Both the position numbers and the translations under genes were made by a program. A model generated the notes under the pieces. That model was given only the letters and a program-made list of their open reading frames with translations, made no database searches and was not told where the DNA came from. From Streptomyces aquilus (GTDB lineage: Bacteria; Actinomycetota; Actinomycetes; Streptomycetales; Streptomycetaceae), in the NCBI RefSeq assembly GCF_003955715.1, contig NZ_CP034463.1, positions 5,332,001 through 5,396,000 of the forward strand: DNA of 64,000 nucleotides, in the 5' to 3' direction. This document shows, one piece after another, positions 1 through 64,000 of this stretch; position 1 is the first letter of the stretch, and each line of letters opens with the position of its first letter.

Positions 1-1150
<1,150 letters not shown>

Positions 1151-1154
<4 letters not shown>

Positions 1155-2215
1155 CCGAGCGGCACGCCCCGCGCCGCCAGCCACGGCACCGGGTCCACTC
1201 CCGAGCCCAGTTCCGGGGTGACCCGTACCTCGAAGTGCAGGTGCGGACCGGTGGAGTTGCCGGTGGTGCCCGACTGGCCGATCCACTGCCCCGCCGCCAC
1301 CTGGTCGCCCTGGTCGACGGTGACGGCGGCGAGATGGGCGTACTGCGTGTAGTAGCCGCCCGCGTGCTCGATCACGATCTCGATCCCGAAGGCGCCCCCG
1401 CAGGACACCGTCACCACCCGGCCCGCGCCCACCGAGCGCACCGGCGTGCCGATCGGTACCGCGAAGTCCTGCCCGGTGTGCCGGTTCGCCCACCGCGAGC
1501 CGCCGCTGCCGAAGCCCGCGGACAGCTCGTACGTCTCCACCGGGGTGACCCAGGGACTGGTGACCTGGATCGCCGGCTGATCCAGCCGGACGGCACCGCG
1601 GCAGGACCCCGCCGCGACCGAGGCGTCCGCCTGGCCCTGCAACTGGCTGCGCGCCTCTTCGAGCTTCTGCTCGATCCCCGTCTTCAGATCGGCGAGTTCG
1701 ACGTTCCGCTTCTCCAGCGACTGCCACGCGGTCGCGGCCTCCGCCTCGTCCGCGGCGAGCTTCGCCTCGGCCCGCCGGCTCTTCTCGATGGCGTTGTTCA
1801 CGGCCAGGTTCGTCTGGGAGAACACCTGCTGACCGCGCATCAGCTGATCAGGGCTGCCGGCGAGGATGATCTGCGCGGTGAGCGGAAGGTCGCCGCCGTT
1901 GCGGTACTGGGCGCGCGCGATCCGGCCCAGGTCCTCGTGCAGGACGGAGATGTCCCGCCGTTCCCGGTCGAGCAGCGCCTCCAGCCGCTGCGCCTTCGCC
2001 CGTTGCGCCTCCGCCTCCAGCCGCCCCGTCTCGTACTGCTGCGTCGCCACCGCCGCGTCCTCGTACAGCCGCGCCACCTGCGCGCTGATCCCGGCGTCCG
2101 TACCGCCGTCGGCGGGCGCCTTCTTCTCCGCGGCGTCGGTCGGACGGGCCGCCAGGACGGCGAGCGCGCACAACAGGGCCGGGACGAGCAGCGGATGACG
2201 GCGGGACGGTCGCAT
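1151..2215 (-). CDS. Secreted M23 (LytM) family peptidase with N-terminal coiled coil
   Basis: This is a predicted exported peptidoglycan endopeptidase or an EnvC/NlpD-like amidase activator. After MRPSRRH comes a hydrophobic signal segment (LLVPALLCALAVLAARPTDA). A long charged helical region at about residues 40-200 looks like a coiled coil. The C-terminal LytM domain carries the zinc-site motifs NRHTGQDFAVP and GPHLHFEV, plus GQSGTTGNSTG. All metal-ligand motifs are present, so an active enzyme is plausible. The start at 2215 is preferred because the signal peptide begins there; the open frame continues upstream without an obvious signal. The gene lies downstream of a tandem-repeat tract that sits between it and the histidine kinase. 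Confidence 0.88.
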
Positions 2216-2339
2216 GCCAGCGATCCTGACCCGGGTCCTCGCGGCGGTCCTGTTGGAGTCGTACGGCCGGGGGACAGGGGGCCTCGGACGGGTCAGTCGT
2301 ACGACTGAACGGCCGCCGCCGGGATGCGGGTGACGATCC

Positions 2340-2475
2340 GTCATGCGGGCCGGGGCGGTGCGTCACGCGGGCCGGGGCGGTGCGTCACGCGGGCCGGGGC
2401 GGTCGGCCATGCGGCCGGAGCGACCGGTTATGCGGGCCGGAGCAGTCGGTCATGCGGGCCGGGGCGGTCCGTCAT
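2340..2475. repeat. 22-bp tandem repeat tract, about six units
   Basis: Six near-identical 22-bp units (one is 21 bp) follow each other; the type unit begins GTCATGCGGGCCGGGGCGGT. Units start near 2340, 2362, 2384, 2406, 2427 and 2449, with a decayed seventh near 2471. The tract lies between the stop of the histidine kinase gene and the start of the M23 peptidase gene, both on the minus strand. It therefore sits in the upstream or leader region of the peptidase gene. Confidence 0.9.
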
Positions 2476-2484
2476 GTTCGGCGG

Positions 2485-4173
2485 TCATTCGAGGGGTGCC
2501 TCCCACACCACCGTCGTACCGCCTCCGTCCTCGCCGATGCCCGGTCCGTGCCGGCTGTCGCCGCCGAGGGACTCCGCGCGTCGCTTGAGGTTCTTCAGGC
2601 CGCTGCGCCGCCCGCCGTCCGGGATGCCCACGCCGTCGTCCGCGACGGTCAGGCGGACGCCCTTCCGGCCGTCCGGCAGGATCGCGTCGGCGTCCACGAC
2701 GACCTCGATACGGGAGGCCCGGGCGTGCCGGAAGGCGTTGGAGAGGGCCTCGCGCAGAGCCGCGATGAGGTTCTTGCCGGTGAGGTCGCCGACCAGGGCG
2801 TCCACGGGTCCGACGAAACGGTGCGAGGGCTTGAAGCCGAGCGGCACCGCGGCCGTGTTGATCTCCCGCAGCACGCGTGTGCGCAGCCCCGAGGGCGCCT
2901 CGGCCGGCCCCTGCTGGAGCGCGAAGATCGCGGTGCGGATCTCCTGGATGGTGACGTCGAGTTCGTCGACGGCGTTGCCGACGCCCTCGCGCACCTCCGG
3001 CACGACCGATCCGCGCTGCGCGCTCTCCAGCAGCATCCCGGTGGCGAACAGCCGCTGGATGACGAGGTCGTGCAGGTCACGGGCGATACGGTCACGGTCC
3101 TCGTAGACGGCGAGCCGCTCCCGGTCGCGCTGCGCGTCGGCCATCATCAGCGCGAGCGCGGCCTGCGAGGCGAACTGGACGGCCAGCGTGCGCTCGGTCT
3201 CCGTGAACGGCCGCTCCCCCCGTGCCCGCGGGGTGACCAGGGCGCCCAGGATCCGGCCGTCGCTGTGCAGGGGCACCATCATGGTGGGCCCGTAGCCGTG
3301 CGCCAGCGTGGTGATCACGCGGGGGTCGCCGGCCGCGTCCTCCAGGAACACCGCCTGTCCGTCGAGGAGTTCGGCGACGATCCCGCTCTCCGGCGGCACG
3401 ATCGTGCCCAGCATGGCCGACGGGCGGTCCGCGGCCACGGCCGCGATCTCCAGGCCCCCCTCGTCCGCGGGCAGCAGGACGATCCCGGCGGCCGAACCCG
3501 ACAGCTTGCGGGCCTGCTCGGCGACGACCTGAAGGGCGTCGTCCGCGTCGCCGCCCGACAGCAGGGCGGTGGTGACGGCGACCGACCCGTCGATCCAGTG
3601 CTCGCGCTGCTTGGCCGCCTCGTACAGCCGGGCGTTGCCGATCGCGATCCCGGCCTCGGTCGCCAGCACCCGGACCATGGTGAGGTCGTAGTCGTTGAAC
3701 GGCTGCCCGCCGTGCTTCTCCGTCAGGTACAGGTTCCCGAAGATCTCCCCCTGGACGCGGATCGGGAGGCCGAGGAAGCCGCGCATCGGCGGGTGGTGCT
3801 CGGGGAAGCCGCAGGAGCGCGGGTCGGTGGTCAGGTCCGCGAGCCGTACCGGCCCGGGGTCGCGGATGAGGGCGCCGAGCAGGCCGCGGTGCCCGTCCGG
3901 CCGGCGTCCGATACGGCGCGCGGTCGCCTCGTCGACCCCGTGGTGGACGAAGTCCGCCAGGCCCCGCCCGTTCTCGTCGATGACTCCGATGGCCGCGTAT
4001 CGGGCGCCCGTCAACTCGGCCGCGGTCTCGCAGATCCGGTCCAGCGTGGAGTGCAGTTCGAGTCCGCTGCCGACGGACCGCATGGCCTCCAGCAGCTGCG
4101 GCACCCGCGCGGTCAGCTCGGCCGACAGCGCGGAAGGCAGCGAACCGGGGCCGGGGCGCGGGGTGTCGGACAT
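2485..4173 (-). CDS. DevS/DosS-like sensor histidine kinase with two GAF domains
   Basis: The 562-residue kinase has GAF-1 (about 45-190), GAF-2 (about 215-365), a HisKA_3 dimerisation domain and a HATPase_c domain. The phosphoacceptor is His368 in ARDLHDLVIQRLF; ATP-lid motifs are DDGVGIP and GLKNLKRRAESLGG. This order is that of mycobacterial DosS/DosT, redox, oxygen and nitric oxide sensors with heme in GAF-1. A His-His-Pro-Pro-Met run at 126-130 resembles the heme-ligand region of that family as I remember it; heme binding is an inference. No response regulator gene is adjacent, so it appears orphan. It has no membrane segments. The cytochrome bd operon directly upstream would fit an oxygen or redox role. 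Confidence 0.85.
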   Translation of the reverse strand: MSDTPRPGPGSLPSALSAELTARVPQLLEAMRSVGSGLELHSTLDRICETAAELTGARYAAIGVIDENGRGLADFVHHGVDEATARRIGRRPDGHRGLLGALIRDPGPVRLADLTTDPRSCGFPEHHPPMRGFLGLPIRVQGEIFGNLYLTEKHGGQPFNDYDLTMVRVLATEAGIAIGNARLYEAAKQREHWIDGSVAVTTALLSGGDADDALQVVAEQARKLSGSAAGIVLLPADEGGLEIAAVAADRPSAMLGTIVPPESGIVAELLDGQAVFLEDAAGDPRVITTLAHGYGPTMMVPLHSDGRILGALVTPRARGERPFTETERTLAVQFASQAALALMMADAQRDRERLAVYEDRDRIARDLHDLVIQRLFATGMLLESAQRGSVVPEVREGVGNAVDELDVTIQEIRTAIFALQQGPAEAPSGLRTRVLREINTAAVPLGFKPSHRFVGPVDALVGDLTGKNLIAALREALSNAFRHARASRIEVVVDADAILPDGRKGVRLTVADDGVGIPDGGRRSGLKNLKRRAESLGGDSRHGPGIGEDGGGTTVVWEAPLE

Positions 4174-4266
4174 GAGCTGAGCGTAATTAGTCCCATTTGA
4201 TACAGAAAGTCGGGAACGGGTCGCGTTGAAGAGCGCGCTGAAGATCGCGTGGAGTTCGCCCGCTGT

Positions 4267-7200
4267 CTACGCCGTCAGCGCCGGCGCCTCGGCATCCGAC
4301 TCCCGCTCCGCCATCTCCCGCAACGGCCCCTCCTCGGCTGCCAGCTGCGCGTAGGAGCCCCGCTGCACGACGCGTCCCCCGTCGAGCACGACGATCTCGT
4401 CCACCGCCTCCAGCCCGGCGAGCCGGTGGGTGATGAGCAACGTCGTACGGCCTTCGGTGGCGGCCAGCAGGTCGGCGGTGAGCGCGTCGGCGGTGGGCAG
4501 GTCGAGATGCTCGGCGGGCTCGTCCAGGACCAGGACGGGGAAGTCGGCGAGCAGCGCCCGGGCCAGCGCCAGCCGCTGCCGCTGTCCTCCGGACAGCCGC
4601 GCCCCGTGCTCGCCGACCAGGGTGTCCAGCCCGTCGGGCAGTCCGTCGGCCCAGTCGAGCAGCCGGGCCCGCCGCAGGGCGTCACGGAGGTCCGCCTCGG
4701 TGGCGTCCTTCTTCGCGAGCAGCAGGTTCTCCCGCAGCGAGCTGTCGAAGAGGTGCGCGTCCTGCGCACACAGCCCGACGAACCGCCGTACGGCGTCCCC
4801 GTCCAGGCCGTACGCGTCCACGCCGCCGAGCGTGTACGAACCGGCCCGCGCGTCCAGGAATCGCAGCAGCACCTGCGCGAGGGTCGTCTTGCCGGACCCG
4901 GAGGGGCCTACGACGGCGATCCGGCGGCCTTCCGTGACGGTCAGGTCGAGCCCCGTGAGGGCGTCCCGCCGCTGCCCGGCGTACCGGGCGGACAGCCCCC
5001 TCACGACGACCGGGAACGGCGACGCGGGCGCCTCGCAGGGCCGCTCCGGTTCCCGTACGGGTTCGGGGGCGTCCAGCACCTCGTACACCCGCTCCGCGCT
5101 CTTGCGGACCCGCTGGCGGTACTGCACGGCGAGCGGGAGGCCGAGGACGGCCTCGAAGGCGGCCAGCGGGGTGAGGACGACGACGGCCATGGCGACGCCG
5201 CCGAGCCGTCCGGCGGCGACCGCCTGGGCGCCCGCGAGCGCGGTGGCGGCGACGGTGAGGCCGGAGACGAGCGCGGTGAGGCCGTCACCGAGGGCGGTGG
5301 CGGTGGCGCCGCGCGCTGCGATCCGGGTGAGCACTCCGTCGGCCTCGCGCGCTTCGGCGGTACGTGCGGGCAGGGCGCCGGCGACGGTCAGTTCGGCGGT
5401 CCCCGTCAGCAGGTCGGTCACTCGCGTCGCCAGCACACCGCGTGCCGGCGCCAGCCTCCGCTCCGCGCGCCGGGCCACCGCACCGGTGACCAGCGGCACG
5501 CCGACCCCGGCCGCCAGCAGCCCCACGGCGAGTGCGGCACCGGCCTCGGGCAGCAGCCAGGCCGTGAAGCCGACGGACGCGGCGGACACGGTCAGCGCCG
5601 CGCCCGCGGGCAGCAGCCAGCGCAGCCAGTAGTCCTGGAGGGCGTCGACATCCGCGACGAGCCGCGACAGCAGGTCGCCCCGGCGGGTCCGCCGCAGCCC
5701 GGCGGGCGCCAGCCGCTCCAGGCGCCGGTACACGGCGACCCGGGTGTCGGCCAGCATCCGCAGCACGGCGTCGTGCGACACGAGGCGCTCGGCGTAGCGG
5801 AAGACGGCCCGCCCGATCCCGAAGGCGCGCGTCGCCGTGACGGCCACCATCAGATAGAGCACGGGTGGCTGCTGCGAGGCCCGCGAGATCAGCCACCCGG
5901 AGGTCGCCATGAGCCCGACGGCACTGCCGAGCGCGAGGCTCCCGAGCAGCAGGGCGAGCGCGAGCCGGCCGCGCCGGGGACCGGACATGGCGCGCACGCG
6001 GGCGAGGACACCGCGGCTTTCCGCTGCGGGTACGGCGGTCTTCGCGGCGTCGGCGGTCTTCGCGGCGTCGGCGGCGTTCCAGGTGCCTGCGATGTCGGCG
6101 GCGTCGGCGATGTCTGCGGTGTCCGCGGTGGGATGCGTCGCCGCTTCGACCTGACGGCCCTCACCAGAGGCCTGAACCGTGCCGGCCTCGGCGGGTGCCG
6201 CGTTCGCGGGCTCGGCCATCCGCACCACCCGGTCCGCAATCCCCAGCAACGCCGGCCGGTGCACGACGAGGAGCACCGTGCGCCCCACCGCCAGCCTCCG
6301 CACCGCCGCCACGACCTCGGCCTCGGTGGCCCCGTCGAGCGCGGCGGTCGGCTCGTCGAGCAGCAGCACGGGCCGGTCCGCGAGGAACGCCCGTGCCAGC
6401 GCGAGCCGCTGCCGCTGACCGGCGGACAGCCCGGCCCCGTCCTCGCCGAGCCCGGTCTCGGCGCCCTGCGGCAGCGCGTCGACGAACTCCAGGGCCCCCG
6501 CGTCCGAGAGCGCCTGCCGTACGGCGGCGTCGTCCGCGTCGGGCCGTGCCAGCCGCACGTTCTCCGCGATCGTCCCGGCGAACAGCTGCGGCCGCTGCGG
6601 CACCCACGCGACCTGTGACCGCCACTGGTCGAGGTCGGCGTCGGCGAGATCGACTCCCCCGGCCAGCACCCGCCCCTCGGCGGGCCGCACGAAACCCAGC
6701 AACACATTCAGCAGCGTGGACTTGCCCGCCCCGCTCGGCCCGACCAGCGCGACCGTCTCACCGGGCTCGACGGCGAAGGAGACGTCCTGGACGGCATCAC
6801 CGGACCGCCCCGGGTAACGAACGGTGACGCCATCGAAGGTCAACGCGCCGGCCGGCACGGCGGCCGTGCCCGCCACCGGCACAGGCGTCTCCAGCACCTC
6901 GAAGATCTCCTCGGCGGCGGCCAGCCCCTCCGCCGCCGCGTGGTACTGCGCCCCGACCTGCCGCAGCGGCAGATACGCCTCGGGTGCCAGCACGAGGATG
7001 ACCAGCCCGTCGTACAGGTCCATCTCGCCGTGCACCAGCCGCATGCCGATCGTCACGGCGACGAGGGCCACCGACAGCGTGGCGAGCAGTTCCAGCGCGA
7101 AGGAGGAGATGAAGGCGATCCGCAGCGTCCGCATGGTCGCCTGCCGGTACTCGCCGGTGATGCGCTTGATCGACTCGGCCTGTGCCTTGGCCCGGCCGAA

Positions 7201-7845
7201 CACCTTCAGGGTCGGCAGACCGGCGACGACGTCCAGGAAGTGCCCGGACAGCCGGGACAGCAGCTGCCACTGCCGGTCCATCTGCGACTGGGTGGCCCAG
7301 CCGATCAGCATCATGAAGATCGGGATGAGCGGGAGCGTGCCCACGATGATGGCGGCCGAGACCCAGTCCTCGGTGACCACCCGCGCCAGCACCGCCACCG
7401 GCACGACCACCGCCAGCCCCAACTGCGGGAGATAGCGCGAGAAGTAGTCGTCCAGGGCGTCGACGCCCCGGGTGGCGAGGGCGACCAGCGAACCGGTCCG
7501 CTGCCCGCTCAGCCACCCCGGCCCGAGCGCCGCGGCCCGCTCCAGCAACCGCCCCCGCAGTTCGGACTTCACCGCCGCACTCGCCCGATGGGCGGCGAGC
7601 TCGGTGAGCCAGGACACCAGGGCGCGACCGCCGGCCACCGCGACCAACAGCAGCAGGGGAGTGCGGAGTTCAGCGGCCGACGTCCCGTGCCGGAAGGCGC
7701 CCACCACCACCTCGGCGATGAGCATCGCCTGGGCGATGACCAGCGCCGCTCCGACGACGCCCAGACCGACGACGGCCGCCATGAAGAGGCGAGTGGCGCG
7801 AGCGTAGCGGAGCAGACGCGGATCGATTGGTTTCACGTGAAACAC
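4267..7845 (-). CDS. cydDC: Fused CydD-CydC heterodimeric-type ABC transporter for cytochrome bd assembly
   Basis: One 1192-residue polypeptide holds two complete ABC-exporter halves; most bacteria encode CydD and CydC separately. The first half has membrane segments from about 20-310, Walker A GPSGAGKSTLL near 368 and signature LSAGQRQRLALARA. The second half has membrane segments from about 630-890, Walker A GPSGSGKTTLA near 979 and signature LSGGQRQRLALARA. The family exports thiols or handles heme, and is needed for mature bd oxidase. An Ala/Thr/Asp-rich linker joins the halves. The GTG start is three bases after cydB's stop, and the first codons (MFHVK) are written by an exact parS palindrome. 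A downstream start cannot be excluded, because the conserved part begins near residue 9. Confidence 0.93.
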   Translation of the reverse strand: MFHVKPIDPRLLRYARATRLFMAAVVGLGVVGAALVIAQAMLIAEVVVGAFRHGTSAAELRTPLLLLVAVAGGRALVSWLTELAAHRASAAVKSELRGRLLERAAALGPGWLSGQRTGSLVALATRGVDALDDYFSRYLPQLGLAVVVPVAVLARVVTEDWVSAAIIVGTLPLIPIFMMLIGWATQSQMDRQWQLLSRLSGHFLDVVAGLPTLKVFGRAKAQAESIKRITGEYRQATMRTLRIAFISSFALELLATLSVALVAVTIGMRLVHGEMDLYDGLVILVLAPEAYLPLRQVGAQYHAAAEGLAAAEEIFEVLETPVPVAGTAAVPAGALTFDGVTVRYPGRSGDAVQDVSFAVEPGETVALVGPSGAGKSTLLNVLLGFVRPAEGRVLAGGVDLADADLDQWRSQVAWVPQRPQLFAGTIAENVRLARPDADDAAVRQALSDAGALEFVDALPQGAETGLGEDGAGLSAGQRQRLALARAFLADRPVLLLDEPTAALDGATEAEVVAAVRRLAVGRTVLLVVHRPALLGIADRVVRMAEPANAAPAEAGTVQASGEGRQVEAATHPTADTADIADAADIAGTWNAADAAKTADAAKTAVPAAESRGVLARVRAMSGPRRGRLALALLLGSLALGSAVGLMATSGWLISRASQQPPVLYLMVAVTATRAFGIGRAVFRYAERLVSHDAVLRMLADTRVAVYRRLERLAPAGLRRTRRGDLLSRLVADVDALQDYWLRWLLPAGAALTVSAASVGFTAWLLPEAGAALAVGLLAAGVGVPLVTGAVARRAERRLAPARGVLATRVTDLLTGTAELTVAGALPARTAEAREADGVLTRIAARGATATALGDGLTALVSGLTVAATALAGAQAVAAGRLGGVAMAVVVLTPLAAFEAVLGLPLAVQYRQRVRKSAERVYEVLDAPEPVREPERPCEAPASPFPVVVRGLSARYAGQRRDALTGLDLTVTEGRRIAVVGPSGSGKTTLAQVLLRFLDARAGSYTLGGVDAYGLDGDAVRRFVGLCAQDAHLFDSSLRENLLLAKKDATEADLRDALRRARLLDWADGLPDGLDTLVGEHGARLSGGQRQRLALARALLADFPVLVLDEPAEHLDLPTADALTADLLAATEGRTTLLITHRLAGLEAVDEIVVLDGGRVVQRGSYAQLAAEEGPLREMAERESDAEAPALTA
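7830..7843. promoter_or_regulatory. parS site at the cydDC start codon
   Basis: Exact GTTTCACGTGAAAC. It overlaps the GTG start of cydDC and writes MFHVK. Confidence 0.9.
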
Positions 7846-7848
7846 ACC

Positions 7849-8853
7849 TCAATGCGTGGCTTCGGCGATGTGCTGCGTTCCGATGCGCTTGCGGAACACC
7901 CAGTAGGTCCAGCTCTGATAGAGCAGGACGACCGGCGTGGCGATCGCCGCACACCAGGTCATGATCTTCAGGGTGTACGGGCTCGACGAGGCGTTGGTGA
8001 CCGTCAGGCTCCAGTCCTCGTGGAGCGAGGACGGCATGACGTTCGGGAAGAGCGACAGGAAGAGCATCGCCACGGCGGCCACGATGGTGACGCCGGACAG
8101 CGCGAACGACCAGCCCTCACGCCCGGCCTGATTGGCCACCAGGGCGGCGATCAGGGCGGCGACGGCCACGACCAGGGCGACCAGGCTCTTGGCGTCACCG
8201 CTGTCGACCTGCGTCCACAGCAGGAAGATCGCCGCGAACACGGCCGTGACGAGCCCGACCTGAAGCGCCAGCTTCCGCGCCCGCTCCCGGATGTCCCCGA
8301 CGGTCTTGAGCGCCGTGAACACCGCCCCGTGGAAGGTGAACAGCGTGAGCGTCACCAGGCCGCCGAGGAGGGCGTAGGGGTTGAGCAGGTCCCAGAAGGT
8401 GCCGACGTACTCGAAGTTCTTGTCGATCTTCACGCCTCGCACGATGTTGCCGAAGGCGACGCCCCACAGGAACGCGGGGATGAGGGAGGTCCAGAAGATC
8501 GCGGTCTCCCAGTTGCGCTGCCAGTTCTCCTCGGGCCGCTTCGCCCGGTACTCGAAGGCGACCCCGCGAACGATCAGACAGACCAGGATGATCAGCAGCG
8601 GCAGATAGAAGCCGGAGAAGAGCGTGGCGTACCACTCGGGGAAGGCGGCGAAGGTCGCGCCGCCCGCGGTGAGGAGCCACACCTCGTTGCCGTCCCAGAC
8701 GGGGCCGATCGTGTTGATCAGCACCCGCTTCTCGGGCCGGTCGCGGGCCAGCAGCTTGGTGAGGATGCCGACCCCGAAGTCGAAGCCCTCCAGGAAGAAG
8801 TAGCCGGTCCACAGGACGGCGATGAGCACGAACCAGACGTCGTGAAGTTCCAT
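7849..8853 (-). CDS. cydB: Cytochrome bd ubiquinol/menaquinol oxidase subunit II
   Basis: CydB is the second integral-membrane subunit of the high-affinity bd oxidase, which reduces oxygen with quinol electrons and does not pump protons. The 334-residue protein carries the family signature WDGNEVWLLTAGGATFAAFPEWYATLFSG and about eight or nine hydrophobic helices. ATG 8853 is 18 bases after cydA's stop, and the stop is almost contiguous with cydDC, so the three genes form one operon. Length and motifs are normal. Confidence 0.96.
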   Translation of the reverse strand: MELHDVWFVLIAVLWTGYFFLEGFDFGVGILTKLLARDRPEKRVLINTIGPVWDGNEVWLLTAGGATFAAFPEWYATLFSGFYLPLLIILVCLIVRGVAFEYRAKRPEENWQRNWETAIFWTSLIPAFLWGVAFGNIVRGVKIDKNFEYVGTFWDLLNPYALLGGLVTLTLFTFHGAVFTALKTVGDIRERARKLALQVGLVTAVFAAIFLLWTQVDSGDAKSLVALVVAVAALIAALVANQAGREGWSFALSGVTIVAAVAMLFLSLFPNVMPSSLHEDWSLTVTNASSSPYTLKIMTWCAAIATPVVLLYQSWTYWVFRKRIGTQHIAEATH

Positions 8854-8871
8854 GACTCGCTCTCCCTCGGC

Positions 8872-10386
8872 CTAGTACGAGAAGGCCATCGGCTTGTCGG
8901 CGTCACGGGTGTCGCCGCCGATCTTCGTGGGCGGGTTGAGGTCGGCCTCGGTGAGCTCGGGCGGGCCGGCCTTGACGTACTTCGCGAGCAGCTTGACCTC
9001 GACGACGGCCAGGATGGCGTACAGCGTGGTGAAGACGATCATCGAGGTGAGGACCTCGCCCTGGGAGACACCGGGGGAGACCGCGTGGCGGGTCTGCAGG
9101 ACGCCGTAGACGACCCACGGCTGGCGGCCCATCTCGGTGAAGATCCAGCCCCAGGAGTTGGCGATCAGCGGGAAGCCCATGGTCAGGACGGCGATGCGCC
9201 AGTACCACTTGGTGAGCGTCGGGCCGAGGGCCTTCTTGCCGCGGGGCAGCAGCACGAGATGCGGCACCTCGTCGTCGGCCACCCGCAGGTGCTGCGGCAA
9301 CAAGAACTTCTTGCGGGTCAGCCAGAGTCCGAGCAGGCCGATCGCGAAGGACGTCATGCCGAAGCCGATCATCCACCGGAAACCCCAGTAGGCGACGGGG
9401 ATGTTGGGCCGGTAGTCGCCCGGTCCGAACTTCTCCTGCTCGGACTTGTTGACGTCGTTGATGCCCGGGACGTACGAGTTGAAGTCGTCGTTGGCCAGGA
9501 AGGACAGCAGTCCCGGAATCTCTATGGCGACCTTGTTGTGACCGGCGTCGACGTCGCCGTAGGCGAAGACCGAGAAGGGCGCCGGCTTCTCGCCGTCCCA
9601 CAGGGCCTCGGCGGCGGCCATCTTCATCGGCTGCTGCTCGAACATGATCTTGCCGAGGGTGTCGCCGCTGATCGCGGTGAGCAGACCGCCGACGATGACG
9701 GTGACCAGGCCGAGCCGCAGCGAGGTCTTCATGTCGCTGATGTGCTTCTTGCGCAGCAGGTGGAAGGCGGAGATGCCGACCATGAAGGCGCCACCGGTCA
9801 GGAACGCGGCGGACAGGGTGTGGAAGGCCTGCGCGAGCGCGGTGTTCTGGGTCAGGACGTGCCAGAAGTCGGTGAGCTCGGCCCTCCCCTTCGCCTCGTT
9901 GATCTTGTAGCCGACGGGGTGCTGCATCCACGAGTTGGCCGCGAGGATGAAGTACGCCGACAGGATCGTGCCGATCGAGACCATCCAGATGCAGGCCAGG
10001 TGGATCTTCTTCGGCAGCTTGTCCCAGCCGAAGATCCACAGCCCGATGAACGTCGACTCGAAGAAGAAGGCGATCAGGGCCTCGAAGGCGAGCGGGGCAC
10101 CGAAGATGTCGCCGACGAAGCGCGAGTAGTCGGACCAGTTCATGCCGAACTGGAACTCCTGCACGATGCCGGTGACCACACCCATCGCGATGTTGATCAG
10201 GAAGAGCTTGCCCCAGAACTTCGTCGCTCTGAGGTACTTCTCCTTCTCCGTGCGCACCCACGCGGTCTGCAGGCCGGCCGTGAGAGCCGCGAGCGAGATC
10301 GTCAGGGGGACGAACAGGAAGTGGTAGACGGTGGTGATGCCGAACTGCCAGCGCGCCAGTGTCTCCGGCGCCAGAGCCAGGTCCAC
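8872..10386 (-). CDS. cydA: Cytochrome bd oxidase subunit I
   Basis: CydA carries hemes b558, b595 and d and the quinol site in the cytoplasmic membrane. The 504-residue protein begins MDLALAPETLARWQFGITTVYH, which includes the conserved N-terminal heme-ligand His region, and has the signature GRQPWVVYGVLQT. The GTG start has AAGGAGA seven to ten bases upstream. It is first in cydA-cydB-cydDC. A near-perfect Rex operator lies about 85 bp upstream, so expression is expected to rise when NADH accumulates or oxygen is short. Confidence 0.97.
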   Translation of the reverse strand: MDLALAPETLARWQFGITTVYHFLFVPLTISLAALTAGLQTAWVRTEKEKYLRATKFWGKLFLINIAMGVVTGIVQEFQFGMNWSDYSRFVGDIFGAPLAFEALIAFFFESTFIGLWIFGWDKLPKKIHLACIWMVSIGTILSAYFILAANSWMQHPVGYKINEAKGRAELTDFWHVLTQNTALAQAFHTLSAAFLTGGAFMVGISAFHLLRKKHISDMKTSLRLGLVTVIVGGLLTAISGDTLGKIMFEQQPMKMAAAEALWDGEKPAPFSVFAYGDVDAGHNKVAIEIPGLLSFLANDDFNSYVPGINDVNKSEQEKFGPGDYRPNIPVAYWGFRWMIGFGMTSFAIGLLGLWLTRKKFLLPQHLRVADDEVPHLVLLPRGKKALGPTLTKWYWRIAVLTMGFPLIANSWGWIFTEMGRQPWVVYGVLQTRHAVSPGVSQGEVLTSMIVFTTLYAILAVVEVKLLAKYVKAGPPELTEADLNPPTKIGGDTRDADKPMAFSY

Positions 10387-10469
10387 GTCGTCAGTCTCCT
10401 TACGTCGCCGTGATACAGCGGCAGTTTGCCCCTTATGTCACACACATCACTGGAGCAACCGGGACACGC

Positions 10470-10493
10470 TTGTGAACGCGTTCACATTCACAA
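10470..10493. promoter_or_regulatory. Rex (NADH/NAD+ redox) operator upstream of cydA
   Basis: TGTGAACGCGTTCACA at 10471-10486 is a perfect 16-bp palindrome that matches the Streptomyces Rex operator known from cyd promoters. A further TTCACAA half-site follows at 10487-10493, on the same face as a second arm. The same core also fits the Crp pattern TGTGA-N6-TCACA, so dual binding cannot be excluded by eye. Confidence 0.88.
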
Positions 10494-10617
10494 GCAATTA
10501 TGACGCACTGATTTTCGACGCCGAACAGGGGGGCCCGCTTGGGCCATGTGGCACTGCACACAAGGGGCGTGCGGCACCCCTTGGCAGCGACTTCAACATC
10601 TTGTTGAATTACCGCCC

Positions 10618-10992
10618 ATGCAGATACGGATCTCCTGGCCCTCGGGCCATCTCACCGCGACCCTCGACGACACCCCAACGGCCCAGGCTCTCGCCAAGGC
10701 ACTGCCGCTCGTCTCCACCGCCCACACCTGGGGCCAGGAGGTCTACTTCGACACGGGCGTCTCGGTTCCACGTGAAACAAGCGCCCGGCAGGTCGTCGAG
10801 CCCGGCACCGTGGCCTTCTGGACCGACGGCGACGCTCTCGCGCTCCCCTACGGGCCCACGCCGATCTCGCGGGGCGACGAGTGCCGCCTCGCGAGTCCGT
10901 GCAACGTGCTCGGCCGCCTCGACGACGAACCGGGCCACCTCGCGACCGTGCGCGACGGTGACCCGGTCCGGGTGGAACTCGTCGAGAACTAG
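10618..10992 (+). CDS. Cyclophilin-like fold protein (DUF369/PF04126-type)
   Basis: This small 124-residue soluble protein begins MQIRISWPSGHLTATLDDTPTAQAL and contains the GQEVYFDT and FWTDGDALALPYGPTP segments typical of TM1367/cyclophilin-like families. Isomerase activity has not been established for that group. A parS variant (GTTCCACGTGAAAC) is embedded in frame and writes VPRET at about residue 50. The gene has no strong Shine-Dalgarno site before ATG 10618. It converges with the aminotransferase gene, with 27 bases between stops. Confidence 0.75.
   Translation: MQIRISWPSGHLTATLDDTPTAQALAKALPLVSTAHTWGQEVYFDTGVSVPRETSARQVVEPGTVAFWTDGDALALPYGPTPISRGDECRLASPCNVLGRLDDEPGHLATVRDGDPVRVELVEN
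10765..10778. promoter_or_regulatory. parS-like site in the cyclophilin-fold gene
   Basis: GTTCCACGTGAAAC, one mismatch to parS, inside coding DNA. Confidence 0.7.
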
Positions 10993-11032
10993 AGCTCCTT
11001 ATCGAGAACCAGGGCCGAACTAGAGCTCCTTA
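10986..11032. repeat. Duplicated 16-bp segment at two convergent gene ends
   Basis: GAACTAGAGCTCCTTA occurs at 10986-11001 and again at 11017-11032, an offset of 31 bp. The first copy contains the stop codon of the cyclophilin-like gene. The second holds the stop and last codons of the aminotransferase gene. It looks like a recent short tandem duplication. Confidence 0.85.
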
Positions 11033-12099
11033 CGGAAGCCTTCCGCCACCTTCAGGAAGATGTCGTTCGCCTCGACCTCTCCGACCGTCACCCGCACACC
11101 CTCGCCGGGGAACGGCCGGACCACCACGCCGTGCCGGTCGCACGCCGCCGCGAAGTCGACCGTGCGCTCCCCCAGCCGCAACCACACGAAGTTGGCCTGG
11201 GTCTCGGGCACCGTCCAGCCCTGAGCGCGCAGCCCCTCGACCACACGGTTGCGCTCACACACCAGGGAGCCCACCCGGCCGAGCAGTTCGTCCTCCGCAC
11301 GCAGCGACGCGATCGCCGCTTCCTGCGCGAGCTGGCTGACGCCGAAGGGCACCGCGGTCTTGCGCAGCGCCGCCGCCACCGGCTCATGGGCGATGGCGAA
11401 TCCGACCCGGAGGCCGGCGAGACCGTACGCCTTGGAGAAGGTCCGCAGGACGCAGACGTTCGGCCGGTCGCGGTAGAGCTCCACCCCGTCCGGCACCTCG
11501 GTGTCGCGGATGAACTCGCGGTACGCCTCGTCTAGGACGACGAGCACATCGCTCGGCACCCGGTCGAGGAATCGCTCCAGCTCCGCCCGCCGCACGACCG
11601 TGCCCGTCGGGTTATTGGGGTTGCAGACGAAGATCAGCCGCGTCCGGTCGGTGATGGCCGCGGCCATCGCGTCCAGGTCGTGCACATCACCGGGCGTCAG
11701 CGGCACCTTCACCGAGGTCGCGCCGCTGATCTGCGTGATGATCGGGTACGCCTCGAAGGACCGCCAGGCGTAGATGACCTCGTCGCCGGGTCCCGAGGTC
11801 GCCTGGATCAGCTGCTGGGCGACGCCGACCGAACCCGTGCCGGTGGCCAGGTGCGCGAGCGGGACGCCGAAGCGCTCGGACAGCTCGTTCATCAGGCCCG
11901 TGCAGGCCATGTCCGGGTAGCGGTTGAAGGACGAGGCCGCCGCCGTGACGCTCTCCATCACACCCGGAAGGGGCGGATAGGGGTTCTCGTTGGAGGAGAG
12001 TTTGTAGGCGACCGGGCCGTCGGCCGCGGCGGGCTTGCCCGGCTTGTAGGTGGGGATACCCTCCAGCTCGGCGCGCAGCTTGGGGCTCGTCTCGCTCAC
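11020..12099 (-). CDS. hisC: HisC-family PLP-dependent aminotransferase (histidinol-phosphate or aromatic)
   Basis: This 359-residue fold-type I aminotransferase has the PLP-lysine motif [13 protein letters not shown], the Asn/Tyr motif CNPNNPTG, and [15 protein letters not shown] near the N-terminus. The GTG start at 12099 has AGGAGG six bases upstream. No other his gene is nearby, so this is probably a second HisC-like enzyme. Mycobacterial paralogs of this kind act as phenylalanine or aromatic aminotransferases (Pat). Sequence alone does not separate the two activities. Confidence 0.83.
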
Positions 12100-12528
12100 C
12101 GCAGTCCTCCTCGCGACCGCCGGCGGCCCCGTCGCCGCCGCCGGCTTCCAATACTCCATACCTTATGAGGATTCGGCGCCGGTGCGTACTGGTGGGACGC
12201 AGGAGATCGCAAACCCCATCAGCCTCACAGGCATCAGGGGCATCACCGCCCGAAGGCAGACGAATCGCAGGGCGCTCTCACATATATCTATGCGCCGGTG
12301 GTGCGCGCCGTGGCGCGCATCCCTCGTGAAGGTGAGTTGAGACCTCTTCGAAACATCGAGGACTTGGCAGGCTCATGCGTGCCGACAAGTCACGTAGTGG
12401 CATTGAATCGCTCAACTCCCTTTCATTCGAAGGGAATTGACATGGTATGACCATGCAGAAACGTGCCTGTCAACGCGTGCATATGCGTCCGCACTACCCC
12501 ACCGCATGAGCCCTACTATCGGCTCGCC
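12100..12528. other. Divergent intergenic region between aminotransferase and LacI-type genes
   Basis: This 429-bp non-coding stretch holds promoters for both neighbours. It has a perfect inverted repeat TGCGCGCC-GT-GGCGCGCA at 12302-12319 and a TTGACA hexamer at 12437-12442. A TACTAT hexamer lies just before the ATG of the regulator. Base composition is more AT-rich around 12290-12450 than in neighbouring coding DNA. I see no small gene or tRNA. Confidence 0.6.
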
Positions 12529-13641
12529 ATGACAGCAGCAGGGAAGCACCAGGTGAGCCGCGCGGAAACCTCACGTCGAGGCAGCCGGCCGGGCCGGGCG
12601 GGCATCAGAGATGTGGCCGCCGCCGCCGGAGTCTCCATCACGACCGTCTCCGATGCCCTCAACGGCAAGGGCCGGCTCCCGGACGCCACCCGGCGCCATG
12701 TCCGAGAAGTCGCCGACCGACTGGGTTATCGCCCCTCGGCGGCGGCCCGGACCCTCCGTACCGGCAAGTCGGGACTCATCGGCCTGACCGTGACGACGTA
12801 CGGGGATGAACCTTTCACCTTCACCGAGTTCGCGTACTTCGCCGAGATGGCCCGGGCCGCCACCTCGGCCGCGCTCGCCCGCGGCTACGCGCTCGTCATC
12901 CTCCCGGCGACCTCGCGCCACGACGTGTGGTCGAACGTCGCCCTGGACGGCACGGTCGTCATCGATCCGTCCGACCAGGACCCGGTCGTCAGCGAACTGG
13001 TCCGGCAAGGACTGCCGGTGGTCTCCGACGGCCGCCCGGCCGGCGAGCTGCCGGTGACCGCGTGGGTCGACAACGACCACGAGGCCGCCGTGCTCGGCAT
13101 CCTCGACCACCTGGCCGACGCCGGCGCCCGCCGCATCGGCCTGCTCACGGGGACGTCGACCGACACGTACACCCATCTGTCGACGACGGCGTACCTGCGC
13201 TGGTGCGAGCGCGTCGGCCAGGACCCGGTGTACGAGGCCTATCCGGCGCACGACCCGTGCGCCGGCGCCGTCGCCGCCGACCGGCTGCTGGCCCGGCCCG
13301 ACCGGCCCGACGCCGTCTACGGGCTGTTCGACCCCAACGGCACCGACCTGCTGGCCGCCGCACGCCGCTACGGACTGCGCGTACCGGAGGACCTGCTTCT
13401 GGTCTGCTGCAGCGAATCCACCGTGTACGCCAGCACCGAGCCGCCCATCACCACGCTCTCGCTGAAACCGCGGCGCATCGGCACGGCGGTCGTCCAGCTC
13501 CTCATCGACGCCATCGAGGGCGTCGAATCGGACCAGCCGGTCGAGCAGGTGATACCGACCGAGCTGATCGTGCGCACCTCGTCCCAGCGCCGCCCGCCGC
13601 GGACGACCGTCAGCCCGCCCCGGTCACCGGAGGAGAAGTAG
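12529..13641 (+). CDS. LacI/GalR-family transcriptional regulator
   Basis: This 370-residue regulator has a clear LacI helix-turn-helix (GIRDVAAAAGVSITTVSDAL, about residues 24-43) and hinge (RPSAAARTLRTGKSGLIGLTV). A periplasmic-binding-like sensor domain follows, with the typical GLFDPNGTDLLAAARRYGL and ITTLSLKPRRIG segments. An ATG at 12529 gives a short basic leader; an upstream in-frame GTG exists, but its codons look non-coding. No sugar operon is adjacent, so the ligand is unknown. It is divergent from the aminotransferase gene. Confidence 0.87.
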   Translation: MTAAGKHQVSRAETSRRGSRPGRAGIRDVAAAAGVSITTVSDALNGKGRLPDATRRHVREVADRLGYRPSAAARTLRTGKSGLIGLTVTTYGDEPFTFTEFAYFAEMARAATSAALARGYALVILPATSRHDVWSNVALDGTVVIDPSDQDPVVSELVRQGLPVVSDGRPAGELPVTAWVDNDHEAAVLGILDHLADAGARRIGLLTGTSTDTYTHLSTTAYLRWCERVGQDPVYEAYPAHDPCAGAVAADRLLARPDRPDAVYGLFDPNGTDLLAAARRYGLRVPEDLLLVCCSESTVYASTEPPITTLSLKPRRIGTAVVQLLIDAIEGVESDQPVEQVIPTELIVRTSSQRRPPRTTVSPPRSPEEK

Positions 13642-13869
13642 AGCGCGGACGTCGACGCCGTACGGCCGTCACCGGGTCGTCAGCAGGTGGCCGAACCCCG
13701 GCCCAATCGGGGCGAAAGCCGCGGTGAACTGGACTCTTGCGCCGATTCACCACCCCTGGGTCATCACATGGCGCGATCCGCATTCCTATGATGGGCCCAC
13801 GACACCGCGGGCCGCTGCGACCAGGCAGTCCGAAGCGGTGCAGATGCGGCGCGATGGTGGAGGGGTCTG

Positions 13870-14952
13870 ATGACTCAGGGGGCCGGTCAGGGACCCGAGG
13901 CGGAGCGGACGGCGACGTTGCGCGACTTCCGGGTGCCCGCGTACGTCCACGAGACCGGTCCGTACGGCCACAGCACGCACCCCGGCGACGTCGCGCCGCC
14001 CCACGAGGAGGCGTACCCCGAGGCCTACCCGGAGGGGTACACCCCCACGGAGCGGAACCTTCCGGTCGTCAACCGCGGTGACACGCTCCAGGTGACCGTC
14101 GACCCGGCCGTGGTCCCGCAGCCCGTGGACGGGCCGGGCGCCCTGTTCGTCGTAGGGGATGTGCACGGTTATCTCGACGAGCTGATGGCGGCCCTCCAGG
14201 AGAAGGGCCTCATCGACTCCGCGGGCAACTGGTGCGCGGGCACCGCCCGGCTGTGGTTCCTCGGCGACTTCACCGACCGCGGACCGGACGGCATCGGCGT
14301 CATCGACCTCGTGATGCGGCTGTCCGCCGAGGCCGCCGCGGCCGGCGGCTACTGCAAGGCCCTCATGGGCAACCACGAACTGCTGCTGCTCGGCGCGAAG
14401 CGGTTCGGCGACACCCCCGTCAACTCCGGCGCGGGCACCGCCACCTTCCAGGCGGCCTGGCTGCTCAACGGCGGGCAGAAAACGGACATGGACCGCCTCC
14501 AGGACCACCACCTGCAGTGGATGGCCCGCCTCGACGCCATGGAGGCCGTCGACGGTCATCTGCTCGTCCACTCGGACACCACCGCCTACCTCGACTACGG
14601 CGACTCGATCGAGGCGGTCAACGACACGGTCCGCGAGACCCTCACGCGCAACGACGCGGACGAGGTGTGGGACCTGTTCCGCAAGTTCACCAAGCGCTTC
14701 TCCTTCCGCGACGAGGGCGGCGCCGACCATGTGCGCTCCCTGCTCGATACGTACGGCGGCACCCGGATCGTTCACGGGCACAGCCCGATTCCCTACCTCC
14801 TGGGCGAAGTCGGCTCCGAGGACGGCGAGGACGAAGGAGGCCCCGTGGTCGAGGGACCGCACGTCTACGCCGACGGGCTGGCCATCGCGATGGACGGCGG
14901 GGTGACCATGGCCGGAAAGCTGCTGGTCCAGCAACTTCCGCTGGATATCTGA
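13870..14952 (+). CDS. Metallophosphoesterase (calcineurin-like, Ser/Thr phosphatase fold)
   Basis: The protein has 360 residues. Residues about 90-330 hold the dinuclear metal motifs in order: GDVHGYLDEL, GDFTDRGPDG, GNHELLLLG and GTRIVHGHSPIPYL. That is the bis(5'-nucleosyl)-tetraphosphatase/PPP-type arrangement. The first 80 residues are a low-complexity Tyr/Pro/Glu-rich extension. GGAGGGG lies before ATG 13870. Substrate (protein phosphate or dinucleotide) is not determinable. It is followed after 200 bp by a membrane protein on the same strand. Confidence 0.85.
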   Translation: MTQGAGQGPEAERTATLRDFRVPAYVHETGPYGHSTHPGDVAPPHEEAYPEAYPEGYTPTERNLPVVNRGDTLQVTVDPAVVPQPVDGPGALFVVGDVHGYLDELMAALQEKGLIDSAGNWCAGTARLWFLGDFTDRGPDGIGVIDLVMRLSAEAAAAGGYCKALMGNHELLLLGAKRFGDTPVNSGAGTATFQAAWLLNGGQKTDMDRLQDHHLQWMARLDAMEAVDGHLLVHSDTTAYLDYGDSIEAVNDTVRETLTRNDADEVWDLFRKFTKRFSFRDEGGADHVRSLLDTYGGTRIVHGHSPIPYLLGEVGSEDGEDEGGPVVEGPHVYADGLAIAMDGGVTMAGKLLVQQLPLDI

Positions 14953-15151
14953 AGATTCACCGGGCAGACGATCCCCCATGACGGACCGAGTGGAGACGGC
15001 GCAGGCCAGGGCGCAATTTCTGGAAACCCCCTGTCACCCTGTGCGGTGACCGCTCTACCATCGGCTTATCCGTAGCAGGCTCCCCTCCGTTTCTGCCCGA
15101 CGGCTCACAGTCATGCGAGCCCCAAGCCCTACGGAGCATCGGGGGATGCAC

Positions 15152-16012
15152 ATGAACAGCGTTCCGCAGCACCTGCTGAGCGAGGACCGCCAGGAATACG
15201 AGCGGATCCTCGATGAGGCGCTGCGCTCCGCCCCACACCGCCCGGAACTGGCCGCTGTGGGACAGCGGCTCAATCCCGAACAGCTGCGCACCATGGCGCT
15301 GAACGCCACCGCGATCATCACGGCGGCCGCGGCGACCGAGTACCAGCACTACGTGAAGGTCCGCGAGGAACTGCGCCAGCCGGCGCCGTCCACCCCGACG
15401 TCCGTGCGCGAGACCGGCTCCGCGGAGTCCGGTTCGAGCGCGGCGGGGCTCGCCGCCACCATGGGAGAGGTCGCCGAGACCGCCGGCGCGGGCGCCGTCG
15501 CCGTCGTCGCGGTGCTGGCTCCCGTCCTCGCCGGAACCGCCGCGGCGATATTCCTGCTGGTCGGCTACATCCTGAAGATGCTCGACCCAGAACAGGCGTT
15601 CGCCAAGACGATGCTGACCACCGGCTGGGTCTTCGGCGCGATGACCGCGGTGGCGATCCTGGTCGCCGCGGTGGGGTTGCTGCTCACCGCCCTGCGCAAC
15701 CGCCCCTCGCTCGTCGACACCGGGCCGTACGCCGAGTTGACCGGGGAGGTCGCCCGCGCCAGGGAAGCCTGGCACGACGCCCTGCTGGAGCGGGGTGTCC
15801 TGCCCTTCCTGCGGGACGCCCTGGCCGACCCCGGCACCGCGGCCGCCCTGCACCGCACGCCACCGCAGGCGCCCAGCCGCATGCCCAACCTCGGCTACGG
15901 CCGGCCGGGCTTCAGCAGCCCGGACGACGGCACCACGGGGTCCCGCCCCAGCTTCACCAGCCCGGACTACACCAGCCCGGACTTCGGCGGCCCCGAACAC
16001 CAACCGGAGTAA
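15152..16012 (+). CDS. Putative two-helix membrane protein, function unknown
   Basis: This 286-residue protein has an N-terminal soluble helical part with a Gln/Glu-rich segment, then two hydrophobic helices at about 120-150 and 160-185. A soluble C-terminal region ends in Ser-Pro-Asp repeats (SPDDG, TSPDY, TSPDF). ATG 15152 has GGGGGA five bases upstream; ATG 15146 is possible. I do not recognise a catalytic motif. A hairpin terminator follows. It may be a Streptomyces-conserved envelope or developmental protein, but nothing in the sequence assigns a job. Confidence 0.75.
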   Translation: MNSVPQHLLSEDRQEYERILDEALRSAPHRPELAAVGQRLNPEQLRTMALNATAIITAAAATEYQHYVKVREELRQPAPSTPTSVRETGSAESGSSAAGLAATMGEVAETAGAGAVAVVAVLAPVLAGTAAAIFLLVGYILKMLDPEQAFAKTMLTTGWVFGAMTAVAILVAAVGLLLTALRNRPSLVDTGPYAELTGEVARAREAWHDALLERGVLPFLRDALADPGTAAALHRTPPQAPSRMPNLGYGRPGFSSPDDGTTGSRPSFTSPDYTSPDFGGPEHQPE

Positions 16013-16015
16013 CCC

Positions 16016-16067
16016 CCGGCTTGCGCCCCTCGCCGCGGGCAACCGCCTTCGGGGGAGCGCAAGCCGG
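16016..16067. terminator. Hairpin terminator between convergent genes
   Basis: CCGGCTTGCGC (16016-16026) pairs with GCGCAAGCCGG (16057-16067). It lies a few bases after the membrane protein's stop and before the end of the minus-strand propeller-like gene. It has no U-run, as is common in Streptomyces. Confidence 0.7.
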
Positions 16068-16129
16068 ATGTCCGGCCGACGCGAACCCTTTCGACGTCTT
16101 CAGCTCCGCACGTGACCTCTCCGGCGTCT

Positions 16130-17155
16130 TCAGCCCTGAAAGGGCAGCCGCGATTCTTCCCTCATCGGAAGGGTGATGATCGCGATGCTGTCCGGCTGGG
16201 CCACGGCCAGGCGGATGCCGTCCGGGTGCAGGGCGACCACGGGCGACGGGATATGAGTGACGCCGTAGCTGCCGTCTCTCCGGGGCACCTCCACGGTGGG
16301 CCATTCCGCCACCACGCCGCCCGTCGTGACATCGATCAGCCGCGGATGCCCGTACAGCGAGACGACCGTGTCGCCCCGCGCGATCAGAGTGCCGAGGGCG
16401 AAATCGACCTTGCTGCGATGGATCCACCGTCGTCCGGAGAGCGACCAGACGCCCAACTGCCGTCGGCCCAAGGCAGGGGTGGTCTCCTCCTCGTCGTGAG
16501 GCTCCTCCCCGGTCGCCACAGCCAGGCGGTCGCCATCAAGCCAGCAGGCCGAGGCGACCTCCGCATCGATGCCCGGGTCCTCGGGCAGCACGCCCTGACC
16601 GTCGAGCACGGCAGGGTCGGTCAACGCACTGGTCAGGTCGAAGACTTCGACCACCCCGTACGGATGCCAGAACCAGCCCGCCGACAACAGGTGGGTCCCA
16701 CCCGGGCTCACCGCCAGCCGCGAATGGAAGACGTCCTTGGGACGACGTTCGCCGACGGTGAGCCGCTCTCCCGACTCCGCATCCTCGATCTCCAGGACGT
16801 TGTATTCCTCCGGGCAGTGGACCAGAACCTCGCGCCCGTCCTGCAACGCCCCGAGCGCCACCGGGTAGTCGAAGACATCAGCCTGGTAGTAGCTCCGGTT
16901 CAGCTCACGGACGAGCCCATCACCATCGAGCAGCAGTGCCTTGGTGCCGCGCTCGGCATAGACGACGGAGTAGCGACCGGACGGGGAGACGATGCTCCGG
17001 TCGAAGGGAAACCCATGGTTGACGGGGCCAGGATGCTCCACGCCGTCAGGACCCCAACGGCGACCCCCACCCACCACGTCGACCAGATCATCGCCGTCCC
17101 ACACCAGCGACTGCGCCTCTTCCGTCACTTCGACAACGATCAAGACTCCACCCAC
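16130..17155 (-). CDS. Hypothetical WD40/beta-propeller-like protein
   Basis: This 341-residue soluble protein has recurring strands of the form 'LAVSPGGTHLLSAGWF', 'VVALHPDGIRLAVAQPD' and 'IVSPSGRYSVVYAE', typical of beta-propeller blades. I find no enzymatic motif, signal peptide or membrane segment. The GTG start at 17155 is the most upstream possible; GTG 17128 is an alternative. The gene follows the thiC terminator on the same strand. Codon choice includes somewhat more A/T-ending codons than its neighbours, perhaps a sign of an accessory gene. Function is unknown. Confidence 0.7.
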   Translation of the reverse strand: MGGVLIVVEVTEEAQSLVWDGDDLVDVVGGGRRWGPDGVEHPGPVNHGFPFDRSIVSPSGRYSVVYAERGTKALLLDGDGLVRELNRSYYQADVFDYPVALGALQDGREVLVHCPEEYNVLEIEDAESGERLTVGERRPKDVFHSRLAVSPGGTHLLSAGWFWHPYGVVEVFDLTSALTDPAVLDGQGVLPEDPGIDAEVASACWLDGDRLAVATGEEPHDEEETTPALGRRQLGVWSLSGRRWIHRSKVDFALGTLIARGDTVVSLYGHPRLIDVTTGGVVAEWPTVEVPRRDGSYGVTHIPSPVVALHPDGIRLAVAQPDSIAIITLPMREESRLPFQG

Positions 17156-17174
17156 CCCTCATCCCTGAAAGCAC

Positions 17175-17223
17175 GTCGGCGCTGCCCCGAAGGCACCCGG
17201 CCCCCCTCCGGAGCAGCGCCGAC
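17175..17223 (-). terminator. Rho-independent-type hairpin after thiC
   Basis: GTCGGCGCTGC (17175-17185) and GCAGCGCCGAC (17213-17223) form an 11-bp stem with a 27-nt loop. It lies ten bases beyond the thiC stop codon and before the next gene on that strand. Confidence 0.7.
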
Positions 17224-17232
17224 GAACGGACG

Positions 17233-19212
<1,980 letters not shown>

Positions 19213-19291
19213 GTACAAAGGTGGCTCCACGCTAGCGTCAATTCGGGCGCGGTGAACAGAGGGCCCCTGCCGTTCTTGCGATGATCGGTCG

Positions 19292-21103
19292 GTGACCACG
19301 ACACCGCAGCCCCCGTATCCGCCCGAGCCACCCCGTGGCCCCGGCCGCAGAGGCGGCGCTCAGCCCGGGCCGGACGACTGGAACGGGCCCGGGTCGGATG
19401 AACGGCACGGGCCTGAGGCAGGCGGCTGGAACGGGCCTGGGGCGGGCAACTGGAACGGATCCGGCCCCAGCGAAGGGTTCGAGCGTGGTCCCCGACCCGG
19501 CGGAGGGTCCGAGCACGGTCCCCGACCCGGCGGCCGGGTCGAACGCGGGTCGGCAAGCGGCGGCGGTCACCACCACGGTCACGACCCCGGCCACAACTCT
19601 GCCGGCGCCCCCAGCCACAGCCACGAGCACGCGCACGACACCGGTGGCGGGCACGGCGCCTTCCCGAGGGAAGGCAGCGGCGGCGACACAGGAGATGCGG
19701 GTGGCACCGGAGGTGGCGGTGGCCACGGCCACTCACACGGCCACAGTCACAGCCACGGCCCCGCGGCCCCCGTCTCCAAGCACCTGCGCAAGGTCATCGC
19801 GGCGATCCTCATCCCGTTCGGCGCCGCCGTTCTGGTGGGCCTCGTCGTGCTGTGGCCCGGCGGCGCCCCCGCGCACGAGCGCACCGGCGTCGGCTTCGAC
19901 CGGCAGACCCAGCAGGCCACCGTCACCAAGGTCGACGAGGTGAGCTGCAAGTCCGTCAACGCCTCGGGCGAGACACCGACCGGCGACACCTCCACCGCCG
20001 AGGGCTCCTCCGCCCAGCAACAGGCCGGTGGCACCTGCAAAAAGGCCACCATCCGCGTCGACACCGGCAAGGACAAGGGCCGTACGTTCACCGAGATCGT
20101 GCAGCCGGACCAGTCGCGGCAGCTGCACGAGGGCCAGAAGGTCGTGGTCGCCTACGAGCCCTCCGCCCCGAAGGACCTGCAGTACTCGGTCACCGACGTG
20201 AACCGCCGGCTTCCCATGGCCTTGCTCGCCGGCATCTTCGCGCTGGCCGTCGTGGTCGTGGGGCGGTTGCGCGGGGTCATGGCACTGGTCGCGCTGGCGA
20301 TCAGCTTCATGATCCTGAACTTCTTCATCCTGCCCGCGATCCTCCAGGGCTCGAACCCGCTGGTCGTGGCCGTGATCGGGTCGAGCGCCATCATGCTGAT
20401 CGCGCTGTATCTGTGTCACGGGCTGTCGGCGAGAACCTCCGTCGCGGTGCTCGGCACGCTGATCTCGCTGCTGCTGATCGGCATCCTCGGCTCGCTGTTC
20501 ATCGACTGGGCGGCGCTCACCGGCAACACCGACGACAACACCGGTCTGATCCACGGCCTGTATCCGTCGATCGACATGAGCGGTCTGCTGCTCGCCGGCG
20601 TCATCATCGGCTCGCTCGGTGTCCTCGACGACGTGACGGTGACACAGACCTCGGCGGTCTGGGAGCTGCACGAGGCCAACCCCTCGATGGGCTGGCGCGG
20701 GCTGTACCGGGCGGGCATCCGCATCGGGCGCGACCACATCGCCTCGGTCGTCAACACGCTCGTCCTCGCCTATGCGGGCGCGGCGTTGCCCCTGCTGCTG
20801 CTCTTCTCGATCGCGCAGAGCAGCGTGGGGACGGTCGCCAACAGCGAGTTGGTCGCGGAGGAGATCGTGCGGACGCTGGTCGGCTCGATCGGCCTGGTGG
20901 CATCCGTCCCGGTCACGACGGCCCTCGCCGCGCTGGTGGTGTCGGCCGACAGGCCTGGCTCCGGCACGGTTCCGACGGGCGGCGAGCCGACTCCGGCGGG
21001 CACGCAAGCACATGCACAGGCCGGGTCGTACGGCTCACAGGGCGCCCAGGCTCCGCAGCCTGCCGCCGCACGGGGTGGCCGCGGGCGTCGCCGCAAGCAC
21101 TGA
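19292..21103 (+). CDS. YibE/F-family membrane protein with a histidine/glycine-rich N-terminus
   Basis: This 603-residue protein has two parts. Residues about 1-160 are low-complexity Gly/Pro/Trp/Asn repeats followed by His-rich runs (HHHGHD, HSHEHAHD, GHGHSHGHSHSHG). Residues about 165-560 form the YibE/F multi-helix membrane domain, with the conserved LGVLDDVTVTQTSAVWELHEANP segment. The domain's role is not known. His-rich extensions of this type often bind Zn or Ni (inference). GTG 19292 has no clear ribosome site and may be leaderless. The C-terminus is Ala/Gly-rich and ends in basic residues. Confidence 0.83.
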   Translation: MTTTPQPPYPPEPPRGPGRRGGAQPGPDDWNGPGSDERHGPEAGGWNGPGAGNWNGSGPSEGFERGPRPGGGSEHGPRPGGRVERGSASGGGHHHGHDPGHNSAGAPSHSHEHAHDTGGGHGAFPREGSGGDTGDAGGTGGGGGHGHSHGHSHSHGPAAPVSKHLRKVIAAILIPFGAAVLVGLVVLWPGGAPAHERTGVGFDRQTQQATVTKVDEVSCKSVNASGETPTGDTSTAEGSSAQQQAGGTCKKATIRVDTGKDKGRTFTEIVQPDQSRQLHEGQKVVVAYEPSAPKDLQYSVTDVNRRLPMALLAGIFALAVVVVGRLRGVMALVALAISFMILNFFILPAILQGSNPLVVAVIGSSAIMLIALYLCHGLSARTSVAVLGTLISLLLIGILGSLFIDWAALTGNTDDNTGLIHGLYPSIDMSGLLLAGVIIGSLGVLDDVTVTQTSAVWELHEANPSMGWRGLYRAGIRIGRDHIASVVNTLVLAYAGAALPLLLLFSIAQSSVGTVANSELVAEEIVRTLVGSIGLVASVPVTTALAALVVSADRPGSGTVPTGGEPTPAGTQAHAQAGSYGSQGAQAPQPAAARGGRGRRRKH

Positions 21104-21366
21104 CGCCGAGCCGGCCCGAACCGGCCACGCTCCACCCGGCCACGCCCCAACCGGCCCAGCCACTCGGCCACGGCCACCCACCCAGCCGGCCAGCCACAAC
21201 GCCGTACAGGCTCCAGAGCCGCCTCACGCCCCAGCCCGCCAAGAACACCCAGAGCACCCAAAACACCCAGAACGACGCCCAGAAGGCCACCCCTCCCCAG
21301 AAGAAGCGTTCCTGCACTCCTCCACACCCGCGCTGAAGCGTTCCGCCTCCCCACCGGCGTGACGCT
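21104..21366. other. C/A-rich intergenic tract between convergent YibE/F and ssgA genes
   Basis: The 263-bp spacer is strongly strand-asymmetric, with C- and A-rich plus-strand runs (repeated CACCCA units at 21244-21270). The minus strand therefore has four GGG runs within 21235-21268. CTGAAGCG (21333-21340) and CGCTTCAG (21363-21370) can form an 8-bp stem that overlaps the ssgA stop. I see no gene. Confidence 0.55.
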
Positions 21367-21804
21367 TCAGCCCGCGCTCTGCTCCTCCGCCAGAATGCGG
21401 TCCAGCGCCTCGTCGAGATGGGCGTCGAAGTCCGCGAGCGCCCCTTCCTGTCCCAGCGGCACCAGCTTGTCGGTGCGGTCGAGGAAGGCGATGAGCGGCG
21501 CCGTCGACGAGCGGAACAGCGCCTGGTCGGCGCCGACCTGAAGCCGGATCAGCACCTCACCGAGCGTTTCGTGCTCCGCCGGCGCGATGCGCACATCCCC
21601 GTCGCCGCTCGGCCGCCCCACGCCGTCGATCAGCAACTCACGCCCGAAGGCCCAGGTCACGGGGGCGTCCCCGGGCAGGTGGAAGGTCAGTCGCACCGCG
21701 TAGGGATCACAGGTCTCGTAGCGCAGCTCCACCGGGATACGGAACGAGAGCTCCTCGGACACGAGAAAGCTCATCATGACCTCTGCCTGTACGGACTCGT
21801 CCAT
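21367..21804 (-). CDS. ssgA: SsgA sporulation-specific cell division activator
   Basis: SsgA is a small Streptomyces-type SALP protein that promotes septum formation and marks sites of wall remodelling. The 145-residue protein starts MDESVQAEVMMSFLVSEELS and contains VELRYETCDPYAVRLTFHLP, VTWAFGRELL and FLDRTDKLVPLGQE. This is nearly the S. coelicolor SsgA sequence as I remember it, and closer to it than to SsgB or other paralogs. It lies 99 bp downstream of its dedicated activator ssgR on the same strand, the usual arrangement. Confidence 0.95.
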   Translation of the reverse strand: MDESVQAEVMMSFLVSEELSFRIPVELRYETCDPYAVRLTFHLPGDAPVTWAFGRELLIDGVGRPSGDGDVRIAPAEHETLGEVLIRLQVGADQALFRSSTAPLIAFLDRTDKLVPLGQEGALADFDAHLDEALDRILAEEQSAG

Positions 21805-21903
21805 CGTCTACCCCGTCATCTGCGGTCGACTGGCCGGGAATGATCCCTCTGACTCTGATGGAATCTTGCTGAACGTATACGGGAGATCACAAGGAGTGAG
21901 TTT

Positions 21904-22803
21904 TCAGATACTGATAGAGATCGCGAGCGACCCCAGAAGCTGTCCGATCTCGCTCTGTAGCTGACGTGTGGCATCCATCAGACGATCCGCCTGATGGGAT
22001 GGGAGAGAAATGGCCAGGGTCGCGGCGGTCGGTCCGATCGTGATCGGGATCGCCGCGCACACCGTGCCGAGCGCGTACTCCTGGTGTTCGAAGACCGGCT
22101 CCATCCGCCCCACCCGGTCCAGGCGCCGGAGCAGGGTGTGGTTGTCGTGCACGGTGTACGGGGTGATCGCCTGCACCGGGTAGCGCTCGAGGTGGTCGCG
22201 GCGGACGCTCTCGTCGAGTTGGGACAGCAGACACTGACCGATGGCGTGCGCGTGCGCGGTCTCGCGGAAGTCGGCCCACTCCTCCACCGCGGGGTTGCCC
22301 GGGGTGTCGGAGACGCACATGACCTCGATCTCGCCCTCGCGGTACATCGCGTAGTACACGGGTACGCCGATCACGTCCCGCCAGTGGGCCAGCGCCTCGA
22401 CGACCGTGCTGCGACGTTTCTGCTTGGCTCCGCTGCTGCTCAGCCTCTCGGCCGCCTCGCCGAGGAAGAACAGACCCTTGTCCCGGCGCAGATAGCCCTC
22501 GTGCACGAGGGTGCGCAGCAGGTGATAGGCGGTCGGCAGGGCCAGGCCGGTCTCGCGGGCCAGTTGCTTGGCGGGGGCGCCGTGTTCATGTCCGGCGACG
22601 GACTCCAGCAGACGCATCGCGCGCTGGACGGAGCCGATGAGGGTCGTGGAGGGGGTCTGCTCCTGCTGGTCGGCATGGTCCGACCGCTCCGACCGCTCGG
22701 CTGGCGTCGCCGGGCGCCGCCCTACGGGGGTTGCCGGTCGTGGCGGAGGCGCCGTCTGTACTGGTACGTGGAGTTCTGCCGGTGCGGTGTCAACCGTGGC
22801 CAA
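21904..22803 (-). CDS. ssgR: IclR-type regulator SsgR
   Basis: This 299-residue IclR-family regulator has an N-terminal winged helix (SVQRAMRLLESVAGHEHGAPAKQLARETG..TAYHLLRTLVHEGYL, about 58-110) and a C-terminal IclR effector domain. It begins with a Pro/Ala-rich 50-residue leader. The most likely start is TTG at 22803, which has GGGAG six bases upstream; no ATG or GTG fits better. In S. coelicolor SsgR directly activates ssgA. The adjacency here supports the same function. Confidence 0.9.
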   Translation of the reverse strand: MATVDTAPAELHVPVQTAPPPRPATPVGRRPATPAERSERSDHADQQEQTPSTTLIGSVQRAMRLLESVAGHEHGAPAKQLARETGLALPTAYHLLRTLVHEGYLRRDKGLFFLGEAAERLSSSGAKQKRRSTVVEALAHWRDVIGVPVYYAMYREGEIEVMCVSDTPGNPAVEEWADFRETAHAHAIGQCLLSQLDESVRRDHLERYPVQAITPYTVHDNHTLLRRLDRVGRMEPVFEHQEYALGTVCAAIPITIGPTAATLAISLPSHQADRLMDATRQLQSEIGQLLGSLAISISI

Positions 22804-23017
22804 GGGTCACTCCCGAAGCGCGAGGGGGCTGCCCGTGCGGGGGGACACGGGAGGGGGTGTGCGCCGCTCACGGGGGATCGTCCCCGCGTCGAATTCCGGA
22901 CTTTAACTGCCCGCCACCGCTCACAGACGGCCTGCGCCGAAACTTCCCTCGCGCGAGGGAACCGGTGATTCCTGTTACCGATCACCGATACCCGTCACCG
23001 CTGCCCCTTGCCCACCC

Positions 23018-23230
23018 TCACCAATCGCTGCGCGACGAGGAGCTCGTCGTGAACTTCCGTACGACGTAGATGAGCCCGCCGACCAGCGCCACGAAGACGA
23101 GTGCCTTGAACAGCAGCCAGACGACGAAGTGCAGGACGCTGGCTATCAGCCCGCCGAACACGACCAGGGCGATGACGGGCACCGCGATCCACTTCACCCA
23201 CCACGGCAGTCCCGCGAAGATCTCACGCAT
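23018..23230 (-). CDS. Small membrane protein, DUF5326-like
   Basis: This 70-residue protein, MREIFAGLPWWVKWIAVPVIAL.., has two closely spaced hydrophobic helices and a Ser-rich basic tail ending SSSSRSDW. It is recognisable as a short actinobacterial membrane family (DUF5326 from memory) with no known function. ATG 23230 is preferred over an in-frame upstream ATG because the conserved part begins there. It lies on the minus strand downstream of the cupin gene. Confidence 0.75.
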   Translation of the reverse strand: MREIFAGLPWWVKWIAVPVIALVVFGGLIASVLHFVVWLLFKALVFVALVGGLIYVVRKFTTSSSSRSDW

Positions 23231-23379
23231 CGCCCCAACCTCTCTCGTCCCCGGCATCTCTTGTCGCCGGATCCTTCCGATGTCCTGCTTCGATGCTAGG
23301 GCGGGCAGGGGCCCGAACGGGGGCCTCGCACCCCTCGTCGTCCCCTGATCGATCCCCTAGGGAACCCCGAGGCAGCGGC

Positions 23380-23697
23380 TCAGCTCTCCGGGGGAGAGAA
23401 GACCACCAGAACCCGCAGATCCTCGCTGATGTGGTGGAACTTGTGGGCGACACCGGCCGGCACGTACACGACGCTGCCCCGGGCCACCTGGGTCGTCTCC
23501 AGACCCACCGTGATCGCGGCACGTCCGCTCACAACGAAGTAGACCTCGTCCTGGTTGTGCGGCTTCTGTGGATCATGCTCACCGGCGTCGAGCGCGTACA
23601 GGCCGACGGACATGTTCCGTTCCCGCAGAAACTGCAGGTAGGCGCCCTCGTTGGAGGCGCGCTCCGCCTCCAGTTCGTCCAGCCGGAATGCCTTCAT
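23380..23697 (-). CDS. Cupin-domain protein
   Basis: This is a single-domain cupin of 105 residues. It has the two cupin motifs: PHNQDEVYFVVSGRAAITVG (HxH-like motif with H..E) and VPAGVAHKFHHISEDLRVLVVF. Metal-ligand His and Glu are partly kept (PHNQDE and AHKFHH). The fold serves many enzymes and sensors, so no reaction can be assigned. It is divergent from the holin-family gene, with only 60 bp between starts. Confidence 0.8.
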   Translation of the reverse strand: MKAFRLDELEAERASNEGAYLQFLRERNMSVGLYALDAGEHDPQKPHNQDEVYFVVSGRAAITVGLETTQVARGSVVYVPAGVAHKFHHISEDLRVLVVFSPPES

Positions 23698-23757
23698 CGC
23701 CGTTGTCCGCCCTCGTCACACTGCTGGTAACCGATCTCTTCTGCCACGATCAGACAC

Positions 23758-24135
23758 ATGAAGAATTTCGTAGTCAAGACGATCGCCAACGCGGGCGCCC
23801 TGGCGGTCGCCGTATGGCTGCTCGACAAGATCACTCTGACCGGTGACAGCACGGGCAAGAAGATCGGCACCCTGATCCTGGTCGCGCTGCTCTTCGGCGT
23901 GGTGAACTTCCTGGTCAAGCCGATCGTGAAGCTGCTCAGCCTCCCGCTGCTCATCCTCACGCTCGGTCTGTTCACCCTGGTCGTCAACGCGCTGATGCTG
24001 CTGCTGACGTCGTGGCTGGCCGACAAGCTAGACCTGAGCTTCCACGTCGACGGCTTCTGGACCGCCGTCGTCGGTGGCCTGATCATCTCGATCGTGTCCT
24101 GGGCGCTCAACGTCATCCTCCCCGACGGGGACTGA
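23758..24135 (+). CDS. Phage_holin_4_2 (YvlD-like) family membrane protein
   Basis: The 125-residue protein has four hydrophobic helices. It has KNFVVKTIANAGALAVAVWLLD at the N-terminus and the typical VNFLVKPIVKLLSLPLLILT / LVVNALMLLLTSWLADKL pattern. The family is named after holins but is widely chromosomal; here it is not in a prophage. It is directly followed by ptpA with eight bases between, so the two are probably co-transcribed. Confidence 0.87.
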   Translation: MKNFVVKTIANAGALAVAVWLLDKITLTGDSTGKKIGTLILVALLFGVVNFLVKPIVKLLSLPLLILTLGLFTLVVNALMLLLTSWLADKLDLSFHVDGFWTAVVGGLIISIVSWALNVILPDGD

Positions 24136-24143
24136 GCCCGAGG

Positions 24144-24635
24144 ATGACCTACCGCGTCTGCTTCGTCTGCACCGGCAACATCTGCCGCTCGCCGATGGCC
24201 GAGTCCGTCTTCCGCGCCCGCGTTTCGGAGGCCGGGCTCGACGACCGGGTCGAGGTCGACAGCGCCGGCACGGGCGGCTGGCACGAGGGCGACGGCGCCG
24301 ACCCGCGCACCGTCTCCGTCCTGGAGGAGCACGGGTACGACAGCGCCCACACGGCCCGTCAGTTCCAGCCGTCGTGGTTCGCCCGCCTCGACCTCGTCAT
24401 CGCCCTCGACCACGGCCATCTCAGGGCCCTGCGGCGCCTCGCGCCGACGCCGGAGGACGCGGCGAAGGTGCGTCTGCTGCGCTCGTACGACGCGTCGGCG
24501 GCCGACGACCTCGACGTCCCGGACCCGTACTACGGGGGCATGGACGGTTTCGAGGAGTGCCTTGAGATGGTGGAGGCGGCGAGCGTGGGACTGCTCGACG
24601 CCGTATGTGAGGACGTGGGAGGACAGGCGGCATGA
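24144..24635 (+). CDS. ptpA: Low molecular weight protein-tyrosine phosphatase
   Basis: This cytosolic 163-residue LMW-PTP begins VCFVCTGNICRSPMAES, the exact C-x4-C-R-S phosphate loop with nucleophilic Cys and Arg. The general-acid Asp is in DVPDPYYGG. Streptomyces PtpA has been linked to secondary-metabolite output. ATG 24144 is preceded by GAGG. Its stop overlaps the start of the following lyase gene (ATGA), implying translational coupling. Confidence 0.93.
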   Translation: MTYRVCFVCTGNICRSPMAESVFRARVSEAGLDDRVEVDSAGTGGWHEGDGADPRTVSVLEEHGYDSAHTARQFQPSWFARLDLVIALDHGHLRALRRLAPTPEDAAKVRLLRSYDASAADDLDVPDPYYGGMDGFEECLEMVEAASVGLLDAVCEDVGGQAA

Positions 24636-25771
24636 GGGAGACGACCGGGGCCACCGGGGAGGGCACGCGTGCGGTGCGGGCCGGACTGCCCGAGCCCGTC
24701 AAGAACGAGCCCACCCTTCCCGGCCCGGTCTTCGCCGCCCACTTCCATCTGCCGGGCGACGTCGAGGGGCCGTACACCTACGGCCGCGACGAGAACCCGA
24801 CCTGGACCCTGCTGGAACGGGCCGTCGGCGAGTTGGAGGCGCCCGGGCAGGACGACGTCCAGACGCTCGTGTTCGCCTCCGGCATGGCCGCCATCTCGTC
24901 GGTGCTCTTCTCGCAGCTGCGCGCCGGGGACACGGTCGTCATGCCGGACGACGGCTACCAGGCGCTCCCCCTGGTCCATGAGCAGCTGCGGGCGTACGGC
25001 ATCCAGGTGCGGACCGCGCCGACGGGCGGGGACGCGCAGCTGGCCGTGCTGGAGGGCGCGCGGCTGCTGTGGATCGAGACACCGTCGAATCCCGGGCTCG
25101 ACGTGTGCGACATCCGGCGGCTCGCGGACGCGGCACACGCGCGTGGTGCCCTCGTCGCGGTCGACAACACGCTCGCCACGCCGCTCGGACAGCGCCCGCT
25201 GGAGCTCGGGGCCGACTTCTCCGTGGCGAGCGGCACCAAGCAGCTCACGGGGCACGGAGACGTCCTCCTGGGATACGTCAGCGGCCGCGACGCCGAGGCG
25301 ATGGCGGCCGTACGACGCTGGCGCAAGCTCGTAGGGGCGATCCCCGGCCCCATGGAGGCCTGGCTCGCGCACCGGTCCATCGCCACGCTCCAGCTGCGCG
25401 TCGAGCGGCAGAGCGCCAACGCGCTGGCCGTCGCCGAGGCGCTGCGCGACTGGCCCGAGGAGCTCGGGGTGCGCTACCCGGGGCTGCCCGGTGACCCGTC
25501 GCACAAGACCGCCTCGCAGCAGATGCGCCGCTTCGGGTGCGTGGTCTCCTTCACGCTGCCCACGCGCGCGCGTGCCGAGCGTTTCCTCGACGCGCTGCGG
25601 CTCGTGGACGACGCGACCAGCTTCGGCGGGGTGCGCTCGACGGCCGAGCGGCGGGGGCGCTGGGGCGGCGACGCGGTGCCGGACGGCTTCGTCCGCTTCT
25701 CGGCCGGTGCCGAGGACACCGAGGACCTGGTCGCGGATGTGCGGCGGGCGCTGCGGGAGTCGGCCGGCTGA
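24632..25771 (+). CDS. Cystathionine gamma-lyase-type PLP enzyme
   Basis: This 379-residue Cys/Met-metabolism PLP-dependent enzyme has the lysine motif VASGTKQLTGHGDVLLG. It also has the Asp motif VAVDNTLATPLGQRPLELGAD and the fold-type I LVFASGMAAISSVL segment. Family members cleave or synthesise cystathionine or release thiols. The HGD following the Lys fits the gamma-lyase/gamma-synthase group, but the exact activity is not certain. It overlaps ptpA by four bases, so a holin-like, phosphatase and lyase operon is likely. A strong hairpin follows its stop. Confidence 0.87.
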   Translation: MRETTGATGEGTRAVRAGLPEPVKNEPTLPGPVFAAHFHLPGDVEGPYTYGRDENPTWTLLERAVGELEAPGQDDVQTLVFASGMAAISSVLFSQLRAGDTVVMPDDGYQALPLVHEQLRAYGIQVRTAPTGGDAQLAVLEGARLLWIETPSNPGLDVCDIRRLADAAHARGALVAVDNTLATPLGQRPLELGADFSVASGTKQLTGHGDVLLGYVSGRDAEAMAAVRRWRKLVGAIPGPMEAWLAHRSIATLQLRVERQSANALAVAEALRDWPEELGVRYPGLPGDPSHKTASQQMRRFGCVVSFTLPTRARAERFLDALRLVDDATSFGGVRSTAERRGRWGGDAVPDGFVRFSAGAEDTEDLVADVRRALRESAG

Positions 25772-25813
25772 GCCGTACACGTACCCGTCGGTCGGTGTCC
25801 GGCTACGTACAAC

Positions 25814-25852
25814 GGACGGTCCGAGCCTCCCCCCTCGTGGCTCGGACCGTCC
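25814..25852 (+). terminator. Hairpin terminator after the PLP-lyase gene
   Basis: GGACGGTCCGAGCC (25814-25827) pairs perfectly with GGCTCGGACCGTCC (25839-25852) around an 11-nt pyrimidine-rich loop, 43 bp after the stop codon. Confidence 0.88.
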
Positions 25853-25999
25853 TCGGTTCCGCGCGCGAAGAACCGCGCGAACAAGGCTAGTTGACTCTGT
25901 GTCAGTGTCCAATCACAGTAGCGACAGAGACCTATCGACATATTTATAGTTGGGCCCCTGCCGGGGACTGGGACAGGGCGCGGAAGGGGAGGGCGTGGC

Positions 26000-26908
26000 A
26001 TGGATCTGGCCTTGTTGCGGACCTTCGTGACCGTGCACCGGGCCGGCTCCTTCACCCGCGCCGCCGCGCTGCTCGGTCTGTCGCAGCCGGCCGTGACCTC
26101 GCAGATCCGCACCCTGGAACGGCAGTTGGGCCGGCCCCTGTTCCTGCGACAGGCCCGCGGCGTGACCCCGACGACCATCGGCGACGAGCTCGCCCACAAG
26201 GCCGCGCCTCACCTGGACGCCCTCGTGGAGATCGCCGAGACCGGACTCGACGACGAGTCCTCCTTACGGACCCTGCACCTCGCCGGGCCACCCGAGTTCA
26301 CCGCGGAACGCGCCCTGCCCGCGCTCACCGAGCTGACCGGCGAGGACGGCCAGGGCTTCGCACTGCGCGCTTCCTTCGGAAACGCCGAGGAGACGCTGGA
26401 AGGGCTGGCCGCCGGTCATCACGATCTGGCCATCAGCACGGCCCGTCCACGCGGCGCCCTGCTCACCGCGACTCCGCTCTGCGACGAAGTGCACGTCCTG
26501 GTCGCCTCCCCGCACCGGGCGGAGCAGATCATCGGCTCGGGCCTGCTGCGCCGCAAGGGAGCGCACGCCCTGGAGGACGTTCCGGTGGTCGAGGTGCACG
26601 AGTCGCTGCCGTTCGTCTCCCGCTACTGGGCTTCCGTCTTCGACTCCCGTCCGGCCACCCCGGGCACGGTCATCGTCCCCGATCTGCGTGCGGTACTGGC
26701 CTGCGCGGCAGCGGGGGCCGGGCTGGCGGTGCTGCCCAGATATCTCTGCGCCGAGGCCCTGGAGCGGGGTGACGTGGTGGCGCTGCACCATCCCGCGGTA
26801 CCACCGCTGCGCACGTACTTCTTGGTGGTCCGCACCGGCACCCTGGCCATGCCGCATGTCGCACGCGCCCACGACTGGCTGCTGAGGGCGGCAGACGACT
26901 GGGGCTGA
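26000..26908 (+). CDS. LysR-family transcriptional regulator
   Basis: The 302-residue regulator starts MDLALLRTFVTVHRAGSFTRAAALLGLSQPAVTSQI, the classic LysR helix-turn-helix. A substrate-binding domain follows (GLRRKG..VEVHESLPFVSRYW, GAGLAVLPRYLC). ATG 26000 has GGAGGG about ten bases upstream. The 100-bp upstream stretch contains CTATCGACATATTTATAG, a dyad consistent with an autoregulatory site. No obvious target operon is adjacent. Confidence 0.92.
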   Translation: MDLALLRTFVTVHRAGSFTRAAALLGLSQPAVTSQIRTLERQLGRPLFLRQARGVTPTTIGDELAHKAAPHLDALVEIAETGLDDESSLRTLHLAGPPEFTAERALPALTELTGEDGQGFALRASFGNAEETLEGLAAGHHDLAISTARPRGALLTATPLCDEVHVLVASPHRAEQIIGSGLLRRKGAHALEDVPVVEVHESLPFVSRYWASVFDSRPATPGTVIVPDLRAVLACAAAGAGLAVLPRYLCAEALERGDVVALHHPAVPPLRTYFLVVRTGTLAMPHVARAHDWLLRAADDWG

Positions 26909-26961
26909 CCTGCGGTTCTTCCGGGGTCACCCGGTGCACTCGATCAATGACCGCATGCGAT

Positions 26962-26975
26962 GTTTCACGTGGAAC
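26962..26975. promoter_or_regulatory. parS-like site upstream of the NUDIX gene
   Basis: GTTTCACGTGGAAC, one mismatch, 22 bases before the ATG. Confidence 0.7.
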
Positions 26976-26996
26976 CAAGCGGGCCACATTTCACCC

Positions 26997-27479
26997 ATGA
27001 CCGTCCGACCCGTGGTCAAGCGCACCGCACGCGCCGTTCTCCTGGACGGCGACGATCTGATCCTGATCAAGCGCACCAAGCCCGGCATGGATCCCTACTG
27101 GCTCACCCCCGGCGGGGGCGTGGAGCCAAGCGACACGACCGTCGTCGACGCCCTGCACCGCGAGGTGTACGAGGAACTCGGCGCCAAGATCACCGATGTG
27201 GTGCCCTGCTTCGTCGACACCGTCGAGCACATCGGCGAGGACGGCGGCGCGACCGGGGTGAAGGTCCAGCACTTCTTCGTCTGCCGACTGGAGTCCATGG
27301 ACACCTCGCTGCGGCACGGCCCCGAGGTGGACGAGCCCATCGGGGAGTACGAGATCGTGCGAGTGCCGTTCACCCGGGTCGGGATCGCCTCCGTCCACCT
27401 GGTGCCGCTGTCGCTGCGGCACTACCTGGACGGCAACATCGAGGGCGTACGTGCCATGCACGCGCCGGACTTGGGATGA
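26997..27479 (+). CDS. NUDIX hydrolase-domain protein
   Basis: The 160-residue protein has a NUDIX fold with the box region GGGVEPSDTTVVDALHREVY followed by EELG. The core REVxEExG metal ligands are present, but the first conserved Glu of the box (G-x5-E) is Thr here. NUDIX enzymes hydrolyse nucleoside diphosphates linked to other groups; activity may be altered. ATG 26997 is selected because the conserved strand begins soon after. A parS-like palindrome lies 22 bases upstream. Confidence 0.85.
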   Translation: MTVRPVVKRTARAVLLDGDDLILIKRTKPGMDPYWLTPGGGVEPSDTTVVDALHREVYEELGAKITDVVPCFVDTVEHIGEDGGATGVKVQHFFVCRLESMDTSLRHGPEVDEPIGEYEIVRVPFTRVGIASVHLVPLSLRHYLDGNIEGVRAMHAPDLG

Positions 27480-27494
27480 GGCAGGGGCGGGTGC

Positions 27495-28811
27495 TCAGTC
27501 GCCGATGACGACGAGCTCCTCCAGCGAGTCGTGGCGGATGCGCTCCGAGGGGATGCCGCTGTCCCTCAGCGCATCCACACCCTTGCGGATCATTCCGGGC
27601 GGGCCCGAGACATAGGCGTCGTACTCGTTCCAGGGGCCGTAACGGCGGATCGCGTCGGGAAGTTGGAGGCGCGCCTGCTCGTCGATGACGGCGCGCACGG
27701 AGAGCCATGGGTGGGACTGCTGAAGGCGGAGCATCGTGTCGATGTCGTACAGGTCGATGTCGGTGCGGGCGCCGTAGAACACCTCGACCGGTCGCCGCTC
27801 GCCGTGTTCGGCCACGTCCTCGACCAGCGCCTTGATGGGCGCTATGCCGGTGCCGCCGCCCAGACAGAGAAGACCCCTGTCGGTCGTGTGGTCCACGGTC
27901 ATCGAACCGGACGGCGGGCCGAGGCGGAGGACGTCACCGGGCCGGGCGCGGTGCACCAGGGCGCCGGAGACCCAGCCCGCCGGCACGGCCTTCACATGGA
28001 ACGACAGCAGGCCGTCGGAGCGGGGCGCCGAGGCGAAGGAGTAGTGCCGCCAGATCCGCGGCCACCAAGGCGTCTCCAGGCTCGTGTACTGCCCGGCGAG
28101 GAAGGGGTAGGGCTGGTCCGGGCGGACGGTGACGACGGCGACGTCCCGCGTCCTCAGATCGTGCGCCACGACCTCCGCGTACCACCAGGCGGGCGCGCGC
28201 AGTTCGTCCACGGCCGCCGCGTCGATCATCACCTGGGAGATCGTCGTGTACGCCCGTACCCAGGCCGCCTCGAACGCCGGACCCCAGATGTGCTCGGCGT
28301 ACTTCTTCAGGGCGCCGATGAGGCACTCGCCGACGGCCGGGTAGTGCTCGGGGCGCGTGCCGTACTTGCGGTGGCCGCGGCCCAGGTTCTGGAGGTAGTC
28401 GACGAGGACGGGGGTGTTGTCGATGTGCTCCGCCGCGGTGAGCAGCGCCTTGAGCAGCCGGTCCCGCTGGGTGTCCATCGCCGCGGGGAAGAGCGAGCGC
28501 AGCTCGGGGTGGCGTACGAAGAGGAGGGCGTAGAAGTACGAGGTGACCTTGTCGGCGACCGGGCCGACCTCCGCCATGGTCCTGCGGATGAGAACCGCGT
28601 CCGGGGAGGCCTCCTGGGCCCTCGCGGGGGCGGTCCGCTGAGAAAGCACGTGCTGTTCGGCGGGCGGGGTTGTTTCCGGTGCCATGGGAGCCGGTTCGGG
28701 AGACGCCGACTCGCCGCCCGGTGGCGTCGCCGGCTGCTGGTGCGGCGTGAACCAGCCGCCCCCGCCGCCGGAAGTGCCGTTGTCGGCCGATGTGGTGGTC
28801 GGAGCGTCCAT
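27495..28811 (-). CDS. Globin-coupled FAD/NAD(P)H oxidoreductase (flavohemoglobin-like)
   Basis: This 438-residue fusion has a Ser/Thr/Pro-rich leader (about 1-45), a globin domain (about 55-190) and a ferredoxin-reductase-like FAD and NAD(P)H module (about 200-435). Globin signs are SYFYALLF (B10 Tyr) and GRGHRKYG (proximal His). Reductase signs are RHYSFASAP (FAD) and CLGGGTGIAPIKAL plus VSGPPGM (NAD). Flavohemoglobins convert nitric oxide to nitrate with oxygen and NAD(P)H, and that is the likely role. ATG 28811 has GAGGCGAGG upstream; ATG 28832 is also in frame. The leader is longer than in enteric Hmp. Confidence 0.88.
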   Translation of the reverse strand: MDAPTTTSADNGTSGGGGGWFTPHQQPATPPGGESASPEPAPMAPETTPPAEQHVLSQRTAPARAQEASPDAVLIRRTMAEVGPVADKVTSYFYALLFVRHPELRSLFPAAMDTQRDRLLKALLTAAEHIDNTPVLVDYLQNLGRGHRKYGTRPEHYPAVGECLIGALKKYAEHIWGPAFEAAWVRAYTTISQVMIDAAAVDELRAPAWWYAEVVAHDLRTRDVAVVTVRPDQPYPFLAGQYTSLETPWWPRIWRHYSFASAPRSDGLLSFHVKAVPAGWVSGALVHRARPGDVLRLGPPSGSMTVDHTTDRGLLCLGGGTGIAPIKALVEDVAEHGERRPVEVFYGARTDIDLYDIDTMLRLQQSHPWLSVRAVIDEQARLQLPDAIRRYGPWNEYDAYVSGPPGMIRKGVDALRDSGIPSERIRHDSLEELVVIGD

Positions 28812-29237
28812 GGTGTGCCTCGCCTCGAACATCTTTCGGTCGGTCTGCGCACTTCCCCGATCGGAATGTGCCTGCTTCCCCCGCAGACGGCTTGCTTTCC
28901 CCGTTCATGGCCACGGCCGATGCGGCCCGGTTCAACCCGTATTCACGCCCTATACGGACAAGTAAGGCGAGAGTGCGACATTGGCCGCAGCGCGCTCAGC
29001 GCAGCATCGCATCGTGTGCGGATACTCCGGCCGCGTAACCGAAAATGCGGGTCTTCGATCTCTCCGTCCCGTTAGGCTGCGTCGCCTCGCTCTGGGCCCG
29101 GCGCAGGAGGATACGCACAGGACGCTCCCCTCGTCGGACAAGAACCGGAGTCGACCCTACCGGTCGCCGTCGCGCACACAAGTCCCCCCTTGGTCCCCCA
29201 TGAATCAGGCAGGGGTGCGCACCATGTATTCGCCCAA
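28812..29237. other. Non-coding region upstream of the flavohemoglobin-like gene
   Basis: This 426-bp stretch lies between the flavohemoglobin-like gene start and the HAD gene stop, both on the minus strand. It should hold the promoter of the former. Composition is less G/C-biased than coding DNA. I see no convincing operator palindrome, tRNA or small gene. Confidence 0.5.
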
Positions 29238-29870
29238 TTACCGGTCGCGACACACCAATTCATAGGCTTCCCACAGATCCTTCCCCGCGTAGGAGTGGGT
29301 CGCGAGACCGGCCAGATGACGGTCGGCATTGACCGCGACGGAGACCGGAACCACACCGAACAGGTCCTTGTCCGACGACGAGTCTCCATAAGCGACACAC
29401 TCGGCCCGGGTGACCCCGAACTCCTCGCACAGCCGATCGGCGATCAGCACCTTGGCCGCGGCGGTGAGCACTCCGGCCGGATCCACGGGCTCGGTGAACG
29501 GCACGGCCGGAAAACGCGATCCGTACGCCGCATGCGCACCCCAGGCGATGAGCCGCTCAACGAAGAAGGAAGGGGAAAGCGACACAACGGCGCAGTAGTC
29601 CCCATTGCTCCGGATCTCCTCCCAGACCTCACGAATACGGGCCAGCCACGGTGCGCCCTCGAATGCGGCCGCCACATGGGCGTCCGTGAGATCCGCCCAC
29701 AGGGTGTGCACCCGCGTCGCATACTCGGGCGGCTCGATGAGCCCCGCCGAAATCGCCTGATCAAGAGCGACGGTCTCGGCTTCCACGCCGAGTTGCCGGG
29801 ATATCTCGATCGGGGCGGAGGTGCCGTGCAACAACGTGCCGTCGAGATCGAAGAGATGAAGTCTGGCCAT
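29238..29870 (-). CDS. HAD-superfamily hydrolase (SerB/IB-like)
   Basis: This 210-residue phosphatase begins MARLHLFDLDGTLLHGTSAP (motif I), has VVSLSPSFFVERLIAWG (motif II region) and ends with YGDSSSDKDLFG (motif IV). It belongs to the HAD-IB group related to phosphoserine phosphatase; the substrate is not known. Start 29870 is chosen because the conserved fold begins there. Upstream in-frame starts reach into the parS site. Stop is TAA. It is divergent from an acetyltransferase gene. Confidence 0.85.
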   Translation of the reverse strand: MARLHLFDLDGTLLHGTSAPIEISRQLGVEAETVALDQAISAGLIEPPEYATRVHTLWADLTDAHVAAAFEGAPWLARIREVWEEIRSNGDYCAVVSLSPSFFVERLIAWGAHAAYGSRFPAVPFTEPVDPAGVLTAAAKVLIADRLCEEFGVTRAECVAYGDSSSDKDLFGVVPVSVAVNADRHLAGLATHSYAGKDLWEAYELVCRDR

Positions 29871-29965
29871 GGAGCCTGAGGCTAACGGGGTTGGCTGAAG
29901 GCCGGGATTTGCCGGTCGGCTTTCGTGCATCGTCGCGAAGGGGCGGCTGCCTGAGGTTCGCCCAT

Positions 29966-29979
29966 GTTTCACGTGAAAC
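29966..29979. promoter_or_regulatory. parS site between divergent HAD and acetyltransferase genes
   Basis: Exact GTTTCACGTGAAAC in the 148-bp divergent spacer. Confidence 0.9.
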
Positions 29980-30018
29980 AACGGGCAGCTGTCGCCGGAC
30001 TGTGCGGGCGGCTACGAC

Positions 30019-30957
30019 ATGGCCAAAAGCTCGTACTTCTCCTTGGAAACGGGTGGACGTCAGGGGTGCCCGTCAGACAGCCTGACCTGCGTGTCGACAC
30101 CTTCCCCCGCCGCTCTGCCCATCCGCCGACTGACGCATCGCGATCTCACCGCCTGCGCCGACTTGTCCGAGGACCGGGGGTGGCCGCGTGAGGAGCACAA
30201 GTGGGGCTTCCTCCTCGCCGCCGGGACGGGATACGGCATCGACGACCCCGAAGGTGGTCTCGTCAGCGCCTGCGTCGTCACCGAGTACGGGCCACAGCAG
30301 CGCCCGGATCTGGGGGCCATCGGCATGGTCCTGGTCGCCGAGCGGCACGCCCGCCAGGGGATCGGCCGCCGGTTGATGCGCCATGTGCTCGCGGCCATGG
30401 GCACCACCCCCCTGACTCTGCATGCGACTCCCAACGGCCGCCCTCTCTACGAGGAACTCGGCTTCAAGACCACCGGTCGAGCGGAAATGGTGCGTGGGCA
30501 TTTCAGGGCCGACGGCTACCGGCCCACCGTCGCGACACGGGCGGCCACCGGTGGGGATCTCTCCGCCATTCTCCGGCTCGACGAAGAGGTGTTCGGCGCC
30601 GACCGCACCCACATCGTCACGCGGCTGCCCGCTTTCGCCGACCAGCTGCGGGTCGCGGAAGAGAACGGCCGGATCATCGGCTACGCGGCCGCGTGGCCCA
30701 ATATGGACACTCATGTGGTGGGGCCGCTCGTCGCCCGGGACACCGAGACGGCGAAGGCTCTCCTCGCCTCCCTGGCCGCCCACACCGACCGACCGCTGCG
30801 CACCGACATCGACGTGCGGCACGAAGAGCTGCTGGCGTGGGCGCGGGAGCATGGCCTGGAGTCCGTCGCCTTCAACGCGGTCATGACCTACGGCATCCCG
30901 GAGCTGCCCGGTGACTGGAGTCGGCGGTTCGCGCCGGTGACGGTGGCGGCGGGCTGA
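30019..30957 (+). CDS. Two-domain GNAT acetyltransferase
   Basis: The 312-residue protein has two GNAT-like halves. The first has the acetyl-CoA loop VLVAERHARQGIGRRLMRHVL and LYEELGFKTTGRAEMV. The second begins near PTVATRAATGGDLSAILRLDEEVFG and ends with the C-terminal AFNAVMTYG. The substrate is unknown. The start is uncertain: ATG 30019 is used, but GTG 30091 would begin just before the conserved PIRRLTHRDL and neither has a strong ribosome site. A strong bidirectional terminator separates it from the convergent MFS gene. Confidence 0.8.
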   Translation: MAKSSYFSLETGGRQGCPSDSLTCVSTPSPAALPIRRLTHRDLTACADLSEDRGWPREEHKWGFLLAAGTGYGIDDPEGGLVSACVVTEYGPQQRPDLGAIGMVLVAERHARQGIGRRLMRHVLAAMGTTPLTLHATPNGRPLYEELGFKTTGRAEMVRGHFRADGYRPTVATRAATGGDLSAILRLDEEVFGADRTHIVTRLPAFADQLRVAEENGRIIGYAAAWPNMDTHVVGPLVARDTETAKALLASLAAHTDRPLRTDIDVRHEELLAWAREHGLESVAFNAVMTYGIPELPGDWSRRFAPVTVAAG

Positions 30958-30970
30958 GGGCCTCACATAT

Positions 30971-31013
30971 GACTGCGCCGGTCCCCCGAGGAGTTCGGGG
31001 GACCGGCGCAGTC
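30971..31013. terminator. Bidirectional hairpin terminator
   Basis: GACTGCGCCGGTCCCCC (30971-30987) pairs perfectly with its complement at 30997-31013 across a small loop. It lies between the convergent acetyltransferase and MFS genes. Confidence 0.92.
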
Positions 31014-31021
31014 GTCACGGC

Positions 31022-32242
31022 TCAGTGGTGGGCGGCGGCTCGCTGTTCGGTCGTTGGCACGGCTCCGGCGACAACCGCGCTGGGCGTGCCGGACCTGACG
31101 TCCCGACGCTCCAGGGCTGCCGAGAGGACGGCGAGCCCCAGGGCGCCCGCGGCGAGGGCGGCGCCCACCCAGTTGGGGGCGGTGTAGCCGAGGCCCGCGC
31201 TGATGACCAGGCCACCGAGCCAGGCGGAGAGCGCGTTGCCGAGGTTGAAGGCGCCGATGTTCACCGCCGAGGCAAGCGTCGGGGCGCCGTGCGCCTGGTC
31301 CAGGACACGCTTCTGGAGCGGCGGGACCGTGGCGAAGCCGAGGGCGCCGATGAGCGCGATCGTGACGGCCGCGAGCACCTTGTTGTGCGCGGTGACGGTG
31401 AAAAGCGCGAGGACGATCGCGAGGGCGCCCAGGGAGACGTACAGCATGGGCATCAGGGCGCGGTCCGCGTACTTGCCGCCGACGAGGTTGCCGCCGACCA
31501 TGCCGAGGCCGAAGAGGACGAGCAGCCAGGTGACGGAGCCGTCGGCGAAACCGGCGACATGGGTCATCATCGGCGCGATGTAGGTGATCGCCGCGAAGAC
31601 GCCGCCGAAGCCGAGCACGGTCATCGCCATGGCGAGCAGGACCTGGGCGTTCTTGAAGGCGGCCAGCTCGTGGCGCAGGTGCACGCCCTCGGGCTTGGGC
31701 ATGTCGGGGACGAGCTTGGCGATGCCGGCCAGGCCGAGGACGCCGAGGGCAGCCACGATGGCGAAGGTGACCCGCCAGCCGACGGTCTGTCCGACGAGGG
31801 TGCCCAGCGGCACGCCGACCACGTTGGCGACGGTGAGGCCGGTGAACATCATCGCGATGGCGCCGGCCTTCTTGTCCGGGGCGACCAGGTCGGCGGCGAC
31901 GACCGACCCGATACCGAAGAAGGCGCCGTGGGCGAGCGAGGCGACGATCCGGCCGAGGAGCATGATGCCGAAGGCGGGGGCCAGGGCGGAGAGCAGGTTG
32001 CCGACGATGAACAGACCCATCAGCGCCATCAGCATGCGCTTGCGGGAGACCTTGGTGCCGAGCACCGTCATGAGCGGGGCACCGAACATGACGCCGAGCG
32101 CGTAGCCCGTCACCAGGAAGCCGGCCGTGGGGATCGAGACACCGAAGTCGCCCGCGACCTCGGGCAGCAAGCCCATGATCACGAACTCGGTGGTTCCGAT
32201 GCCGAAGGCCCCGATCGCGAGGGCCAGGAGCGCGAGAGGCAT
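31022..32242 (-). CDS. MFS transporter (AraJ/YdhP-like drug or sugar efflux)
   Basis: This 12-helix major-facilitator protein of 406 residues starts MPLALLALAIGAFGIGTTEFVIMGLLPEVA, the AraJ/PbuE subgroup signature, and has GYALGVMFGAPLMTVLGTKVSRKRML. It is typically a proton-driven exporter. ATG 32242 has GGGAAGG upstream; ATG 32272 is also open. It is divergent from a MarR regulator whose likely operator overlaps the MFS promoter, so the regulator probably represses it. Confidence 0.88.
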   Translation of the reverse strand: MPLALLALAIGAFGIGTTEFVIMGLLPEVAGDFGVSIPTAGFLVTGYALGVMFGAPLMTVLGTKVSRKRMLMALMGLFIVGNLLSALAPAFGIMLLGRIVASLAHGAFFGIGSVVAADLVAPDKKAGAIAMMFTGLTVANVVGVPLGTLVGQTVGWRVTFAIVAALGVLGLAGIAKLVPDMPKPEGVHLRHELAAFKNAQVLLAMAMTVLGFGGVFAAITYIAPMMTHVAGFADGSVTWLLVLFGLGMVGGNLVGGKYADRALMPMLYVSLGALAIVLALFTVTAHNKVLAAVTIALIGALGFATVPPLQKRVLDQAHGAPTLASAVNIGAFNLGNALSAWLGGLVISAGLGYTAPNWVGAALAAGALGLAVLSAALERRDVRSGTPSAVVAGAVPTTEQRAAAHH

Positions 32243-32291
32243 GGAGGTCTGCACCTTCCCGATTGATTGCATGAGCGCTTTACGTTCGATG

Positions 32292-32322
32292 ACAATACTT
32301 GCAGACGCGCGTTAATTGCAAG
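32292..32322 (-). promoter_or_regulatory. MFS promoter with likely MarR operator
   Basis: On the minus strand TTGCAA (32321-32316) and TATTGT (32297-32292) have an 18-bp spacer. CTTGCA (32298-32303) and TGCAAG (32317-32322) form a perfect inverted repeat with a 13-bp spacer overlapping that promoter. The MarR gene is immediately divergent. Confidence 0.65.
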
Positions 32323-32384
32323 CGCAGGCTATTGCGGGCCTGCCCTATCCTGGATTCAGCCGTTCCGGGACGAAGGAAGCGCCA

Positions 32385-32843
32385 ATGACAGCGACGGACC
32401 CCGCACTCACCGCCCTCGCCCAGGGCTGGTGCGCCCTCTCCCTGCTGCACGGGAGGATCGAGGCCCACATCGAGCGGGCCCTCCAGGCCCGGCACGACCT
32501 CAGCGTGCGCGAGTACTCCCTGCTCGACGTCCTCAGCCGACAGCACGACGGCGATGGCGGCCACCTCCAGATGAAGCAGGTCGCCGACGCGGTCGTACTG
32601 AGCCAGAGCGCCACCACCCGACTGGTGACCCGCCTGGAGGACCGCGGCCTGCTGACCCGGTACCTGTGCCCCACCGACCGCCGCGGCATCTACACCAACG
32701 TCACCGCGGAAGGCCTCGCCCTGCTGGAGGAGGCACGGCCGACCAACGACTCCGCCCTGCGCGAGGCGCTGGACGAAGCGGCCCAGAACCCTGAGCTGGA
32801 ACCCCTGGTGAAGGTCGTCGAGTCGCTGAAGGTGCCCGCATAG
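32385..32843 (+). CDS. MarR-family transcriptional regulator
   Basis: This 152-residue winged-helix regulator has LSVREYSLLDVL, DAVVLSQSATTRLVTRLEDRGLLTRYLCPTDRRGIYTNVTAEGLALL, the canonical MarR recognition helix and wing. GAAGGA precedes ATG 32385. It is divergent from the MFS exporter gene and followed nine bases later by an acetyltransferase gene, probably in the same transcript. MarR proteins usually repress neighbouring efflux genes until a small phenolic or toxic ligand binds. Confidence 0.92.
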   Translation: MTATDPALTALAQGWCALSLLHGRIEAHIERALQARHDLSVREYSLLDVLSRQHDGDGGHLQMKQVADAVVLSQSATTRLVTRLEDRGLLTRYLCPTDRRGIYTNVTAEGLALLEEARPTNDSALREALDEAAQNPELEPLVKVVESLKVPA

Positions 32844-32852
32844 GCTGACGGC

Positions 32853-33305
32853 ATGGGAGATCTTGAAATACGCGCCGCCGACTCCGACGACGTCGCCCCG
32901 ATCGTCGCCATGCTCGCCGACGATCCGCTGGGCGCGCAGCGCGAGTCGCCAGACGACCTCGCGCCCTATCTGACCGCGCTGGAACGGCTCAGCGCCGACC
33001 CCAACCAGCACCTGGTCGTCGCCGTCCGCGAGGGCCGTGTCGTCGGCACCCTTCAGCTCACGATCATTCCCGGGCTGTCCCGGCGCGGCTCCACCAGGTC
33101 GATCATCGAAGGCGTCCGTGTGCATGCCGATGAGCGCGGCAGCGGTCTGGGGACCCAGCTCATCGAGTGGGCGATCGAGGAATCCCGGCGCCGGAACTGC
33201 CAGTTGGTGCAGCTGACCTCTGATGCCACCCGCACCGACGCCCACCGCTTCTACGAGCGGCTGGGCTTCGAGGCCTCGCACGTGGGCTTCAAACTGCCGC
33301 TCTGA
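32853..33305 (+). CDS. GNAT-family N-acetyltransferase
   Basis: This 150-residue single-domain GNAT has the acetyl-CoA motif RVHADERGSGLGTQLIEWAI and the C-terminal RFYERLGFEASHVGFKL. It also has beta-strand VGTLQLTIIPGL. The acceptor is unknown. It follows the MarR gene closely and is convergent with a serine hydrolase; a palindromic parS lies between them. Confidence 0.9.
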   Translation: MGDLEIRAADSDDVAPIVAMLADDPLGAQRESPDDLAPYLTALERLSADPNQHLVVAVREGRVVGTLQLTIIPGLSRRGSTRSIIEGVRVHADERGSGLGTQLIEWAIEESRRRNCQLVQLTSDATRTDAHRFYERLGFEASHVGFKLPL

Positions 33306-33323
33306 CGTCCCACGCAGCGGCGA

Positions 33324-33349
33324 GGGCTTGTTTCACGTGAAACAAGCCC
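33324..33349. promoter_or_regulatory. parS inside a 26-bp perfect palindrome
   Basis: Exact parS at 33330-33343 extended to a 26-bp perfect palindrome with arms starting GGGCTTG. It lies between the convergent acetyltransferase and serine hydrolase genes and can also fold as a terminator hairpin. Confidence 0.9.
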
Positions 33350-33358
33350 CCGCACCGC

Positions 33359-34744
33359 TCAACCGATGCCGCGCCACCCTTCCGGGTCCACCCCACCAGG
33401 CACAGAAGCCCCCTCGTCGTACGGCTCACGCGTGAACACGAATGACCCGAGGTCCAGATGGCTCACACTGCCGTCAGGCCGCCGTACGGCCCGCAGAAGC
33501 TCTCCGGCGTAGTAGCCCTCCAGCCCTGTCCAGGTGCCGTCGCCGTTGATGCGGAAGCGTGAGCGTCGGCCACCGCCGGACAGCGGCCCCAACGAGACGC
33601 CCCCGTCGGAGGTGAGCCGTAGGGCGAAGACATGCGTGCCCCAGTACCACTGACCCGCCAGCTCCAGGACGCCCGCGTCGACTTCGGTGAGCGGACGCCA
33701 CGGCTCGGGAATGCGCGGCTCGGCCTCCGCGACGATCCGGACCAGGTCGGCGCCCACGGCGGACAGCACAGGCCCGGACGTGCAGTTGGCCAGCACCACC
33801 GCCGCGACATCGTCCGCCACGCTGATGGTGAGATTCGCCAGGAACCCGGGCAGGGAACCGGAGTGCCCCACGAGCAGACGGCCGTCCCGGTGTTGGATCT
33901 GCATCCCGAGACCGTAGGTGGCACCGTCGACCACGTCCGCGGCCTCGGCCGGCGCAGCGGGCGTGCGCATCTCCCGCACCGTCTCCGCGCTCAGCACCCG
34001 GTCGTCCCCCTTCGCCAGGAAGGCCGCGAACTTGGCCAAGTCACCGGTGGTGGACCATAGTTGACCCGCCGGCGCCATTCTTCCGAGGTCCTCTGTGGGT
34101 TCTGGCAGCATCACATCGGCCCACGGATGCACGGCCCAGCCGCCCGCGTGCGGGGCCGACGGATGAGCGCTCGTGCGGTCCAGGCCCAGGGGTTCGAGCA
34201 CTTCACGCCGCAGGACCTCCTCCCATGAGGCCCCGCGCACCCTCTCCACCAGGGCGCCCAGCAGGGTGTAGCCGGGGTTCGAGTAGTGGTGGCGGCGACC
34301 GGCCGGATGCAGGAAGGGCTGCTCACCGAGAACGTCGGACAGCTCGGGACGCAGAGCCCCTGAGGTCCGTTCCCACCATGGACCGGGTGACTCGGCGGCC
34401 AACCCGGCCGTGTGCGCGAGGAGTTCGGCGATGGTCGCCTCCCCCGCGTCGGTTCCGGGAAGGTGCTTCTCCAAGGGGTCGCCGAGGTCGAGCAGTCCCT
34501 CGTCACGCAGCCTCAGTACGAGCACGGCGGTGAAGGTCTTGGTGATCGAGCCGATCCGGTACTGGACGTTCTCGTCCGGGCCATGGCCGTCCACCGAGGT
34601 CCGTGAGCCGTGCCAGACGGCCCGGCCGTCCCGCACGACCGCTGCAACCAACGACGGCGCCCGCCCTTCGGCCTGAGCCACGGCGATCCGGTGCACCAGG
34701 GCACGACGCGTGCCGGGAAGCAGCAGTTCCTGAGATGTCGTCAT
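33359..34744 (-). CDS. Serine hydrolase, beta-lactamase/D-alanyl-D-alanine carboxypeptidase class C-like
   Basis: The 461-residue protein has the class C triad motifs: SITKTFTAVL (S-x-x-K) near residue 65, YSNPGYTLLG (Y-x-N) near 150, and VGHSGSLPGF (H-x-G) near 290. I see no signal peptide, so it may be cytosolic like many esterase-type members. A lipocalin-like C-terminal domain (WYWGTHVFALRLTSDGG..) follows the catalytic domain. Substrate (peptide or ester) is not known. ATG 34744 is chosen because the fold starts there. Confidence 0.88.
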   Translation of the reverse strand: MTTSQELLLPGTRRALVHRIAVAQAEGRAPSLVAAVVRDGRAVWHGSRTSVDGHGPDENVQYRIGSITKTFTAVLVLRLRDEGLLDLGDPLEKHLPGTDAGEATIAELLAHTAGLAAESPGPWWERTSGALRPELSDVLGEQPFLHPAGRRHHYSNPGYTLLGALVERVRGASWEEVLRREVLEPLGLDRTSAHPSAPHAGGWAVHPWADVMLPEPTEDLGRMAPAGQLWSTTGDLAKFAAFLAKGDDRVLSAETVREMRTPAAPAEAADVVDGATYGLGMQIQHRDGRLLVGHSGSLPGFLANLTISVADDVAAVVLANCTSGPVLSAVGADLVRIVAEAEPRIPEPWRPLTEVDAGVLELAGQWYWGTHVFALRLTSDGGVSLGPLSGGGRRSRFRINGDGTWTGLEGYYAGELLRAVRRPDGSVSHLDLGSFVFTREPYDEGASVPGGVDPEGWRGIG

Positions 34745-34805
34745 GGCCCCAGTCCACCCCGGCAGGTGCCCGGACGTCGAGTTCATTCGGCCCGGGCCGG
34801 GCGGC

Positions 34806-36278
34806 TCAGGTCTGGGCCATGTCCACGAAGCGTGAGTAGTGGCCCTGGAAGGCGACCGTGATCGTCGCCGTCGGGCCGTTACGGTGCTTGCCCACGATGA
34901 TGTCCGCCTCGCCGGCGCGTGGTGACTCCTTCTCGTAGGCGTCCTCGCGGTGCAGGAGGATGACCATGTCGGCGTCCTGCTCGATGGAGCCGGACTCACG
35001 CAGGTCGGACACCTGAGGCTTCTTGTCCGTGCGCTGCTCGGGACCACGGTTCAGCTGCGAGAGCGCGATCACCGGGAGCTCCAGCTCCTTGGCCAGCAGC
35101 TTGAGGTTTCGCGACATGTCCGAGACCTCCTGCTGACGGCTCTCGGAGCGCTTGCCGGACTGCATCAGCTGGAGATAGTCGATGATCACGAGCTTGATGT
35201 CGTTGCGCTGTTTGAGCCGGCGGCACTTCGCGCGGATCTCCATCATCGACAGGTTCGGGGAGTCGTCGATGTAGAGCGGCGCCGCCGAGACCTCGGGCAT
35301 CCGGCGCGCCAGGCGCGTCCAGTCCTCGTCCGTCATCGTGCCGGACCGCATGTGGTGCAGGGCCACCCGCGCCTCGGCGGACAGCAGGCGCATCGCGATC
35401 TCGTTGCGCCCCATTTCGAGGGAGAAGATGACGCTCGGCAGGTTGTTCTTGATGGACGCCGCCCGGGCGAAGTCCAAGGCGAGCGTGGACTTACCCATGG
35501 CGGGACGGGCCGCGATGACGATCATCTGGCCGGGGTGCAGGCCGTTGGTGAGGGAGTCGAGGTCCGTGAAGCCGGTCGGCACACCGGTCATCTCACCGGT
35601 GCGGGAGCCGATCGCCTCGATCTCGTCGAGCGCGCCCTCCATGATGTCGCCGAGCGGCAGATAGTCCTCGCTGGTGCGCTGCTCGGTGACCGCGTAGATC
35701 TCGGCCTGGGCGCGGTTGACGATCTCGTCGACGTCGTCGTCGGCCGCGTATCCCATCTGGGTGATGCGTGTGCCGGCCTCCACCAGCCGTCGCAGCACCG
35801 CTCGTTCATGGACGATCTCCGCGTAGTACTCGGCGTTCGCCGCTGTCGGGACCGTCTGTACGAGGGTGTGCAGATACGATGCGCCGCCGACCTTGTTGAT
35901 CTCGCCGCGCTTGGTCAGCTCGGCAGCGATCGTGATGGGGTCGGCCGGCTCGCCCTTGGCGTAGACGTCGAGGATCGCCTGGAAGATCGTCTCGTGGGCC
36001 GGCTTGTAGAAGTCATGGCCCTTGATGACCTCGACGACATCGGCGATGGCGTCCTTCGACAGGAGCATGCCGCCGAGCACGGACTGCTCCGCGTCGAGAT
36101 CCTGCGGTGGCACGCGTTCGAAGGACGCGCCCCCGCCCTCCCATTCGCCGTTCTCCCGGCCGCGGTCGTGCTGTTCGTCGCGGCCCCGGCCCCCGTCGCC
36201 GCGTCGGCGCGAGGCAGGCAGGCGATCACTGGGACCGCTGTCGGCCCACGGATCGTCCAAGGGCTCGGAAATGCTCAC
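34806..36278 (-). CDS. dnaB: Replicative DNA helicase DnaB
   Basis: DnaB is the hexameric replicative helicase that unwinds DNA at the fork. The 490-residue protein has an N-terminal DnaB domain (VPPQDLDAEQSVLGGML), a RecA-like motor with Walker A ARPAMGKSTLALD near 257, Walker B VIIDYLQLM, and the H4 region LNRGPEQRTDKKPQVSDLRESG. It has a charged, disordered N-terminal leader of about 55 residues. GTG 36278 has GGAGGAGG upstream. No intein interrupts it. The intergenic DNA just upstream holds DnaA-box-like nonamers. Confidence 0.97.
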   Translation of the reverse strand: MSISEPLDDPWADSGPSDRLPASRRRGDGGRGRDEQHDRGRENGEWEGGGASFERVPPQDLDAEQSVLGGMLLSKDAIADVVEVIKGHDFYKPAHETIFQAILDVYAKGEPADPITIAAELTKRGEINKVGGASYLHTLVQTVPTAANAEYYAEIVHERAVLRRLVEAGTRITQMGYAADDDVDEIVNRAQAEIYAVTEQRTSEDYLPLGDIMEGALDEIEAIGSRTGEMTGVPTGFTDLDSLTNGLHPGQMIVIAARPAMGKSTLALDFARAASIKNNLPSVIFSLEMGRNEIAMRLLSAEARVALHHMRSGTMTDEDWTRLARRMPEVSAAPLYIDDSPNLSMMEIRAKCRRLKQRNDIKLVIIDYLQLMQSGKRSESRQQEVSDMSRNLKLLAKELELPVIALSQLNRGPEQRTDKKPQVSDLRESGSIEQDADMVILLHREDAYEKESPRAGEADIIVGKHRNGPTATITVAFQGHYSRFVDMAQT

Positions 36279-36459
36279 CGAGCCACCTCCTCCCGTCCGC
36301 CGAGCGGACCTCGCCGTGCCTCTCTTTCTACGGCACGGCACTGACAAATAAGAGGCCCAACTCCGTTTGCGGCGCGTCGGTTTTGTGATGGTTTTCGGGC
36401 CGACGGACGGAGCGGGCGCCGGACCACGGTAGGCCTGTCGGCACCGTCAGCCAATCTGG

Positions 36460-36548
36460 TTATCCACAGGCCATGTGGACGACGGCCCGGATGCTGTGGA
36501 GAACTCGGCGAAACCTGTGCACGACCCGGTGGACAGCCCTGTGAACAA
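36460..36548. promoter_or_regulatory. Cluster of DnaA-box-like nonamers
   Basis: Within 89 bp are TTATCCACA (36460-36468, the exact E. coli consensus), TGTGGACGA (36474-36482), TGTGGAGAA (36495-36503), TGTGCACGA (36516-36524) and TGTGAACAA (36540-36548), plus a weaker one at 36604. The last four are in the opposite orientation to the first and differ by one or two bases from TGTGGA(C/T)AA. It lies in the 458-bp non-coding region between dnaB and a MATE gene. Confidence 0.75.
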
Positions 36549-36699
36549 GCTCGCCCTTCTCTCGGAGGAACCGCTCTGACCTGCACACTTCCCGTCCACC
36601 GGCTGTGCAGAAGAAAAACTTTCCCAGTCGGACCAAGATCAGGCCGCACGGCGTCCGCAAGCGCACGGCACAAGACTTCGAGTAAGGGTCACTAATCAA

Positions 36700-36729
36700 T
36701 TGCATCTATTACCTGTGGACGATTAGATT
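36700..36729 (+). promoter_or_regulatory. Likely leaderless promoter of the MATE gene with a DnaA-like box
   Basis: TTGCAT (36700-36705) and TAGATT (36724-36729) have an 18-bp spacer, and the ATG follows at 36737, so the transcript would be nearly leaderless. TGTGGACGA at 36714-36722 lies in the spacer. Confidence 0.55.
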
Positions 36730-36736
36730 GGTGCTC

Positions 36737-38074
36737 ATGACACACGCTCCCGCGACCTCGCGCGCCGCACGGCGACAGCACGACCGAGAGATCGTCGCAC
36801 TGGCCGTCCCGGCCTTCGGCGCGCTCGTCGCCGAGCCTCTCTTCGTCATGGCGGACAGCGCGATCGTGGGCCACCTCGGCACCGCACAACTCGCCGGTCT
36901 GGGCGTCGCCTCGGCCCTCCTGACGACCGCGGTCAGCGTGTTCGTCTTCCTCGCCTACGCCACCACCGCGGCCGTCGCCCGGCGGGTCGGCGCCGACGAC
37001 CTTCAGGCCGCCATCCGTCAGGGCATGGACGGCATCTGGCTCGCCCTCCTGCTCGGCGCTGCGGTCATCGCCGTCGTGCTGCCCACGGCGCCCGGCCTGG
37101 TGGAGCTCTTCGGCGCCTCGGACACCGCCGCCCCGTACGCGACGACTTATCTGCGGATCTCGTCCCTCGGCATCCCGGCAATGCTCATCGTCCTCGCCGC
37201 GACCGGCGTCCTACGCGGCCTCCAGGACACGAAGACGCCCCTGTACGTCGCCATCGGTGGTTTCATCGCCAACGCGGCCCTCAACGCAGTCCTCGTCTAC
37301 GGAGCCGACCTCGGCATCGCCGGCTCCGCCTGGGGCACCGTGATCGCCCAGTGCGGGATGGCCGCCGTCTATCTGGTGGTGGTCGTGCGCGGGGCTCGTG
37401 CCCATGGGGCCTCCCTGCGTCCTGACGTGGTGGGCATCAGGGCCTCGGCCCAGGCCGGTGTCCCCCTGCTCGTCCGCACCCTCTCCCTCCGCGCGATCCT
37501 GATGATCGCCACAGCGGTGGCGGCCCGTCTCGGCGACGCGGACATCGCGGCGCATCAGATCATCCTGTCGCTGTGGAGCCTGCTCGCCTTCGCCCTGGAC
37601 GCGATCGCCATCGCGGGGCAGGCCATCATCGGCCGCTATCTCGGTGCGGGCGATGCCCAGGGCGCCCGCGAGGCATGCCGACGCATGGTGCAGTGGGGCA
37701 TCGCGGTCGGAGTCGTCCTCGGCCTGGCGGTGGTGCTGAGCCGGCCCGCGTTCCTGCCGCTGTTCACCAGCGACTCCACTGTGAAGGACGCCGCCCTGCC
37801 GACGCTGCTCGTCGTGGCACTCTCCCAACCGATCTGCGGGATCGTCTTCGTCCTGGACGGTGTGCTGATGGGTGCGGGCGACGGCCCGTACCTGGCCTGG
37901 GCGATGGTGCTGACCCTGGCGGTCTTCACCCCCGTGGCGCTGCTCGTCCCGACACTCGGCGGAGGTCTCACCGCTCTGTGGGGAGCCATGACGCTGATGA
38001 TGGCGGTCCGCATGCTGACGCTGTGGATGCGTGCCCGGTCGGGACGCTGGATCGTCACGGGAGCCACCCGCTGA
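36737..38074 (+). CDS. MATE-family (DinF-like) efflux transporter
   Basis: This 445-residue, 12-helix MATE exporter has the pattern AVPAFGALVAEPLFVMADSAIVGHLG at the N-terminus and GVLRGLQDTKTPLYVA, typical of the DinF subgroup. It exports cationic or lipophilic compounds in exchange for Na+ or H+. ATG 36737 lacks a ribosome site; a nearby promoter suggests leaderless translation. Directly after the stop are three parS-like palindromes. Confidence 0.93.
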   Translation: MTHAPATSRAARRQHDREIVALAVPAFGALVAEPLFVMADSAIVGHLGTAQLAGLGVASALLTTAVSVFVFLAYATTAAVARRVGADDLQAAIRQGMDGIWLALLLGAAVIAVVLPTAPGLVELFGASDTAAPYATTYLRISSLGIPAMLIVLAATGVLRGLQDTKTPLYVAIGGFIANAALNAVLVYGADLGIAGSAWGTVIAQCGMAAVYLVVVVRGARAHGASLRPDVVGIRASAQAGVPLLVRTLSLRAILMIATAVAARLGDADIAAHQIILSLWSLLAFALDAIAIAGQAIIGRYLGAGDAQGAREACRRMVQWGIAVGVVLGLAVVLSRPAFLPLFTSDSTVKDAALPTLLVVALSQPICGIVFVLDGVLMGAGDGPYLAWAMVLTLAVFTPVALLVPTLGGGLTALWGAMTLMMAVRMLTLWMRARSGRWIVTGATR

Positions 38075-38075
38075 C

Positions 38076-38089
38076 GTTTCACATGAAAC
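38076..38089. promoter_or_regulatory. parS-like site, first of three after the MATE gene
   Basis: GTTTCACATGAAAC, one mismatch. Confidence 0.7.
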
Positions 38090-38107
38090 ATCGCCCTCTG
38101 CTTGGCC

Positions 38108-38121
38108 GTTTCACGTGAAAC
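38108..38121. promoter_or_regulatory. parS site, second of three
   Basis: Exact GTTTCACGTGAAAC; 32 bp from the previous site. Confidence 0.9.
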
Positions 38122-38136
38122 ACGTCCGCCCGCGAC

Positions 38137-38150
38137 GTTTCACGTGAAAC
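38137..38150. promoter_or_regulatory. parS site, third of three
   Basis: Exact GTTTCACGTGAAAC; 29 bp from the second site. Confidence 0.9.
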
Positions 38151-38212
38151 ACCGCAGGCCATGTCACCCGCCCTTGAGTACGCGCAGCCACCGAGAACGA
38201 CCCACGCATGCA

Positions 38213-38247
38213 AGAGGGGCCGTACCCGACGTGGGTACGGCCCCTCT
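38213..38247. terminator. Strong hairpin terminator after rplI
   Basis: AGAGGGGCCGTACCC (38213-38227) pairs perfectly with GGGTACGGCCCCTCT (38233-38247) around a GACGT loop. It serves the rpsF-ssb-rpsR-rplI operon on the minus strand and can also act on the plus strand. Confidence 0.93.
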
Positions 38248-38274
38248 CACAACTGCTCAAACCGAGCGCAGCGA

Positions 38275-38721
38275 TCAGGCCGCGACGACCTCGATGTTGA
38301 CCTTGGCGGCAACCTCGGGGTGCAGACGCACGGACGTCTCGTGGGCGCCCAGGGTCTTGATGGGCGAGCCCAGCTCGATACGGCGCTTGTCGACCTCGGG
38401 GCCACCGGAAGCCTTGATCGCGGAGGCGATGTCGGCCGGGGTGACGGAACCGAAGAGACGACCGGCGTCGCCGGAGCGAACGGCCAGACGGACCTTGACG
38501 GCCTCGAGCTGGCCCTTGATCTGGTTGGCCTGCTCGATGGTCTGGATCTCGTGGATCTTGCGAGCGCGACGGATCTGCTCGACGTCCTTCTCGCCACCCT
38601 TGGTCCAGCGGATAGCGAACTTCCGCGGGATCAGGTAGTTGCGAGCGTAGCCGTCCTTGACGTCAACGACGTCGCCGGCGGCACCGAGGCCAGAGACCTC
38701 GTGGGTGAGGATGATCTTCAT
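38275..38721 (-). CDS. rplI: 50S ribosomal protein L9
   Basis: bL9 of 148 residues, beginning [32 protein letters not shown], the signature of L9's N-terminal RNA-binding domain, with the long central helix and C-terminal domain following. It is last in the operon rpsF, ssb, rpsR, rplI, 18 bases after rpsR, and is followed by a hairpin terminator. Confidence 0.98.
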
Positions 38722-38739
38722 TAGTCGGTCACCCCTCCC

Positions 38740-38976
38740 TTAGCGCGCGGTGGACGTGTAGGGCAGCAGCGCCATCTCACGGCTGTTCTTGACGGCCGTG
38801 GCGACGTCACGCTGGTGCTGCGTGCAGTTGCCGGTCACGCGGCGGGCACGGATCTTGCCGCGGTCGGAAATGAACTTCCGCAGCATGTTCGTGTCCTTGT
38901 AGTCCACGTACGTGACCTTGTCCTTGCAGAAAGCGCAGACCTTCTTCTTAGGCTTGCGCACAGGCGGCTTCGCCAT
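38740..38976 (-). CDS. rpsR: 30S ribosomal protein S18 (zinc-binding C+ form)
   Basis: bS18 of 78 residues, [17 protein letters not shown].., with [20 protein letters not shown] and [15 protein letters not shown]. It keeps the CxxC pair (VCAFC) and a later Cys/His (GNCTQH), so it is the putative zinc-holding paralog type. Streptomyces genomes often also encode a zinc-free S18 elsewhere. It sits 79 bases after ssb in the S6 operon. Confidence 0.97.
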
Positions 38977-39055
38977 GGTGTTTCTCCTGTGTGATCAAGA
39001 AGTTTGGGTACGACCCGCCCTCGACCGATCAAGCCCGGGAACCGGGCCCGAAGGT

Positions 39056-39649
39056 CTAGAAGGGGGGCTCGTCCGAGTAGCCGCCGCCACCGCCGCCGCC
39101 GGAGTTTCCACCCCAGCCGCCACCGCCGCCTGCCTGCTGGCCACCGGCGGGAGCGCCGGTCGCCCACGGGTCGTCGGCAGGAGCGCCGCCGCCCTGCTGG
39201 CCGCCGCCGGAGTTTCCACCCCAGCCACCGCCACCCTGGGCGCCACCGCCGCCGTAACCGCCCTGGCCACCGCGGCCGGCACCGCCGGCGGTCTTGGTGA
39301 CCTTGGCCGTGGCGTTCCGCAGGCTGGCGCCGACTTCCTCGACGTCCAGCTCGTAGACCGTGCGCTTGACGCCCTCACGGTCCTCGTAGGACCGCTGCTT
39401 CAGCCGGCCCTGCACGATGACGCGCATGCCTCGCTGGAGCGACTCGGCGACGTTCTCCGCCGCCTGACGCCAGACCGAGCAGGTCAGGAACAGGCTCTCG
39501 CCGTCCTTCCACTCGTTGGTCTGACGGTCGAAGGTGCGGGGGGTGGACGCGACACGGAACTTCGCGACCGCCGCACCGGACGGGGTGAAGCGCAGCTCGG
39601 GGTCGTCGACAAGATTGCCGACGACCGTGATGACGGTCTCGCCTGCCAT
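39056..39649 (-). CDS. ssb: Single-stranded DNA-binding protein
   Basis: This 197-residue SSB has the OB-fold start [37 protein letters not shown] long Gly-rich linker of repeated [12 protein letters not shown] type follows, and the acidic tip ends SDEPPF for partner binding. SSB coats single-stranded DNA during replication and repair. It is the main copy because it sits between rpsF and rpsR. The Gly-rich linker is unusually repetitive and its DNA contains near-direct repeats. Confidence 0.98.
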
Positions 39650-39730
39650 GGGGGAACCTCTCGGCGGGTTTGCTGCTGGCTGCTTTGTGGTGCTGCTACT
39701 CGAATCCCGAGATCAGCTGAGCGGGAGAGC

Positions 39731-40021
39731 TCAGTGGGTCTCGGGGCGGAGGACCTTGGTCCGGAGGACCGACTCGTTCAGGTTCATCTGGCGGTCGAGC
39801 TCCTTGACGACCGCAGGCTCGGCCTGCAGGTCGATGACCGAGTAGATGCCCTCGGGCTTCTTCTTGATCTCGTACGAGAGACGACGACGGCCCCAGGTGT
39901 CGACCTTCTCGACCTTTCCGTTGCCCTCACGGACGACGGAGAGGAAGTTCTCGATCAGGGGGGCGACAGCGCGCTCCTCCAGATCGGGGTCGAGGATGAC
40001 CATCACCTCGTAGTGACGCAT
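39731..40021 (-). CDS. rpsF: 30S ribosomal protein S6
   Basis: bS6 of 96 residues, beginning [21 protein letters not shown], with [35 protein letters not shown]. It heads the rpsF-ssb-rpsR-rplI operon. AAGGAGGTGG lies just upstream of ATG 40021. A 7-bp stem (GCCACGG / CCGTGGC at 40050-40068) sits just upstream of the ribosome site. S6 and S18 autoregulate their operon in several phyla, so this hairpin is worth testing, but I do not see the known motif with confidence. Confidence 0.98.
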
Positions 40022-40230
40022 GTGGAACCCACCTCCTTTGGACTCAGCGGCCACGGTCGTTCCGTGGCAGGAGGGTTGTGATGCGTACGCAACGGTATCG
40101 GCCGCCACTGACAATCGGGGCTTCCTCGCGGTAGTCCCGGTCGGGGCATGGGCAGACACCAGTGCAGACGGTACAGACTACCCGCACACCGGCTTCCGGT
40201 TGAAATCCGGCCGCCGACGCCGACAATCTG

Positions 40231-40259
40231 TACACATCGGGTGTGTATGGCGCTACGAT
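40231..40259 (+). promoter_or_regulatory. Promoter with inverted repeat upstream of a small membrane protein gene
   Basis: TACACA (40231-40236), a 5-nt spacer and TGTGTA (40242-40247) form a perfect inverted repeat. The first arm is a fair -35 hexamer with TACGAT (40254-40259) 17 bp away. A regulator would be expected to bind across this promoter. Confidence 0.5.
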
Positions 40260-40285
40260 GCGCCGCCTTCCGCAGGAGGTGCCCT

Positions 40286-40600
40286 ATGGCACAAGCAATG
40301 CGACCCAACACCGTCGGAGGCCTCTTCGCCACGGACGGAAAGCCCCACCCCCTCCAGGACACGCTGCTCGCGGTGACCCTGGTGCTGGGCATCACGGCGT
40401 TCGTCACGGCGATGTTCCACAACCTGCACCTGCTCAGCTCCTGGGCCGGCCTGGTCGGGATCTGCACCGGCGCGTACGGTCAGTGGATCTCGGAGACGAC
40501 CCGTGAGCGCTTCGGACTGATCCTCGGTCTCGGCGCCTCGGCGGTCGGCTTCTTCCTCGGCATGGCCCACGGCGGCCTCTTCGGCGGAGTGATCAGCTGA
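40286..40600 (+). CDS. Small membrane protein of unknown function
   Basis: This 104-residue protein MAQAMRPNTVGGLFATDGKPHPLQD.. has three hydrophobic helices (about 28-48, 52-65, 78-100). GGAGG lies five to nine bases before ATG 40286. The family is conserved in Streptomyces beside the S6 operon as I recall, but without a known role. It is divergent from rpsF and 180 bases before femX on the same strand. Confidence 0.8.
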   Translation: MAQAMRPNTVGGLFATDGKPHPLQDTLLAVTLVLGITAFVTAMFHNLHLLSSWAGLVGICTGAYGQWISETTRERFGLILGLGASAVGFFLGMAHGGLFGGVIS

Positions 40601-40780
40601 CGCCAGGGACACCGTCCTCTTCACATCACCCAAAGCACCACGGAACACCTCGGCACCCCTGTGAGCCGGGGCGCAGGTTCCGTACGCCCAGTCGGGGCGC
40701 TCGCAAGGCGCAGTAGGCTTCGGCGCGAGAGCCGGAGCCCCTGTACCCATGGGGACACACCAGCCCGAGGAGCGCCCCGA

Positions 40781-41902
40781 ATGAGCCTGACCCTGAGGAC
40801 GATCAGCCGCGAGCAGCATCTGGCCTACATCCAGAGCCTGCCGTCGGCGAGCCACATGCAGGTTCCGGCCTGGGCAGACGTCAAGGCGGAATGGCGCTCG
40901 GAGAACCTCGGCTGGTTCGACGACAAGACCGGCGAGATGGTCGGTGCGGGCCTCGTGCTCTACCGCCAGCTGCCCAAGATCAAGCGCTATCTCGCCTATC
41001 TGCCCGAGGGCCCGGTCATCAACTGGTTCGCGCCGAATCTGACCGACTGGCTGGAACCGATGCTCGCCCACCTCAAGCACCAGGGCGCCTTCTCCGTGAA
41101 GATGGGCCCGCCGGTGATCATCCGGCGCTGGGAGGCCCCCTCCATCAAGGCGGGCATCCAGAACCCTGACGTGAAGCGACTGCGCGACATCGAGGCCGAC
41201 TTCATCGAGCCGCGCGCCTTCGAGGTCGCCGACAAGCTCCGTCGGATGGGCTGGCAGCAGGGTGAGGACGGCGGCGCCGGCTTCGGTGACGTCCAGCCGC
41301 GGTACGTCTACCAGGTGCCGCTGGCGAACCGGTCCCTGGAAGAGGTCCACAAGAACTTCAACCAGCTGTGGCGCCGCAACATCAAGAAGGCCGAGAAGGC
41401 CGGCGTCGAGGTCGTCCAGGGCGGCTACCACGACCTCGAGGAATGGCAGCGGCTCTACGAGATCACGGCCGTGCGCGACCACTTCCGGCCCCGCCCGCTG
41501 TCGTACTTCCAGCGCATGTGGACGGCCCTCAACACCGAGGACCCCAACCGCATGCGGCTGTACTTCGCCCGCCACAACGGCGTGAACCTGTCGGCGGCGA
41601 CGATGCTGATCGTCGGCGGGCACGTCTGGTACTCCTACGGCGCCTCCGACAACATCGGCCGTGAGGTCCGGCCCTCGAACGCGATGCAGTGGCGGATGCT
41701 GCGCGACGCCTACGCGCTCGGCGCCACCGTCTACGACCTGCGCGGCATCTCCGACTCGCTGGACGAGACCGACCACCTCTTCGGTCTGATCCAGTTCAAG
41801 GTCGGCACCGGCGGGCAGGCCGCCGAGTACCTCGGCGAGTGGGACTTCCCGCTCAACAAGCTGCTCCACAAGGCGCTCGACATCTACATGTCGCGCCGCT
41901 GA
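40781..41902 (+). CDS. femX: FemX-type lipid II:glycine glycyltransferase
   Basis: Fem proteins use glycyl-tRNA to add the first glycine of the peptidoglycan cross-bridge to lipid II in the cytoplasm. The 373-residue protein has the FemABX fold, with QVPAWADVKAEWRSENLGWFD, LFARHNGVNLSAATMLIVGGHVWYSYGASD and the C-terminal GLIQFKVGTGGQAAEYLGEWDFPLNK. ATG 40781 has GAGGAG upstream. In S. coelicolor FemX is essential unless the vancomycin resistance VanK is made. It is followed 65 bases later by a racemase-fold protein. Confidence 0.93.
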   Translation: MSLTLRTISREQHLAYIQSLPSASHMQVPAWADVKAEWRSENLGWFDDKTGEMVGAGLVLYRQLPKIKRYLAYLPEGPVINWFAPNLTDWLEPMLAHLKHQGAFSVKMGPPVIIRRWEAPSIKAGIQNPDVKRLRDIEADFIEPRAFEVADKLRRMGWQQGEDGGAGFGDVQPRYVYQVPLANRSLEEVHKNFNQLWRRNIKKAEKAGVEVVQGGYHDLEEWQRLYEITAVRDHFRPRPLSYFQRMWTALNTEDPNRMRLYFARHNGVNLSAATMLIVGGHVWYSYGASDNIGREVRPSNAMQWRMLRDAYALGATVYDLRGISDSLDETDHLFGLIQFKVGTGGQAAEYLGEWDFPLNKLLHKALDIYMSRR

Positions 41903-41967
41903 GCCACCACAATTCGCTTTCATACCTCTGATACACCGCAGCCACGAGAAAGGTTCCAGGTCCGGCC

Positions 41968-42999
41968 ATGGCGCTCACGCTCTACGTCGACACCGCGCGC
42001 TGGCGTGCGCACCACAAGCACGTGCAGGACCAGTTCCCAGGGCTCGTCCCGGTCTGCAAGGGCAACGGCTACGGCTTCGGACACGAGCGGCTCGCCGAGG
42101 AGGCCACGCGGCTCGGCTCGGACGTCCTCGCCGTCGGCACCACGTACGAGGCCGCGCGCATCAAGGACTGGTTCGGCGGTGACCTGCTGGTGCTGACGCC
42201 GTACCGGCGCGGCGAGGAGCCCGTCCCACTGCCCGACCGCGTCATCCGCTCGGTGTCGTCGATCGACGGGGTCTACGGCCTGGTGGGCGCCCGGGTGGTC
42301 ATCGAGGTGATGTCCTCGATGAAGCGGCACGGCATCAGCGAGCAGGACCTGCCGCAGCTGCACGCCGCCATAGAGAACGTCCGCCTGGAGGGCTTCGCCA
42401 TCCACCTGCCGCTGGACCGCACCGACGGGTCGGACGCCGTCGAGGAGGTCATCGGCTGGATGGACCGCCTGCGCGCGGCACGCCTGCCGCTGCACACGAT
42501 GTTCGTCAGCCACCTCAAGGCCGAGGATCTCGCCCGGCTCCAGCAGCAGTTCCCGCAGACCCGCTTCCGCGCGCGGATCGGCACGCGGCTGTGGTTGGGC
42601 GACCACGAGGCCACCGAGTACCGCGGGGCCGTCCTGGACGTCACGCGCGTGGCCAAGGGCGACCGCTTCGGCTACCGGCAGCAGAAGGCGGCCTCGGACG
42701 GCTTCCTGGTCGTCGTGGCGGGCGGTACGTCGCACGGGGTGGGCCTGGAGGCCCCGAAGGCCCTGCACGGCGTCATGCCGCGCGCCAAGGGCGTCGCCCG
42801 CGCGGGCCTTGCCACGGTGAACCGGAACCTTTCTCCGTTCGTCTGGGGCGGCAAGCAGCGCTGGTTCGCCGAGCCGCCGCACATGCAGGTGTCGATCCTG
42901 TTCGTGCCCTCCGACGCCCCCGAGCCGAAGGTCGGCGAGGAGCTGGTGGCCCATCTGCGGCACACCACCACGCAGTTCGACCGGATCGTCGACCGCTGA
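41968..42999 (+). CDS. Alanine racemase-fold PLP protein lacking the GYADG motif
   Basis: This 343-residue protein starts like an alanine racemase: VPVCKGNGYGFGHERLAEEA holds the likely PLP-lysine (the family has K-x-x-x-YGHG). Differences are strong after that. Where racemases have GYADG, with the second catalytic Tyr, this protein has VVAGGTSHGVGLEAP. The usual VEVDTGMGRLG segment is IEVMSSMKRHG. It may have lost racemase activity or act on another substrate. It lies directly after femX on the same strand, suggesting a role in peptidoglycan or amino acid handling. A strong hairpin follows. Confidence 0.8.
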   Translation: MALTLYVDTARWRAHHKHVQDQFPGLVPVCKGNGYGFGHERLAEEATRLGSDVLAVGTTYEAARIKDWFGGDLLVLTPYRRGEEPVPLPDRVIRSVSSIDGVYGLVGARVVIEVMSSMKRHGISEQDLPQLHAAIENVRLEGFAIHLPLDRTDGSDAVEEVIGWMDRLRAARLPLHTMFVSHLKAEDLARLQQQFPQTRFRARIGTRLWLGDHEATEYRGAVLDVTRVAKGDRFGYRQQKAASDGFLVVVAGGTSHGVGLEAPKALHGVMPRAKGVARAGLATVNRNLSPFVWGGKQRWFAEPPHMQVSILFVPSDAPEPKVGEELVAHLRHTTTQFDRIVDR

Positions 43000-43037
43000 G
43001 GGTCGTACGGCCGCCTGAGAAGCCGTAAGCAGACAGC

Positions 43038-43076
43038 CGAAAGGCCGTACACGGACTGCCCGTGTACGGCCTTTCG
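43038..43076. terminator. Bidirectional hairpin terminator
   Basis: CGAAAGGCCGTACACGG (43038-43054) pairs perfectly with its complement at 43060-43076 around a 5-nt loop. It lies after the racemase-fold gene and before the end of the convergent glycosyltransferase gene. Confidence 0.93.
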
Positions 43077-43130
43077 CTTGGCTTTACGGGGGCCTTCTGG
43101 CTTTACGGGGGACCATCAACCCCCGTTCGC

Positions 43131-44639
43131 TCAGAGCGAACTATCCCCGGTAGGGGAGTCTCCGCGCTCGCCCCACTCGACCTGCGGGCCGGCGAAGTGG
43201 GCCGCGTGCCGCGGGGGATGAGCGGCGGGGCCGAGCACGAACACGTCCTCCGCCCCGTCGAGCACACCGCCCGAGGGGTCGTCGTCGCCCGCTCGTCGTA
43301 CGACGTCCCGCTCCGGCATGAGGATGTCGCGCACGACGACGACGCACAGGTACAGCGTGCCCAGCAGATGCAGGCCGATGGCCCAGTGGTAGCCCTCCTG
43401 GGGCAGGCCCTTGTGGGCGTCCGCGCTGGTCGTGTACGCGAGGTACATCCAGATGCCCAGGAAGTACGCCACCTCGCACGCCTGCCAGATCAGGAAGTCC
43501 CGCCACTTGGGCCGGGCCAGCACCGCCAGCGGGACCAGCCACAGGACGTACTGCGGCGAGTAGACCTTGTTGGTCAGGATGAAGGCGGCGACGATCAGGA
43601 AGGCCAGCTGGGCGAAGCGCGGCCGGCGCGGGGCGGTCAGGGTGAGCGCGGCGATGCCGACGCAGCACAGCAGGACCAGCAGCGTGGCAAGCGTGTTGAC
43701 GGTGTCGGTGCTCAGCGGATCGGACGAGTTCTGGGCGAGGATCAGCCAGAAGGACCCGAAGTCGACGCCCCGCTCCTGGCTGAACTCGTAGAACTTCGCC
43801 CAGCCGTCCCAGGCGAGCAGCATCACCGGAAGGTTCACGACGAGCCAGGCGACCGCGGCACCACCGAACGCCTTCCCGAAGTCCCGCCACTTGCCGGCGC
43901 GCCAGCACAGCACGAAGAGGGGGCCGAGCAGGAAGACGGGGTAGAGCTTGGCGGCCGTGGCGAGGCCCAGCAGGACACCGAACGCGAGGGAACGGCCCCG
44001 GGACCACATGAGCATCGCGGCGGCCGTCAGGGAGACCGCCAGGAGGTCCCAGTTGATGGTGGCCGTCAGCGCGAAAGCGGGCGCCAGGGCGACCAGCAGA
44101 CCGTCCCAGGGGCGCCGGGCGTGCGTACGGGTCACGCAGACGGCGATGACGGCCGCGCAGGCCATCAGCATCCCGGCGTTGACCATCCAGTACCACTGTT
44201 CCTGGTCCTGGATGCTGCCGCTGCCCGGCGTGAGCCAGGCGGCCACCTCCATGAACACACCGGTCAGCACCGGGTATTCGAGGTACTCCATGTCGCCGTT
44301 GAGCTTGTCGAAGTACGGCACGAGGCCGTCGGCGAAGCCGCGCCCCGCGTAGAGGTGCGGGATGTCCGAGTAGCAGGCGTGTGTGTACTGCGAGCTGGCG
44401 CCGAAGAACCAGCCGCCGTTGTAGCAGGGCGCCTTCTGGATCAGGCCGAGGGCGAACATGCCGATGGCCACGAGCGCGATGACCCGCACGGGAGTCCACC
44501 AGGACGTCCCGAGCAGGGCACGCCGCCCGATGGGACCACCGATCAGCTCACTGCCGCTCGCGGCGATCTCGTCGTCCCTGGTAGGCCGCACCGGGTCCTG
44601 CTCGTGCACGCTCGCTCGCGTGGATTCTGCACTGGGCAT
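43131..44639 (-). CDS. GT87-type membrane glycosyltransferase (DUF2029)
   Basis: The 502-residue protein has about ten to twelve hydrophobic helices. It has GRGFADGLVPYFDKLNGDMEYLEYPVLTGVFMEVAAWLTP, the conserved loop of GT87 (polyprenol-phosphate mannose-dependent transferases). In mycobacteria such enzymes make lipomannan/lipoarabinomannan branches. The sugar and acceptor here are unknown. The ATG at 44639 begins a soluble 45-residue leader; longer in-frame starts reach into the parS site. Confidence 0.83.
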   Translation of the reverse strand: MPSAESTRASVHEQDPVRPTRDDEIAASGSELIGGPIGRRALLGTSWWTPVRVIALVAIGMFALGLIQKAPCYNGGWFFGASSQYTHACYSDIPHLYAGRGFADGLVPYFDKLNGDMEYLEYPVLTGVFMEVAAWLTPGSGSIQDQEQWYWMVNAGMLMACAAVIAVCVTRTHARRPWDGLLVALAPAFALTATINWDLLAVSLTAAAMLMWSRGRSLAFGVLLGLATAAKLYPVFLLGPLFVLCWRAGKWRDFGKAFGGAAVAWLVVNLPVMLLAWDGWAKFYEFSQERGVDFGSFWLILAQNSSDPLSTDTVNTLATLLVLLCCVGIAALTLTAPRRPRFAQLAFLIVAAFILTNKVYSPQYVLWLVPLAVLARPKWRDFLIWQACEVAYFLGIWMYLAYTTSADAHKGLPQEGYHWAIGLHLLGTLYLCVVVVRDILMPERDVVRRAGDDDPSGGVLDGAEDVFVLGPAAHPPRHAAHFAGPQVEWGERGDSPTGDSSL

Positions 44640-44671
44640 GGGGCACATCCTGCCGTACCTGCCTAGGAATA

Positions 44672-44734
44672 CGCCGAGGGCCGCCGCACCTGGTGAGTGC
44701 GACGGCCCATGTTTCACGTGAAACACCCTCGGCG
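44672..44734 (-). terminator. Nested inverted repeats with parS after the PBP gene
   Basis: CGCCGAGGG (44672-44680) pairs with CCCTCGGCG (44726-44734), with a smaller stem inside. The exact parS at 44711-44724 lies within this structure. On the minus strand this follows the PBP stop codon (44748). Confidence 0.55.
44711..44724. promoter_or_regulatory. parS site between glycosyltransferase and PBP genes
   Basis: Exact GTTTCACGTGAAAC, inside the nested inverted repeats after the PBP gene. Confidence 0.9.
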
Positions 44735-44747
44735 GGCGATATGGCGG

Positions 44748-47360
44748 CTAACCGGTCGATCCTCCGAAGATGCCGCCTCCATTGCCGTTTCCTCTGGTGG
44801 TGTCCGTCTCCGTGGCTGTCGGTGAGGAGGTCACGCCACCGTCCGTACCGCCGGTGTCCGTGCCCCCGCTGTCCGAGCACTGCCAGCTGAACTTGCAGGA
44901 CTCGCTGGCCGACGGCGAGGGAAGGACCTCGGTCTCGCTGGGCGTCGGGCTCGGCGTCGCGCTCGGCGTCTCACTCGGCGTCGCGGTGACGGACGGCGTC
45001 GGGGACGGCGCACCCGCCTCGTCCTGAATCTCACCGATCTTCTCGGCCTCCGGGAAGCCGGGGTCGTTGTCGCCCTTCAGAGCGGCCTTCATGTACTCGG
45101 TCCAGATGGACGTCGGGATGTCACCACCGTGGATGGACTCCACACCCGCCGTGCCGTTCATGGAGAGCAGCTCGCCCTCCTTCGGGTCCTCGCGGAACAT
45201 CGCGACCGACGTGGCGAGCTGCTGGGTGTAGCCGACGAACCAGGCCGACTTGTTGCTGTCGGTGGTACCGGTCTTGCCGGCGGCTGTACGGCCCAGGGCC
45301 AGTGCGTTCTTACCCGTACCGTTCTTGATGACGTTCTCGAGGGTGTCCGTGACGTTGTTCGCCACGTTCTCGGGCATCGCCAAGGTGAGCTTTGGCTTGC
45401 TGAAGCCCTGGACGTCCGTGCCGTTGTGCTTGACGCCGGTCACCGAGTACGGGTCGGCGTGCTTGCCGGAAGCGGCGAACGTCGCGTAGGCGTCGGCCAT
45501 CCGGATGGCGCTGGGTGTGGACGTACCGAGGGCGAAGGAGGGATTGAGGCCTGCGAAGGTGCTCTTCAGAATGCCGGACTTCTCAGCTACGTTCGCGACG
45601 TTGTCCAACCCCACGTCCACGGCGAGCTGCACGAACGGGGTGTTGATGGACTGCTCCATCGCCTTGCGCAGGCTGATGTAGCCCCAGGGATAGTCGCTCT
45701 CGTTCTCCTGGTAGAAGATCGAGTTGTCCTTGCGCAGGTAGTAAGTGCCGTCCGGTTTCTGGACCTTCAGATGGTCGTTGCCGTTGTACTTGCTCAGCGG
45801 CGAGACGCCGTTGTCCGGATCCTTGTATGTGCCGTACTCCATGGCCGCGGCAAGAACGAACGGCTTCCACGTCGAACCGACCGGCACACCCGAAGTGTCG
45901 GCGTTGTTGTTGAAGTGGCCGTTCTCGTAGCCCGCGCCGCCGTAGATCGCGACGATCGCGCCGTCCTTGGGCCGCACCGACGCCGCACCGAACTGGACGT
46001 GCTTGTCCTTCTCGCGCTTGTCGGGGTCGATGTTCTGGTCCTCGACCTTCTTTACGGCCTTGGCCAGATCGTTGACCTTGTCCTTCTCGAAGGTCGTGTA
46101 GATCTGGTAGCCGCCCTTGTCGAAGTCGGCCCGCGAGATGTTCGAGTGGGCCAGCACGTACTTCTTGGCCGTGTCGACGAGGTAGCTGATCTGGCCGGTC
46201 ATGCCCTTGGTCGCCTTGAGGCCCTGAGGCATGGGGTACTTCTTGATGGCCGTCTGGTACTTGGCGTCCGTCAGATGCTTGTCGTTGTGCATCTGCTCCA
46301 GGATCCAGCTCCAGCGTTCCTGGGAGCGCTTGAGGTTGGCGTCCTTGGTCGCCGAGGGGTCGATGCTCGTGTTGTCGATGGGGTCGTAGTACGTCGGGCC
46401 CTTGAGCAGCGCGGCGAGGAAGGCGCACTGGGAATCGGTGAGGTCCTCGGCATCCTCGCCGTAGTAGGTCTGCGCCGCGGCCTGGATGCCGTAGGCACCA
46501 CGGCCGTAGTACGAGGTGTTCAGGTAGCCCTGGAGGATGTCGTCCTTCGAGAGCTTCGTGCCCACCTTTATGGAAATGAACATCTCCTTGAACTTCCGGG
46601 AGATGGTCTGTTCCTGGCTCAGGTAGGTGTTCTTCACGTACTGCTGGGTGATGGTGGAACCACCCTGGGTGTCACCGCCGCGCGCCATGTTGGCGAGCGC
46701 TCGCGCGATACCCATGGGATCGACGCCCGAGTCGGTGTAGAAGCTCTTGTTCTCCGCGGAGATCACGGCCCACTGCATCGCCTTGGGGATCTTGGCGATG
46801 GAGACGTTCTGACGGTTCACACCGCTGCCGGTGGCGACCATCCGGCTGCCGTCAGCCCAGTAGTAGACGTTGTTCTCGGACTTCGCCGCGGCGTTCTCGC
46901 TGGGGATGCTCACCATGGCGTAGCCGATGCCCGCGATGGCCACCAGGCTGCCGAGGAAGGCGAGGCTGAGTCCGGAGACGAGGCGCCAGGAGGGAACCCA
47001 GCGCTGCCAGCCGTACTTGCCGGCACGTGGGTAGTCGATGAAGCGGTTCTTGGTGGAGGTGGCGACTCGGCCGCGTCCAGGGCCGGTGGAGCCGCGACGT
47101 GCGCCGCGCCCCGTGGGCTCGGGCGCTCTGCGTCGGCTGCCCCCGCCTCTCTGCGCCGCACGGCGGGCGTCGGCGCGGCCGCTGTACGGCCGCTCCTCCG
47201 CACCCGACTCGTGGGAACCCGACCCGTACGCGTCGGAAGGAGATCCGGTGGCGCCACGCGGTGCCGCACGGCGGCCGGAGGACGAGCCGGACTGGCCGCG
47301 TCGGGCCGCGGCACGTCCGCCTCCCTGCGGCTGCGGCGGTTTGCGACGGTGCTCGCTCAT
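44748..47360 (-). CDS. Class A penicillin-binding protein (transglycosylase/transpeptidase)
   Basis: This bifunctional peptidoglycan synthase of 870 residues has a basic Arg/Gly/Pro-rich cytoplasmic leader (1-110) and one membrane helix (about 120-150). A GT51 domain holds the VISAENKSFYTDSGVDPMGIARA and GGSTITQQYVKN motifs. The transpeptidase domain holds GVPVGSTWKPF (S-x-x-K near 493) and KTGTT. A Ser/Thr/Pro-rich extracellular tail of SPTPSV and SETPSATP repeats follows. ATG 47360 has AGGAG ten bases upstream. It probably polymerises and cross-links the wall during growth or sporulation. Confidence 0.93.
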   Translation of the reverse strand: MSEHRRKPPQPQGGGRAAARRGQSGSSSGRRAAPRGATGSPSDAYGSGSHESGAEERPYSGRADARRAAQRGGGSRRRAPEPTGRGARRGSTGPGRGRVATSTKNRFIDYPRAGKYGWQRWVPSWRLVSGLSLAFLGSLVAIAGIGYAMVSIPSENAAAKSENNVYYWADGSRMVATGSGVNRQNVSIAKIPKAMQWAVISAENKSFYTDSGVDPMGIARALANMARGGDTQGGSTITQQYVKNTYLSQEQTISRKFKEMFISIKVGTKLSKDDILQGYLNTSYYGRGAYGIQAAAQTYYGEDAEDLTDSQCAFLAALLKGPTYYDPIDNTSIDPSATKDANLKRSQERWSWILEQMHNDKHLTDAKYQTAIKKYPMPQGLKATKGMTGQISYLVDTAKKYVLAHSNISRADFDKGGYQIYTTFEKDKVNDLAKAVKKVEDQNIDPDKREKDKHVQFGAASVRPKDGAIVAIYGGAGYENGHFNNNADTSGVPVGSTWKPFVLAAAMEYGTYKDPDNGVSPLSKYNGNDHLKVQKPDGTYYLRKDNSIFYQENESDYPWGYISLRKAMEQSINTPFVQLAVDVGLDNVANVAEKSGILKSTFAGLNPSFALGTSTPSAIRMADAYATFAASGKHADPYSVTGVKHNGTDVQGFSKPKLTLAMPENVANNVTDTLENVIKNGTGKNALALGRTAAGKTGTTDSNKSAWFVGYTQQLATSVAMFREDPKEGELLSMNGTAGVESIHGGDIPTSIWTEYMKAALKGDNDPGFPEAEKIGEIQDEAGAPSPTPSVTATPSETPSATPSPTPSETEVLPSPSASESCKFSWQCSDSGGTDTGGTDGGVTSSPTATETDTTRGNGNGGGIFGGSTG

Positions 47361-47726
47361 CGAACGACTACTCCTAGGGCAGGCGCACCTTTGCGCGCCT
47401 GGAAACGGCGGCTGCTGGTTTCCGGTCCCCCCGAAGTACGGATGTGGTCGCTTGCGCATTCACCCGTACTGCACCGGGGACGACGACGCCCCCAGACGTC
47501 ACTCGGTTCCCGGTGGTGTGCATGCCGCACAGACTACGCACCGTCAAAACCCGTCTAGCCCCGAAGTTCACCCCAAATCAGGCAACTTGCCTCCAACGAA
47601 TCGGTGATGTGATCCCGTTCACCATCCCCGCACTTGTCGCATCCGGAAGGCCGTTCTATCGTCGTGATGTATCGAGTCGATACATCAGAGCGACATAAGC
47701 GAGCGGAAGGCCGAGAGGAGGCGACC
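47361..47726. other. Divergent promoter region between the PBP and PadR genes
   Basis: This 366-bp stretch has no gene I can support. It holds the PBP promoter on one side and, at 47665-47687, the palindromic operator of the PadR gene on the other. AGGCGCA (about 47378) and TGCGCGCCT form a weak dyad near the PBP start. Confidence 0.5.
47665..47687. promoter_or_regulatory. Perfect 10-3-10 inverted repeat, likely PadR operator
   Basis: TGATGTATCG (47665-47674), a 3-nt spacer and CGATACATCA (47678-47687) are exact reverse complements. It contains the PadR core ATGT..ACAT and lies 39 bp before the PadR start codon, where it would cover the promoter of the PadR-ino1 operon. Confidence 0.8.
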
Positions 47727-48416
47727 ATGAGCCGGCGTTCCGGGATCCTGGAGTTCGCCGTACTCGGTCTCCTGCGCGAGTCCCCGATGCACGGCTATGA
47801 GCTGCGCAAACGACTCAATACGTCACTGGGTGTGTTCCGTGCGTTCAGCTACGGCACGCTCTACCCCTGCCTCAAGACGCTGGTCGCCAACGGCTGGTTG
47901 ATCGAGGAATCGGGGAACGCTCCCGAGGACGCCCTCGCCGCATCACTGGCGGGGCGTCGCGCCAAGATCGTCTATCGGTTGACGGCGGAAGGTAAGGAGC
48001 ACTTCGAGGAGCTGCTCTCCCAGACCGGCCCCGACGCGTACGAGGACGAGCACTTCGCCGCGCGTTTCGCCTTCTTCGGGCAGACGTCGCGCGATGTGCG
48101 CGTGCGGGTGCTGGAAGGCCGCCGCAGCCGGCTGGAGGAGCGCCTGGACAAGATGCGCGTCTCGTTCGCGCGCACCCGGGAGCGCCTCGACGACTACACG
48201 CTTGAGCTCCAGCGCCACGGAATGGAGTCCGTGGAGCGCGAAGTGCGCTGGCTGAACGAGCTCATCGAGAGCGAGCGGGCCGGACGGGACCTTCGTGGTT
48301 CCACCGGGGGGCCCGCTCAGTCCTCTCAGCAGAACAACACAACTGGAGCGACGGGCAACCTGCCACGGCCCGGGGACACCCCCCGGACCGATCTGCCCGA
48401 CGACACCGCCACGTGA
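47727..48416 (+). CDS. PadR-family transcriptional regulator
   Basis: This 229-residue protein has the PadR winged-helix signature [25 protein letters not shown] and [16 protein letters not shown], then a helical effector/dimerisation domain. Its tail is Ser/Thr/Asn-rich. GAGGAGG precedes ATG 47727. It is followed by ino1 at 44 bases and preceded by a perfect palindromic operator, so self-regulation of a PadR-ino1 unit is likely. The effector is unknown. Confidence 0.92.
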
Positions 48417-48460
48417 GCGCCCAGTCAGGGCCTCACTCGTACACACAGGGAGCAACCGGA

Positions 48461-49543
48461 ATGGGTTCGGTTCGCGTAGCCATCGTCGGCGTGGGCAACT
48501 GCGCCGCGTCGCTGGTGCAGGGAGTCGAGTACTACAAGGACGCCGACCCGGCGTCCAAGGTGCCTGGACTGATGCACGTCCAGTTCGGCGACTACCACGT
48601 CGGTGACGTCGAGTTCGTCGCCGCCTTCGACGTCGACGCGAAGAAGGTCGGCCTCGACCTCTCGGACGCCATCGGTGCCAGCGAGAACAACACCATCAAG
48701 ATCTGCGACGTCCCGAACAAGGGCGTCACGGTCCAGCGCGGTCACACGCTCGACGGTCTCGGCAAGTACTACCGCATGACCATCGAGGAGTCCGCCGAGG
48801 AGCCGGTCGACGTCGTCCAGGTCCTCAAGGACAAGCAGGTCGACGTTCTCGTCTGCTACCTGCCCGTCGGCTCCGAGGACGCGGCGAAGTTCTACGCCCA
48901 GTGCGCCATCGACGCCAAGGTCGCCTTCGTCAACGCCCTCCCGGTCTTCATCGCCGGCACCAAGGAGTGGGCCGACAAGTTCACCGAGGCCGGTGTCCCG
49001 ATCGTCGGTGACGACATCAAGTCGCAGGTCGGCGCCACCATCACGCACCGTGTGATGGCGAAGCTGTTCGAGGACCGCGGTGTCCGCCTTGAGCGCACGA
49101 TGCAGCTCAACGTCGGCGGCAACATGGACTTCAAGAACATGCTGGAGCGCGACCGCCTCGAGTCCAAGAAGATCTCGAAGACGCAGGCCGTCACCTCGCA
49201 GATCCCCGACCGCGAGCTGGGCGAGAAGAACGTCCACATCGGTCCCTCGGACTACGTGGCCTGGCTCGACGACCGCAAGTGGGCCTACGTCCGCCTCGAG
49301 GGCCGTGCCTTCGGTGACGTCCCGCTGAACCTGGAGTACAAGCTCGAGGTCTGGGACTCCCCGAACTCGGCGGGTGTCATCATCGACGCCCTGCGCGCCG
49401 CGAAGATCGCCAAGGACCGCGGCATCGGCGGCCCGATCCTGTCGGCGTCCTCGTACTTCATGAAGTCCCCGCCGGTCCAGTACTTCGACGACGAGGCCTT
49501 CGCCAACGTCGAGAAGTTCATCAAGGGCGAGGTCGAGCGCTAA
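48461..49543 (+). CDS. ino1: myo-Inositol-1-phosphate synthase
   Basis: Ino1 converts glucose-6-phosphate to inositol-1-phosphate with NAD+. It feeds phosphatidylinositol and mycothiol, the main low-molecular thiol of Actinobacteria. The 360-residue protein has the NAD motif [18 protein letters not shown], the [16 protein letters not shown] segment and [11 protein letters not shown] 48461 has GGGAG upstream. It lies behind a PadR regulator, and a hairpin follows. Mycothiol supply links it loosely to the SigR-controlled trxBA at the right end (inference). Confidence 0.96.
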
Positions 49544-49585
49544 AGCTCACCACCGCTCAAAAACGCTCCTGCCAGGGCTGTGTCG

Positions 49586-49617
49586 AGGGTCCCCGGGTTG
49601 AACCGCCCGGGGGCCCT
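49586..49617 (+). terminator. Hairpin terminator after ino1
   Basis: AGGGTCCCCGGG (49586-49597) pairs with CCCGGGGGCCCT (49606-49617) with one G-U, 43 bases after the ino1 stop. Confidence 0.75.
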
Positions 49618-49640
49618 TCCCTTGTGTGAGGCTGTGCCCC

Positions 49641-50903
49641 ATGGCCGTCGTACGTGACCTGCGCGTCCTGCTCCGCTTCCAGGGCTTCAGACGCCTTCTC
49701 GCCGTACGCCTGCTCTCCCAGGGCGCCGACGGCGTCTTCCAGGTCGCCCTCGCCGCGTACGTCGTCTTCTCCCCGGAGAAACAGACCTCGGCCGCCGCCA
49801 TCGCCTCCGCCATGGCCGTCCTGCTGCTCCCCTACTCCCTGGTGGGCCCCTTCGCCGGCGTCCTGCTGGACCGCTGGCGCCGCCGCCAGGTCTTCCTCTA
49901 CGGCAACTTGGTGCGCGCGGCGATGGCCTCCGCGACGGCCCTCCTCATGGTCACCCACGCCCCGGTCTGGCTCTTCTACGTCTCCGCCCTGTGCGTCACC
50001 GCCGTCAACCGCTTCGTCCTGTCCGGCCTGTCCGCCGCGCTGCCACGCGTGGTCGACGACGAACGACTGGTCGTCGCCAACTCCCTCTCCCCGACCGCCG
50101 GCACCCTCGCGGCGACCGCGGGCGGCGGTCTCGCCTTCGTCGTACGCCTGGTCGTGGCCGACTCCGACGCGGCCGTCGTGCTCCTGGGGGCGGCTCTGTA
50201 CCTGTGCGCGGCGCTGGCAGCGCTGCGCATCTCTAAGGAACTACTGGGCCCCGACCGCGCGTTGGTACGCCCCGGCCTCGCCGCCGCCCTCGCCGACAGC
50301 GCCCGCGACCTGACCGCGGGCGTCCGCCACCTCGCCGGAAAGCCCCGCCGGGAAGCTACCTGGGCACTAGCCGCGATGACACTGATGCGCTTCTGCTACG
50401 GCGCCCTTCTGGTGATGCTCCTGATGCTCTGCCGCTACGAGTTCTCCTCGACGACCGACGACGGACTCGCCCTGCTGGGGCTGGCGTTGGGCATCTCGGG
50501 CGCGGGCTTCTTCGTGGCGGCTGTGGTGACACCGTGGGCGGCAGGGCGTCTAGGCCCGGGCCGCTGGATCGTCGTGTGCGCGGCAGCCGCAGCGGTCCTG
50601 GAACCCGCCCTGGGCCTCCCCTTCGCCGTCGCACCGATGCTGGTGGCGTCGTTCGTCCTGGGCCTGACCACCCAAGGCGCGAAGATCGCGACGGACACCC
50701 TCATCCAGTCCTCGGTCGACGACGGCTTCCGGGGCCGGATCTTCTCCGTCTACGACGTGCTGTTCAACATCGCCTTCGTGGGCGCGGCGGCGGTCGCCGC
50801 GTTGATGCTGCCGCCGGACGGGCGCTCTGCGGTGTTGGTGATAACAGTGGCCGTTATCTACGGGGCAGTTGCGGCGGCTATGGCCCGCTTTGAACGCCAG
50901 TAA
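49641..50903 (+). CDS. MFS transporter
   Basis: This 12-helix major-facilitator protein of 420 residues begins MAVVRDLRVLLRFQGFRRLLAVRLLSQGADGVFQVALA. It has the conserved LVGPFAGVLLDRWRRRQVFLYGN loop. It is related to Streptomyces MFS permeases of the enterobactin-exporter-like type. The substrate is not inferable. ATG 49641 is chosen; GTG 49626 is possible. The next gene on the same strand starts 123 bp later. Confidence 0.85.
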   Translation: MAVVRDLRVLLRFQGFRRLLAVRLLSQGADGVFQVALAAYVVFSPEKQTSAAAIASAMAVLLLPYSLVGPFAGVLLDRWRRRQVFLYGNLVRAAMASATALLMVTHAPVWLFYVSALCVTAVNRFVLSGLSAALPRVVDDERLVVANSLSPTAGTLAATAGGGLAFVVRLVVADSDAAVVLLGAALYLCAALAALRISKELLGPDRALVRPGLAAALADSARDLTAGVRHLAGKPRREATWALAAMTLMRFCYGALLVMLLMLCRYEFSSTTDDGLALLGLALGISGAGFFVAAVVTPWAAGRLGPGRWIVVCAAAAAVLEPALGLPFAVAPMLVASFVLGLTTQGAKIATDTLIQSSVDDGFRGRIFSVYDVLFNIAFVGAAAVAALMLPPDGRSAVLVITVAVIYGAVAAAMARFERQ

Positions 50904-51026
50904 GTGTCACATCAATGCCACAGAGTCCCCCTCGGCTACAGGAGTGTCAGTGGGGCCCGGTAACTTACGTGCGTCTTACGCGCTCCTTAGGTGCGCCACA
51001 TTCCCATGTTCTAGGGGGACCCCCGC

Positions 51027-51548
51027 ATGTCTACTCCGCCGCCCCAGGGCCCGAACCCGTACGCCCAGGGCCAGCAGCCCTACGGCCAGCCGCAGGCCCA
51101 GGCCCCGTACCCGCCGCAGGGCGGCAACCCCTTCGCCCAGGGTCAGCAGCCGGGCTTCCCGCAGCAGCAGGGCGGCGTCCCCTATGCGCCGGTCCCGCCG
51201 GCGCAGCCGAAGCGCAAGCTCAGCTTCAAGGCGATCAAGAACATCGTCATCGTGGTGGCTGCTGTCGGTATCGCCATCGGCGGCTACATATCCAGCCGTG
51301 ACGACGCCAACACCGCTGCGGTCGGCGACTGCATGCACCGCGGCAGCACTGACGACAACAATCCTGACCTTGAGGTCGTCGACTGCAGCTCCTCGAAGGC
51401 CCAGTACACGGTGCTGGCCAAGATCGAGGGCACGTTCAGCGGCACCCTTGCCGACACCAAGTGCGCGGCCGAGGCCAAGGACTTCCAGTACGTCTACACC
51501 GAGTCCGGTGACGGCACCGACTTCCTGCTCTGCCTGAAGGACAAGTAG
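51027..51548 (+). CDS. Proline/glutamine-rich single-span membrane protein
   Basis: This 173-residue protein has a cytoplasmic Pro/Gln/Gly-rich leader (about 1-62), a basic pair, one membrane helix (NIVIVVAAVGIAIGGYI) and an extracellular domain with four Cys. The last part resembles small LppU/TamA-like secreted domains (GDCMHRGS, VVDCSS, TKCAAEA, LLCLKDK) that probably form two disulfides. Function is unknown. A double parS palindrome follows, and the next gene is convergent. Confidence 0.75.
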   Translation: MSTPPPQGPNPYAQGQQPYGQPQAQAPYPPQGGNPFAQGQQPGFPQQQGGVPYAPVPPAQPKRKLSFKAIKNIVIVVAAVGIAIGGYISSRDDANTAAVGDCMHRGSTDDNNPDLEVVDCSSSKAQYTVLAKIEGTFSGTLADTKCAAEAKDFQYVYTESGDGTDFLLCLKDK

Positions 51549-51573
51549 TAGGTCCTGCGAACCGCAGACATCA

Positions 51574-51609
51574 CGAGGGGCGACGTTTCACGTGAAACGT
51601 CGCCCCTCG
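51574..51609. promoter_or_regulatory. parS inside a 36-bp perfect palindrome
   Basis: Exact parS at 51585-51598, extended by perfectly matching arms (outer arm CGAGGGGCGAC) to 36 bp. It is the first of two adjacent structures between convergent genes. Confidence 0.92.
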
Positions 51610-51617
51610 ATGCTTTC

Positions 51618-51649
51618 CGGGGTCATGTTTCACGTGAAACATGACCCCG
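51618..51649. promoter_or_regulatory. parS inside a 32-bp perfect palindrome
   Basis: Exact parS at 51627-51640, extended by arms (outer arm CGGGGTCAT) to 32 bp, ending 11 bases before the cca stop codon. Confidence 0.92.
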
Positions 51650-51659
51650 TTGCGCGGCC

Positions 51660-53102
51660 TCAGTTCTGCTCGGCCCACCACTCCTTGAGTGCCGCGGCCG
51701 CAGCCTCCTCGCCCATAGGCCCGTTCTCCAGGCGCAGTTCCAGCAGGTGCTTGTACGCACGGCCGACCGCCGGGCCCGGGCCGACGTCGAGGATCTTCAT
51801 GATCTGGTTGCCGTCCAGGTCCGGGCGGATGGCGTCCAGTTCCTCCTGCTCCTGGAGTTGGGCGATGCGCTCCTCCAGGCCGTCGTAGGCACGAGAGAGC
51901 GCCGTCGCCTTGCGCTTGTTGCGGGTCGTGCAGTCCGAGCGGGTCAGCTTGTGGAGGCGGTCAAGGAGCGGGCCGGCGTCACGGACGTAGCGGCGGACCG
52001 CGGAGTCCGTCCACTCACCCGTGCCGTAGCCGTGGAAGCGCAGGTGGAGTTCGACCAGGCGCGAGACGTCCTTCACCAGGTCGTTGGAGTACTTCAACGC
52101 CGTCATGCGCTTCTTGGTCATCTTCGCGCCGACCACCTCGTGGTGATGGAACGAGACCCGGCCGTCCTTCTCGAACCTCCGCGTACGCGGCTTGCCGATG
52201 TCGTGGAGGAGCGCGGAGAGGCGGAGGACCAGGTCGGGGCCGTCCTCCTCCAGTGCCATCACCTGCTCCAGGACGATCAGAGTGTGGTCGTAGACGTCCT
52301 TGTGGCGGTGGTGCTCGTCGCGCTCCAGGCGCAAGGCCGGCAGCTCGGGCAGGACGTGGTCCGCGAGGCCCGTGTCGACCAGCAGGGTCAGACCCTTGCG
52401 GGGGTGCGCGGACAGGATCAGCTTGTTCAGCTCGTCCCGGACCCGCTCGGCCGAGACGATGTCGATGCGCCCGGACATCTCCTTCATGGCCTCTACGACC
52501 TCGGAGGCCACTTCGAAGTCCAGCTGCGCCGCGAAGCGGGCCGCGCGCATCATCCGCAGCGGGTCGTCTGAGAAAGACGCCTCAGGCGTGCCCGGCGTGC
52601 GCAGCACTCGGGCCGCCAGGTCCTCCAGGCCGCCGTGCGGGTCGATGAACTCCTTCTCCGGCAGAGCCACGGCCATCGCGTTCACCGTGAAGTCACGGCG
52701 GACGAGGTCCTCCTCGATGGAGTCGCCGTACGACACCTCGGGCTTGCGCGAGGTCCGGTCGTACGCCTCCGACCGGTAGGTCGTCACCTCGATCTGGTAG
52801 CCGTCCTTCTGCGCGCCCACCGTGCCGAAGGCGATCCCGACCTCCCACACGGCGTCCGCCCACGGACGCACGATCTTCAGCACGTCATGAGGGCGGGCGT
52901 CGGTCGTGAAGTCCAGGTCGTTGCCGAGTCGGCCCAGCAGCGCGTCCCTGACCGAGCCGCCGACCAGGGCGAGAGAGAACCCGGCCTCCTGGAAACGGCG
53001 GGCAAGGTCGTCGGCGACAGGGGCGACCCGCAGCAGTTCGCTGACCGCGCGGTGCTGTACCTGGCTCAGGGCGCTGGGCTTGTCTTCGTTGGCGTTCGGC
53101 AC
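51660..53102 (-). CDS. cca: CCA tRNA nucleotidyltransferase
   Basis: This enzyme adds or repairs the 3' CCA of tRNA. The 480-residue protein has the nucleotidyltransferase head ALVGGSVRDALLGRLGNDLDFTTDARP and the RDFTVNAMA and RMMRAARFAAQL segments. A C-terminal HD domain with ALLHDIGKPRTR suggests phosphatase/phosphodiesterase activity. GTG 53102 is preferred because upstream codons lack GC bias; ATG 53159 is possible. It is divergent from the DUF6049-type gene, the usual arrangement beside murJ. Confidence 0.93.
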   Translation of the reverse strand: MPNANEDKPSALSQVQHRAVSELLRVAPVADDLARRFQEAGFSLALVGGSVRDALLGRLGNDLDFTTDARPHDVLKIVRPWADAVWEVGIAFGTVGAQKDGYQIEVTTYRSEAYDRTSRKPEVSYGDSIEEDLVRRDFTVNAMAVALPEKEFIDPHGGLEDLAARVLRTPGTPEASFSDDPLRMMRAARFAAQLDFEVASEVVEAMKEMSGRIDIVSAERVRDELNKLILSAHPRKGLTLLVDTGLADHVLPELPALRLERDEHHRHKDVYDHTLIVLEQVMALEEDGPDLVLRLSALLHDIGKPRTRRFEKDGRVSFHHHEVVGAKMTKKRMTALKYSNDLVKDVSRLVELHLRFHGYGTGEWTDSAVRRYVRDAGPLLDRLHKLTRSDCTTRNKRKATALSRAYDGLEERIAQLQEQEELDAIRPDLDGNQIMKILDVGPGPAVGRAYKHLLELRLENGPMGEEAAAAALKEWWAEQN

Positions 53103-53399
53103 AACAGAAAAGGGTACGTGGCCCCGGCGACCCGGAGCGCCCCGATTAATCGCGGGCATCTCCGACAGGCACCTCCATCAAATCTGCACAGCCCCGTACG
53201 CAGGCCGCCGCGGAAGAAGCGCCCGTCGGACGTACGGATTCGCTCCCCTTTATACGCACACATACAGGACGGCCCGACCCTGCTTCCCGATCTTGTGGAG
53301 CAGACCGCGGCACTTCCCCTCAGCGCGCATCGTTACCATGCGTGGACGCACATTGCGACGACCACTGACGACCACTGACGACGAGGGACGGGCGAGCGC

Positions 53400-55772
53400 G
53401 TGGCCGAGGCGGCAGACTTCCAGGGGATGAGTCCCTCACCTGCCCGCCGGTGGCTCCGGCGCACGGGAGCACTGCTCGCCGGCGCGCCTCTGCTGGCCGG
53501 ACTGCTCCAGCTGCCTGCCGCCGCGCCCGCGAGCGCCGCGTCCGGCTCCAGCACCGTGTCCGTGGACATCAACACGCTCACGCCCAGCGTCCCCACGGAC
53601 GGCGACACGGTGACCGTGTCCGGCACCGTGACCAACGACAGCAAGCAGACGGTCACGGACGCCCAGGTGGATCTGCGCGTCGGCCCCGAGCTCAGCACGC
53701 GCTCGGACGTCGACAGCGTCGCGCAGCGCGGCGAGTTCCAGCCGGGCCTGGACGGGACGATCGTCGGCGGCAAGTACGTCGAGAAGTTCGCCAAGCTGGC
53801 GCCCGGTGTCGCCCAGAGCTTCAGCATCCCCGTCCCGGTCGACGAGCTGGACCTCGGCTCGGACGGCGTGTACCAGCTCGGTGTCTCCCTGACCGGTCAG
53901 ACCTCCGTGCAGCAGTGGCAGCAGGTCCTCGGCATCCAGAGGACGTATCTGCCCTGGCAGCCCGAAGACGCCGACAACAAGACGAAGACGACGGTCCTGT
54001 GGCCGCTGATCTCCACCGCCCACATGACCGCCGAGACGGGATCGAACGCGGAGCAGACCCCGGTCTTCCTCAACGACGACCTGGCCAAGGAGATCTCGCC
54101 GGGCGGCCGGCTGGAGCAGATGCTGTCGTTGGGCAAGACCCTGGACGTCACCTGGGTGATCGACCCGGACCTGCTGGCCTCCGTCGACGCGATGGCAGGC
54201 GCCTATCGCATCGAGTCGGGCACCGGCACGGTGGCGGGCACGCACCAGGCGGTCGCCAAGCAGTGGCTGGACGATCTTCAGGACGCGGTGACCGACAAGG
54301 AGGTCGTCGCCCTTCCGTTCGCCGACCCGGACCTCGCCTCCCTCGCCCACAACGGCACGACTGTCAGCGGCTCCCTGAGCCACCTCAAGGAAGCCACCGA
54401 CGCCGCCACCACCACGGTGGAGACGGTGCTCCACGTCACGCCGAACACCGACTTCGCCTGGCCCGTGAACGGCGCCGTCGACCCGTCGATCGTCAAGGTC
54501 GCCACCTCCGCGGGCGCCGACACGGTGATCGCGCGCAGCGACAGCCTCGAAGAGACCGCCGGGCTGCCGTACACGCCCTCCGCGGCCCGCCCCATCGGCG
54601 GCGGCACCACCGCGGTGGTCGCGGACGCGCGGCTGTCCACGGCGTTCGAGGGCGACCTGACCTCGGCCTCCGCGTCCACCCTCGCCGTGCAGAAGTTCCT
54701 CGCCTCGAGCCTGGCGCTGAACCAGCAGGTGGACAAGCAGCGCAGCATCGTCGTCGCCCCGCAGCGCACGCCGACGGCGAGCCAGGCGCAGGCGATGGCC
54801 GCGGCAGTGGCCGCCCTCCAGGGCGGGGACTGGACGCAGACCCAGACCCTGACATCGGCGGCCGCCGCCAAGCCGGACGCGAGCGCCACGACCAAGGTCC
54901 CGTCGGCCTCCGCCTACCCCGCCAAGCTGCGCAAGCGGGAGCTGTCGAAGCCGGCCTTCGAGCAGATCGCGGCCGTGCAGCACAAGCTCGACAAGTTCAA
55001 GGTGATCCTCACCGACCAGTCCCGCGTGGTGACCCCCTTCGGGCGGGCCATGAACCGGGAGATGTCGACGTCGTGGCGCGGCCGCCCCGCCGAGGCGCAG
55101 AGCTACCGCGACGGCGTACGGAACTACCTCGACGGCCTGACCGGCCAGGTCAAGCTGATCGACAAGTCCGAGACCAAGCTCTCCGGGCGCAGCGCCACGA
55201 TTCCCGTGACTGTGCAGAACAACCTGGTGCAGGGCGTCGACCACCTCGTCCTGCGCCTCCGCTCCACAAGCCCGACCCGTCTGAAGATCGGCGACGGCGA
55301 CTACGAGGAGCAGCGGATCACGGTCAACGGGGGCCACAGCCAGACGGTGAAGTTCACCACCTCGGCACAGGCCAACGGTCAGGCGACGGTGGTCGCCCAG
55401 CTGTTCACCGAGGACGGTCAGGCGTACGGCGATCCCGTCCGGTTCGACGTGAAGGTCACCGAGTTCACGGCCACCGTGATGCTGGTCATCGGCGGCGGTT
55501 TCCTCCTTCTCGTCCTCGCCGGTTTCCGCATGTACAAGCAGCGCAAGCGCGCCGCCCAGCGGGAGGCCGAGGAGGGCGGCTCGGACGGTCCGGACGAGGC
55601 CGGGCAGGCGGCGGACCGCCCGGAGAACCCCGAGGGGCCCGAAGACCGTCTCACGCAGGAGTCCGGTACGCGGCCCGGGGCAGACGACCCGGAGCAGCCG
55701 AGTGACCTGACACCGGACACCGCAGCGGAAAGCACCGACCCTTCCGGCACGGGTGAGAGAGTGGACCGTTGA
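53400..55772 (+). CDS. Large secreted/membrane-anchored DUF6049-type protein beside murJ
   Basis: The 790-residue protein begins with a long positively charged signal peptide (WLRRTGALLAGAPLLAGLLQLPAAAPASAA). A large extracellular body contains a beta-rich NEW3-like start (TLTPSVPTDGDTVTVSGTVTND) and a Pro/Trp core. It ends with a membrane helix (VMLVIGGGFLLLVLAGF) and an acidic tail. The family always lies beside murJ in Actinobacteria as I remember it. The function is unproven, probably coordination of envelope synthesis outside the membrane. GTG 53400 is chosen from GAGGGA upstream. Confidence 0.83.
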   Translation: MAEAADFQGMSPSPARRWLRRTGALLAGAPLLAGLLQLPAAAPASAASGSSTVSVDINTLTPSVPTDGDTVTVSGTVTNDSKQTVTDAQVDLRVGPELSTRSDVDSVAQRGEFQPGLDGTIVGGKYVEKFAKLAPGVAQSFSIPVPVDELDLGSDGVYQLGVSLTGQTSVQQWQQVLGIQRTYLPWQPEDADNKTKTTVLWPLISTAHMTAETGSNAEQTPVFLNDDLAKEISPGGRLEQMLSLGKTLDVTWVIDPDLLASVDAMAGAYRIESGTGTVAGTHQAVAKQWLDDLQDAVTDKEVVALPFADPDLASLAHNGTTVSGSLSHLKEATDAATTTVETVLHVTPNTDFAWPVNGAVDPSIVKVATSAGADTVIARSDSLEETAGLPYTPSAARPIGGGTTAVVADARLSTAFEGDLTSASASTLAVQKFLASSLALNQQVDKQRSIVVAPQRTPTASQAQAMAAAVAALQGGDWTQTQTLTSAAAAKPDASATTKVPSASAYPAKLRKRELSKPAFEQIAAVQHKLDKFKVILTDQSRVVTPFGRAMNREMSTSWRGRPAEAQSYRDGVRNYLDGLTGQVKLIDKSETKLSGRSATIPVTVQNNLVQGVDHLVLRLRSTSPTRLKIGDGDYEEQRITVNGGHSQTVKFTTSAQANGQATVVAQLFTEDGQAYGDPVRFDVKVTEFTATVMLVIGGGFLLLVLAGFRMYKQRKRAAQREAEEGGSDGPDEAGQAADRPENPEGPEDRLTQESGTRPGADDPEQPSDLTPDTAAESTDPSGTGERVDR

Positions 55773-55816
55773 GGATGTCGTGGCCGGTGGGCCCGGGACG
55801 ATGAGGTGGGGTAACC

Positions 55817-58087
55817 ATGAACGCGCCGTACGACGGTGACCGCGGCCAGGCCGCGGGCAGCTCGGGCCACCCCGAGGGCCCGCCGCCCGAGCACGGCCAG
55901 GTACCGCCGCAGCCACCCGCGGACATGTACCTCCAGGACGCCTACGCCCAGGACCCCTACCGGGCCCAGGACATCTCCGCCCAGGACCCGGTAGCCGAGG
56001 CGCTCTACGACCGCGCCGCGCACCCCCCGCCGCCTCCGGGCACGTACCAGCCGCAGCAGCCGCTGTACGCGCAGCCCCCGCAGTCCCCGTACGCCCCGGA
56101 CCCGCACGTGTGGGCCCAGACCCCGGCGCCCGAGCCGGACGGCGCGACCCAGTACCTGCCGTACGGCGACGACCCGCGTACCACGCAGTACGTGGGCGTC
56201 GACGACCTCGTCACGCACTCCGCCGAGGAGCGCCACGAGCCGGACGCGTTCGCCCACCTCTTCCGGGACCAGCAGCAGGGCGGCGGCCAGCAGCCGTACC
56301 AGCCCCCGTCGGTACCGGCTCCGTCTCCGGCCCCGGTACCGGGCGCCGAGCCGCCCATGCCGCCGTCCGCGGACAGGACCATGAACCTGGGCACCGCGCC
56401 CGTACCGCCTCCGTCATCGCCCGCTCCGGCGGCTGCTGCGGCTTCCGCGAAGAAGGGCGGGAAGGCCGGGGGGCTGCTGAAGTCCAGTGCGGTGATGGCG
56501 GCGGGCACGATGGTGTCCCGGCTCACCGGGTTCGTGCGCTCCGCCATGATCGTCTCCGCGCTGGGTCTCGGCCTTCTTGGTGACTCCTTCCAGGTCGCCT
56601 ACCAGCTGCCGACGATGATCTACATCCTGACCGTCGGTGGCGGTCTGAACTCCGTTTTCGTGCCGCAACTCGTGCGGGCCATGAAGGACGACGAGGACGG
56701 CGGCGAGGCATACGCGAACCGTCTGCTGACCCTGGTGATGGTCGCGCTGGCCGCACTCACGGCCCTGGCGATGTTCGCGGCACCTCTCCTGGTCCGCGCG
56801 CTGTCCGCGAAGGTCGCCAATGACCCGGCCGCCAACGAGGTGGCCATCACCTTCACCCGTTACTTCCTGCCCTCGATCTTCTTCATGGGCGTCCACGTGG
56901 TGATGGGCCAGATCCTCAACGCCCGCGGTCGCTTCGGCGCGATGATGTGGACCCCGGTCCTGAACAACATCGTCATCATCGTGACGCTCGGCATGTTCCT
57001 GTGGGTCTACGGCACCTCGGAGCGGTCCGGCATGGAGGTCACGAGCATCCCGCCGGAGGGCCAGCGGCTCCTCGGCGTCGGTGTTCTGCTCGGCCTTGTC
57101 GTCCAGTCCCTGGCGATGATCCCTTACCTGCGCGAGACCGGCTTCCGCCTGCGACTCCGCTTCGACTGGAGGGGCCACGGCCTCGGCAAGGCCGCGATGC
57201 TGGCCAAGTGGACGATCCTCTTCGTCCTCGCCAACCAGGCGGGTGCGCTCGTGGTCACCCAGCTGTCCACCGCCGCCGGCTTCGACTCCGGTGTCAAGGG
57301 CACCGGTTTCGCCGCCTACGCGAACGCCCAGCTGATCTGGGGCCTGCCGCAGGCCATCATCACGGTCTCCCTGATGGCAGCCCTGCTGCCGCGCATCTCC
57401 CGCTCGGCCGCGGAGGACGACAGCGGTGCCGTGCGCGACGACATCTCGCAAGGCCTGCGCACCACGGCCGTCGCGATCGTCCCCATCGCCTTCGGGTTCC
57501 TCTCCCTGGGCATCCCGATGTGCACCCTGATCTTCGGTTCCTCGGGCGCCGACCAGGCCACGAACATGGGCTACATGCTGATGGCCTTCGGCCTCGGCCT
57601 GATCCCGTTCTCCGTGCAGTACGTCGTCCTTCGCGCGTTCTACGCCTACGAGGACACGAGGACCCCCTTCTACAACACGGTCATCGTGGCGGCCGTCAAC
57701 GCCGCCGCCTCGGCCGTCTGCTACTTCGTCATCCCGGCGCGCTGGGCGGTCGTCGGCATGGCAGCTTCGTACGGCCTCGCCTACGCGGTTGGCGTCGGCG
57801 TCGCCTGGAGCCGCCTGCGTAAGAAGCTGGGCGGCGACCTGGACGGCGCTCGCGTCATGCGGACGTACGCCAGGCTCTGCATCGCCTCCGTACCGGCCGC
57901 GATCCTCAGCGGCGCGGCCTGCTACGGCATCGCGCACGTCCTCGGCCAAGGCGTCATCGGCTCCTTCGCCGCCCTGGTCGTCGGCGGAGCGGTCCTGCTC
58001 GGGATCTTCTTCGTGGCCGCGCGCAAGATGCGTATCGAGGAGCTGAACTCCCTGGTCGGCATGGTGCGCGGACGGCTGGGGCGCTGA
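55817..58087 (+). CDS. murJ: Lipid II flippase MurJ with a long Pro-rich N-terminus
   Basis: MurJ moves lipid II across the membrane for wall synthesis. The 756-residue protein has a Pro/Gln/Tyr-rich cytoplasmic leader of about 210 residues and then 14 helices with the MVSRLTGFVRSAMIVSALG start typical of MurJ/MviN. Length exceeds classical MurJ (~520) because of the leader. ATG 55817 is preceded by GAGGTGGGG. It follows the DUF6049-type gene by 44 bases and precedes a pseudokinase. In mycobacteria the corresponding pseudokinase is fused to MurJ. Confidence 0.95.
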   Translation: MNAPYDGDRGQAAGSSGHPEGPPPEHGQVPPQPPADMYLQDAYAQDPYRAQDISAQDPVAEALYDRAAHPPPPPGTYQPQQPLYAQPPQSPYAPDPHVWAQTPAPEPDGATQYLPYGDDPRTTQYVGVDDLVTHSAEERHEPDAFAHLFRDQQQGGGQQPYQPPSVPAPSPAPVPGAEPPMPPSADRTMNLGTAPVPPPSSPAPAAAAASAKKGGKAGGLLKSSAVMAAGTMVSRLTGFVRSAMIVSALGLGLLGDSFQVAYQLPTMIYILTVGGGLNSVFVPQLVRAMKDDEDGGEAYANRLLTLVMVALAALTALAMFAAPLLVRALSAKVANDPAANEVAITFTRYFLPSIFFMGVHVVMGQILNARGRFGAMMWTPVLNNIVIIVTLGMFLWVYGTSERSGMEVTSIPPEGQRLLGVGVLLGLVVQSLAMIPYLRETGFRLRLRFDWRGHGLGKAAMLAKWTILFVLANQAGALVVTQLSTAAGFDSGVKGTGFAAYANAQLIWGLPQAIITVSLMAALLPRISRSAAEDDSGAVRDDISQGLRTTAVAIVPIAFGFLSLGIPMCTLIFGSSGADQATNMGYMLMAFGLGLIPFSVQYVVLRAFYAYEDTRTPFYNTVIVAAVNAAASAVCYFVIPARWAVVGMAASYGLAYAVGVGVAWSRLRKKLGGDLDGARVMRTYARLCIASVPAAILSGAACYGIAHVLGQGVIGSFAALVVGGAVLLGIFFVAARKMRIEELNSLVGMVRGRLGR

Positions 58088-58224
58088 TAAGGGGGTACGC
58101 GCACAACCATCGTCCGCCACCGTGTGTCGTGCATAGCGGCGGACTGTGGGCACAATTGGTTCGGCGTCGGACGGCGCGCACGGATGTCGGTCGGCGCGCA
58201 ACGAATGGGGAGGCAGGGACGACG

Positions 58225-59943
58225 GTGGCGGAACGGAGCACGGCTGCCGTCGACGTGGCAGACAACAGCGGCGACGAGCCGCTGACCGCACAGGCGGACC
58301 AGGCCACGGCCGACGGGGTGGCCACTAACCGGGAGCGGGACACGGACATCGACGAGGCACAGGGGAGTGGCGGGACCGAGGGTCCCGGGAAGGCCTCACC
58401 GCCCGAGCTGCACAGCGGCCACAAGCTCGCCAGACGCTACCGGCTCGAGGAGTGCGTCACCCGGCTGGACGGGTTCAGCAGCTGGCGTGCGGTCGACGAG
58501 AAGCTCCGTCGCGCCGTCGGTGTGCACATCCTGCCCGCGGACCACACGCGAGCCCGCTCCGTCCTGGCCGCGGCCAGGTCGTCCGCGCTGCTCGGTGACC
58601 CGCGCTTCGTCCAGGTCCTGGACGCCGTCGAGGAGAACGACCTCGTCTACGTCGTCCACGAATGGCTGCCCGACGCCACCGAGCTGACCGCCCTCCTGGC
58701 CCCCGGCCCGCTGGAGCCGCACGACGCCTACCAGATGGTCAGCCAGGTCGCCTCCGCCATGGCCGCCGCCCACCGCGAAGGGCTCGCGCATCTGCGCCTG
58801 AACCCGAACGCGGTCCTGCGCACCTCCAGCGGCCAGTGGCGCATCCGCGGCCTCGCCGTGAACGCCGCGCTGCGCGGCATCACGTCCGAGACCCCGCAGC
58901 GCACGGACACCGAGGCCATCGGTGCCCTGCTGTACGCGGGCCTGACCCAGCGCTGGCCGTACGACAACGACGCCTACGGTCTGTCCGGGCTGCCCAAGGA
59001 CATCGGGCTCATCGCACCCGACCAGGTACGCGCGGGCGTCCACCGCGGCCTGTCCGAGCTGTCGATGCGCGCGCTCGTCAACGACGGAGCCACCGCCTCA
59101 CGCCACGAATCCGCGTGCACCACGCCGGAGGAACTGGTGAAGGCGATCGGCGAGATGCCCCGCATCCGCCCGCCGGAGCCGGCGTTCACCGCGCCCCCGG
59201 AGTACCAGCGCACGACGTACCAGCAGGGCACGTACGGCCGCCCGGCGCCGCACCCCGGCGTCACCCAGCCGCTGCCGCCCCCTCCGCCGCCGCTCCAGAG
59301 CCGAACCGGCAAGGTGCTCAAGTGGGCTGTGTCCGCGCTGCTCATCGCCGCGCTGGGCCTCGGCAGTTGGCAGCTCGCCGACGCTCTCATGGAGCGGAAC
59401 AACAAGTCCGACGACACCAACCAGACCCAGACGACGGACGACAACGACAAGAGCGGCGACAAGACCAAGCCGGTCAAGCCGCTGAGCATCGCAGGCGCCC
59501 GGGAGTACGTGGCCAGCGGTGACGCACAAGCTCCGGACGACGTGCAGCTGACGTACGACGGCAACAGCTCGACGTACTGGCGCACCAAACGGTACAACGA
59601 GGGCCCGACGCTCGCCCCGTACAAGCCCGGCGTGGGTATCGTCTACGACCTCGGCTCGGCGCAGAAGATCTCGACCGCGTCGATAGGGCTCCGGTACGAC
59701 GGCAACAACACGACCGTGAAGCTCTACGCCACCGACTCCCTGTCCCCCTCCACGGGGATCGACGGAATGACGGAGATCGGAACCGCCACCACGAGCGGCA
59801 AGTCTCTTACGGTGAAGGCGTCGAAGTCGGTCAAGTCGCGGTACGTGCTGCTGTGGATCACGGCGGTGCCGTACGCACCGACGGACGGCTACAGCGGGGC
59901 CGGCTACAAGCAGGCGGTCACCGACGTGACGTTCAAGGGCTGA
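58225..59943 (+). CDS. Membrane pseudokinase with extracellular domain, MurJ-associated
   Basis: This 572-residue protein has a protein-kinase-like domain (about 60-310) with degenerate catalytic residues. The HRDLKPxN loop is HLRLNPNAV, the DFG is RGL, and the VAIK lysine position is VGVHIL. A Pro-rich linker, a membrane helix (VLKWAVSALLIAALGLGSW) and an extracellular discoidin-like domain (YWRTKRYNEGPT..YVLLWITAVPYAP) follow. The same three parts are fused to MurJ in M. tuberculosis MviN, where PknB phosphorylates the pseudokinase and FhaA binds it. Here they are split. GTG 58225 has GCAGGGA upstream. Confidence 0.9.
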   Translation: MAERSTAAVDVADNSGDEPLTAQADQATADGVATNRERDTDIDEAQGSGGTEGPGKASPPELHSGHKLARRYRLEECVTRLDGFSSWRAVDEKLRRAVGVHILPADHTRARSVLAAARSSALLGDPRFVQVLDAVEENDLVYVVHEWLPDATELTALLAPGPLEPHDAYQMVSQVASAMAAAHREGLAHLRLNPNAVLRTSSGQWRIRGLAVNAALRGITSETPQRTDTEAIGALLYAGLTQRWPYDNDAYGLSGLPKDIGLIAPDQVRAGVHRGLSELSMRALVNDGATASRHESACTTPEELVKAIGEMPRIRPPEPAFTAPPEYQRTTYQQGTYGRPAPHPGVTQPLPPPPPPLQSRTGKVLKWAVSALLIAALGLGSWQLADALMERNNKSDDTNQTQTTDDNDKSGDKTKPVKPLSIAGAREYVASGDAQAPDDVQLTYDGNSSTYWRTKRYNEGPTLAPYKPGVGIVYDLGSAQKISTASIGLRYDGNNTTVKLYATDSLSPSTGIDGMTEIGTATTSGKSLTVKASKSVKSRYVLLWITAVPYAPTDGYSGAGYKQAVTDVTFKG

Positions 59944-59972
59944 GCGCACCGCATCCCAGGGGAGGGGGTCCG

Positions 59973-60698
59973 ATGGCAGATGGCACCGCATACGGCGACG
60001 CAAGCGATCAGGACCTCCTCGCCGCCCACGTGGACGGCGATCCCGACGCGTTCGGCGAGCTCGTAAGACGTCACCGTGATCGGCTCTGGGCCGTGGCCCT
60101 CCGCACGCTCGGGGACCGTGAGGAGGCCGCTGACGCCGTCCAGGACGCCTTGGTCTCCGCCTACCGTGCCGCACACACCTTCCGCGGCCAGTCGGCGGTC
60201 ACGACATGGCTGCACCGCATCACGGTGAACGCCTGCCTCGACCGTGCCCGCAAGGCCGCCTCCCGCAAGACCTCTCCGGTCGACGACACGGAGCGCCTGG
60301 AACAGCTCCTGGAGCCGCACGAATCGGCCTCGGCGCCGGCGGAGCGCAACGACCTGCACCGCCAGCTGCTGGAGGCCCTCGGCACGCTGCCGCACGACCA
60401 GCGGGCCGCTCTCGTCCTGGTGGACATGCAGGGCTATCCGGTCGCCGAGGCCGCCCGCATGCTCGACGTGCCGACCGGGACGGTGAAGAGCCGCTGCGCC
60501 CGTGGCCGGGCCAGACTCCTCCCCCTCCTCACTCATCTACGGCCGGAAAACACCGGTGACAGCAGAGAACCGGGCGGGGGACGGAACCGGGTGCACGGGA
60601 CATCCGTCCCACCGGCAGCGGGATCCCCTGACCCGGGTCCCCATGAGACAGGTCCAGGCGATTCAGCTGCTGTGAAGGGCGGAGGTGGGCGAGCGTGA
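59973..60698 (+). CDS. sigM: ECF RNA polymerase sigma factor, SigM-like
   Basis: This 241-residue sigma-70 ECF protein has sigma region 2 (LVRRHRDRLWAVALRTLGDREEAADAVQDAL) and region 4 (LGTLPHDQRAALVLVDMQGYPVAEAARML). A 50-residue Gly/Pro-rich tail follows. ATG 59973 has GGGGAGGGGG upstream. The stop overlaps the anti-sigma start. The name follows synteny with M. tuberculosis SigM; S. coelicolor also has another ECF factor called SigM, so the symbol is ambiguous. It probably directs a stress-type regulon. Confidence 0.9.
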   Translation: MADGTAYGDASDQDLLAAHVDGDPDAFGELVRRHRDRLWAVALRTLGDREEAADAVQDALVSAYRAAHTFRGQSAVTTWLHRITVNACLDRARKAASRKTSPVDDTERLEQLLEPHESASAPAERNDLHRQLLEALGTLPHDQRAALVLVDMQGYPVAEAARMLDVPTGTVKSRCARGRARLLPLLTHLRPENTGDSREPGGGRNRVHGTSVPPAAGSPDPGPHETGPGDSAAVKGGGGRA

Positions 60699-61603
60699 CA
60701 TCCAGGACAGACACGGCCGGGCACCCGGACGTCGCGGAGCTCTCCGAGCTCACCGAGGGACTGCTCACGCAGACCCGCAGCGCGGACGTGCGACGACATC
60801 TGGACGAGTGCGAGCTCTGCGCCGACGTGCACGCCTCGCTGGAGGAGATCCGGGGCCTGCTCGGCTCGCTGCCGGGTCCGCCGCGCATGCCCGACGATGT
60901 CGCGGGCCGTATCGACGCCGCTCTGGCTGCCGAGGCTCTGCTCAGCGCGACAGCTCCCGAGCCCGCTGCCACTCCGGGCCGCTCCGATCACACCGCCGAT
61001 CTTGTTGCGACCCCCGCACTGGTCGGTACGCATGTTTCACGTGAAACATCGGTGTCGGCGGACCGTCCCGCCGGTCACGCCCGTGCCTCCAGCACCGGCC
61101 CCGGCCGCAAGGGTCGTTCCCGTGGCGGGCGACGCAGGATCGCCGTGCTGGGCACCGTGTTCACGGTCGCCGCCCTCGGACTCGGTTCTGTGCTGCTGTC
61201 CTCGTTCAACGACGGCAAGCCGTCCGACCCGACCGCGCAGGCCGACGCCTTCTCCGGCAAGAAGGTCGAGACCCAGGTCTCCGAGCTTCTGACCCAAGGT
61301 TCTTCCGTTGCCTCCCGGTCGCCTCGCAGTTTCGGGGCGAACAACGTGCCCGAGAACCACGTCAAGAACCAGCCCGCGCCACAGGTTCCTTCGTGTGTGT
61401 TGAAAGGCATCGGCCGCGACGACACGGCTCTGGCCGCCAAGAAGGGCACCTACGACGATGTCCCGGCCTACCTCGTGGTGATGCCCCACACGAACGACAG
61501 CGACCGTGTCGACGCCTATGTGGTCGACGCCGGCTGTGAGAAGGACCCGTCCTCCTCCGCGAAGGTTCTGCTGACGCACTCCTACGCGCGTTCCGAGCAC
61601 TGA
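60695..61603 (+). CDS. Membrane anti-sigma factor (zinc-finger type)
   Basis: This 302-residue protein starts with a ZAS-like domain (VRRHLDECELCADVH, H-x3-C-x2-C), a linker, one membrane helix (IAVLGTVFTVAALGLGSVLLSS) and an extracellular domain with two Cys. GTG 60695 overlaps the sigma factor's stop as GTGA. An exact parS palindrome lies in frame and writes THVSRETS at about residue 113, in the low-complexity linker before the membrane helix. It is expected to hold the sigma factor at the membrane. Confidence 0.88.
   Translation: MTSRTDTAGHPDVAELSELTEGLLTQTRSADVRRHLDECELCADVHASLEEIRGLLGSLPGPPRMPDDVAGRIDAALAAEALLSATAPEPAATPGRSDHTADLVATPALVGTHVSRETSVSADRPAGHARASSTGPGRKGRSRGGRRRIAVLGTVFTVAALGLGSVLLSSFNDGKPSDPTAQADAFSGKKVETQVSELLTQGSSVASRSPRSFGANNVPENHVKNQPAPQVPSCVLKGIGRDDTALAAKKGTYDDVPAYLVVMPHTNDSDRVDAYVVDAGCEKDPSSSAKVLLTHSYARSEH
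61034..61047. promoter_or_regulatory. parS site inside the anti-sigma gene
   Basis: Exact GTTTCACGTGAAAC in frame, coding for part of THVSRETS. Confidence 0.9.
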
Positions 61604-61667
61604 CGCTTCGTCTCTCTCCGTCGTGGTATCCCGTACGGTGACGCCTCTCCGTGTGCCCGGACACACC

Positions 61668-61694
61668 GGGAATGCGCGCCCCGTAGGATCCGTT
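61668..61694 (+). promoter_or_regulatory. SigR-type promoter of trxBA
   Basis: GGGAAT (61668-61673), an 18-bp spacer and GTT (61692-61694) match the SigR consensus of Streptomyces exactly. The trxB GTG is 73 bases downstream. SigR answers thiol-oxidative stress, and trxBA is a classic target. Confidence 0.9.
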
Positions 61695-61766
61695 GGGTGG
61701 GGTGAGAGTTCTGAAAGGGGCTCCCACCGGTCGTACTGACGCAGTCCAGAGACGAGGAACCAAGCC

Positions 61767-62735
61767 GTGAGCGACGTCCGTAACGTGATCATCATCGGCT
61801 CCGGGCCCGCCGGCTACACGGCGGCGCTCTACACCGCGCGCGCGTCGCTGAAGCCGCTGGTGTTCGAGGGCGCCGTCACCGCGGGTGGTGCGCTGATGAA
61901 CACCACCGAGGTGGAGAACTTCCCCGGCTTCCAGGACGGCATCATGGGTCCCGAGCTCATGGACAACATGCGCGGCCAGGCGGAGCGCTTCGGCGCCGAG
62001 CTCGTCCCGGACGACATCGTCAGCGTCGACCTCACGGGTGAGATCAAGACCGTCACGGACACGGCGGGCACCGTCCACAAGGCGAAGGCCGTCATCGTCG
62101 CCACCGGCTCGCAGCACCGCAAGCTCGGCCTGCCGAACGAGGACGCGCTCTCCGGCCGCGGTGTCTCGTGGTGTGCCACCTGTGACGGCTTCTTCTTCAA
62201 GGACCAGGACATCGCCGTGATCGGTGGCGGTGACACCGCGATGGAGGAGGCTACCTTCCTCTCGCGCTTCGCCAAGTCCGTGACGATCGTCCACCGCCGC
62301 GACACCCTGCGCGCCTCCAAGGCCATGCAGGAGCGTGCCTTCGCCGACCCGAAGATCAAGTTCGTGTGGGACAGCGAGGTCGCCGAGATCCAGGGTGACC
62401 CGAAGCTGGCCGGCCTGAAGCTGCGCAACCTCAAGACCGGCGAGCTGTCGGACCTGGCGGTGACCGGCCTGTTCATCGCGATCGGCCACGACCCGCGCAC
62501 CGAGCTCTTCAAGGGCCAGCTCGACCTCGACGAGGAGGGCTACCTGAAGGTCGCCGCGCCCTCCACGCGGACGAACGTCACCGGTGTGTTCGCGGCCGGC
62601 GACGTGGTCGACCACACCTACCGCCAGGCGATCACCGCGGCCGGCACCGGCTGTTCCTCCGCCCTCGACGCCGAGCGCTACCTCGCCGCCCTAGCGGACG
62701 AGGAGCAGGCCGAGCCCGAGAAGACCTCTGTCTGA
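61767..62735 (+). CDS. trxB: Thioredoxin reductase
   Basis: TrxB passes NADPH electrons through FAD to thioredoxin. The 322-residue protein has [20 protein letters not shown] (FAD), [13 protein letters not shown] (CATC redox pair) and [18 protein letters not shown] (NADPH). GTG 61767 is preceded by GAGGAA. It heads the trxB-trxA operon behind a SigR-type promoter. Confidence 0.98.
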
Positions 62736-62782
62736 TCCCCTCCCACCCACCACCCCACGCAACAAGAGTTAAGGAGCCCGCC

Positions 62783-63115
62783 GTGGCCGGCACCCTGAAG
62801 AACGTGACCGACGACTCCTTCGAGCAGGACGTCCTCAAGAGCGACAAGCCCGTCCTGGTGGACTTCTGGGCTGCCTGGTGCGGCCCGTGCCGCCAGATCG
62901 CTCCGTCCCTTGAGGCGATCGCCGCCGAGTACGGCGACAAGATCGAGATCGTGAAGCTCAACATCGACGAGAACCCGGGTACGGCCGCCAAGTACGGCGT
63001 CATGTCCATCCCGACCCTGAACGTCTACCAGGGTGGCGAGGTCGCCAAGACCATCGTCGGTGCGAAGCCGAAGGCCGCCATCGTGCGCGACCTTGAGGAC
63101 TTCATCGCCGAGTGA
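62783..63115 (+). CDS. trxA: Thioredoxin
   Basis: The 110-residue thioredoxin has the active site WAAWCGPCRQIAPSLE and the cis-Pro segment SIPTLNVYQGG. GTG 62783 has AAGGAG upstream. It lies 47 bases after trxB in the same operon. A parS site and a strong hairpin follow. Confidence 0.98.
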   Translation: MAGTLKNVTDDSFEQDVLKSDKPVLVDFWAAWCGPCRQIAPSLEAIAAEYGDKIEIVKLNIDENPGTAAKYGVMSIPTLNVYQGGEVAKTIVGAKPKAAIVRDLEDFIAE

Positions 63116-63144
63116 CGCACCGAGCCATCGAGCCGATGGCACAT

Positions 63145-63158
63145 GTTTCACGTGAAAC
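63145..63158. promoter_or_regulatory. parS site downstream of trxA
   Basis: Exact GTTTCACGTGAAAC between the trxA stop and its terminator hairpin. Confidence 0.9.
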
Positions 63159-63163
63159 ACGAC

Positions 63164-63189
63164 TGGGCCGGCCCAAGAGGGCCGGCCCA
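63164..63189. terminator. Hairpin terminator after trxA
   Basis: TGGGCCGGCCC (63164-63174) pairs perfectly with GGGCCGGCCCA (63179-63189) around an AAGA loop, between the convergent trxA and acetyltransferase genes. Confidence 0.93.
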
Positions 63190-63195
63190 TCGTCG

Positions 63196-63813
63196 TCAGA
63201 GGGGACGGAGAGCGGGTTCCTTCTGCACCGCACCCAGAAGGCGGTCCAGTGCCATCTCCACGTCTTCCTTCCAGGAGAGCGTCGTGCGCAGCTCCAGCCT
63301 GAGTCGTGGGTGCACGGGGTGGGGACGCACCGTCTTGAAGCCCACCGCCAGCAGATGGTCGGCGGGCAGCACACAGGCCGGTTCCTTCCAACGAGCGTCC
63401 CCGAAGGCCTCGATGGCCTTGAAGCCGCGTCGCAGCAGGTCCTTGGCCACCGTCTGAACCATCACCCGGCCCAGCCCCTGCCCCTGGTACCCCGGCATGA
63501 TGAGCGCCGTCATCAGCTGCACCGCGTCGGGTGAGACGGGGCTCGTCGGGAACGCCGTCGACCGCGGGACATAGGCCGGAGGGGCGTACAGCACGAAGCC
63601 CACCGGCACGTCATCGACGTAGACGACCCGGCCACACGATCCCCAGTCCAAGAGGACGGCGGAGATCCAGGCTTCCTTCTCCAGGGCGGCTGTGCCCCCT
63701 CTTACCGCGGCCTCACCGCTGACTGGGTCCAGCTCCCAGAAGACGCACGAGCGACAGCGCTGGGGAATGTCTTGAAGGTTGTCCAGCGTGAGCGGTACGA
63801 GCCGACGCCCCAT
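63196..63813 (-). CDS. GNAT-family acetyltransferase
   Basis: This 205-residue protein has the acetyl-CoA loop MPGYQGQGLGRVMVQTVAKDLL and VDDVPVGFVLYAPPAYVP. In Streptomyces it lies between trxA and parB, which agrees with the gene order here. ATG 63813 has GAGGAA upstream. The acceptor substrate is unknown. Confidence 0.87.
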   Translation of the reverse strand: MGRRLVPLTLDNLQDIPQRCRSCVFWELDPVSGEAAVRGGTAALEKEAWISAVLLDWGSCGRVVYVDDVPVGFVLYAPPAYVPRSTAFPTSPVSPDAVQLMTALIMPGYQGQGLGRVMVQTVAKDLLRRGFKAIEAFGDARWKEPACVLPADHLLAVGFKTVRPHPVHPRLRLELRTTLSWKEDVEMALDRLLGAVQKEPALRPL

Positions 63814-63959
63814 GAAGGCTGTTCCTCGCTTCCCTCGCCCGCGGCATCGCGGGCGGCTGTCAGAGCGCTCCGTTCCCGGAGCAGGCTGCCGACGAAGCCA
63901 CCGACCGCGCCCAGTCCCAGACCCGCGCTCACCAGTCCGCTGCGGCTCACCGTTCGCAT
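63702..63959 (-). CDS. Possible small protein upstream of the acetyltransferase gene
   Basis: An ATG at 63959 opens an 85-codon frame whose first ~45 residues have G/C-rich third positions and a Gly-rich hydrophobic helix (LVSAGLGLGAVGGFVGSLL). It then overlaps the acetyltransferase frame by over 100 bases in another frame, which makes it doubtful. I list it because the region otherwise shows no gene before the window edge. Confidence 0.25.
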   Translation of the reverse strand: MRTVSRSGLVSAGLGLGAVGGFVGSLLRERSALTAARDAAGEGSEEQPSWGVGSYRSRWTTFKTFPSAVARASSGSWTQSAVRPR

Positions 63960-64000
63960 GACACCTGCCTCCCCTGAGAGGTGCTGCCGGGTGGATGCGC

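What the first reader, a model, noticed from the sequence alone, without database searches (positions are those of the whole stretch)
36460..36548. DnaA-box cluster outside oriC, upstream of dnaB
One exact TTATCCACA and four near-consensus TGTGGA-type nonamers lie within 89 bp of non-coding DNA, between the replicative helicase gene and a MATE gene. DnaA titration clusters outside oriC have been described in Streptomyces. Here the position would also allow DnaA to control dnaB supply.
Basis: partly seen in the sequence, partly recalled or inferred. Interest (0 to 1): 0.7.

Follow-up and report, generated by a model that had tools for sequence, protein, structure and literature searches.

The report
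DnaA-box array at helicase gene promoter
Just before the gene for the DNA-unwinding helicase, this Streptomyces carries an old, rigidly spaced row of likely docking sites for DnaA, the protein that starts chromosome copying, so the cell probably ties its supply of helicase to DnaA.

Summary
The cluster is real and larger than reported. Six DnaA boxes with at most one mismatch lie in 36460-36722 (0 of 2000 shuffles reach six), plus two weaker ones. It lies about 37 kb from oriC, one of three strong extra-oriC clusters within 90 kb of it. It is probably the counterpart of S. coelicolor cluster H24 (recalled; that paper is not held).

Its geometry is nearly frozen across Streptomycetaceae: box A to B is 14 bp in 128 of 129 sequences and A to the last box 254 bp in 105 of 129, while the stretch between F and H drifts to about 56% identity. 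A predicted dnaB -10 element sits 28-29 bp from box A in 129 of 150. Boxes also mark the dnaB upstream region in 20 of 20 other families of the class (68 boxes, 4.5 in shuffles). In mycobacteria DnaA binds upstream of dnaB (PMC7738170, passages).

Best reading: a DnaA operator for dnaB, probably activating, that also holds DnaA. The cluster belongs to a known kind; its class-wide spread, promoter register and a matching crgA module were not found in print in my searches.

The parts
36460..36468 (+). box A, exact TTATCCACA, just upstream of the predicted dnaB -35 (centre about -45)
   Evidence: identical in all 76 aligned sequences
36474..36482 (-). box B, TCGTCCACA, inverted partner of A at 14 bp (centre about -59)
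   Evidence: A-B offset 14 in 128 of 129 family sequences
36495..36503 (-). box C, TTCTCCACA
   Evidence: offset 35 from A in 128 of 129
36516..36524 (-). box D, TCGTGCACA, two mismatches
   Evidence: read; conserved columns
36528..36536 (-). box E, CTGTCCACC, two mismatches
   Evidence: read; partly conserved
36540..36548 (-). box F, TTGTTCACA; TTGTCCACA or TTATCCACA in many other genera
   Evidence: offset 80 from A in 117 of 129
36604..36612 (-). box G, TTCTGCACA
36714..36722 (-). box H, TCGTCCACA, inside the predicted MATE promoter spacer
   Evidence: offset 254 from A in 105 of 129
36449..36454 (-). predicted dnaB -35 element, TTGGCT
   Evidence: prediction; TTGGY at this place in 76 of 76 own and close Streptomyces, 50 of 59 other family members, 0 of 15 members of two other families of the order
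36426..36431 (-). predicted dnaB -10 element, TACCGT, 17-bp spacer; transcription start near 36419 and a leader of about 138 nt inferred
   Evidence: TASSGT 28 or 29 bp beyond box A in 129 of 150 sequences, 1.4% at random positions
36700..36705 (+). predicted MATE -35, TTGCAT (by eye)
   Evidence: mostly conserved among Streptomyces, much less across the family
36724..36729 (+). predicted MATE -10, TAGATT (by eye), 18-bp spacer containing box H; would give an almost leaderless ATG at 36737
   Evidence: conserved among Streptomyces
34806..36281 (-). dnaB, replicative DNA helicase; GTG start at 36281 inferred from the GGAGG before it
36737..38074 (+). MATE-family efflux transporter gene (start inferred; the open frame begins at 36728)

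Best explanation
The element is a DnaA operator array for dnaB. DnaA binds box A and its inverted partner B next to the -35 of the dnaB promoter and spreads over boxes C to F further upstream, so that dnaB transcription follows the level or nucleotide state of DnaA, most likely as activation. Helicase supply is thereby tied to initiation. Box H lies inside the predicted MATE promoter, so DnaA there would probably repress the transporter gene. The same array also holds several DnaA molecules close to oriC. Shown here: the boxes, their geometry, their conservation and their register with a predicted promoter. Shown by others: DnaA binding upstream of dnaB in mycobacteria. Inferred: binding in this species, the promoter itself, activation of dnaB and repression of the MATE gene.
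For: Excess over chance: 0 of 2000 shuffles reach six boxes. All 75 usable Streptomyces loci of the 80 fetched have at least five boxes. Offsets across Streptomycetaceae: A-B 14 in 128 of 129, A-C 35 in 128, A-F 80 in 117, A-H 254 in 105 of 129, while the 165 bp from F to H are 56% identical to the window at the median in 30 more distant sequences. Promoter register: TASSGT 28 or 29 bp after box A in 129 of 150, 1.4% at random positions. Two other families of the order: 15 of 15 regions of about 1.1 kb have at least five boxes. Class, one genome from each of 20 families: 68 boxes in 20 x 500 bp; 13 with the sequence reversed, 0.13 per 500 bp elsewhere in the same loci, 4.5 in shuffles. Mycobacterial DnaA binds upstream of dnaB in vitro (IDAP-seq), with the homologous region found by ChIP-seq in M. 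smegmatis, and one DnaA variant binds less there and under-expresses dnaB (PMC7738170, passages). S. coelicolor dnaB (SCO3911) is in the modelled regulon of HrdB, whose -10 has T at -7 and A at -11 (PMC6344877, passages), as in the -10 predicted here. In Caulobacter, dnaB has predicted DnaA boxes upstream and is in the DnaA regulon (PMC8203912, passage).
Against: No DnaA binding, transcript start or dnaB expression in response to DnaA was found for Streptomyces in anything I could read. The sign (activation) rests on one mycobacterial correlation. TASSGT is missing at the register in 11 of 76 own and close Streptomyces, 9 of 59 other family members and 1 of 15 order members, and the -35-like TTGGY is absent in all 15 of the latter. 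Six sequences have a rearranged array (L152, L153, L158, L172, L173, L174) and one was too short to judge (L159). The relatives are not independent samples; 75 of the 136 are close Streptomyces. By box count the dnaB upstream 500 bp is strictly the best window in 12 of 20 class loci, tied in 5 and lower in 3 (read). Outside the class the signal is weak: 24 boxes in 20 loci (7 reversed, 4.7 in shuffles), none in 10 of 20. Boxes far from the promoter (F to H) are not needed for simple activation.
Confidence: 0.62

Rival explanations
1. Titration or inactivation centre (datA-like): the array mainly holds DnaA close to oriC to limit re-initiation, and its place before dnaB is incidental.
For: It sits about 37 kb from oriC, in 400 kb that hold 27 of the genome's 111 exact TTNTCCACA sites where 4.3 are expected by length. 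Three papers say that S. coelicolor DnaA-box clusters repress untimely initiation (PMC4585315, PMC5742627, PMC10950094, passages). The sister cluster beside crgA lies between convergent gene ends in this genome, where promoter control is unlikely.
Against: Titration alone asks for neither fixed spacing nor a fixed distance to the dnaB promoter, nor attachment to dnaB across 20 families of the class.
Confidence: 0.22
2. Repressor array: DnaA bound to the array lowers dnaB (and MATE) transcription, a brake rather than an accelerator.
For: Box H lies between the predicted -35 and -10 of the MATE gene, and box A comes within 5 bp of the predicted dnaB -35. DnaA is known to act as either activator or repressor (PMC8203912, abstract as shown in the listing).
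Against: Boxes A to F lie upstream of the predicted dnaB promoter, not over it; the mycobacterial DnaA variant with less binding at dnaB makes less dnaB, not more (PMC7738170).
Confidence: 0.12
3. The nonamers are not DnaA sites; another protein or chance explains them.
For: No binding data in this species; short degenerate motifs.
Against: Shuffles, conservation, box counts across the class, and mycobacterial DnaA binding at the homologous place (PMC7738170).
Confidence: 0.04

Closest known systems
S. coelicolor origin-proximal DnaA-box clusters H24, D78, H69 (Smulczyk-Krawczyszyn et al. 2006, doi 10.1128/JB.00528-06; not held, content and names recalled)
   Same: Several DnaA boxes in short non-coding DNA within 100 kb of oriC. 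Three such clusters are found here (dnaB, pheA-serS, crgA-rhomboid), the same number as recalled.
   Different: The recalled account deals with titration and replication frequency; here the dnaB cluster keeps a fixed distance to a predicted dnaB promoter. That H24 is this locus is recalled and unchecked.
Mycobacterial DnaA binding regions Rv0057 (upstream of dnaB) and Rv0010c-Rv0011c (PMC7738170, passages read)
   Same: DnaA binds upstream of dnaB; the sampled class members, mycobacterium-like or not, have DnaA boxes there. The other site lies beside crgA (rv0011c, PMC3989709, table passage), where boxes are also found in this genome and in 28 of 30 class loci.
   Different: Different box arrangement; the MATE gene and the 254-bp geometry were seen only in Streptomycetaceae. 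That paper's text does not mention Streptomyces.
Caulobacter crescentus dnaB in the DnaA regulon (Hottes et al. 2005, via PMC8203912 passage)
   Same: DnaA boxes upstream of dnaB and dependence on DnaA.
   Different: A distant group; one predicted operator, no long rigid array described in the passage.
E. coli datA and B. subtilis DnaA-box clusters (via passages of PMC4585315, PMC5742627)
   Same: Origin-proximal DnaA-box clusters that can restrain initiation.
   Different: No IHF-type partner site or ATP-hydrolysis role was tested here; datA is not described there as an operator of dnaB.

Membership tests
Streptomyces origin-proximal DnaA-box clusters (H24/D78/H69 type) | several DnaA boxes within a few hundred bp, outside oriC | tested here: met
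Streptomyces origin-proximal DnaA-box clusters (H24/D78/H69 type) | in a short chromosome segment centred on oriC | tested here: met
   about 37 kb from oriC
Streptomyces origin-proximal DnaA-box clusters (H24/D78/H69 type) | same locus as H24 of S. coelicolor | tested here: inconclusive
   paper not held; text searches gave no confirmation; identity rests on recall
Streptomyces origin-proximal DnaA-box clusters (H24/D78/H69 type) | DnaA binding in vitro and effect on replication frequency | not testable with these tools
   needs bench work
DnaA-regulated promoter of dnaB | DnaA boxes at a fixed distance to a promoter of dnaB | tested here: met
   for a predicted promoter only: 129 of 150
DnaA-regulated promoter of dnaB | DnaA binding there | not testable with these tools
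   reported for mycobacteria (PMC7738170), not for Streptomyces
DnaA-regulated promoter of dnaB | dnaB transcription changes with DnaA | not testable with these tools
   one mycobacterial correlation (PMC7738170)
datA | stimulates hydrolysis of DnaA-bound ATP with an IHF-type partner | not testable with these tools
   biochemical property
chromosomal origin (oriC) | next to dnaA, longest box array | tested here: not met
   the origin-type array is at 5405 kb beside dnaA

The most novel reading that the evidence does not exclude
Actinomycetes carry an ancient pair of DnaA control centres flanking oriC: a helicase-gene switch at dnaB, built in Streptomycetaceae as one rigid 254-bp DnaA complex spanning the dnaB and MATE promoters, and a compact three-box module downstream of crgA that coincides with the mycobacterial Rv0010c-Rv0011c DnaA site, said by its finders to lack obvious counterparts. 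Together they would couple helicase supply, a cell-division locus and DnaA availability across the class.
Probability: 0.35. Interest if true: 0.72.

Novelty: new member of a known kind. Interest (0 to 1): 0.52.

Why it matters
How cells match replicative helicase supply to initiation seems little studied in actinomycetes (impression from the searches). A conserved DnaA array at a fixed distance from the dnaB promoter gives a precise, testable link between the initiator and its helicase. It also joins observations that I did not find compared: Streptomyces DnaA clusters, treated as titration sites, and mycobacterial DnaA peaks at dnaB and beside crgA.

Tried and rejected
Coding explanation: an open frame of 132 aa overlaps the array, but no frame is open in more than 50 of 105 family sequences; rejected. 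Structured RNA: no Rfam match in 36000-37000 at E up to 1. Second origin: the origin-type array is elsewhere, beside dnaA. All three extra-oriC clusters being class-wide: the pheA-serS cluster showed up only in the three Streptomycetaceae among 30 serS loci and 30 pheA loci, so that idea was dropped; the crgA one held.

Missteps: the only genome-contig scan was run with the neighbouring beta-lactamase/DUF7586 gene instead of dnaB; its flanks happened to include dnaB and the array. Of its 80 loci, 4 gave no DnaB match and 1 (L072) was misplaced, leaving 75. In one search box E was marked 2 bp off, so the mean of 0.989 quoted for box columns includes that slip. In one search the varying distance from box A to the DnaB match is partly due to matches that start at different residues of DnaB, so I do not use it as a measure of leader length.

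Full report
What was checked. The reported stretch lies in a chromosome of 10.39 Mb (window at 5332001-5396000). The 80 loci kept, run with a neighbouring gene, are all from records titled Streptomyces, so the window is taken to be Streptomyces. One exact TTATCCACA, one TTCTCCACA and two one-mismatch nonamers lie at 36460-36548, with two two-mismatch nonamers between them (read). Two more one-mismatch boxes follow at 36604 and 36714. Shuffling 36282-36728 gives a mean of 0.26 boxes and never six in 2000 tries. The neighbours are dnaB (minus strand) and a MATE transporter gene (plus strand), with rplI and ssb beyond.

Place in the genome. dnaA lies near 5403.7 kb and the densest box array, taken as oriC, begins at 5405.05 kb, so the cluster is about 37 kb away. 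The genome has 111 exact TTNTCCACA sites and 48 of the reversed pattern; 27 of the 111 lie in 5.20-5.60 Mb, where 4.3 are expected by length. Within those 400 kb the strongest clusters are oriC, a pheA-serS intergenic cluster, the dnaB cluster and a cluster between the ends of crgA and a rhomboid gene; the rest of the genome was not scanned for clusters. From memory, the S. coelicolor study of 2006 named three such clusters, H69, H24 and D78, and H24 is the cosmid that holds dnaB. The paper is not held, so this identity is likely but unchecked. Three later papers, seen in passages, describe S. coelicolor clusters as repressing untimely initiation.

Conservation. In 75 of the 80 Streptomyces loci (5 dropped, see Tried and rejected) at least five boxes are present in every one. 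Aligned with the window, box columns average 0.99 identity, columns between boxes 0.90, the stretch on the dnaB side 0.87 and the rest towards MATE 0.72. Adding 60 sequences from the family gave 136; 129 of them show boxes A and C. Offsets are A-B 14 in 128 of 129, A-C 35 in 128, A-F 80 in 117 and A-H 254 in 105. The seven left out are five members of two genera and one more sequence with a rearranged array, and one cut off by a contig end. The inverted A/B pair itself is still found in those six when two mismatches per box are allowed. For 30 more distant sequences with A-H of 254, the 165 bp from F to H are 56% identical to the window at the median (range 0.30-0.62). Rigid spacing in drifting sequence points to one nucleoprotein assembly rather than loose sinks. 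I have no full account of why the 174 bp from box F to box H should be kept to the base.

Promoter register. In the dnaB direction, box A is followed by TTGGCT, a 17-bp spacer and TACCGT in the window. TASSGT 28 or 29 bp after box A occurs in 65 of 76 own and close Streptomyces, 50 of 59 other family members and 14 of 15 members of two other families of the order, against 1.4% at random positions; the -35-like TTGGY occurs in 76 of 76, 50 of 59 and 0 of 15. This would put boxes A and B at about -45 and -59, with C, D, E and F following B at steps of 21, 21, 12 and 12 bp. S. coelicolor dnaB is in the modelled HrdB regulon, whose -10 has T at -7 and A at -11 and whose -35 is weak or missing in most promoters (PMC6344877, passages); the -10 predicted here fits. 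Box H lies in the 18-bp spacer of a MATE promoter predicted by eye, which suggests repression.

Wider relatives. In two other families of the order, 15 of 15 regions of about 1.1 kb have at least five boxes. All nine shown have the inverted pair at 14 bp; in the eight of one family the stronger box is the partner, not the promoter-side one as in the window. In 25 class members outside the order at least one box was present in 25 of 25 and at least three in 18 of 25. One genome from each of 20 class families, picked from the 79 genomes for contig length and overlapping those 25 in 14 genomes, gave 68 boxes in 20 x 500 bp upstream of the DnaB match, with at least one in 20 of 20; the same stretches reversed gave 13, the rest of the loci 0.13 per 500 bp, shuffles 4.5. 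By box count the dnaB upstream stretch is strictly best in 12 of 20 loci, tied in 5 and lower in 3 (read); by the looser word TCCMCAG it is strictly best in 15 of 20. A class-wide fixed offset was not shown: inverted pairs at 12-15 bp number nine among the 31 stretches. Outside the class, 20 genomes of 60 searched gave 24 boxes (7 reversed, 4.7 in shuffles) and none in 10 of 20, a weak signal.

Experimental anchor from others. In mycobacteria DnaA binds five regions in vitro, with homologous ChIP-seq peaks in M. smegmatis: oriC, rpmH-dnaA, Rv0057 (upstream of dnaB), Rv0010c-Rv0011c and Rv3843c-RVnc0040. One DnaA variant binds less at dnaB and under-expresses it; the authors see no obvious counterpart in other species for the last two sites (PMC7738170, passages). 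crgA is rv0011c (PMC3989709, table passage). Here 28 of 30 class loci (30 fetched of 39 genomes with a match; three of the 30 are Streptomycetaceae) have at least one DnaA box within 500 bp downstream of crgA, 87 boxes against 5.0 in shuffles and 0.2 per 500 bp elsewhere. An inverted pair at offset 10 or 11 occurs in 21 of 30 and a tandem pair at 12 or 13 in 23 of 30 (up to three mismatches per pair, no control run for the offsets). So the Rv0010c-Rv0011c site does seem to have counterparts across the class, Streptomyces included. The pheA-serS cluster was seen only in the three Streptomycetaceae among 30 serS and 30 pheA loci.

Mechanism. The most likely working is a DnaA operator for dnaB, probably activating, with DnaA storage as a by-product and repression of the MATE gene through box H as a side arm. 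Shown here: boxes, geometry, register with a predicted promoter, conservation. Shown by others in relatives: DnaA binding at dnaB. Inferred: binding here, sign, titration, MATE control. E. coli DnaA prefers pairs of boxes 2 or 3 bp apart (PMC11317965, abstract and passages); this fits the A/B pair only loosely, since those are 5 bp apart and inverted.

Novelty. DnaA-box clusters near oriC, one probably at this very locus, and DnaA binding upstream of dnaB are known. The rigid family-wide geometry, the fixed distance to the dnaB promoter, the class-wide spread and the crgA correspondence were not found with the ten text searches made, which cover only open-licence papers; the 2006 paper itself could not be read.

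Noticed in passing
L272-L301, first 150 bp downstream of crgA; in the window's genome 5444940-5445174, outside the window: A compact DnaA-box module (tandem 12/13 bp, then inverted 10/11 bp) sits just downstream of crgA in most sampled class members and matches the mycobacterial Rv0010c-Rv0011c DnaA site in place.
   Followed up: partly
for example L274, L275, L288, L294, L301, upstream of the boxes downstream of crgA: A palindrome of the form ACAC-NN-GTGT, often followed by ATTC, lies directly before the DnaA boxes in many class members but not in the window's genome (read); it may be a site for a partner protein.
   Followed up: no
window's genome 5318858-5319139 (pheA-serS intergenic), outside the window: A strong DnaA-box cluster, perhaps the counterpart of D78 (recalled), seen only in Streptomycetaceae in the samples taken.
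   Followed up: partly
window 36313-36339: An inverted repeat, GCCGTGCC-N11-GGCACGGC, mostly conserved in Streptomyces, in the predicted dnaB leader 32-58 nt before the start codon; no Rfam match.
   Followed up: no
window 36549-36713: Between boxes F and H the length is kept in most of the family although most bases drift; conserved islands include an A-rich stretch near 36608-36620.
   Followed up: partly
DnaB genes, for example G044, G150, G153: In many relatives the DnaB match is split within one long open frame, near residues 265 or 433 of the query, which looks like inteins.
   Followed up: no
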